Part shown: positions 1-37,444 of the stretch, one piece after another
How the letters are laid out: each line of letters starts with the position of its first letter
Position numbering within the stretch: the first letter of the stretch is position 1
Translations under genes and position numbers: made by a program
From: Candidatus Kaiserbacteria bacterium RIFCSPHIGHO2_02_FULL_49_16
Lineage (GTDB): Bacteria; Patescibacteriota; Minisyncoccia; Phycocordibacterales; UBA2100
Direction: 5' to 3'
Length of the DNA: 37,444 nt
Assembly: GCA_001781465.1 (NCBI GenBank)
Contig: MFLD01000008.1
Coordinates: 1-37,444 of the forward strand
The notes under the pieces: generated by a model
Told to the model about the DNA's origin: nothing
What the model saw: the letters and a program-made list of their open reading frames with translations, nothing else
Database searches by the model: none

Positions 1-78
1 ACGCAAACCACGCCCTCGCTCATAAAAGAAGAACTCGCGCGATTTGGCTTTCCAGTGCGTATTCTGTAAGATATCAGA

Positions 79-729
79 GTGGCGATTCTTAAAACAACCA
101 AGCAACTGTCGCATTGGGCGGGAGAACATGGCAATGCCTATGTAGACCGTAACCCGCACTCGCCCGCGCAGATGAACAAACTCTACAAAAAAGACTACGG
201 CGTTACACGTACGTATATGAACGAAGAGTTTCTCGGCAGACTGGGTACAGAACTGTCAATCCTGGAATTTGGCGCGAATGTCGGCACGCAACTGCAGTTC
301 TTGCGTGAAAGAGGTTTTTCGCGGCTGCTCGGCATTGACATCAATCAGCACGCGGTGAAAGTTGCAAAGCGCCTTCATCCTGATGTTGATGTTATCGCGG
401 GCTCCGGTTTCGACGCGCCGTTTAAAGATGGTTCTTTTGAATTCGTATTTACCTCCGGCGTGCTTATCCATATCTCGCCCAATGATATTAAGAAGATAAT
501 GAACGAGATGCATCGCGTATCAAGCCGGTATATCTGGGGCTTTGAATACTATGCTCCGAAATATGCTGAAGTAACGTATCGCGGTAAGAAGGATTTGTTA
601 TGGAAAACGGATTTTGCCGGGTTATTCTTAAATGAATTTCCCGGTCTCAAGCTGGTGAAAGAGGCGAAATATCCCATGACCGACGGCGTGAACGTCAGCC
701 AAATGTATTTGCTGGAGAAAATCAAATAA
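79..729 (+). CDS. SAM-dependent methyltransferase, pseudaminic-acid-associated methylase type
   Basis: Class I MTase motif I-like ILEFGANVGTQLQFL; directly precedes an N-acetyl sugar amidotransferase. Confidence 0.75.
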   Translation: MAILKTTKQLSHWAGEHGNAYVDRNPHSPAQMNKLYKKDYGVTRTYMNEEFLGRLGTELSILEFGANVGTQLQFLRERGFSRLLGIDINQHAVKVAKRLHPDVDVIAGSGFDAPFKDGSFEFVFTSGVLIHISPNDIKKIMNEMHRVSSRYIWGFEYYAPKYAEVTYRGKKDLLWKTDFAGLFLNEFPGLKLVKEAKYPMTDGVNVSQMYLLEKIK

Positions 730-731
730 AC

Positions 732-1898
732 ATGGTTCGCTACTGCTCTACTTGCGTGATGCCTGATACGAAGCCCGATCTTTCGTTCGACGAAAAAGGC
801 GTGTGCGATGCGTGCCTCTCGGCGGCAGCAAAAAAGACAATCAACTGGCAGGAGCGCGAAGCGGAGTTTAAAAAATTAGTAGAGCGATTCAAGCGGAAGG
901 ATTCTTCAAACTACGACTGTATTATTCCGGTCTCCGGCGGCAAGGACAGCCATTATCAAGCATATATCGCGCGGAAGTCGGGACTCAACCCTCTTTTAGT
1001 GCATTTTGAGCCGACCATGCGCACCGAGCTTGGCCTTAAGAATCTTGAAAACATTCGGCGGTTTGGCGACATGCTCGAATTGAAGAAAAATCCTAACGTT
1101 TACAAAAAGATGGTGATTGAAGGATTTCGCCGAGTGGGCGACAACGAATGGCCTAATCACATAGGCATTTTCACGTTTCCGATACGCGTAGCCGTAGCAT
1201 ACAAAATCCCGCTCATAATATGGGGAGAAAATTCTCAACTTGAATATGGCGGACCAAAGGCCTCTCGCATGAAAAACACGCTTGACAGGCGCTGGCTTGA
1301 GGAGTTTGGCGGGCTTCTCGGATTACGCGTTGAGGATATGGTTGGAGTTGAAGGCATCTCCGAGCAAGATTTAATACCTTATCAGTATCCGACAGATGAG
1401 GAACTGCAAGTGGCGGGCATAACAGGCGTGTTTTTGGGTTACTATAAAAAATGGGACGCGCGCTCACAAACCGAACTCATGCAAAAGAACGGATTTTCCA
1501 TTAAAGAAGACGGCCTGGTGGAGGGAACATATACCAATTATGAGAATCTTGACGAAGCAACGGTTGGTGTTCACGATTATCTTAAATTTGTGAAGTTTGG
1601 CTTCGGAAGGGCGACCGACCACGCGTGCCTGGATATTCGCAATGGCCGCATGGCGAGAGAGGAGGGTGTTGCTCTTGTAAAAAAATACGACGGAAAATTG
1701 CCAAAAATCTCAATCGCCGATTTTCTGGCGTATTCGAGCATGTCGCGAAAGGAATTCGACAGCGTGATGGATTCATTTACCGATAAGGCGATTTTTATGA
1801 CAGACGAGCACGGAAGCCCGCTTCGGGACAATGACGGAAATTTGATTAAGAAATATCAAGATTATTCCATTTTCACGCAGAGTGCCGCACAATCATAG
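732..1898 (+). CDS. N-acetyl sugar amidotransferase (WbpG/PseA-like)
   Basis: YCSTCVMPDTKPD N-terminus, PP-loop SGGKDS, Cys-rich CxxC motif. Confidence 0.85.
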   Translation: MVRYCSTCVMPDTKPDLSFDEKGVCDACLSAAAKKTINWQEREAEFKKLVERFKRKDSSNYDCIIPVSGGKDSHYQAYIARKSGLNPLLVHFEPTMRTELGLKNLENIRRFGDMLELKKNPNVYKKMVIEGFRRVGDNEWPNHIGIFTFPIRVAVAYKIPLIIWGENSQLEYGGPKASRMKNTLDRRWLEEFGGLLGLRVEDMVGVEGISEQDLIPYQYPTDEELQVAGITGVFLGYYKKWDARSQTELMQKNGFSIKEDGLVEGTYTNYENLDEATVGVHDYLKFVKFGFGRATDHACLDIRNGRMAREEGVALVKKYDGKLPKISIADFLAYSSMSRKEFDSVMDSFTDKAIFMTDEHGSPLRDNDGNLIKKYQDYSIFTQSAAQS

Positions 1899-1921
1899 GC
1901 CGATTGTATGACTCGGAAAGT

Positions 1922-2608
1922 ATGAAAGTTTCAATCATCATACGCACATACAACGCCGAAAAGACGCTAGCGCGCGCGATCGAGAGCGCGCTCACGCAGG
2001 ATTTTCCAACCGACCAATTTGAAATCGTGATTGTAGACGACGGCTCGACCGATGGAACGAAGCAATTGCTCGAGAAGTATCCGTCAAACTCGCGCGTTAT
2101 ATTAGTCAGGCAGGAAAATAAAGGGACCAGCGAGGCAGCCAATTATGGTATTCGGGTCGCGCGGGGAGATGTCATTATACTTCTGGACGCGGACGATGAG
2201 TTAATGCCCGATGCCGTATCCGCGTTGCTCGCAATGTTTCAAGAGCAATCAATAAACTATGTATACGGAGATTATTTTGAAGAATACGATGGAATAAAGA
2301 ATCTTGTTCATCCAAAAGATCCATTCAAGGCTCCAGCGGGAGCTTTTGCGTGGCGGAGAGAAAGTCTCATATCGGAAGGAGGGTTTATCGAAAACACGAT
2401 ATTTCCAGAATATGATATTCTTTTGCGCACATGGGAGAGATGGAAGGGGGCCCGCATGCAAAAGCCTGTTTTTATTTACCATCGCAGTAAAAATAGTATA
2501 ACGGGCAATGTTTCTCGCGTTGACGACTCGATTCGCATGCTTAAAGATAGATACCCTGAGCGCTCTCTTGAAATAGGCCGTATCCGATCGTACGCACTTC
2601 CGATATGA
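1922..2608 (+). CDS. Family 2 glycosyltransferase
   Basis: VSIIIRTYNAEKTLARAIESAL...VDDGSTDGT...LLDADDEL GT-A motifs; ATG at 1922 preferred. Confidence 0.85.
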   Translation: MKVSIIIRTYNAEKTLARAIESALTQDFPTDQFEIVIVDDGSTDGTKQLLEKYPSNSRVILVRQENKGTSEAANYGIRVARGDVIILLDADDELMPDAVSALLAMFQEQSINYVYGDYFEEYDGIKNLVHPKDPFKAPAGAFAWRRESLISEGGFIENTIFPEYDILLRTWERWKGARMQKPVFIYHRSKNSITGNVSRVDDSIRMLKDRYPERSLEIGRIRSYALPI

Positions 2609-3081
2609 CAGACGAAAGGAGTACAGAGTTTGTGTTGCGTCGCGCAACGATAGAGGACGCGGAATGTCTTTTCAATTGGCGAAATGATCCCGAAACGCGG
2701 AAACATTCCAAAAATAACGGGATAATTAATTGGGATGAGCACCTCGCGTGGCTTTTGAAATCAGTTGGAAACTATGCGCGCGGCCGCATGCTCTACATCG
2801 CGGAAACTATTGACGGAAGGCCAGTTGGGACAGTGCGAGCCGATATCTGTAAAGACGACTCGTATGAAATTTCATACACAGTTGCGCCGGAATTTCGCGG
2901 GAAGGGTGTAGCAAAAAGAATGGTTGTACAATTCGTACGCGAGATTATTCCGCAAAAGAGTCTTGTCGCGCATATACAAAAAGGACACGCGTCATCAGAG
3001 GGCGTGGCGAAAGCGTTGGGACTTCATCCCGTTTCTGAGAATCCTCTCCAAGACGGTGTTGTGATGACGGAATGGCGCTGA
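2605..3081 (+). CDS. GNAT N-acetyltransferase (PseH-like position)
   Basis: LRRATIEDAECLFNWRNDPETRKHS...YTVAPEFRGKGVAKRMV acetyl-CoA binding motif. Confidence 0.8.
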   Translation: MTDERSTEFVLRRATIEDAECLFNWRNDPETRKHSKNNGIINWDEHLAWLLKSVGNYARGRMLYIAETIDGRPVGTVRADICKDDSYEISYTVAPEFRGKGVAKRMVVQFVREIIPQKSLVAHIQKGHASSEGVAKALGLHPVSENPLQDGVVMTEWR

Positions 3082-3122
3082 TGCGTGTTGCGCCACGGCG
3101 TTACTGGTGGCAGGATACCTAC

Positions 3123-4184
3123 ATGTTCAAAATTGGCACGCGCGAGATTGGCATGGGACGACCTGTTTTCATCGTTGCCGAAATATCGGGCAATCACAAC
3201 GGCAGTATAAAACGAGCTCTCAAGATTATTGATGCGGCGGCCGACGCGGGAGCGGATGCGGTGAAATTGCAGACGTACACGCCGGAGACGATGACAATTG
3301 ATTCCGATAGAAAAGAATTTATCGTACAGAGCAATCCGGCGTGGAAAGGAAAGACGCTCTATCAGCTCTACGGCGAGGCCTCCACGCCATGGGAGTGGCA
3401 CAAGGAATTGTTCGCGCGCGCTAAAAAGCGCGGACTCATATGTTTTTCCACGCCTTTTGACAATTCGTCCGTGGATTTTCTGGAGAAACTCAAACAGCCG
3501 GTATACAAAATTGCTTCATTTGAAGTGGTGGACATACCGCTTCTTGAGCGCGTTGGCAGGACGAGGAAGCCGGTCATTATGTCTCGCGGGATGGCTTCAA
3601 TAGCAGAGATAACGCTCGCTATTAAGACACTTAAGAAATTTGGTACGCCCGAGATAATTCTGCTCCAGTGCGTGAGCTCGTATCCCGCAAAACCGGAGGA
3701 TATGAATCTTTTAACGATTCCTGATTTACAGAAGCGGTTTAAAGTCCTCGCGGGTCTTTCAGACCATTCGCTCTCGCGCGATGTTGCAGTCGCATCGGTA
3801 GCTCTCGGAGCATGCGTCATAGAAAAGCACATTACTCTTGCGCGCGCGGACGGCGGCCCGGATGCCGCGTTTTCGTTAGAGCCACAGGAGTTCGCGGAAC
3901 TCGTCAAGTCCGTACGTCTCGTCGAAAAAGCGATTGGTACGCCATCGTATAAGCGCTCGGAAAGCGAGAAAGAAAACATTGTATTCCGCAAGTCACTTTT
4001 TGTCGTGAAGGACATTAAAAAAGGTGAAAGGTTTACACAAGAAAACGTGCGTTCCATTCGCCCGGGGAATGGCCTTTCACCGAGATTTTATCGAGAGGTA
4101 CTCGGCAAGCGATCTACCCAAGGTATTTTCCGCGCTACTCCATTACAATGGAATCTGGTCGCTGTGGCGAAGAAAAGGAGGTAA
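3123..4184 (+). CDS. NeuB-family N-acetylneuraminate/pseudaminate synthase with SAF domain
   Basis: VFIVAEISGNHNGSIKRALKIIDAAADAGADAVKLQTYTPETMT; C-terminal SAF-like region; start revised to ATG 3123. Confidence 0.88.
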   Translation: MFKIGTREIGMGRPVFIVAEISGNHNGSIKRALKIIDAAADAGADAVKLQTYTPETMTIDSDRKEFIVQSNPAWKGKTLYQLYGEASTPWEWHKELFARAKKRGLICFSTPFDNSSVDFLEKLKQPVYKIASFEVVDIPLLERVGRTRKPVIMSRGMASIAEITLAIKTLKKFGTPEIILLQCVSSYPAKPEDMNLLTIPDLQKRFKVLAGLSDHSLSRDVAVASVALGACVIEKHITLARADGGPDAAFSLEPQEFAELVKSVRLVEKAIGTPSYKRSESEKENIVFRKSLFVVKDIKKGERFTQENVRSIRPGNGLSPRFYREVLGKRSTQGIFRATPLQWNLVAVAKKRR

Positions 4185-4195
4185 CACTTCCCTCC

Positions 4196-5029
4196 ATGCT
4201 CACGCTCATCTTAGTTTTTAGCGCGACTTTTTTCGAGGAGGTCTCTTCTGTTTTTACGAAGAAGGGAATATCGGACCGCCAAGAAAGCATATACACTGCC
4301 GGTTTTCTCAACTTGTTTTTTGTCACTTTATTCTTTCTAGCTATCATTCTGTATGGCGGTAATTTCATTTTCTCTCTTCAATCTCTTCCAGTATTCGGCC
4401 TAAGAATATTGCTCGAATTTGTCATTCTTACAATCGGACTTAGGGCTGTCGCTCTCGCGGACCGCACAACCTTCTCTTTCATCCACAGCGGTACGATTCC
4501 TCTTCTTCTAGCCATTGACATAGTTCTCGGTTACGCCATATCCCCGGCACAGCTCGCGGGCATTTTATTATTTTGCGGGATAATCCTAATTTTGGCGTTC
4601 AGCAAGGGTATAGAAAAAAGGGGTGCGTTGAATGTCGCGCTGCTTACATTGGGCGCCGCCGCCACAATATCTTTATTCAAATATGACATCACTCACTATA
4701 ACTCTCTCGAGGCGGGACAGTTCATGGCCAATGCTATCCTGCTTGTTTATCTTTTCTTTTACAATCTTTTTGTACGCAAGGAGAATTCTTTCCGCGCTTT
4801 CAGAATGATTGGATTTTTCACGCAATCTTTCACGGCAGGCCTCGCGGCTGTCGTTGTTAGTTTTGCGTACCTTTACGGCGCCGCCTCTATCATCACCGCG
4901 CTGAAGCGCATCGGGGAAGTGTCGTGGTCGCTGTTGTCAGGGAGGATTTATTTTCATGAAAAGCATATTCTCATAAAACTTTTTCTCGTACTTATGCTCG
5001 GTGTCTCAATCGTTCTCATCCTGCCGTAA
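4196..5029 (+). CDS. EamA/DMT-like multi-pass membrane transporter
   Basis: About 10 hydrophobic segments; aaaggaggt SD-like sequence upstream of ATG 4196. Confidence 0.7.
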   Translation: MLTLILVFSATFFEEVSSVFTKKGISDRQESIYTAGFLNLFFVTLFFLAIILYGGNFIFSLQSLPVFGLRILLEFVILTIGLRAVALADRTTFSFIHSGTIPLLLAIDIVLGYAISPAQLAGILLFCGIILILAFSKGIEKRGALNVALLTLGAAATISLFKYDITHYNSLEAGQFMANAILLVYLFFYNLFVRKENSFRAFRMIGFFTQSFTAGLAAVVVSFAYLYGAASIITALKRIGEVSWSLLSGRIYFHEKHILIKLFLVLMLGVSIVLILP

Positions 5030-5094
5030 GCATTCTTGGGGCAAAAGCCACTGGAGTACCGCGCAAGTGTTCGGCGTGTTATCGTAACTCTCAT

Positions 5095-5967
5095 ATGAAC
5101 GCGAACAAAAAGACTCAGTGGGCTCCCGATTTGTCCGCGCGAGGCGCGGATACAAATCGGCACGTCGGACAGAGACGTGCACCTGTAGACGGCAGTCCTG
5201 TATGGATAGCGGTATCGGGCGGATTTGATTCGATTCATGTCGGGCATCTGCGTATGCTCAAGAAAGCCCGCAATTTGGGGGACAAGCTCGTAGTCATTCT
5301 CAATAATGATAATTGGCTCCTGCAGAAGAAGGGATATATATTTATGCCGGCAAAAGAGCGTGCGGAAATCCTTTTGTCGTTTCCATTTGTAGATAAGGTT
5401 TATATTACCAAACACAAGAAAAGGAGTTCCGACATGAGCGTATGCGGCGCATTAAAGGCATTGCGTCCTGCGATATTTGCCAACGGCGGGGATAGAAAAG
5501 GAAAGAAAGATATTCCGGAGACTAAAGCGTGCGAAGAGCTTGGTATCAAAATGGCATTTAATGTGGGTGGCGTGAAAGTGCAATCATCCTCCTGGATGAT
5601 TAAAGATGCGAGCCGTCCCATGGCGCGGACGAAGCGCCCATGGGGTGAATTTTATGGATGGGACCGCGGAAAAGAATGGTACCTCAAGACTGTCTACATT
5701 AAGCCCGGGAAGCGGTTGAGCCTCCAATACCATCATCGTCGCGCCGAATACTGGATGCTCGTAGAAGGGGATGCAACCGCGACAATCCAAAAAAAGGGCG
5801 AGGAGACAAAAAGGGTTCAACTGATGAAGGGCAAGGTTGCCCATGTTGATAGGAAAGCGGCCCATCGGCTTGAATCCAGGCGCGGCGGCATAGTCGTAGA
5901 AATAGCTTTCGGAAAGTTTGACGAGTCAGATATCGTGCGCCTCGAGGATGATTACGGGAGAATATGA
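5095..5967 (+). CDS. HxGH cytidylyltransferase-like domain fused to ManC-type cupin
   Basis: ISGGFDSIHVGHLRMLKKA followed by RPWGEFYGWDRGKEWYLKTVYIKPGKRLSLQYHHRRAEYWMLVEGDA. Confidence 0.75.
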   Translation: MNANKKTQWAPDLSARGADTNRHVGQRRAPVDGSPVWIAVSGGFDSIHVGHLRMLKKARNLGDKLVVILNNDNWLLQKKGYIFMPAKERAEILLSFPFVDKVYITKHKKRSSDMSVCGALKALRPAIFANGGDRKGKKDIPETKACEELGIKMAFNVGGVKVQSSSWMIKDASRPMARTKRPWGEFYGWDRGKEWYLKTVYIKPGKRLSLQYHHRRAEYWMLVEGDATATIQKKGEETKRVQLMKGKVAHVDRKAAHRLESRRGGIVVEIAFGKFDESDIVRLEDDYGRI

Positions 5968-6010
5968 CCGCGCGTTGCAGGGCGGTGCTCATAAGGGTAA
6001 AGTAAGCAAC

Positions 6011-8275
6011 ATGAACGCGCACCGCGCCAAAAGTCTTTACTCGCATATCGCGTCTCTTGCGAAGGAGCACCCATCTCGGTCGGCGCTGTTGAGTTGCGAC
6101 ACGGAGGGAACAATCTCGCGCGAAATCAATTTCAAAAAGCTAAAGGAAGAAATTGAATCTGCCGCGGCGTACCTCTTCAAACTGGGACTAGAGCAGGGGG
6201 ACAGGGTCGCCCTCGCGTTTAAGAATTCCCCCGAACTCTTAGTAATTTCCTGGGCGGCGTGGAGTACCGGCATTATTACTATTCCACTCGATACAAAACG
6301 CGATACCGGGGAACAGCACGCTTACAAAATAAAACTTAATGGCGCGAAATTAGTGATTTTACAGAAAGGCGCCCTTAAGGATGAGGACAGGGGCCATCTG
6401 CGGGGCGTGAACGTTGAAGAGTTTTCCGGCTTTTCGGTAGATTCACATGTAAAGATTTCTTGGGAGTCGGGCCTTTCCCATGAAGCGCTCGTTCTATTTA
6501 CTTCCGGCACGACAGCCCACCCTAAGGGGGCCAAGCTCTCTCTCAATAATCTTATCGTTAACGCGGAGAGCATACGCGAGTGGCTCCGCATCACCGAGAA
6601 CGACCGGTTCCTTGTGAATCTTCCGCTACACCACATCAACTCTACGACCTTCTGCCTTTCCACATTGCTTGCGGGCGGCTCCATCGCTATACCGCCCGCG
6701 TATTCCAATTCGCACTTCTGGCAGCAGATGGCGAAAACGGGTGCGACCATAACATCTATCGTGCAGTCTATTCTTTTTGACCAGTTAAATCGCGAAGAGG
6801 AGTATGCCGCCGCGAGAAAAGACATCAAGCTAAACAGAATACAAATCGGCTCGGCACCCGTCATCGCCACTACGGTGGAGGAGTTTAGAAAGAAATTCGG
6901 CATCCCGCTCTACCAGGGATACGGTCAGACGGAAACCGCGCTTCGCGTTACCGGTGTTCCCATGGGACTACCCGAGGAACTATATGAAAAACTTGTGGAA
7001 GAAAATTCTATCGGCGCTCCCATGCAGTGGGCGGATGTGCGTATCTCTGATGAGAGTGGGAAATTTCTCGGCGAAGGAGAAGAGGGTGAGATTATCGTCA
7101 AGGGCGAGGCAAATATGAAAGGATATGTCGGCGGGGAACCCGCGTTTCGCGACGGCTATTTTCTTACGGGCGATGTCGGATTTTTCCGCGTGGCAGATGG
7201 AAAACAATTCTTCTACCTGAAAGGACGCAAGCGCGAAATTATCATCAAGGGAGGAATAAATATTTCTCCAATTGCCGTTGAAAACTCGCTCAAGAAAATA
7301 TCCCCAGACATCGGACAGGTTCATGTCGTAGCGGTTCCTGATGAACGCTATGGAGAAGAGACTGGAGCTGTCATTTCGTGGAAAGAAGGAACCGATATCG
7401 AAGCCGCTAAAAGACGGCTCAGACTCTCGCTTTTATGCGGTACTCCGCATTTAAGCGCGTACGAAACACCGAAATACATCACCTCGCTTACGGTTGCGGA
7501 ATTGCCTACGACGTCAACTGGCAAAGTTCAGCGCACAATTCTCAAACAACAGCTTCCATACGAGCGTTTCGAATCCATCTACGGATTGTTTAAAACTCCG
7601 GAGTATCGCTTCACGGTGCTCCACCGGTATTCGCGCTGGGTCAAAGAATCGTACGAACTCTACAACCGATGCTGGGAGCCGCTCATGGCGGAAAAGAGCA
7701 CGTATGAGAAAGACATCTCAAAGCAGGTAATAATTCTCGCGGTGGACAGCGCCGGTCATGTTGCCGGACAAATCGCGCTTGTTCGCACAGATCTCTCTAG
7801 TGACGAATTGCTTCACACGAAATACGACGAGCTTCTCACGCCGAAAATCTTGTCCGCGCAGGGAAAAAACCTCGTGTGCATTTCTATCTGCAGTGCCGAT
7901 TACAAGCCGAGGCCTGTGCCGGCTGTTAAGAACATACCATCGGAGAAAGCTGTGCTTGCGTATGTTCCGCAAGACCCGGTTTTTAAGTTCCACCAGAAAC
8001 CGAAAGCGGGACTTCTTGAAGGCGCGCACCTTGTCGGCCTGATTAAAGATGGACGGCCGGAAGATAAAAGTTCTCTCGGATACAACATGCTCCTTCAGTA
8101 TCCCGAGCCCAAAAGCGATATGCGCGAGTTGCGCATCCACGATGACGCGCCCGTATCCCATCGCCTTATTGAGGCCGTTCTCGTACTCGCGCGCGATGTA
8201 GGAATAAAGAATGTTTATGCTTATTCGCGCCCCGGGGGTCTCGCTTCACACGTAGCGCATATTGAGGCACAATAG
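6011..8275 (+). CDS. AMP-forming acyl-CoA synthetase/adenylation enzyme with C-terminal GNAT-like domain
   Basis: LFTSGTTAHPKGAKLS, YGQTE, GYFLTGDVG, KGRKREIIIKGG adenylation motifs; about 200 aa C-terminal extension resembling an acyltransferase; ATG 6011 preferred. Confidence 0.75.
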   Translation: MNAHRAKSLYSHIASLAKEHPSRSALLSCDTEGTISREINFKKLKEEIESAAAYLFKLGLEQGDRVALAFKNSPELLVISWAAWSTGIITIPLDTKRDTGEQHAYKIKLNGAKLVILQKGALKDEDRGHLRGVNVEEFSGFSVDSHVKISWESGLSHEALVLFTSGTTAHPKGAKLSLNNLIVNAESIREWLRITENDRFLVNLPLHHINSTTFCLSTLLAGGSIAIPPAYSNSHFWQQMAKTGATITSIVQSILFDQLNREEEYAAARKDIKLNRIQIGSAPVIATTVEEFRKKFGIPLYQGYGQTETALRVTGVPMGLPEELYEKLVEENSIGAPMQWADVRISDESGKFLGEGEEGEIIVKGEANMKGYVGGEPAFRDGYFLTGDVGFFRVADGKQFFYLKGRKREIIIKGGINISPIAVENSLKKISPDIGQVHVVAVPDERYGEETGAVISWKEGTDIEAAKRRLRLSLLCGTPHLSAYETPKYITSLTVAELPTTSTGKVQRTILKQQLPYERFESIYGLFKTPEYRFTVLHRYSRWVKESYELYNRCWEPLMAEKSTYEKDISKQVIILAVDSAGHVAGQIALVRTDLSSDELLHTKYDELLTPKILSAQGKNLVCISICSADYKPRPVPAVKNIPSEKAVLAYVPQDPVFKFHQKPKAGLLEGAHLVGLIKDGRPEDKSSLGYNMLLQYPEPKSDMRELRIHDDAPVSHRLIEAVLVLARDVGIKNVYAYSRPGGLASHVAHIEAQ

Positions 8276-8283
8276 CCCGACCT

Positions 8284-8379
8284 GCCCGGTTAGAGGCCTT
8301 AAAATTACCTGTGAGGGATATAATTATATGATGCAAGCAAAACGCAAATCTCCTCTAACGGAGACTGCCTCTAATGGGG
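8284..8379 (+). promoter_or_regulatory. Leader element of dehydrogenase gene (candidate cis-regulatory RNA, copy A)
   Basis: GCCCGGTTAGAGGCC (8284-8298) versus GCCTCTAATGGGG (8367-8379) and competing CCTCTAACGG (8352-8361). Confidence 0.55.
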
Positions 8380-9590
8380 TGAAGAAAAACGATACCGTAA
8401 AAGCCCTCACAATAGACCTCAAAAAGGACGGGTGGGACAAGTCCAAAGGATTTTTTCTTCGGGACATTCCGATGCCGACACTCGATGAAAAGAAAGACCC
8501 TACCGACGCTACGGCCGTAATTTTGAAGGTGCGCTATGCGGGTTTCTGCGGGTCAGACAGGGGAATTTGGTATCGCAACGCATTTTGCGACATGATTCAC
8601 GATTCGCTCGCCAAAGAGAAAAAGCCGATGCGAGTCTTGGGGCACGAGTTCGTCGGCGAAATTGTCGAAGCCGGCTCGATGGTGAAAACTCTTTATTACG
8701 ACCCGGATAAAAATAATCGCGCAAAAATCGAGGTCGGGAGCTTGGTTTCCGGAGATTCTCATGTCACTTGCGGAAGATGTTACCAATGCCGTATAGGCGA
8801 GAGCCATGTATGTTTGAACGAATCTATATTGGGAATCTCGATTGATGGAATTTTTGCGGAATTCGTAAAAATTCCCGCAAAGAATTTGTGGGCGGTTGAC
8901 GAGAGTCGCGTGCGGCCGGAAATCGCCACCGTATATGACCCATTCGGGAACGCTGTACATGCGACTACCAAGGTTGATTTTTGCGGACAGCGGCTGGCTA
9001 TTTTCGGGTGCGGTCCGATAGGCCTTTTCTCAATATTGCTGGCGCGGAATTTCGGAGCCGCCAAAGTTATTGCTGTCGATTACAACGATGCAAATCTAAA
9101 CATGGCCAAAGAACTCGGGGCTCACGAAACTATAAAGATTAGAAAAGAGACAAAGAAAGTCGAGTGGGCGCATGACGAGGGAGTCGTCGAGAAAATAATG
9201 GAAATAACATACGGCAAAGGTGTAGACATATCGATGGAAATGGCGGGCCCGTCTTCCTCGCTAAACAACGCGATACAAAGTACTCGCCGCGGAGGGAATG
9301 TCATCGTGTTCGGAATTAAGGACGGAAATATTACGATTCCGAACTTTTCCAGAATGATAGTAGTGCGAGGCCTCACTCTGCATGGCATTATCGGGCGCGA
9401 GATTTTCAAAACTTGGCAGATTGCGCAGAGAGTGCTTTCCGACAAAGCGAACGGGATTCAAGACGCAATTTGGAATGTCATGATGAAGCGCGGTAAGGGC
9501 ACGATTTTGGATTTTAAAAAGTTTAATCCGGAAAGTTTTGAAAAAGCGATGGAAGCGAATCCCAAGATAATTTTTAGAGTGAACGGCTGA
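8379..9590 (+). CDS. Zn-dependent alcohol/L-threonine 3-dehydrogenase-like enzyme
   Basis: GFCGSDRG, LGHEFVGEIVEAG, CGRCYQCRIG, IFGCGPIGLFSILLARNFGA; GTG 8379 start proposed because the right arm of a leader element ends there (ORF track begins at 8262). Confidence 0.75.
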   Translation: MKKNDTVKALTIDLKKDGWDKSKGFFLRDIPMPTLDEKKDPTDATAVILKVRYAGFCGSDRGIWYRNAFCDMIHDSLAKEKKPMRVLGHEFVGEIVEAGSMVKTLYYDPDKNNRAKIEVGSLVSGDSHVTCGRCYQCRIGESHVCLNESILGISIDGIFAEFVKIPAKNLWAVDESRVRPEIATVYDPFGNAVHATTKVDFCGQRLAIFGCGPIGLFSILLARNFGAAKVIAVDYNDANLNMAKELGAHETIKIRKETKKVEWAHDEGVVEKIMEITYGKGVDISMEMAGPSSSLNNAIQSTRRGGNVIVFGIKDGNITIPNFSRMIVVRGLTLHGIIGREIFKTWQIAQRVLSDKANGIQDAIWNVMMKRGKGTILDFKKFNPESFEKAMEANPKIIFRVNG

Positions 9591-9594
9591 TATA

Positions 9595-10779
9595 ATGTAC
9601 AACAACCTAAAACCAATTCTTGAATCAGAACTTGCCGCCGCGAAGGAAAACGGCACTTACAAGGTTGAGCGAGTGCTTGAATCGGCGCAGGGGCGCGAGA
9701 TTAAAGTGGGAAGGAAGAAATATCTGAATTTCTGCGCGAATAATTATCTCGGATTATCCGGAACGGAATTGTTAGAAAAAGCTTCCGAAAAGGCCGTCAA
9801 AAAGTGGGGATTCGGACTCGCTTCCGTGCGATTTATCTGCGGTACGCAGACTGTTCACAAAGATTTGGAACGAGCTGTTGCTGGGTTGGTGGGGGCGGAA
9901 GATGCCGTTTTATACTCTTCGTGTTTTATGGCCAATGTCGGCCTTTTTCAGACATTCTTTGGCGCGGAGGACGTGATAATAAGCGACGAATTAAACCACG
10001 CTTCCATAATTGATGCCGTGCGACTCTCCAAGGCGAGCAGGGAAATCTACAAGCACATGGACATGAATGATTTAGAAGAAAAACTCAAAGCGTCGGCTGG
10101 CAAACGCCTGCGCGTTATAGCGACCGATGGCGTGTACAGCATGGACGGCGACATCGCGCCCCTCAAAGAAATATGCGACTTGGCCGACAAATACGACGCG
10201 CTTGTCATGGTGGACGACGCGCACGCCACAGGTGTAATGGGGAAGAATGGCGGCGGAACGCCGGAGCATTGCGGAGTCGTCAGGCGAGTGGATTTTATTA
10301 CCGGCACCTTCGGCAAGGCGCTCGGAGGCGCGGGCGGTGCGTTTATCGCTACCCGCAAAGAAGCAGCGGAATACCTCCGCAATCGCTCGCGCGCCTATCT
10401 TTTCTCAAATTCATTGGACACGGCGGTTGCAGGCACATCGCTTTTCGTTATCAATCATCTGAAAAAACACCCGGAATTTCGCGAGAGATTATGGGAGAAC
10501 ACAAAACTTTTCCGCGAGCTTATGAAGAAAAACGGTTTCGCGGTGCCAAATGCGCAACATCCGATAACGCCCATCATGCTCGGCGATGAGAAAAAGGCGG
10601 TTGAAATGGCAAAAGCTCTTTTCGACGAGGGCATCTACGTCATCGGCTTCGCGTTTCCAGTCGTCCCTAAAGGCAAAGCGCGCATCCGCGTGCAGATTTC
10701 CGCGGCGCATACAAAAGAGGACATCGAATCGGCGGTTGAAAAATTCACCAAAGTCGGCAAGAAATTCGGCGTAGTCTAG
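9595..10779 (+). CDS. kbl: Glycine C-acetyltransferase / 2-amino-3-ketobutyrate CoA ligase (AONS family)
   Basis: FCANNYLGLSG, MVDDAHATGVMGKNGGGTPEHCGV, GTFGKALGGAGGAF; adjacent to threonine-dehydrogenase-like gene. Confidence 0.85.
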   Translation: MYNNLKPILESELAAAKENGTYKVERVLESAQGREIKVGRKKYLNFCANNYLGLSGTELLEKASEKAVKKWGFGLASVRFICGTQTVHKDLERAVAGLVGAEDAVLYSSCFMANVGLFQTFFGAEDVIISDELNHASIIDAVRLSKASREIYKHMDMNDLEEKLKASAGKRLRVIATDGVYSMDGDIAPLKEICDLADKYDALVMVDDAHATGVMGKNGGGTPEHCGVVRRVDFITGTFGKALGGAGGAFIATRKEAAEYLRNRSRAYLFSNSLDTAVAGTSLFVINHLKKHPEFRERLWENTKLFRELMKKNGFAVPNAQHPITPIMLGDEKKAVEMAKALFDEGIYVIGFAFPVVPKGKARIRVQISAAHTKEDIESAVEKFTKVGKKFGVV

Positions 10780-10793
10780 ATACGAGCGTTTTG

Positions 10794-10833
10794 GAGTTAC
10801 ACTAATTGTACATATGTACCATTAGTGTAACTC
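10794..10833. repeat. 40-bp near-perfect palindrome downstream of kbl
   Basis: GAGTTACACTAATTGTACATATGTACCATTAGTGTAACTC; 19 of 20 complementary pairs; no T-run. Confidence 0.9.
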
Positions 10834-10876
10834 TTCAGCATGACGCAGTTCCAAGGGGAATCCTTGGAGGGGGAGT

Positions 10877-10912
10877 AAAAAAAGGCCGGCGGAAATCCAA
10901 ATCCGTCGGCCT
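10877..10912 (-). terminator. Rho-independent-type terminator on the minus strand
   Basis: AGGCCGRCGGA stem (10883-10893 / 10902-10912); on the minus strand it is followed by TTTTTTT. Confidence 0.6.
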
Positions 10913-11249
10913 GGGGCTGTGACAAATGTCACTAAACAAATTGAATATTTGTTAGCCCTGCAGTAAGGAGCTTGTCTGTTATTAACCTAGCGGCACCTGT
11001 TAGCCGCTGGTACTGCTGAGAAGCAAGCATGAGCCCTTGTTCATGCGCCACTCCTTTCTCCTCCATCCAAATGGCGATCGCTTGACGGAGGAAACTGAAA
11101 CATATCACTCCGTTTTTTTTGTAAAGGATGGCGGCGCCCGCCCGCAGACTGTCGCAGGATGGACGCAGAATCACGCAGAAAGGGCGCGGACTTGCGCAGA
11201 TAATAAAAAGATTAAAAATTGAGCTCGAAGAGGTTGGTATAATGAGGCG

Positions 11250-11531
11250 ATGAAGTTCGGTTCGCCGTACGGAATCATCACGCTGACCGATGAACGAAAG
11301 GCACACATATTTTCCTTTCATCCAGACGTTATACGCTGTCTCCCTTTCTTCGCGGGCACGTTGGCAAATCCGGACATCACCGCCATCTCTGCGCATGACC
11401 CGACGGTCGTCATTTGTTATCGCTTTATTGCGCGCCGAAAGAAGTATCTTGCCCTTGTCATAAAGAATAGCTCCCGCCCTTTTGTACTGACTGCCTATCT
11501 TGCGAGAAAGCCAAAACAAGATATCCTGTAG
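11250..11531 (+). CDS. Small protein resembling BECR/RelE-like nuclease toxins
   Basis: ITLTDERKAHIFSFHPDV...KKYLALVIK...FVLTAYLARKPKQ pattern; coupled to the DUF2283-like ORF. Confidence 0.5.
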   Translation: MKFGSPYGIITLTDERKAHIFSFHPDVIRCLPFFAGTLANPDITAISAHDPTVVICYRFIARRKKYLALVIKNSSRPFVLTAYLARKPKQDIL

Positions 11532-11533
11532 CT

Positions 11534-11755
11534 ATGATTAAGTATTTTTACGATAAAGAAGCCGATGTGTTTTACTTCTCAAACGGCGCGCCGCGCGTGT
11601 CCGACGAGACAATCGAGGTTGGCGGCGATATTCTCATGCGTGTGAGCCCGCGCACGAAGAGCGTACGCGGTTTTACGATTTTCAACGCCTCTCGCCGCGC
11701 CCAAAGCGCGAAAATTCCCGCCTCGCTTCCGTTCTCGCTTGTCGCTACGGTTTAA
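11534..11755 (+). CDS. DUF2283-like small protein (putative antitoxin partner)
   Basis: MIKYFYDKEADVFYFSNG...RVSPRTKSVRGFTIFNASRR; starts 3 nt after the preceding ORF. Confidence 0.6.
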   Translation: MIKYFYDKEADVFYFSNGAPRVSDETIEVGGDILMRVSPRTKSVRGFTIFNASRRAQSAKIPASLPFSLVATV

Positions 11756-11796
11756 GTTCGCCTTGACTTTTTCCCCCACGGGTTTAGTATGCATAA

Positions 11797-11815
11797 AGCC
11801 CCGCGAGGGGTTTTT
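11797..11815 (+). terminator. Rho-independent terminator upstream of secE
   Basis: ccccgcgagggg followed by ttttt. Confidence 0.7.
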
Positions 11816-11873
11816 GATTAGGGGGCCATTTTCCCCTCTGTAAACTGTCGACTGTAAACTGTAAACTATCCCT

Positions 11874-12134
11874 ATGGGCTTTATACAATACCTCAAAGAC
11901 ACACGCGGTGAATTAAATCACGTCGCGTGGCCGACGCGCCTGCAGACAATCGTGTACACGATAATCGTCATTTTGCTTTCCATATTTATCGCCATGTACC
12001 TCGGTCTCTTTGATTACATTTTCACGACAAGCTTGAAAAACGCCCTTCAAATCTTACCCACCACTCCTCCCGTATCAATAGAAAATATCCAGTATTCCAC
12101 CACCACTCCCGTTTCCACCACAACCAACCCGTAA
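11874..12134 (+). CDS. secE: Preprotein translocase subunit SecE
   Basis: FIQYLKDTRGELNHVAWPTRLQTIVYTIIVIL; followed by nusG. Confidence 0.9.
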   Translation: MGFIQYLKDTRGELNHVAWPTRLQTIVYTIIVILLSIFIAMYLGLFDYIFTTSLKNALQILPTTPPVSIENIQYSTTTPVSTTTNP

Positions 12135-12172
12135 TTCTGTAAACTGTAAACTGTCGACTGTAAACTATCCCT

Positions 12173-12718
12173 ATGTCCAAACAAACACACGGTTCAGAGA
12201 GGAAATGGTACGCGATTCACACGTATTCTGGCTATGAAGACGCGGTAGCCCGTAATCTGAAACAGCGCATTGAGTCGTTCGGCATAAAAGACAAGATTTT
12301 TAATGTCGTTGTTCCGTCGGAAAAGAAAATCAAGATTAAGAACGGACGCAAAACGGAAGTGCGCGAGAAAGTTTTTCCGGGTTATGTGCTCGTGGAAATG
12401 ATTGCGACTGACGACGCGTGGAGCATCGTGCGAAACACCCCGCAGGTTACCGGATTCGTCGGCACTGCGAATCAAGCAGTTCCCTTGGAGCAAGATGAGG
12501 TAGATAAAATCTTGAAGCGTGCGGAGGGCGACACAGTACGACACGCAATTGACCTCGCTTTGGACGATGCAGTAATAATTGTTGATGGACCGTTTAAAGA
12601 TTTGGAAGGAAAAGTGGGAGAGATTGACGAAGAGCGAGGAAAGGTTAAGGTGTTAGTTCCAATGTTCTGCCGCGAGACGCCGGTGGAGCTGGAAGCAGAC
12701 CAGGTGCAGAGGGTTTAG
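12173..12718 (+). CDS. nusG: Transcription termination/antitermination factor NusG
   Basis: KWYAIHTYSGYEDAVARNLKQRI...VFPGYVLVEM...GPFKDLEGKVGEIDEERGKVKV. Confidence 0.97.
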   Translation: MSKQTHGSERKWYAIHTYSGYEDAVARNLKQRIESFGIKDKIFNVVVPSEKKIKIKNGRKTEVREKVFPGYVLVEMIATDDAWSIVRNTPQVTGFVGTANQAVPLEQDEVDKILKRAEGDTVRHAIDLALDDAVIIVDGPFKDLEGKVGEIDEERGKVKVLVPMFCRETPVELEADQVQRV

Positions 12719-12843
12719 GAAAATAAGGAGCGTAGCGACTATATTTTACTTAACCCCTCTCCAATTTTGAAACTTTGAATAAATATGCAATACTGTCGTT
12801 CCAAAGCACAAACAAAACTTATTGACATGAACTGCTGGGGTTC

Positions 12844-12899
12844 AAAATTTAGGCGGGTGTAAGATTTTCTAACTCGCTTCGCTCGTAACAAAATCTAAC
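12844..12899 (+). promoter_or_regulatory. rplK leader related to dapL leader
   Basis: AAAATTTAGGCGGGTGTAAGATTTTCTAACTCGCTTCGCTCGTAACAAAATCTAAC-ATG; compare minus strand 16181-16122. Confidence 0.55.
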
Positions 12900-13322
12900 A
12901 TGGCAAAAAAGGTAGTAAAACTTATTAAATTGCAGATTCCGGCTGGAGCCGCGACACCCGCTCCGCCAGTCGGAACCGCACTTGGTCCTGCGGGCGTGAA
13001 CATCGGCGAATTCGTCAATCAATTCAACACGAAGACAAAAGCGATGGCGGGGAATATTCTTCCGGTCTTGATGAAAGTATATAGCGACAGAAGTTTTGAT
13101 TTTATCGTCAAGAAACCGCCTGCATCACGGCTCATTCTTAAAGCCACGGGACTTGAAAAAGGGTCTGACAAACCGCACGCGAATAAAGTCGGCAAACTTA
13201 CCAACCAACAGCTTGAAGCGATTGCGAAGGAAAAAATGGAAGACTTGAACGCAAATAATCTGGAACAGGCGAAAAAAATAATCGCCGGCACCGCGCGCTC
13301 AATGGGCATAACCACAGGATAA
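12900..13322 (+). CDS. rplK: 50S ribosomal protein L11
   Basis: [35 protein letters not shown]. Confidence 0.98.
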
Positions 13323-13370
13323 AAAGACCTCTAGGCAAATACCCGAGAATTTTTTGCTACCCCCGTCTTT

Positions 13371-13437
13371 CTTATAGGTATATTCCCTCCTTCGCATAAA
13401 GCTACGGGCGGACGCGGCGCGCGAATATGCCTATAAG
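13371..13437. repeat. 14-bp imperfect inverted repeat with 39-nt loop
   Basis: cttataggtatatt (13371-13384) and aatatgcctataag (13424-13437), one G.T position. Confidence 0.75.
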
Positions 13438-13459
13438 GATGTGCCCTGTACTGCGTTTA

Positions 13460-13495
13460 AACTATTGTCTAATTCGTGAGAATTAGACAATAGTT
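13460..13495. terminator. Perfect 15-bp hairpin between convergent rplK and lysA (possible terminator)
   Basis: AACTATTGTCTAATT-CGTGAG-AATTAGACAATAGTT. Confidence 0.6.
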
Positions 13496-13539
13496 CGGAT
13501 AAGAAAAGAGACAAAAAGGAAAGTGTCAGGTAGCGCACA

Positions 13540-14778
13540 CTAAAACTTCAGCGTTGCGAAATAGTCTTCAGATGTCTCCGCTCGGCGGATCATTTTGAGC
13601 TGACCATCAGCCGACATCAGAAATTCCGCCGAGCGTAATTTCCCGTTGTAGTTGAAGCCCATCGCGTGGCCGTGCGCGCCAGCGTCGTGGAACACCACGA
13701 TGTCTTCCGGCTCCATTTCGGGCAGTTTTCTGTCAATCGCGAACTTGTCGTTGTTCTCGCAGAGGGAACCGACCACGTCGTAAATTTGGTTTTTCGGCTC
13801 GTTTTCTTTGCCAAGAACGGTGATGTAGTGGTACGCGCCATACATTGCCGGGCGCATCAAGTTTGCCATAGATGCGTCTAAACCGACGTATTTTTTATAC
13901 GTTTCTTTGATGTGACGGACAGTAGAAACGAGATAGCCGTGGGGACCGGTGATGTAGCGCCCGTATTCCGTGAATATTTTCGTCGGAGCCATCAAGTTTT
14001 TATGTACCGCATCTTCGTAAAGTTCACGGATGCCGGCCGATATTGCCTTAATATCGATGGATTTTTCTTCGGGTCGATAGGAAATCCCTAATCCTCCGCC
14101 AAGGTTAATGAATTCAAGCTCCACACCAGCTTTCTCGCGTACCTCATGCGCCAGCGAAAAGAGCATTCTAGCCGTCTCAACGAAATAATCTTCCCGTAAC
14201 TCGTTGGAAACAAGCATAGTGTGCAGGCCGAATCGTTTTATGCCTTTTTTCTTGGCGATTGCGTACGATTCCAGTACCTGCTCCTTGGTCATTCCGAACT
14301 TGGCCTCGGCGGGATTGCCAATGATTCGATTTCCTCCGCGCAGCGGCCCCGGGTTGTATCGGAATGAAAGTATTTTAGGAAGACCCGCGCTTTTCTCCAG
14401 GAATTCTATGTGCCTTATGTCGTCAAGATTGATTATTGCTCCCAGTTTGCGCGCTTTCACAAATTCATCCCTAGGCGTATCGTTCGAGCTGAACATAATG
14501 TTCTCGCCTGTAATGCCCGCGCGTTCCGAAAGTTGAAGTTCCGGCAATGAACTGCAGTCGGCGCCGGAACCTTCTTCTTTAACAATCTCTAGAATGGCGG
14601 GATTGGGCGTGGCTTTGACAGCGAAGTATTGCTTAAACCCCTCGTTCCACGAAAAGTTTTCAACAAGCTCGCGCGCGGTCTGCCGAATCCCGGCTTCGTC
14701 ATAAATATAAAAAGGCGTCGGGTGTTTTTTGGACAACTCTTGAATCTGCTCTTTTGTGAACGGAAGTCTTTTTGTCAT
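13540..14778 (-). CDS. lysA: Diaminopimelate decarboxylase
   Basis: PTPFYIYDEAGIRQTARELVENF, YFAVKATPNPAILEIVKEEGSGADCSS, FINLGGGLGISY; starts possible at 14778 or 14784. Confidence 0.9.
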   Translation of the reverse strand: MTKRLPFTKEQIQELSKKHPTPFYIYDEAGIRQTARELVENFSWNEGFKQYFAVKATPNPAILEIVKEEGSGADCSSLPELQLSERAGITGENIMFSSNDTPRDEFVKARKLGAIINLDDIRHIEFLEKSAGLPKILSFRYNPGPLRGGNRIIGNPAEAKFGMTKEQVLESYAIAKKKGIKRFGLHTMLVSNELREDYFVETARMLFSLAHEVREKAGVELEFINLGGGLGISYRPEEKSIDIKAISAGIRELYEDAVHKNLMAPTKIFTEYGRYITGPHGYLVSTVRHIKETYKKYVGLDASMANLMRPAMYGAYHYITVLGKENEPKNQIYDVVGSLCENNDKFAIDRKLPEMEPEDIVVFHDAGAHGHAMGFNYNGKLRSAEFLMSADGQLKMIRRAETSEDYFATLKF

Positions 14779-14904
14779 ACCCATACACTAAGTTTGCCGT
14801 AATTCTGTGCCGAAGCAATTCCAGCACGGTTAGGCATCTCTCCAATTGTTGCAAAGTTATCCATAGTGATTTTATTCATGAGAGGCGACGGCAAACTTAA
14901 TGTC
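14778..14904 (-). promoter_or_regulatory. Long inverted-repeat leader abutting the lysA start
   Basis: acggcaaacttaatgt (14888-14903) complementary to acactaagtttgccgt (14785-14800); inner GTGC/GCAC hairpin. Confidence 0.6.
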
Positions 14905-14918
14905 TGGGTCATAAGCGT

Positions 14919-16121
14919 CTATTTTGCAATGGTACCAAAGTTTTCACGAATGGAGCGCACCGCTTTTTCTATATCTTCTCTATGTCCGAACGCGGATATC
15001 CGCATGTACCCCTCGCCGCTATTTCCAAATGCCACTCCGGGAGTCGTAATTACATGGGCCTTGGTCAGGAATTCATCAAACAATTCCCATGATGAGGTTC
15101 CTTCTGGGCATTTTAGCCAGATGTACGGGGCATTTACTCCGCCGAAAACGTTGAAGCCGACACTCTCGAGCGCCTCGCGGATGATGCGCGCGTTTTCCAT
15201 GTAGTACGCAACTTGTTGGTGGGTTTGTTTTTGTCCCAGGGGTGAGAGAACAGCCATTCCTCCTTCTTGAACAATGTTTGACGCGCCGTTAAACATCGTC
15301 ATCTGCCTTCGGTTCCAATATTGATTCAAGACGCCCTCTGTGCCATCTTCAGCAATCAAAGATTTAGGCACAATGCTCCAGCCAAGGCGCACTCCGGTAA
15401 AGCCGGCCGATTTAGAGAAACTTTGTATCTCGATTGCGCACTGTTTCGCGCCCTCAATCTCGTAAATGCTTTTCGGCATCGTTGGGCCATTTATGTATTC
15501 AGAATATGCCGCGTCAAAAATAATTATTGATTTGTTTTTCCGCGCGTAGTCCACGAACGATTTCAATTGCGCATGCGTTGCGACGGCGCCGGTGGGATTA
15601 TTCGGACTGCAAAGAATCAAGACATCGACTTTTTCTTTGGGTATAGCGGGAATAAAGCCATTTTTCTCCGAGCATTCCATGTACATGATATTCCTTCCTG
15701 TGATAAGAGCGGAATCGCGATACGCGGGGTATACGGGGTCGCTTATCGCAATCAAACTCGCGCCAGAAAAGAGCGACAAGATATTGCCGCAATCGCTTTT
15801 TGCGCCGTCGCTCACGAACACCTCCTCGGGCTCAATGCCGATATTTCGTTTTCCGTACCACTCTGAGATAGCCTTCCGCAGGCGAGTGTCTCCCTGCTCA
15901 TCGCCGTACCCTCTGTAAGTTTCTCGTTTGCTCAATTTTTCCACGCCCTCGCGGAGGCCAGCAATAACGGCGGGAACTAAGGGCTCGGATGTATCGCCAA
16001 TGCCAAGCTTGACAATTTCAATCCCAGGATTCTCGTCAATAAACGGTTTCGCCCGCTTTAATGCTTCGGCGGAGAAATATCGTTCAGAAACGTTTTTAAA
16101 ATTGGGGTTAACTTTTGCCAT
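14919..16121 (-). CDS. dapL: LL-diaminopimelate aminotransferase
   Basis: VKLGIGDTSEPLVPAVIAGLREGVEKL...YRGYGDEQGDTRLRKAIS; PLP Lys context QSFSKSAGFTGVRLGW. Confidence 0.9.
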   Translation of the reverse strand: MAKVNPNFKNVSERYFSAEALKRAKPFIDENPGIEIVKLGIGDTSEPLVPAVIAGLREGVEKLSKRETYRGYGDEQGDTRLRKAISEWYGKRNIGIEPEEVFVSDGAKSDCGNILSLFSGASLIAISDPVYPAYRDSALITGRNIMYMECSEKNGFIPAIPKEKVDVLILCSPNNPTGAVATHAQLKSFVDYARKNKSIIIFDAAYSEYINGPTMPKSIYEIEGAKQCAIEIQSFSKSAGFTGVRLGWSIVPKSLIAEDGTEGVLNQYWNRRQMTMFNGASNIVQEGGMAVLSPLGQKQTHQQVAYYMENARIIREALESVGFNVFGGVNAPYIWLKCPEGTSSWELFDEFLTKAHVITTPGVAFGNSGEGYMRISAFGHREDIEKAVRSIRENFGTIAK

Positions 16122-16206
16122 GTCTTAGATTTAATTAGTAAGCGAAGCGAGCTTAGTAAATCTTAGACCCGCCCAAATTTTTCGGATTACAGAAAAATTT
16201 AGGTGG
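16122..16206 (-). promoter_or_regulatory. Two-hairpin leader of dapL
   Basis: AAATTTTTC/GAAAAATTT hairpin, then GTCTAAGATTTA...TAAATCTAAGAC directly before ATG; related to the rplK leader. Confidence 0.5.
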
Positions 16207-16326
16207 GGAAAGAACTTGTAATTCACTATGCTCATCGGCAAACGAGGTGAGAGAAATGAAAACAGGTTTTCATTTCCGAGCGAGTGCTGCCGATATAAAG
16301 TATTCATACTTTCTATAACAATTTCT

Positions 16327-17217
16327 TTATATCAGCCCCAATGTTTTCAGGCATCTTTTCAGTTTCGGTTTGTTTTGTTTTTCCATCTGGACTAGCGGCA
16401 ACCTGAAAGATTCCTCGATGAGTCCCATCATGGAGAGGGCGGTTTTTACGGGAATCGGGTTGGATTCGATGAAGTTAATATCCATGAGTGGCAATAACCG
16501 AAGATGAATTTCCCGCGCTTTTTTCCAGTTGCCGGCGAGTGCCTCTTGGCATAGCTCTCCGAACTCTCTCGGTACTTCGTTGGCTACTACGCTTATGCAT
16601 CCGCGTGCTCCAATTTTCATCGCCGAAAATGTAATAGCGTCATCTCCGGATAGGGTAATAAATCCTTTCCGCGCGCCCTTAATGATGTCCCGCACTTGGT
16701 CGATATTGCCTGATGCCTCTTTCACGGCTACTACGCCGGGAACTTCTTTAGAGATTCGAATTATAGTGTTCGGCAAAACGTTGGAGCCGGTTCTAGACGG
16801 TACGTTGTAGAGAATGATTGGCAGATTAACGGCTTCTACGATCGCTCTGTAATGAGCTACTAAGCCGTTAGGGGTCGGTTTGTTGTAGAAAGGTGTGACA
16901 TGCAATAGTCCGTCCACTCCCTGCGCCTGCGCGATTTTCGACAGCGCGATTGCTCGCGCGGTGTTGTTGGAACCGGCACCGGCAATGACCGGCACATAGC
17001 CGCCGATTTCTTTCACCGCGCATTTGATGACCGAGGCGTATTCTTTGTCGTTCAAAGTAACCGCCTCTCCCGTGGAACCGCAGGGGACAATGCCATTGAT
17101 ACCGGCGTCCAATTGACGCCTGATCAATCTTCTGAAAGCGAGGAAATCCACCGCGCCTTTTTTTGTGAACGGCGTGACGATAGCAGTCAATGCTCCTTGT
17201 AGAACAAGTTTCGCCAT
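16327..17217 (-). CDS. dapA: 4-hydroxy-tetrahydrodipicolinate synthase
   Basis: LQGALTAIVTPFTKKGAVDFLAFRRLIRRQLDAGINGIVPCGSTGEAVTL; LPIILYNVPSRTGSN; VKEASGN. Confidence 0.95.
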   Translation of the reverse strand: MAKLVLQGALTAIVTPFTKKGAVDFLAFRRLIRRQLDAGINGIVPCGSTGEAVTLNDKEYASVIKCAVKEIGGYVPVIAGAGSNNTARAIALSKIAQAQGVDGLLHVTPFYNKPTPNGLVAHYRAIVEAVNLPIILYNVPSRTGSNVLPNTIIRISKEVPGVVAVKEASGNIDQVRDIIKGARKGFITLSGDDAITFSAMKIGARGCISVVANEVPREFGELCQEALAGNWKKAREIHLRLLPLMDINFIESNPIPVKTALSMMGLIEESFRLPLVQMEKQNKPKLKRCLKTLGLI

Positions 17218-17218
17218 A

Positions 17219-17959
17219 TTATTTTATGCCGTGCGCTTTCAGAACGTCATCAAAAATAAATAACCCTTTTTTACCATGGATGAATTCAGCGGCTAGGATG
17301 GCACCCCGTGCGAAGCCCTGCCTGTTGTGCGCGGAGTGAGAGATGGATACCTCGTCGGCACTGCTGTCGAAAATTACTTTGTGGAATCCGGGATTAACTC
17401 CCCCGCGCACAGACGCAAAATGCAATTCTTCCGGGCGGATTTTTCTGTCGAGCCGAGCGGTCTGAAGGGTCGTTTTAATTTTGGAATTCTGAAGTATTTC
17501 TTGCGCGGTTCGCAGAGCCGTTCCCGATGGGCTGTCTTTTTTCCCGGCGTGGTGAATTTCAAATCCCGACACATCGTATTCTTTGAATGCGGAAAATAGT
17601 TTTGTCGCGTTGGCCACTGCGCGAAAGAAAATGTTTGCTCCAATAGAGAAATTCTGCCCGTAAATAAGGCCAATTCCGCTGTCGCGCACGATTTTCTCTA
17701 CTTCAGGCAGATGCTCCTGCCATCCAGTGGTTCCCACGACCATGTTTTTTCCCGCTTTTGCTATTGTCCTTATATCGTTCATCACAATTTCAGGCGATGT
17801 GAAATCAATTACAACATCAGCAGTTTCGAATCCAGCAACATCTATCGTGTCTTCAGGTTCTTTGAGGCCGATGATTGAAATATTGTGCGTACCATCAGCT
17901 CGAACAAGCCGCTCGATTTCTGTACCCATATTTCCATATCCTAGTAATCCGATGTTCAT
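17219..17959 (-). CDS. dapB: 4-hydroxy-tetrahydrodipicolinate reductase
   Basis: NIGLLGYGNMGTEIERLV; EIHHAGKKDSPSGTAL; ATG 17959 preferred over ORF-track start 17995. Confidence 0.92.
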   Translation of the reverse strand: MNIGLLGYGNMGTEIERLVRADGTHNISIIGLKEPEDTIDVAGFETADVVIDFTSPEIVMNDIRTIAKAGKNMVVGTTGWQEHLPEVEKIVRDSGIGLIYGQNFSIGANIFFRAVANATKLFSAFKEYDVSGFEIHHAGKKDSPSGTALRTAQEILQNSKIKTTLQTARLDRKIRPEELHFASVRGGVNPGFHKVIFDSSADEVSISHSAHNRQGFARGAILAAEFIHGKKGLFIFDDVLKAHGIK

Positions 17960-18077
17960 CCCGTTAGAAGTAGGAAGCTCGCGCTTCCGACTCAATGTTT
18001 AGATTCTGTAATAAATCGACCATTACAAATAATGCCGAGAACTCCTGACATTCATAACTTCCGCAACTTCTAACTGG
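17957..18077 (-). promoter_or_regulatory. Leader element of dapB (candidate cis-regulatory RNA, copy D)
   Basis: Minus strand: CCAGTTAGAAGT-tgc-GGAAG ... GGAAGCgcgaGCTTCC-t-ACTTCTAACGGG-ATG. Confidence 0.6.
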
Positions 18078-18087
18078 ATTCATACAA

Positions 18088-19440
18088 TTAATTTTCCAAG
18101 AAATTATCATGCACCATGTTGGCCGCTCGCGCGACGTCTCCAGAGGGGATAACAAGACTAATGTTGATGTCTGAAGCCCCCATAGAGATCATACGCAAGG
18201 GTATTCTGTGTTTGCTGAACTGCGCGGATACGTCCATCATTATATCTTGCGCAGAAGCAATTCCTTCGCCAATTAACGAAATCATCCCGAAGCTGTCTTT
18301 GTGCACGCTAACTTTGGAGAATGTTTGAAGCTCTTTTATCGCGCCGTCGAGATGCCCAACATTATCCAGCGTAACCGAGACGCTTACCTCGGAGACAGAG
18401 ACCAAATCAATAGAAATTTGATGCCGTGCGAATATCTCGAACATGCGGGCTAGAAACCCGCGGGAAAAGAGCATGGTGTCCGAATATACGTTCACAAGCA
18501 CAACGCTTTTTTTGAATGCTATAGCTTTCAGTCCGATTCCGGTTGAACGCGGACTGACAAGGGTTCCCTGGGCATTGAGATTGAACGTATTCAATACTCG
18601 CACCGGAATATTTTTCTCAACGGCTGGCCTGATTGTCCGCGGATGAAGGACTTTTGCTCCGAACGCGGCCATTTCTGATGCCTCTCTGTACGAGATGTCT
18701 TCTATGATGCGCGCGTTTTTAACGACTCGCGGGTCAGCAGTAAATATTCCGTCCACATCCGTCCATATCTGAATTTCTTTTGCATCAAGGGAGCGCCCGA
18801 TAATTGATGCGGAATAATCGGAACCCCCGCGTCCCAGAGTTGTGATGCGCCCGTCTTTCGTGGATCCGAGGAATCCTGTTACAACAGGTATGATGTTGCT
18901 CCTAATAAGGGGATAAAGTATTTTCCGCGCGTTTTTTTCTGTTTTTCTCGGCTCGAATTCCGCCTGAATAAAATTATCATCAGTAGAGACAATTTCCGTT
19001 GAGATTACTTGCCTTGAATCAATTCCGTGAACGACAAGAGCATGCGATATGATGAAAGACGAAATAATTTCTCCGGCAGAGACGAGTTTGTCCATTGTCT
19101 CGTGGCTAAATCGGCCTTTTCGCGCGACTTTTTCCGTTATCGCGAGCTGAGCATCAACGTATGCCATCACTTCGGCCAAATCTTTCTCCGATGAGAAAAG
19201 ATCAGAGGCCAATTCTTGGTGCATTTTATGAAGTGCCAAGATACGCCTCCGAACCCCGCTTTTTTGACATTTGGCAAGTGCCAAAAGCCCTTCGGTTACG
19301 CCGCGAAGTGCTGAAACGACGACCACAGGCCTCGATTTACGGTATCGTTTCACTATCGCGACAATCGCGAGAACTGCTTCTTTTGTCGCGACGGACGTGC
19401 CGCCGAATTTTATGATTATTGTGCTTGGTGTTTGTTTCAT
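18088..19440 (-). CDS. lysC: Aspartate kinase
   Basis: IIIKFGGTSVATKEAV; TLGRGGSDYSASIIG; IWTDVDGIFTADPRVV; C-terminal ACT domains. Confidence 0.95.
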   Translation of the reverse strand: MKQTPSTIIIKFGGTSVATKEAVLAIVAIVKRYRKSRPVVVVSALRGVTEGLLALAKCQKSGVRRRILALHKMHQELASDLFSSEKDLAEVMAYVDAQLAITEKVARKGRFSHETMDKLVSAGEIISSFIISHALVVHGIDSRQVISTEIVSTDDNFIQAEFEPRKTEKNARKILYPLIRSNIIPVVTGFLGSTKDGRITTLGRGGSDYSASIIGRSLDAKEIQIWTDVDGIFTADPRVVKNARIIEDISYREASEMAAFGAKVLHPRTIRPAVEKNIPVRVLNTFNLNAQGTLVSPRSTGIGLKAIAFKKSVVLVNVYSDTMLFSRGFLARMFEIFARHQISIDLVSVSEVSVSVTLDNVGHLDGAIKELQTFSKVSVHKDSFGMISLIGEGIASAQDIMMDVSAQFSKHRIPLRMISMGASDINISLVIPSGDVARAANMVHDNFLEN

Positions 19441-19448
19441 ACATTAAT

Positions 19449-20552
19449 TTATCTTGCCCGCAGATATCCTTTGGCTTTTAGAAGTTCTGCGACGAGCACG
19501 GCTCCGCCTGCCGCTCCGCGTATCGTGTTGTGAGAGAGGGAAATAAATTTCCATCCCAAAATGGAATCCTCTCTCAGCCTGCCAATGCTTACTCCCATGC
19601 CGTGCCCTGTGTCGCGGTCTAATTTTGTCTGCGGCCTATTGTCTTCCTCGAAGTACGTTAGGAATCTTTTTGGCGCGGAAGGAAGCCCGAGTTTGTCGAT
19701 AGGGCTTTTGAAACTTTGCCATGCTTTCTGAATCGCGTCTCTCGTTGGTTTTGTTTTGAACGAGACAGCGACGGAAGCCATATGGCCGTCGGTGACTGGA
19801 ACTCTGATGCACGTGGCGGAGATTTTCGGGGTCGTAGCGAATTTGAATAAACCTTTTTCAATACGCGCCCATATTTTCATCGGCTCTTTTTCTGATTTTT
19901 CTTCCTCACCTTCAATGAAGGGGATAACATTTTCCACGATTTCCGGCATGGTTTCAAAGGTTTTGCCTGCTCCGGAGATTGCTTGGAGCGTTGAAACTAC
20001 GACTTTTTGCGGTTCAAATTTCTTGAGCGCGTTGAGTGCAGGAATGTATGATTGTATCGAGCAGTTCGGTTTAACGACGATGAAGCCGGTTTTCCATCCG
20101 CGTCTTTTTTGCTGAATTGGAATCATGGCGAGATGGTCTGGATTTATTTCCGGCATAATCATCGGGACATCCTTGGTCCATCGGTGGGCAGAGTTGTTGG
20201 AAACTACCGGGACACCGCGCGACGCGTATAGCTCCTCAAGATATTGAATCGCGTGTTTATCCATGTCCATCGCGCTGAATACAAAATCCACGCGGCTTTT
20301 TATTTTCTCCACATCATCCTCAACCGAATAGACGAGCAAGTCGCGTACGCTTGAAGGAATAGGGGTAGGGAATTGCCAGCGGCCTTCAACCGCGCCACCG
20401 TAGGTTTTACCGGCGGAGTTTCGGGAAGCCGCGACAGCGCGCACTTCGAACCACGGGTGGTTTTCGAGAAGCGATACGAATCTCTGGCCAACCATGCCGG
20501 TGGCGCCAAGAATACCGACTGAAAGTTTTTGAGTGGATTTCGTTTTAGCCAT
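19449..20552 (-). CDS. asd: Aspartate-semialdehyde dehydrogenase (archaeal-like type)
   Basis: VGILGATGMVGQRFVSLLENHPWFEV; VKPNCSIQSYIPAL; RVPVTDGHMASVAVSF. Confidence 0.92.
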   Translation of the reverse strand: MAKTKSTQKLSVGILGATGMVGQRFVSLLENHPWFEVRAVAASRNSAGKTYGGAVEGRWQFPTPIPSSVRDLLVYSVEDDVEKIKSRVDFVFSAMDMDKHAIQYLEELYASRGVPVVSNNSAHRWTKDVPMIMPEINPDHLAMIPIQQKRRGWKTGFIVVKPNCSIQSYIPALNALKKFEPQKVVVSTLQAISGAGKTFETMPEIVENVIPFIEGEEEKSEKEPMKIWARIEKGLFKFATTPKISATCIRVPVTDGHMASVAVSFKTKPTRDAIQKAWQSFKSPIDKLGLPSAPKRFLTYFEEDNRPQTKLDRDTGHGMGVSIGRLREDSILGWKFISLSHNTIRGAAGGAVLVAELLKAKGYLRAR

Positions 20553-20648
20553 AGATTAATCGATTATATTAATTGAAAGTCAATAATGCGCCATGTGCCG
20601 TATTCTAACAAGTTTTTAAGAGATATTGACAGGATTATACCATTTTGT

Positions 20649-20788
20649 TAGGATTATAACAATACGTGTCCCGTTAGAGGCCGCGGAAGACAAGTTTTCT
20701 TTATGTTGCATTTGTTTCGCGTATCGTTTAAGTCGATTATCAGCAATCTATCTAGGTCGGGAAGCTTTGCTTCCTGCCTCTAACGGGA
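20649..20788 (+). promoter_or_regulatory. Leader element of the ACT-domain gene (candidate cis-regulatory RNA, copy B)
   Basis: TCCCGTTAGAGGC (20669-20681) perfectly complementary to GCCTCTAACGGGA (20776-20788); inner hairpin GGAAGCtttGCTTCC (20760-20774); TTGACA at 20626. Confidence 0.65.
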
Positions 20789-21438
20789 TGAGGACTGTAA
20801 GCCAAGTGGTTGAAGGAATAATACACCGTTCCCCCTTTGTTGCGGAAGCAATGGCGGAGGGGCTGGCCAACAACGCGCGAATTGCCCGAAGAATAAAACC
20901 CGAAGTAGAGAAAATATTGCTTGAAGAGGTATCCGAGGGCTCTATCGCGATGGCCCTGCATCGGATTTCGAAGAATTACAAAGACATTCCATATGGAACG
21001 CGATTTTTGAAACAGATGAGTGACATCACAGTACGCTCCAATTTAGTGCAATTCGTTTTTCCGAACTCGGCCGACCTATCAATAGTATTGGGGAAAGTGT
21101 CGCGCATCGCGAAAAATAAAAGAGGCGTGTTCCTGAATTTCTCTCGCGGATTGTATGAATCGCTTCTCGTCGTGAGCCACGAGATAGAAGAAGAAGTTGT
21201 TGTGTCATTCGAAAATCAGAAATATCTTAAACGCATCGGCGGACTATCGGCTATCACGATGCGTTTGCCGGAGCAAAGTTTGAATGTGCCAGGGCTGTAT
21301 TACCCGATATTAAAGGCAATAGCGGAAGACGGTATAAGTCTTGTTGAAGTAATGTCCATCGGGACAGAATTCAGCACCATATTTGCCGACAAAGATATAG
21401 ACCGCGCGTTCTCCGCCATTAAAAGAATCACGTCCTGA
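20788..21438 (+). CDS. ACT-domain protein (aspartokinase-like ligand-binding domain), putative amino-acid sensor
   Basis: C-terminus LKAIAEDGISLVEVMSIGTEFSTIFADKDIDRAFSAIKRI resembles aspartokinase ACT; divergent from asd-lysC-dap; ATG 20788 preferred. Confidence 0.6.
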   Translation: MRTVSQVVEGIIHRSPFVAEAMAEGLANNARIARRIKPEVEKILLEEVSEGSIAMALHRISKNYKDIPYGTRFLKQMSDITVRSNLVQFVFPNSADLSIVLGKVSRIAKNKRGVFLNFSRGLYESLLVVSHEIEEEVVVSFENQKYLKRIGGLSAITMRLPEQSLNVPGLYYPILKAIAEDGISLVEVMSIGTEFSTIFADKDIDRAFSAIKRITS

Positions 21439-21449
21439 TTGCATTAATA

Positions 21450-21489
21450 CAAATACTTATAAAGCCCGACCGGGCTTTATAAGTATTTG
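21450..21489. repeat. Near-perfect 40-bp palindrome/hairpin (19-bp arms, central AC)
   Basis: CAAATACTTATAAAGCCCG-AC-CGGGCTTTATAAGTATTTG. Confidence 0.9.
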
Positions 21490-21604
21490 GGAGTCCAAAA
21501 AGAAAAAGTTGCGTAATTGATATCGAGCACTACTTTCTACTAACTACTTATTACTGACTACCCATCAGCTCGACCATGTCCTATCTTTAGCGCATAATCA
21601 GCAC

Positions 21605-22228
21605 ATGAGTAAGGGTAAATTCATCGTCATTGACGGCATCGGCGGTTGCGGAAAGACGACGCACGCGAAACTCTTGCGCGCGCGAATGGAGAAGGATACT
21701 GTGCTTACGCATGAGCCTGGCGGAACTCCAATCGCGGAGAAAATACGGAAACTGCTTTTGCACGGCCTCATTCCTACTGCCGATGTTGCGACCGAGTTTT
21801 TTCTTTTTTGGACCGCGCGAGCGGAGCATATGCGCGAGAAAATCATACCGGCATTGCGCGCGGGAAGAAATGTTATCTCCGACAGGTTTGATTCCTCAAC
21901 GTTTGCATTTCAGATATTCGGCGAGAAGCATCCAGAGCTTACGAAACTATTTTGGGAAGCGCGAAAAGTTGTTTTAGGAAGTTACAAGCCGTATGCATAT
22001 ATCATTCTCGATATTCCGGTTTTGGCGGCGGAGAAACGCCGCGCGGGGCGAAAACCCACAAAGGACCGTTTTGATGAAAAAAGTCGCGCATATCAGGGGC
22101 GCGTGCGAATTGGTTTCAAGGAATTTGCCAAGGCAATCGGACAGCGTGCGCATGTTGTGGATGCGAATAGTACGGCGAGAGAGGTTGATAAGAACATCTG
22201 GGCCATTGTGAGGAATGTATTGCACTAG
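21605..22228 (+). CDS. tmk: Thymidylate kinase
   Basis: GKFIVIDGIGGCGKTTHAKLL; TLTHEPGGTPIAEKIR-like; VISDRFDSSTFAFQ. Confidence 0.92.
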   Translation: MSKGKFIVIDGIGGCGKTTHAKLLRARMEKDTVLTHEPGGTPIAEKIRKLLLHGLIPTADVATEFFLFWTARAEHMREKIIPALRAGRNVISDRFDSSTFAFQIFGEKHPELTKLFWEARKVVLGSYKPYAYIILDIPVLAAEKRRAGRKPTKDRFDEKSRAYQGRVRIGFKEFAKAIGQRAHVVDANSTAREVDKNIWAIVRNVLH

Positions 22229-22248
22229 CGCTCTGGTACAATTCCCAA

Positions 22249-23937
22249 ATGCCAGTTGCCGAAACAATACGACAAGCGCTTGCGCGCTCTTTGGATGAAG
22301 CGGGAATTAAGATTTCCGCAGAGGAGGTTTTGCTTGCTAGGCCGAAAGAGCTTTCGCATGGTGATTACGCGACCGGCGTTGCTTTGCAATATGCCAAGCA
22401 GGTTGGTATGCCGCCCGTAAAACTCGCGGAGAAAATCGTTGCTGGGCTTGGGGAATTGAACGGTGTTAAAAGTGTGGAGGTTGTCGCGCCGGGTTTTATA
22501 AATTTCCGTCTCACGCCGGACGCAATCAATACCGTCTTGGGAGAAGCATCTGCGAATGAGGAAGCGTGGGGGAAAAATAATTCGCAGAAGGGTTCGCGCG
22601 TGATGGTGGAATACACCGACCCGAATCCTTTTAAAGAATTTCACATCGGCCACCTGATGAGCAACGCAATCGGCGAGTCAATTTCTCGCCTTGTAGAGTA
22701 TTCCGGCGCGGAAGTGAAGCGGGCGAATTATCAGGGCGATGTGGGCCCGCATGTCGCGAAAGCGATATGGAACATGCGTGAAAATGAAATAGCCCAAGGA
22801 ATGTTCATCCACACCATAGGGTCTACTGCAACCTCGTATGTATTAGGAGCAGCGAGATACGAAGAAAATCCTGAAGTAAAAAAAGAAATTGATGAAATAA
22901 ATAGGAAGATTTATACGAAAGAAGACCCTGCAATTAATAGACTATACGATATCGGACGCAAGCAATCACTGGAACATTTTGAAGGGATATATAAGACTCT
23001 AGACACGAAGTTCGACCACTCTTTTTTCGAGAGCGAGACGGCTCCGTTCGGCAAGAAAGTAGTTGAAGAACATCCTGAAATATTTGAGAAAAGCGACGGC
23101 GCGATTGTTTACAAGGGAGACGAGAAAAAAGGATTGCACACACGCGTGTTCATCAATTCCAAAGGGCTTCCAACATACGAGGCAAAAGAGCTCGGTCTCG
23201 CAAAGATAAAATACGAAATCTATCCTTACGACAAGTCGATTGTTATCACCGGGAATGAAGTCAACGAATACTTCAGAGTTTTACTGGATGCAATGTCAAA
23301 AGTTTATCCCGAACTTGCCTCAAAAACTGTTCATATTTCGCACGGCATGATGCGATTAACTACCGGCAAAATGTCGTCGCACACGGGCGATGTGATAACT
23401 GGCGAGTCGCTCATAGAGGAACTCAAAGAACGCGCCACTGCACGAGCCAAAGAAAGCCGTGCTGATGACGCGGACAAACTCGCCGAGCAAATTGCGGTTT
23501 CTGCGGTGAAGTATCAGATATTGAGGCAGGCATCGGGCAAGGACATCATTTTTGACCGCGAGCGAGCGCTGTCCCTTGAAGGCGATTCGGGACCGTATCT
23601 TCAATACGCGCACGCGCGAGCGCATGCCGTTGTTGAAAAGGCGAATTCTCAAGGTGTCACCTTAAAGATCTTTGGAAATTCGGAACCAAATGATGTGTCA
23701 CGCCTAGTTACCCGTTTCTCGGAGGTCGTCTTGTATGCAACGAACGAACTTGAGCCGCATCTTCTCGTCAATTACCTAATCGGGCTAGCGGGAGCGTTTA
23801 ATAGTTGGTACGCGCAAGTGCATATTTTGGATGGGACAAAAGAAGCACCGCATAAAGTCGCGATAGTGAACGCAGTCCGCGCCACGCTAAAGAACGGCCT
23901 ATGTCTATTGGGCATCTCCGCTCCGGAGAAGATGTAA
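22249..23937 (+). CDS. argS: Arginyl-tRNA synthetase
   Basis: VEYTDPNPFKEFHIGHLMSNAIGESISRL; GMMRLTTGKMSSHTGDVI. Confidence 0.95.
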   Translation: MPVAETIRQALARSLDEAGIKISAEEVLLARPKELSHGDYATGVALQYAKQVGMPPVKLAEKIVAGLGELNGVKSVEVVAPGFINFRLTPDAINTVLGEASANEEAWGKNNSQKGSRVMVEYTDPNPFKEFHIGHLMSNAIGESISRLVEYSGAEVKRANYQGDVGPHVAKAIWNMRENEIAQGMFIHTIGSTATSYVLGAARYEENPEVKKEIDEINRKIYTKEDPAINRLYDIGRKQSLEHFEGIYKTLDTKFDHSFFESETAPFGKKVVEEHPEIFEKSDGAIVYKGDEKKGLHTRVFINSKGLPTYEAKELGLAKIKYEIYPYDKSIVITGNEVNEYFRVLLDAMSKVYPELASKTVHISHGMMRLTTGKMSSHTGDVITGESLIEELKERATARAKESRADDADKLAEQIAVSAVKYQILRQASGKDIIFDRERALSLEGDSGPYLQYAHARAHAVVEKANSQGVTLKIFGNSEPNDVSRLVTRFSEVVLYATNELEPHLLVNYLIGLAGAFNSWYAQVHILDGTKEAPHKVAIVNAVRATLKNGLCLLGISAPEKM

Positions 23938-23949
23938 CCGAATAGTCTT

Positions 23950-25863
23950 ATGGAAAAACACTTTCTTCAAAACTATGATGTTCACCGTAAACCAGAGGCT
24001 ATAAAGGCTGTAAAGAAAAAGGAGCGTTTGGCAGGAGAACAAAACCTTGTAAGAGACTACGATGAACGCATCACTGCATATATAGAAAGGCTAGGTAAGA
24101 TTTTTCTAGATCCAGGAAGAAAGGATAAAGAAAAGAACGAAAAGACAAGAAGAAGAAATCTCGAAATTCTCAAACCGACTATTTACAAAAATACGTTAGT
24201 CAAAAAAGAAGATTTCCCCGAAAGTTATTTTGAGCATCAAAAGTTAGAATTTAAAAATAGGGGGATGGGTGATGTTAAATTCAGCGCGCAAGACAAACAG
24301 CAAGAAATCGCCCGCGTACAAGAAGCCCAGAAAAAAAGTCTTGATGTCTGGATAGACCATCTCTCAAGCGATGACAGTCATTATCCCGACGACATTAAAT
24401 ATTTCGCTGTGCAGGGCATTTTGAGAACCGGAAGTTTTGACAAAGATAACTATCGCTTCAGCAAAAGAACTGAAGCTACCACTGCCCCTTTTTATCAAAT
24501 AGACCACGAAGTTTTGTCTATGGTTATGGGAGCTTTGGAAGCAGTCCATTATCACGGGGACACAACTCACTATCATCGGGAACTGCTTGACCTTATTGAG
24601 CAGAACAAAGACTTCGGCAGTATGTACGCCGAGGCTATGCGACATTTGGATAAAGAATCGGGCAAAGACAAAGCGCTTGAAATCACCGACGGAAAATGGC
24701 GCGTTTTCAAGCAAGGAAGCGACCCGCAGGAACTCGTCAATGCTTTTGCGGGCAAGCGCGCATATCTTTGTCTCGGAAACATCGGAGACGCGAGCGGATA
24801 TCTTTCACGCGGCGATGTGCAGGTATATTTTTCCAACAACCGCGCGGGTGTTCCAGTGTGGCCGCGTGTGGCGATTGCTGTCGAACCCGATAGTGGAGCA
24901 TATGAAATGCGAGGGACGTATAACGCCAACGAAGATATTGATCCGGAAATCTCCCAAACAGATATTATCAAAAACAGACTTGTTACTGTGCCCAACGGTC
25001 AGTCGTTTGCGAAAAAAGACGCTGATATGAAACTAGTAACAAAACTTTACCAAAAATGCTTTAAGGTAGACAAGAATACGAAAGAAAAAACATATCTCAA
25101 CCCAACACTTACAAAAGAAGAATTACAATTCCTCTACGAAATCAATGCGCTGATTGAAGGTTTCGGATACGAAAGTCGTGATCCGCGCATCGCGGAGCTC
25201 CGCGATGCGCGGGACACGAATGCAGATTTATCGATACTTTTTGATTGTGCGCCAGAAAATATTGCACGCGCTGTTTCTGAGATTTCTGAACATACTAAAG
25301 CATACATTGGGACACTTGAGCCTGGTATTTTTGATGCGTTACCCGTGACAGTTGAGCATATCTACACGAAGTTTCCCAAAGAACGAGTTAAGTTTCGGCA
25401 TATAGAACTCGGCACAGGAATTACAGATGGCCCCACATTCCAAAAAGCCATTGAAGCACAGGGAATGAAGATATATCGCCCTGGGGCAGAAATGCTTAAA
25501 AATCCAGATTTCAAAGTCGTTGGCGAGCGCGTGAATGCGGAACTTGTTGAAGTTTCAGTGCGTTCGCTTGGTTTTGAAACGGCAACGCGATACGACAACA
25601 TATGTGAGCGAGCTAAAGAACTCGGACTTGCCGTTTGTCCGGCTGAAGTCGGTCCACAGCTTCGTCTTCAATACAAAGACCAGCCCTTAGATGAATACTT
25701 AATTGTTGCGATGAATGCCATTAACGACTCGGGCGGCCGCCCGGGTGTCTTCAGCATGGGTGCGGAGGGCGACGGGCTGTGGTTGGGCGCGGCCTACGGG
25801 CGTCCCGGCGACGAGTGGGCTCCCGAGGATCGCTTCGTGTTCCTCCGTCCCCGCAAGAATTAG
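23950..25863 (+). CDS. 637-aa protein with C-terminal variable-region-like cassette (candidate DGR target)
   Basis: C-terminus NDSGGRPGVFSMGAEGDGLWLGAAYGRPGDEWAPEDRFVFLRPRKN paralogous to the cassette at 26259; no evident signal peptide. Confidence 0.7.
   Translation: MEKHFLQNYDVHRKPEAIKAVKKKERLAGEQNLVRDYDERITAYIERLGKIFLDPGRKDKEKNEKTRRRNLEILKPTIYKNTLVKKEDFPESYFEHQKLEFKNRGMGDVKFSAQDKQQEIARVQEAQKKSLDVWIDHLSSDDSHYPDDIKYFAVQGILRTGSFDKDNYRFSKRTEATTAPFYQIDHEVLSMVMGALEAVHYHGDTTHYHRELLDLIEQNKDFGSMYAEAMRHLDKESGKDKALEITDGKWRVFKQGSDPQELVNAFAGKRAYLCLGNIGDASGYLSRGDVQVYFSNNRAGVPVWPRVAIAVEPDSGAYEMRGTYNANEDIDPEISQTDIIKNRLVTVPNGQSFAKKDADMKLVTKLYQKCFKVDKNTKEKTYLNPTLTKEELQFLYEINALIEGFGYESRDPRIAELRDARDTNADLSILFDCAPENIARAVSEISEHTKAYIGTLEPGIFDALPVTVEHIYTKFPKERVKFRHIELGTGITDGPTFQKAIEAQGMKIYRPGAEMLKNPDFKVVGERVNAELVEVSVRSLGFETATRYDNICERAKELGLAVCPAEVGPQLRLQYKDQPLDEYLIVAMNAINDSGGRPGVFSMGAEGDGLWLGAAYGRPGDEWAPEDRFVFLRPRKN
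25183..25212. repeat. Perfect 30-bp palindrome inside CDS
   Basis: CCGCGCATCGCGGAGCTCCGCGATGCGCGG. Confidence 0.95.
25722..25856 (+). repeat. Variable-region-like cassette VR1
   Basis: 135 bp aligned gap-free to 26259-26393; identical 26-nt 3' end CGCTTCGTGTTCCTCCGTCCCCGCAA. Confidence 0.7.
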
Positions 25864-25929
25864 CCCTTTGAACTTAGGACACTTGGGACTTTTGCATTTT
25901 GCACTTTGGACCTTTGTCCTTTGAATTTT

Positions 25930-26071
25930 CTGCTATTATTTACAGCAGTCGGTGAATAGTCACCGGAGACCACGGTTTCCGGCTACCGACTAAGTATCCG
26001 TACACTGAGAGCGTGAGCGGTTAACCCAAGTAGGTCATTTTGCTAAATGAGGCTTCTCACGGAGGGTGTAC
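25930..26071 (+). ncRNA. Putative structured non-coding RNA or leader between the cassettes
   Basis: Hairpins CTGCT/AGCAG, GGTGA-atag-TCACC, nested GTACAC(CGTGAG(TCATTT-tgct-AAATGA)CTCACG)GTGTAC; no convincing ORF. Confidence 0.45.
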
Positions 26072-26127
26072 GCCGTCTACAGGTGCATATAAGTACCCAT
26101 AGGCAAAACTCAAAAAGTTGGTGATAC

Positions 26128-26469
26128 TTGGTGCGGAGTGCTGGCGGATTAGAACCTCTTGTGGTTCGATATCCCAAATACTTGGCAACACCAGTCATAC
26201 AGCCTTGCGATCGGCACGAGGCCTTCGAGAGGTGGAGATACGGATGGCACTTCGCATATAACGACTCGGACGGCAACCCTCATGTGTTCAACGTGAATCG
26301 GAACGACGACGGGCTGTGGTTGAACGCGAACAACGGGAAGCCCGTCCACGAGTGGTCTCCCGAGTACCGCTTCGTGTTCCTCCGTCCCCGCAAATCTCAC
26401 CACATACTTTGCGCCAGACCGCCCTTCACAGGCGGTTTTGCGTTTCCTTTTTCATCCGGTAGAAGCTAG
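26128..26469 (+). CDS. Small protein carrying second variable-region-like cassette
   Basis: FERWRYGWHFAYNDSDGNPHVFNVNRNDDGLWLNANNGKPVHEWSPEYRFVFLRPRK; start uncertain (TTG/GTG after in-frame TGA). Confidence 0.5.
   Translation: MVRSAGGLEPLVVRYPKYLATPVIQPCDRHEAFERWRYGWHFAYNDSDGNPHVFNVNRNDDGLWLNANNGKPVHEWSPEYRFVFLRPRKSHHILCARPPFTGGFAFPFSSGRS
26259..26393 (+). repeat. Variable-region-like cassette VR2
   Basis: Gap-free paralogue of 25722-25856; Asn/Asp-rich codons. Confidence 0.7.
26417..26439 (+). terminator. Rho-independent terminator-like hairpin before ileS
   Basis: ccgcccttcacaggcgg followed by tttt. Confidence 0.6.
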
Positions 26470-26480
26470 AATGAACGATT

Positions 26481-29400
26481 ATGGCCGATGTGCATCTGAA
26501 ATCTGAAACTGCGAAGCGCCCCGAGCCTTCGCAAAAATCTGCTACGGCGGGCAGGGAGGAATCGATTCTCGCGTTCTGGAAGGAGCGCAATATTTTCAAG
26601 AAATCGCTTGCCAAAAAGTCGCCCAAAGGGGATTTTGTCTTCTACGACGGTCCGCCGTTTGCTACGGGACTGCCTCACTACGGGCATCTTTTGCAGAGCG
26701 CGGTTAAGGATGTGGTTCCACGGTATAAAACGATGCGCGGTTTTCGCGTTCTGCGTCAATGGGGGTGGGACTGTCATGGGCTTCCAATCGAAAATATTGT
26801 CGAGAAAGAAATAGGCACAAAATCGAAAAAAGATATTACCGCGATGGGCGTAAAGAAATTCAATGACCTATGCCGAGAACGGATTTTCACATTCATTCAC
26901 GAATGGGAGCGCATCATCCCGCGTTTCGGCCGGTGGGCAGACATGGAAAATCCGTATCGCACGATGGACTTTGCATACATGGAAAGCGAGTGGTGGGCAT
27001 TCAAGAAACTTCACGAAAGCGGGCTCATTTACGAAGATTATCGTTCAATGCACATTTGCCCGCGCTGTGAGACGACCTTGAGCCAAGGCGAAGTTGCCGA
27101 AGGGTATAGGGATGTCAAGGATATTTCGGTAACAGTAAAGTTTGAATCGGTGGATGAACCAGGAACATATTTTTTGGCATGGACGACTACGCCGTGGACA
27201 TTACCTGGAAATGTCGCTCTTGCAGTTGGGGCAGAAACTGAATATGTGAAAGTTCCCAACATGACGATACTGGGTATAGTCGGTCAGGTGCACACTCATA
27301 TAGAAAAAGGGGAAGTTCTGAAACATTCAATAGTTACACCCGGGACTTATGTAATGTCGAAGGATTTCTTATGGCGAAACCTGCACTCAAATGCGGGCGC
27401 AATGGAAGTTCGTGATCTATTTAGCGACAGAGAACAGCTCAAGGAAGATGTCATCGCATACATTAACGACTTTGCGGGTTTCGCAAAGAAATATGGGATT
27501 GAAATTTTCAAGGGCAACAACTTGATTGGCAAATCCTATAAGCCACTTTTTGATTACTACTCAAAAGACAAATCGCTCAAGAATCGTGAGAACGGATGGA
27601 AGGTATATGCCGCGGATTTTGTGACGACGGAAACAGGCACAGGCATCGTACACATCGCGCCTGCGTTTGGAGAGGACGACATGGCCCTCGGCAAGGAAAA
27701 GAACCTACCGTTTATTCAGCATGTGAATATGGACGGTTCGTTCAAGCCGGAGGTAAAAGATTTTGCGGGGCTCGAGGTGAAGCCGATAGAAGACCCTACG
27801 CGCACAGATGTCGAGGTTCTCAAATATTTGGCAAAGAACGGACTTTTGTTTGCAAAAGAAAAAATCGAACACCCGTACCCCCATTGTTGGCGATGCGATA
27901 CGCCTCTTCTCAATTACGCCACCTCTTCCTGGTTTGTTGCTGTCACAAAAATCAAAGACACGCTCCTGAAAACCGCCGAAAAGATTGAATGGTCTCCGGC
28001 GCACATAAAGGCGGGAAGATTTGGCGAGTGGCTTAAAGGCGCGCGCGATTGGTCAATTTCGCGCCAGCGTTTCTGGGCCAACACCATTCCCGTGTGGCGA
28101 TGCGAGGCGTGCAAAGCCGACCGAGTTTTTGGTTCCGCTCTCGAGCTTGAAAAAGCGAGCGGGAAGAAAGTCACAGACCTTCATAAAGATTTTGTCGATG
28201 AGATTACGGTTCCGTGCTCACCCTCCTCCGCCGAGGCTTCGAAGGGTACGTGCGGAGGCCTGATGAAGCGAGTACCGGATGTCTTGGACACATGGTTCGA
28301 TTCCGGGTCGGTGCCGTTTGCGATACTCCACTATCCGTTTGAATTTTCGACAAATTCCCAAGGTTCGACCTTGAATTCCCTAAAGGTCGAACCTTGGTCG
28401 AAAGCGTTCCAGGCGGACTTCATCGCGGAAGCTCAAGACCAGTGCCGCGCGTGGTTTTACTATCAGCATGTACTCATGGGCGCGCTCTTCGGCAAAGAGG
28501 CATTCAAGCACTGTATCGTGACAGGCATCGTCTTGACCGAGGACGGCAAGAAAATGTCCAAGAAACTAAATAACTATCCCGACCCGATGGATATTGTTGA
28601 TAAGTACGGCGCGGACGCTCTGCGGCTCTATATGTTGTCGTCGCCGGTCGTGCAGGCGGAGAATCTCGCTTTTGCGGAAAGCGGAGTGGACGAGGTCGCG
28701 AAGAAAAATATCGGGCGGCTCAACAACGTTCTCGCGTTTTACAAACTATACGAAGACGGCACTTTACGGAGCGACACAAGCGCGAATATTTTGGATAAAT
28801 GGATTCTCGCGCGTCTTGTGGCGCTCATCGGAGAAACTACAGAGGGGTATGAGAAGTACCAGCTTGATAAAGCAGTTCGTCCGCTCGCGCTTTTTATTGA
28901 CGACCTTTCCGTTTGGTATCTTCGGCGCTCGCGCGACAGAATAAAAGAAGAAGGCGACGATAAACGCGCGGCACTTTCCACACTCCGATACATACTCCAC
29001 ACGCTTTCGCGCGTCATTGCTCCATCGATGCCATTTCTTGCCGAGCATTTGTTCCAATCAGTACGAAAAGAGGAGGATGAGGAGAGCGTACACCTCGCGT
29101 CGTGGCCGGAAATGCCGAAGCTTGATTTTGATGCTCCCGCAATTTTAGCTGTCATGTTGTTTGCCAGAAACTTTGTCACGATGGCTCTGATGCAACGCTC
29201 GACTGCCGGTATTAAGGTGCGCCAGCCGCTCGCGAGACTAACCATAAAGCACAGCGGGCCGGGAATTCCTTTTTGGGACGAAGTTGTACCACTTATCGAA
29301 GACGAAGTGAATGTAAAAGAGGTCATACTTGAAAGTGCGAAAGGTGATGCTTCCGCGGTGTCGCTTGATATTGAACTTACATCAGGATTAAAAGAAGAGG

Positions 29401-29639
29401 GATTCGTGCGCGAACTGGTGCGCGCGATTCAGGATGCGCGCAAAAATGCCGGCCTTAAACCGCGCGAATATGCGCGTCTCACAATATCAGCACTTGAGGC
29501 AAGTGAAATAATTGAACGTAATGTCGCCGCAATTAAACAAACAACAAGGGTTTCTGAAATTATTTTCGGCGAGACGAATACCGAACCCGTAGAAATCGGC
29601 GGCTACCGCATCGCAATTTCCCTAGATCCTAGAGCCTAG
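26481..29639 (+). CDS. ileS: Isoleucyl-tRNA synthetase
   Basis: YDGPPFATGLPHYGHLLQSAVKDVVPRYKTMRG; LTEDGKKMSKKLNNYPDP; WDCHGLPIE. Confidence 0.97.
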   Translation: MADVHLKSETAKRPEPSQKSATAGREESILAFWKERNIFKKSLAKKSPKGDFVFYDGPPFATGLPHYGHLLQSAVKDVVPRYKTMRGFRVLRQWGWDCHGLPIENIVEKEIGTKSKKDITAMGVKKFNDLCRERIFTFIHEWERIIPRFGRWADMENPYRTMDFAYMESEWWAFKKLHESGLIYEDYRSMHICPRCETTLSQGEVAEGYRDVKDISVTVKFESVDEPGTYFLAWTTTPWTLPGNVALAVGAETEYVKVPNMTILGIVGQVHTHIEKGEVLKHSIVTPGTYVMSKDFLWRNLHSNAGAMEVRDLFSDREQLKEDVIAYINDFAGFAKKYGIEIFKGNNLIGKSYKPLFDYYSKDKSLKNRENGWKVYAADFVTTETGTGIVHIAPAFGEDDMALGKEKNLPFIQHVNMDGSFKPEVKDFAGLEVKPIEDPTRTDVEVLKYLAKNGLLFAKEKIEHPYPHCWRCDTPLLNYATSSWFVAVTKIKDTLLKTAEKIEWSPAHIKAGRFGEWLKGARDWSISRQRFWANTIPVWRCEACKADRVFGSALELEKASGKKVTDLHKDFVDEITVPCSPSSAEASKGTCGGLMKRVPDVLDTWFDSGSVPFAILHYPFEFSTNSQGSTLNSLKVEPWSKAFQADFIAEAQDQCRAWFYYQHVLMGALFGKEAFKHCIVTGIVLTEDGKKMSKKLNNYPDPMDIVDKYGADALRLYMLSSPVVQAENLAFAESGVDEVAKKNIGRLNNVLAFYKLYEDGTLRSDTSANILDKWILARLVALIGETTEGYEKYQLDKAVRPLALFIDDLSVWYLRRSRDRIKEEGDDKRAALSTLRYILHTLSRVIAPSMPFLAEHLFQSVRKEEDEESVHLASWPEMPKLDFDAPAILAVMLFARNFVTMALMQRSTAGIKVRQPLARLTIKHSGPGIPFWDEVVPLIEDEVNVKEVILESAKGDASAVSLDIELTSGLKEEGFVRELVRAIQDARKNAGLKPREYARLTISALEASEIIERNVAAIKQTTRVSEIIFGETNTEPVEIGGYRIAISLDPRA

Positions 29640-29655
29640 AACCTGTCTTTATTCC

Positions 29656-30231
29656 ATGTATCAAAAATATCACACTGACGCACTGGTTTTGGGAAGCCGC
29701 GAGATTGGCGAGGCGGATAGAATGCTCTCGCTCTACACCCGCGATTTCGGGCTAGTGCGGGCGCGAGCAAGAGGAATTCGCTCGGCAAAATCTAAAATGC
29801 GATATGCCCTGCAGAATTATTCGGTCGCGAATGTTTCTCTCGTGAGCGGCAAAACGGGGTGGCGTCTTGCAGGAGCGGCAGCATTGGGGAACTCAAAGGT
29901 GAGGAACATGAAAGGCATGATGGCGTTCGCGCGCATTGCCGGACTTGTAGTGCGATTTGTCGCCGGTGAGGAGGCGAACAAAGAGCTTTTCGATATTTTA
30001 CGCGAAGCACGTTCAGTACTCTCAGAAGAGAGGTGCGAAGCTTGGGCTACTATCGAGCTCGTGTGCGTGGCTCGCGTTCTCTATGCTCTAGGATATATAT
30101 CGAATGAGGCCCTAAAGAGCGCGCTTCTTACGCACACCGCGTATGCGGATGAGCATTTGCGCGAAGCGGAATTAGTTCGCGATGAACTGCTCTCTTCCGT
30201 CAATCGCGCTATTTCGGAAACGCATTTGTAG
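29656..30231 (+). CDS. recO: DNA repair protein RecO
   Basis: YHTDALVLGSREIGEADRMLSLYTRDFGLVRARARGIRSAKSKMRYALQ. Confidence 0.85.
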   Translation: MYQKYHTDALVLGSREIGEADRMLSLYTRDFGLVRARARGIRSAKSKMRYALQNYSVANVSLVSGKTGWRLAGAAALGNSKVRNMKGMMAFARIAGLVVRFVAGEEANKELFDILREARSVLSEERCEAWATIELVCVARVLYALGYISNEALKSALLTHTAYADEHLREAELVRDELLSSVNRAISETHL

Positions 30232-30300
30232 CATATGTACTGACCCCGTAAAGTCGTTTCGCGACCACGGGGTTAGAAAAACTCTGATATTATTGAGCCC

Positions 30301-32262
30301 ATGGTAGACCCGATGCCAAATGACGAAGAGAAAATGAATCGCTTGCGCCGCGCGATGTACTCGCGCTCGCTCGCTCCAAAATTGAAGGAACATCAAAGGC
30401 GCGCGCTAGAAGACGATCGGACTGATGTGTCGGAGGATTGGAAGAGGCAATATCAAGAACTGCAAGGCGCTACGGTTGCCCCGAGGATATTCTTGCGGTT
30501 GCGCAGTGTGGTGCGGTGGCTCGTCATCGCCCTAGTCATATTTCTGATTGGTGTTGCTGGATTTCTGACTTACTATTTTACGATAGGCGGAGGTGCCACG
30601 ACTGCGACTTCTGGCAAGATTGGCATATCAATTTCCGGCCCCTCGCGTGTTTCGGGCGGTGAACTGACGGAACTTCAAATTACTATTTCAAATCGAGGCG
30701 AAACAGGACTTGAACTTGCCGACCTGGTCGTTATGTATCCCCCTGGCACGCGTATGTCGCCAAGCATTCCAACCGACGTTCCAGGCCAGAGAATTCCCAT
30801 CGGGGCTATTAAGTCTGCAGGTGTCGTAAATGTGCCTATTCGCGCTGTATTTTCTGGCGCAGAAGGAGGGCAGGCCGTTTTGAAAGCTCGGCTTGAGTAT
30901 CGAGTCACCGGCTCTAGCGCTGTTTTTGTCTCTGAATCGGAGAATTATTTTATCATATTCAGTTCCAGCCCTATTTCCGTATCTATTGAAGGGAATACCG
31001 AAACTGTTTCCGGACAACCGATAGCTCTAATCGTGAACGTTACATCAAACGCCACGGCCCCGATAAAAGATGTGATGTTGAGTGTCGGGTATCCATTTGG
31101 ATTTGCGTTCTCTTCCGCAAGTCCGAAACAGATTCGACCAGGAGTCTGGGAGCTTGGCGACATAATGCCCGGAGCATCCGCTCGCACAATCACTCTCAAT
31201 GGGACGCTATCCGGAGAACCCGGGGACGAGCGAGTCTTTCGAGTTGCTTTAGGTACCAGAAAATCAAAAGACAGCCAAGGAATCGACACGATTTTTTCGG
31301 AAACTCCGTTCCGCATGGCGGTGTCAAAACCGTTTCTCGGGCTCTCAATTTCTGTGAATGGCTCTAACGGCGGAAGCGCTGTTGTTACCCCTGGAGGCAA
31401 TGTAAACGCAGTTGTAACTTGGAAGAACAATCTCACGACGGAAATCAGGGACGCGGTTGTGGTCGCTCGCCTCTCCGGTCTCGCGATAGACGGCTCGACC
31501 GTCAGATCTAACGACGGCTTTTATCGCTCATCCGACAATTCTGTGTTGTGGGACAAAACAACGACCTCGGGAACATTCGCGATTGTCTCAGCTGGGGCTA
31601 GCGGATCGGTTAACTTCAATTTTCAGATTCCACCGAGCGACATTTTACAAACAATAAAGAATCCAAGCCTTAATATCACTGTCCATGCCGCGGGAAAACG
31701 ATTGTCAGAATCGGGAGTTTCAGAAAGTCTTCAGTCTACCGTTTCGCAAAAGATAAAAGTCGCGAGCGATCTTGGGATTGCCGCAGAAGGGTACTACCAT
31801 GACAATCCTTTTGGCGCTTCCGGCACTCTTCCTCCGCAATCAGGAAAGGAGACAACGTACGCGCTACGTTTAGTCGTGACGAACACAACGAACAAGATAA
31901 AAAACGCGAAGCTTACGGCAGTAATGCCAAGCTATGTTCGTTCGCTCGGTCCTTCCATGTTCGCGCCATTTTCGGAAAAGATATCCTTCAACATAGGCGA
32001 CGGTTCCGTAACTTGGAACATTGGCGACATTGAGCCTGGAGTAGGAGTGAATGGAACTCCTCCGCGTCAGGCGGCATTTGCCATAGGATTTACGCCTTCC
32101 ACTAGCCAGATAGGGACACAACCGGTGCTGCTTCAGGATATTTCACTAACTGGAACGGATGTCGCGACTGGCGAGAGTGTCTCACGTTCAGCTCCTGATG
32201 TGACGACAAATCTTGTGAACGATTCCGGATTCAGTGCCACGGAGGCGGTGGTAGTTAGGTAG
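30301..32262 (+). CDS. Membrane-anchored protein with repeated DUF11/CARDB-like extracellular domains
   Basis: Single N-terminal TM (WLVIALVIFLIGVAGFLTYYFT) then beta-rich Ser/Thr/Gly repeats. Confidence 0.6.
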   Translation: MVDPMPNDEEKMNRLRRAMYSRSLAPKLKEHQRRALEDDRTDVSEDWKRQYQELQGATVAPRIFLRLRSVVRWLVIALVIFLIGVAGFLTYYFTIGGGATTATSGKIGISISGPSRVSGGELTELQITISNRGETGLELADLVVMYPPGTRMSPSIPTDVPGQRIPIGAIKSAGVVNVPIRAVFSGAEGGQAVLKARLEYRVTGSSAVFVSESENYFIIFSSSPISVSIEGNTETVSGQPIALIVNVTSNATAPIKDVMLSVGYPFGFAFSSASPKQIRPGVWELGDIMPGASARTITLNGTLSGEPGDERVFRVALGTRKSKDSQGIDTIFSETPFRMAVSKPFLGLSISVNGSNGGSAVVTPGGNVNAVVTWKNNLTTEIRDAVVVARLSGLAIDGSTVRSNDGFYRSSDNSVLWDKTTTSGTFAIVSAGASGSVNFNFQIPPSDILQTIKNPSLNITVHAAGKRLSESGVSESLQSTVSQKIKVASDLGIAAEGYYHDNPFGASGTLPPQSGKETTYALRLVVTNTTNKIKNAKLTAVMPSYVRSLGPSMFAPFSEKISFNIGDGSVTWNIGDIEPGVGVNGTPPRQAAFAIGFTPSTSQIGTQPVLLQDISLTGTDVATGESVSRSAPDVTTNLVNDSGFSATEAVVVR

Positions 32263-32270
32263 GAAAAATA

Positions 32271-32373
32271 GTATACAGTATTCGGTATACAGTATTCAGT
32301 ATGCTCACGCTAGGAGATTCAGCGACAACAGTTCAATATACGGAATACAGTATACGGTATACGAAATACTGAC
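32271..32373 (+). repeat. GTATACAGTATTCGG-type microrepeat arms in glyS leader
   Basis: gtatacagtattcggtatacagtattcagtat ... tatacggaatacagtatacggtatacgaaatactgac; imperfect mutual complementarity. Confidence 0.75.
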
Positions 32374-32376
32374 TTT

Positions 32377-33699
32377 ATGTCTGAAGTTACCATGGAGAAA
32401 ATAGTTTCACTCGCGAAGAGGCGGGGGTTTATATATCCGGGCTCCGAGATTTACGGCGGGCTTTCCGGGTTCTGGGACTACGGTCCGCTTGGAGTTGAGC
32501 TTAAAAACAACATCAAGAATCTATGGTGGAAGATGTTTGTAAAAGAACGGACTGACATCTACGGAGTTGACGCGGCCATTATTATGCACCAGAAAGCATG
32601 GGAGGCGAGCGGGCATGTAAAGGGGTTTTCAGATCCAATGGTTGAGTGCAAGAAATGCAAGAGGAGATTTCGCGCAGACCAAGCCGAAGGTCCTGAGGGA
32701 ACCCGAAGGGTGGGAGGGAAATGCTCGGAATGTGAAGGTTCATTTGGCGAGGTTCGGCAATTCAACATGATGTTCAAGACACATGTGGGAGCGACAGAAG
32801 ATGAATCTTCGGTCTCATATTTCCGCCCGGAAACTGCCGGAGGCATATTCGTTAACTTCAAAAATATTGTTGACTCGTTCCATCCGAAGTTGCCGTTCGG
32901 CATCGCGCAAATAGGGAAAGCTTTCCGCAACGAGATTTCGCCGCGAGATTTTGTTTTCCGCGCGCGCGAATTTGAACAAATGGAAATCGAACATTTCGTC
33001 CGGCCGGATGAATGGAAGAGATGGTTTGTGGCATGGCGTGAAGAGATTTTTATGTTTTTTGAAACAATTGGAATTGCGCGAGATTTTATTCATGAATCAG
33101 AGATAGGGGATGGAGATCGCGCGCATTATTCTAAGCGCACGATTGATTTTGAGTTTGATTTTCCTTTCGGCCGCAAAGAGTTGTGCGGACTTGCCTATAG
33201 AACAGATTTTGATTTGAGGGCGCATACGGAAACTTCCGGTGTTGAGCTTTCCGTTATCGTTGATGACGCCACGGGGGAGAAAATTGTTCCCCACGTCATC
33301 GAACCATCGTTCGGAGTTGACCGCGCGATTCTCGCGCTTCTCACGAGTGCTTACACAGAAGATGAGTTGAACGGGGAGGCACGAACCTACTTGAAGTTCA
33401 ATCCTGCAGTTGCGCCCGTGAAAGCCGCAGTGTTTCCTCTTCTTAAAAATAAGCCTGAGCTGGTTGCGAAAGCGCGCGATGTTTACGAAAAGTTAAAAAC
33501 AGAGGTGTCGGAGATTGCGTGGGATGACAACGGCAATATCGGCAAACGCTACCGCAGGCAAGATGAAATCGGCACGCCTGTATGCATCACGGTGGATTTC
33601 CAAACGCTGGAAGATGATACGGTAACAATTAGAAATCGCGATACAGGCGGACAGGAACGCGTAGCTATATCGACGCTCGATTCCGTTGTTCGTCAGTAG
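32377..33699 (+). CDS. glyS: Glycyl-tRNA synthetase (single-chain class II type)
   Basis: RRGFIYPGSEIYGGLSGFWDYGPLGVELKNNIKNLWW; FRNEISPRDFVFRAREFEQMEIEHFV; VIEPSFGVDR. Confidence 0.95.
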   Translation: MSEVTMEKIVSLAKRRGFIYPGSEIYGGLSGFWDYGPLGVELKNNIKNLWWKMFVKERTDIYGVDAAIIMHQKAWEASGHVKGFSDPMVECKKCKRRFRADQAEGPEGTRRVGGKCSECEGSFGEVRQFNMMFKTHVGATEDESSVSYFRPETAGGIFVNFKNIVDSFHPKLPFGIAQIGKAFRNEISPRDFVFRAREFEQMEIEHFVRPDEWKRWFVAWREEIFMFFETIGIARDFIHESEIGDGDRAHYSKRTIDFEFDFPFGRKELCGLAYRTDFDLRAHTETSGVELSVIVDDATGEKIVPHVIEPSFGVDRAILALLTSAYTEDELNGEARTYLKFNPAVAPVKAAVFPLLKNKPELVAKARDVYEKLKTEVSEIAWDDNGNIGKRYRRQDEIGTPVCITVDFQTLEDDTVTIRNRDTGGQERVAISTLDSVVRQ

Positions 33700-33712
33700 A
33701 GGGGCGATATAT

Positions 33713-33732
33713 CGGCTTTAGCCGTATTTTTT
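33713..33732 (+). terminator. Rho-independent terminator of glyS
   Basis: CGGCT-tt-AGCCG followed by a T-run. Confidence 0.7.
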
Positions 33733-33741
33733 GAGTTATGC

Positions 33742-33877
33742 TAGGATTGTGGCAACGTGCCCAGTTAGAGACCGCGGTCGCTCAAAGCAAAACCGAGTTC
33801 TCCGCCTCTCTCTTTGTGGTCACAAAAATCCATGTCATTACAGAACGAAACACGACCGCGATCAGTCTCTAATGGGG
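33742..33877 (+). promoter_or_regulatory. Leader element of AI-2E-type permease gene (candidate cis-regulatory RNA, copy C)
   Basis: GCCCAGTTAGAGAC-cgc-GGTCG (33759-33780) pairs with CGACC (33853-33857) and GTCTCTAATGGGG (33865-33877). Confidence 0.6.
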
Positions 33878-34938
33878 TGTCGGAGCGTCCATTAAACATC
33901 TCCATCACGATGGGTACGGTCATAAAGACCGTTCTTGTACTTGTCGGCGCGGGGCTGCTTTTTTATCTGCGCGACCTTGTACTCGTAGTTGTAACGGCAA
34001 TCGTTTTCGCGTCCGCGATGGAACCGGGGGTTGCAGGATTGGTCAAGCGGAAGATGCCGCGGCTTCTCTCCGTAATAATCATTTACATTCTCCTGTTTCT
34101 CGTATTTTTCGGGATATTTTACTTTTTCCTGCCTTCGGTCTTGGAAGACTTGGCCATGTTCGTATCCGCGCTTCCGAGTTACCTCGATGCATTCAGCCGT
34201 GTCGGAGCTTTTGATGATTACGCGCGCATTTTGGGCATAGCCACGCCAAGCGCTTTATCCTCAAGCGATGTCATGGATACAGTGCGCGGAGTATTGAATT
34301 TAGGCGGGACATTCGGCAACGCGTTCAGCGCGGTGAGCAATGTGTTCGGAGGAGTGCTTTCTTTCGTCCTCATAATCGTTCTCTCTTTTTATTTCGCGGT
34401 CATAGAAACCGGTGTGAAGGATTTTCTGCGCATAGTTACGCCGAGGAAGTACGAGACATACGTACTCGACTTATGGAAACGCTCACAGCACAAAATCGGC
34501 CTTTGGATGCAGGGACAGCTTCTACTCGCTGTTATCATGGGAGTGCTCATCTATCTCGGTCTCACGATTTTGGGAGTTAAGCACAGTCTCTTTCTCGCTG
34601 TCGTTGCCGCGGTATTTGAGATTATTCCTGTATTCGGTCCGACTCTCGCCTCTGTCCCCGCCATAATTATCGGATTTGTAGACGGAGGCGCAACGCTCGG
34701 ACTACTGGTCGTCGCGTTGTTCATTATTGCCCAGCAGTTTGAGAATCATCTCATTTACCCATTGGTAGTAACTCGCGTGGTCGGCGTGCCTCCGCTTCTC
34801 GTCATTCTGGCTCTTATCGTAGGCGCGAAACTTGCCGGATTTTTAGGCGTGCTTCTTTCTGTTCCGGTTGCGGGCGCGCTTCAAGAATTCGTTACGGATG
34901 TGGAAAACAGGCGCACATTTGAGAGCGCGGAAGAATAA
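33877..34938 (+). CDS. AI-2E transporter family (PerM-like) membrane protein
   Basis: LFYLRDLVLVVVTAIVFASAMEPGV...VFEIIPVFGPTLASVPAIIIGF; GTG 33877 proposed at the leader boundary (ORF track starts 33814). Confidence 0.8.
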   Translation: MSERPLNISITMGTVIKTVLVLVGAGLLFYLRDLVLVVVTAIVFASAMEPGVAGLVKRKMPRLLSVIIIYILLFLVFFGIFYFFLPSVLEDLAMFVSALPSYLDAFSRVGAFDDYARILGIATPSALSSSDVMDTVRGVLNLGGTFGNAFSAVSNVFGGVLSFVLIIVLSFYFAVIETGVKDFLRIVTPRKYETYVLDLWKRSQHKIGLWMQGQLLLAVIMGVLIYLGLTILGVKHSLFLAVVAAVFEIIPVFGPTLASVPAIIIGFVDGGATLGLLVVALFIIAQQFENHLIYPLVVTRVVGVPPLLVILALIVGAKLAGFLGVLLSVPVAGALQEFVTDVENRRTFESAEE

Positions 34939-34943
34939 TCTCC

Positions 34944-36419
34944 ATGCAGAAGAATGCCTTTTATCTCACCACCACGCTTCCGTACGTAAACGCGGAACCG
35001 CACATTGGTTTCGCACTAGAAATAGTCCACGCCGATATTGCCGCGCGATATCACAAACTTCGTGAAGACGAAGTTTTTTTAAATACCGGAACGGACGAGC
35101 ACGGAATCAAAATTTATCGCAGGGCGCTTGAAGAAGGAAAAGACACGCAAGAGTACGTAGATGAATACGCGGGAAAGTTCCGCGCTCTCAAAGATAAATT
35201 AAACCTGTATCCCGACTTGCATTTTATCCGCACCACCGATTCGCATCATAAGGAGGCGGCGCAAGAGTTCTGGAGGCGCTGTCTCAAAAAAGGCGATATC
35301 TACAAGAAAAATTACCAGATAAAATATTGCGTTGGATGCGAATTGGAAAAGACTGATTCGGAACTCGAGGGTGGACGCTGTCCCATACATCAAAATCTTG
35401 AAATTGAACTCATCAGCGAGGAGAATTATTTCTTCCGCTGGTCTAAGTATCAAAAAGAACTTCTTCTGCTGTACAAAAGGCAGCCAGATTTGGTCGTGCC
35501 AGACTTTCGTTTCAACGAGATAAAGAAATTTGTGGAAACGGGATTGGAAGATTTCAGTATTTCGCGCCTCAAGAAAAAAATGCCATGGGGCGTTTCCGTA
35601 CCCGATGACGAGGAGCATGTAATGTTCGTCTGGTTTGACGCGCTAATTAATTACATCTCTACATTGGGCTGGCCGGAAGACGAAGTAAATTTCACGAAGT
35701 TTTGGGGAACTGTTGAACATCCAAACGGAATCCAAATGGCCGGTAAGGATCAGATACGGCAACAGGCGGCGATGTGGCAGGCGATGCTTATGTCGGCCGG
35801 TTTGCCCCCATCAAAACAGATACTAATACACGGATTCGTAAATGTCGGGGGACAAAAAATGTCCAAGTCGCTCGGAAATGTAATAGACCCGATAGCTATT
35901 GTCGATGAATATGGGGCAGACGCCCTGCGATACTACTTGGCGCGCCACATTCATCCGTTTGAAGACTCTGATTTCACGATGGAGAAATTCAAGGAAGCGT
36001 ACAATGCCAATCTCGCGAATGGGTTGGGAAATCTTGTCGCACGCATCATGAAATTATCTGAACAATATTTGCCAGAGCCGGTCATCATTCCGCATGTTTC
36101 AGAAGGTCCAGCCGCAGTTCAATCAGAAAGTTATCTAAATTGGTATAGAGAAGCGCTGGAGAAATTTAATATGCAAGTTGCAGCAGATCAGATATGGGAT
36201 CTTATCCAGACACTAGATGAGCAAATAACTCTGAATAAACCATTCGAGATTGCAAAACGAGATTTAAACGAGGGACGGGGCATCATTGCGGACCTCGTTG
36301 GGGATCTCCATCTGCTAGCGTATATGCTGTCTCCTTTTATGCCACAGTCGAGCGAATCGATAATAGATGCTGTCCACACTAACAAAAAACCGAAGAATCT
36401 TTTCCCGCGCAAAGAATAG
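34944..36419 (+). CDS. metG: Methionyl-tRNA synthetase
   Basis: YLTTTLPYVNAEPHIGFALEIVHADIAARY; GFVNVGGQKMSKSLGNVIDP. Confidence 0.95.
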   Translation: MQKNAFYLTTTLPYVNAEPHIGFALEIVHADIAARYHKLREDEVFLNTGTDEHGIKIYRRALEEGKDTQEYVDEYAGKFRALKDKLNLYPDLHFIRTTDSHHKEAAQEFWRRCLKKGDIYKKNYQIKYCVGCELEKTDSELEGGRCPIHQNLEIELISEENYFFRWSKYQKELLLLYKRQPDLVVPDFRFNEIKKFVETGLEDFSISRLKKKMPWGVSVPDDEEHVMFVWFDALINYISTLGWPEDEVNFTKFWGTVEHPNGIQMAGKDQIRQQAAMWQAMLMSAGLPPSKQILIHGFVNVGGQKMSKSLGNVIDPIAIVDEYGADALRYYLARHIHPFEDSDFTMEKFKEAYNANLANGLGNLVARIMKLSEQYLPEPVIIPHVSEGPAAVQSESYLNWYREALEKFNMQVAADQIWDLIQTLDEQITLNKPFEIAKRDLNEGRGIIADLVGDLHLLAYMLSPFMPQSSESIIDAVHTNKKPKNLFPRKE

Positions 36420-36422
36420 AGC

Positions 36423-37298
36423 ATGGACCAAACGACGTTCTACTGGACAATTGCCGCTACCATATTTGGCGGCATACAGCTATTTTTCCAGAAAGTTGTC
36501 GCGCAGGAGAAGCGCGACTCCGCTTTCAACGGTCTAATGATGTATGGCGTTTCGGGTATAGCAGTATTTATATACTTGTTTGCATACTACGGAATACCGA
36601 GCGAATGGCGCATTATCGTGGGTTTTGCGCTTGCCGGAGGCGCGCTTCACGGAATTGGGAATTACATTCGCATTGAAGCGCTCAAATACATTGATAGCGT
36701 TCTATATTTTCCTATCAACAAAGTGCTCGGACCGCTCATTGTTGTGATAGGCGGCATATTTATCTTAGGCGATTCGCTTACACCTCAGCAATACATTGGC
36801 ATTGGGACGAGTTTCATCGTGCCTATGCTCTTGATTTCTTCAACCGAACATCATAGACAGAACAATCTGCGGCAAGGAATGAAATTCGTCGTTATTTCGA
36901 CCATTTTTACTTCCGCATCTATATTGTTCACAAAACAGGCGACATCATACGAACAAGCGGTTTTGTTCGTATTTGTTATCGCCCAGATTGCCGGCTCGGC
37001 ATCTTCACTGGCAATTCTCATGAAGCAAAGGGGATTCAAGTTTTCGGGCGGCCTCGCCCTAGACAGGAGAGACATGTATCTCGGTCTTATCGCGGCAGTT
37101 CTCGGAATTTTCTCGACATACACTCTTATCACGGCATTGAGTACCGGGCTCGTGAGCTTGGTCTACGTCATTCACGCGCACTACATTCTTATTCCGATTG
37201 TTCTTTCCGTGTGGTGGTATAAAGACCATATCAATCTTCGCAAAATACTCGCCATTGTCGTATCATTCCTTGCAATTGGCTTACTATATTCAGCATGA
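36423..37298 (+). CDS. EamA/DMT-like membrane transporter
   Basis: Multiple TM segments; ALSTGLVSLVYVIHAHYILIPIVLSVWWYKDHINLRKILAI. Confidence 0.65.
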   Translation: MDQTTFYWTIAATIFGGIQLFFQKVVAQEKRDSAFNGLMMYGVSGIAVFIYLFAYYGIPSEWRIIVGFALAGGALHGIGNYIRIEALKYIDSVLYFPINKVLGPLIVVIGGIFILGDSLTPQQYIGIGTSFIVPMLLISSTEHHRQNNLRQGMKFVVISTIFTSASILFTKQATSYEQAVLFVFVIAQIAGSASSLAILMKQRGFKFSGGLALDRRDMYLGLIAAVLGIFSTYTLITALSTGLVSLVYVIHAHYILIPIVLSVWWYKDHINLRKILAIVVSFLAIGLLYSA

Positions 37299-37444
37299 AC
37301 CAGATGAAATATTTTGACGCACACATACGAACTTTGTCGCTTACAATGACGGCACCGGGGAAGTGTTGACCAATTAGTGACGAGATAGTAGACTTTCAAC
37401 ATGACTAAATACATAGCGTCAGACTCGATTATTGGCCTCAAAGA

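Follow-up and report, generated by a model that had tools for sequence, protein, structure and literature searches.

A diversity-generating retroelement cassette without a reverse transcriptase in a Kaiserbacteria genome, and the conserved RNA leader 5' of its template repeat

The window, by which we mean the whole stretch of 37,444 nucleotides analysed here (contig MFLD01000008.1, positions 1 to 37,444, of Candidatus Kaiserbacteria bacterium RIFCSPHIGHO2_02_FULL_49_16), holds a cassette of a diversity-generating retroelement (DGR) with a target gene, a variable region (VR), a structured RNA leader and a template repeat (TR), and with no reverse transcriptase (RT) or Avd gene. We consider it probable that this cassette is now inactive or was formerly driven in trans, because RT and Avd are missing, the motif 3' of the TR is degraded and the two repeats have diverged at sites other than adenines. 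What is new in the finding is the conserved 5' leader, although its novelty is provisional: our literature search found no description of such a leader, within an incomplete coverage of DGR RNA structures and CPR surveys.

The repeat pair and the target protein

Two repeats of 135 bp lie on the forward strand at 25722-25856 (copy 1) and 26259-26393 (copy 2), with a spacing of 537 nt. They align without gaps, are 79% identical and, as the initial annotation had recorded, differ at 29 positions while having their first 11 nt at the 5' end and their 26 terminal 3' nt in common, the latter being the IMH-like end that a VR shares with its TR. At 16 of the differing positions the A is in copy 2, at one it is in copy 1, and at 12 it is in neither. 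Mismatches are concentrated at the adenines of copy 2 (16/29 A sites vs 13/106 non-A sites; Fisher p=4.5e-6), so the adenine-mutagenesis-like pattern pointed out in that annotation is not due to chance. The TR is intergenic, yet the 13 of 29 differences at non-A sites depart from the near A-only pattern of a functional DGR.

Copy 1 is the VR and forms the C-terminus of a 637-amino acid open reading frame (23950-25863, forward strand), at the 3' end of the coding gene. This DGR target belongs to a family conserved in Patescibacteria, with matches in 26 of the 147 related genomes searched, its own genome counted. It gave no convincing match in Pfam, NCBIfam, PHROG or PDB sequences; its N-terminal part matched nothing in these searches, and a fold search with the full-length protein gave nothing usable. 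The C-terminal residues 456-637 (182 amino acids) were modelled with AlphaFold2 at a pLDDT of 88, and the top PDB fold matches of the model are mostly C-type lectins, weak ones (best E 0.19, TM 0.31-0.35), so that the domain is modelled as having a weakly C-type-lectin-like fold. Target orthologues in G014 and DP16D_bin.14 keep the VR-like C-terminus in genomes where no leader was detected, and therefore the protein can outlive its retroelement. Within the target gene, at 25176-25219, there is a near-perfect 44-nt palindrome with 22-nt arms that are 91% complementary and no loop. Further along the window, at 30301-32262, a 653-amino acid open reading frame, for which Pfam has no match and whose N-terminal region includes a hydrophobic stretch, sits at the syntenic place of the DGR target of G044; we set it aside, as it is unrelated to the DGR target despite this synteny.

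A structured leader RNA 5' of the template repeat

The spacer between the copies is a conserved RNA in its own right, a point missed in the first reading, and its 400 nt can be aligned with the VR-TR spacer of relatives. It contains a TATTAT box (25934-25939, forward strand), a putative -10 element of the TR-RNA judged from its position in relatives; in most related loci a TATAAT-like box directly precedes the leader, and a generic promoter scan of the forward strand did not pick up the box in the window. The 5' domain of the leader (25946-26111) consists of two covarying hairpins, the second with an inserted segment; in its alignment (A3), 16 of 27 pairs show compensatory changes and 96.5% of cells are paired, vs 78.6% after shuffling. 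The leader core (26112-26257) comprises the 146 nt 5' of copy 2. It carries the motif AAAAA...GATACTTGG; next comes a strand of 12 nt, GTGCGGAGTGCT (26131-26142), that pairs with the 12 nt directly before the TR, GGCACTTCGCAT (26246-26257), to make a long-range helix whose 3' strand is the end of the core and stops 1 nt before the TR. Eleven or 12 of the 12 pairs can form in 21 loci, and all 12 in the window. Compensatory changes occur at 17 of the 23 pairs of the core across 20 sequences, a count that none of 500 shuffles reached, and 96.7% of cells are paired vs 80.9% after shuffling in the same 20 sequences. The structural case for the leader rests on this covariation, because the folding energy of the window's leader by itself is ordinary (z=-1.43).

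How widely is such a leader found? A covariance model of the core (R1), built from 20 sequences that include the window's leader, has a single match in the window's genome (26112-26257, 57.8 bits, E=2.9e-9; E=3.3e-10 in a second search), and no Rfam 15 model matches the leader or spacer. In the order-level set R1 finds leaders in 47 of 147 genomes, and 43 of 59 such leaders are followed on the same strand by a DGR RT, at a distance of 498-633 nt (median 539). Of 294 genomes sampled across the phylum, 48 carry the leader; a DGR-type RT is found in 47 of these 48 (Fisher p=1.5e-26). The exception is the genome of the window, and none of the other 47 supplied a sequence for building the model, as the window did. 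The leader appears to mark DGRs of this type across Patescibacteria. Viral contigs were examined as further carriers and set aside: an 18-nt leader motif led to six contigs, with unconvincing model scores of 24.6 bits at most.

The helix marks the 5' border of the template, since homology between TR and VR begins a median of 2 nt after it in 27 loci, and it may be there that the RT is halted. On the other side, most TRs are followed by a conserved motif, CAACTCTCTTCATTTCTC, and a hairpin; the motif has 0-3 substitutions in most loci and is degraded in the window (8/18 substitutions), while RT-linked loci without it also occur (G126, G110). The hairpin of the window (ACCGCC/GGCGGT plus TTTT, 26418-26445, forward strand), recognised by eye and not reported by a terminator scan of the forward strand, is the likely terminator of the TR-RNA. 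The gene that follows encodes a class I tRNA synthetase of the I/L/M/V group, here called IleS.

Complete and RT-less cassettes in relatives

A search with the DNA of copy 2 through 147 genomes, most of which belong to the genus, family and order of the window's organism, found DGR loci. Complete DGRs in relatives are arranged as target with VR, structured RNA leader, TR, hairpin, antisense Avd gene and RT. In G143, a target with a C-terminal VR and the same C-terminus as in the window is followed by the TR 506 nt further on, and then by antisense Avd and RT; in G001, of the same genus, leader, TR, antisense Avd and RT have the same arrangement. The DGR origin that the initial annotation ascribed to the repeats is borne out by these complete loci, which share target C-terminus, leader and TR with the window. 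The RT of the relatives belongs to RVT_1, its best PDB sequence match being chain 8ub7 (E=7.8e-42), and their Avd matches the bAvd family and the PHROG entry 'Avd protein of DGR'. The antisense Avd gene can be seen between TR and RT at L014:3737-5128 and L021:5866-7241. Because of this placement, the TR-RNA and the RT mRNA are probably separate transcripts.

The window is not alone in having a leader without a DGR RT, as four more genomes of the order-level set share this state. G138 is a single contig, 100% complete, with a drifted pair and only a weak RT match (31% identity) elsewhere. G096, also 100% complete and with no RT detected, has 11 mismatches, all of them at template A and none at non-A sites, and an intact 3' motif (L106, G096:C7:359701-361500); here the RT has either gone missing only very recently or is provided in trans. 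G145 has the leader and an apparently truncated TR, and G091, an 84% complete genome, has a broken Avd gene. Further cassettes lack an RT in cis and have one elsewhere in the genome, some of them lying at contig ends. One is in G040 (C4:53097-53236, L117), where VR, leader, TR and 3' motif stand beside an unrelated gene with four VR/TR differences, and the RT, with a leader of its own, sits on contig C3; the C4 cassette is a candidate satellite DGR. In G033 (L015:2067-3200) the gene of an IS3-like transposase apparently interrupts a DGR RT some 50 residues from its start, and other RT pieces are found on contig C32.

Erosion, alternative readings and related systems

The assembly of the window's genome has 904,852 bp in 46 contigs and is 90.8% complete. 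Searches of these 905 kb with PF00078 and with two DGR RT proteins found no RT, and a corresponding search, with G001 as positive control, found no Avd, an accessory protein that is usual but not universal in DGRs; relatives served as positive controls in each of the protein searches. That no RT lies near the repeats, as the initial annotation stated, therefore extends to the rest of the assembly, and the genome-wide search it had proposed turned up neither RT nor Avd nor a third copy of the repeat. As the assembly is 91% complete and in 46 contigs, there is room for an RT elsewhere in the genome.

The pair itself has eroded. Non-A template sites differ at 13/106 in the window vs 38/2189 in 23 pairs from RT-bearing genomes (p=2.3e-7), a calibration set that leaves out G086 (28 non-A differences) and keeps G133 (9 non-A); the median is one non-A difference per pair in the set and the window has 13. 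Drift alone is no proof of RT loss, because G133 and G086 bear an RT and have drifted too. The template has lost adenines as well. Of 32 sites with A in most relatives' TRs, copy 2 retains 26, with C or T instead at repeat sites 23, 87, 89, 98, 99 and 107, the ancestral states being taken from the TRs of nine other species. At five of these six sites copy 1 carries G, and A-to-G is the usual change at a mutated template A in this clade. Decay of the template probably came later than the last writing of the VR, since copy 1 has at these five sites the usual product of adenine mutagenesis. We also considered that copy 2 had itself been mutagenised by a DGR; all six of its lost adenines have become C or T whereas A-to-G dominates, and drift is preferred, on small numbers. 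In many pairs of this clade G predominates in the VR where a template A was mutated (24/29 in G044, for example), a bias that may be mutational or selective.

Might the cassette still be at work? It could be an active satellite whose leader is read in trans by an RT-Avd complex from an unassembled region or from another element, the VR being diversified to this day. The G040 cassette on C4 with its RT on C3 and the A-only differences of G096 are in keeping with this, as are the intact leader pairing of the window and the trans diversification reported in Thiohalocapsa (PMC10907252). However, the 13 non-A mismatches and the six lost template adenines speak against recent rewriting, and the degraded 3' motif and the RT and Avd missing from 905 kb of assembly also weigh against it; we judge such current activity rather unlikely. 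A cassette that is inactive now, or was formerly driven in trans, is preferred. The base pairing of the leader has been preserved in spite of insertions, which is easier to reconcile with ongoing use or a recent loss than with an old fossil.

The initial annotation had taken both copies to be VRs written from an unseen third sequence, with the TR elsewhere in the genome, and had explained the non-A differences as sites where both copies were mutated from an A. Copy 1 is a VR, and descent of a copy 2 base from A holds for the six sites at which C or T stands in place of the A of relatives' TRs, although erosion of the template once activity was lost is the better explanation for them. Of the 12 differing sites where neither copy has A, five have A in relatives' TRs; the remaining non-A mismatch sites do not have it there. 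Copy 2 lies outside any target-like gene and occupies the TR position behind the leader that accompanies relatives' TRs, as in RT-bearing DGRs, and the assembled genome has no third copy, so that copy 2 is the TR itself and a hidden template for both copies is very unlikely. Both copies lie within open reading frames, as they would if a C-terminal domain had simply been duplicated and had diverged at the protein level with no link to a DGR. This is hardly credible in the face of the leader RNA, the TR position, the adenine enrichment and the RT-bearing homologues, and the homologous complete loci already refute a reading by duplication alone.

With the eroded RT-less cassette as the preferred reading, a mechanism can be proposed. 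The target would be followed by a separate non-coding RNA gene in which a TATA-like box precedes the folded 5' leader, the TR and the hairpin. In intact relatives, the products of the Avd and RT genes a short way downstream would take this TR-RNA as template, the TR would be copied with errors at adenines, and the resulting cDNA would overwrite the VR; the leader may hold the RT-Avd complex, and the 12-bp helix directly 5' of the TR may end cDNA synthesis. In the window, RT and Avd would have been lost, the 3' motif degraded and TR and VR left to drift at non-A sites, leaving a frozen receptor-like protein.

Among known systems, the closest are the Patescibacterial (CPR) DGRs of clade 2 in Roux et al. 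2021 (PMC8144416), for which CPR targets are reported typically to lack recognisable conserved domains. The window resembles that clade in its target with a C-terminal VR, its intergenic TR, its adenine-directed differences and the RT and Avd of its relatives, putative members of the clade, although the window's own cassette has neither RT nor Avd and its TR and VR have drifted. Intact relatives also share parts and logic with the DGR of Bordetella phage BPP-1 (mtd/avd/TR/brt), and their RT is related in sequence to that in 8ub7. In the BPP-1 TR-RNA, the avd coding sequence is 5' and a folded 3' spacer recruits RT-Avd (PMC12875486); unlike in BPP-1, the long structured part in the relatives is 5' of the TR, the 3' side is a short motif and a hairpin, and avd is antisense. 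Incomplete DGR loci that miss local parts, as the window's does, are described from Thiohalocapsa PB-PSB1, some of them apparently driven in trans, so trans-acting and incomplete DGRs are not without precedent, although that organism is from another phylum and the available part of the account mentions no conserved 5' leader RNA (PMC10907252).

What might guide the RT of a Patescibacterial DGR to its template? In the literature searched we found nothing on this point. In this phylum, DGRs are a major source of targeted variation in proteins. We put forward, as a proposal with even chances of being right, that their template is an independently transcribed non-coding RNA laid out unlike that of BPP-1. 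Its conserved 5' leader, composed of two hairpins and a long-range helix that adjoins the TR, would recruit RT-Avd and bring cDNA synthesis to a halt. As this leader would accompany the TR, RT-less cassettes could then be supplied in trans or persist as fossils. The window's cassette is an example of such an eroding element. The covariance model detects DGR cassettes, including RT-less ones that are invisible to RT-based surveys, and the covarying leader, with a helix border that is also the TR border, offers a concrete, testable RNA handle.
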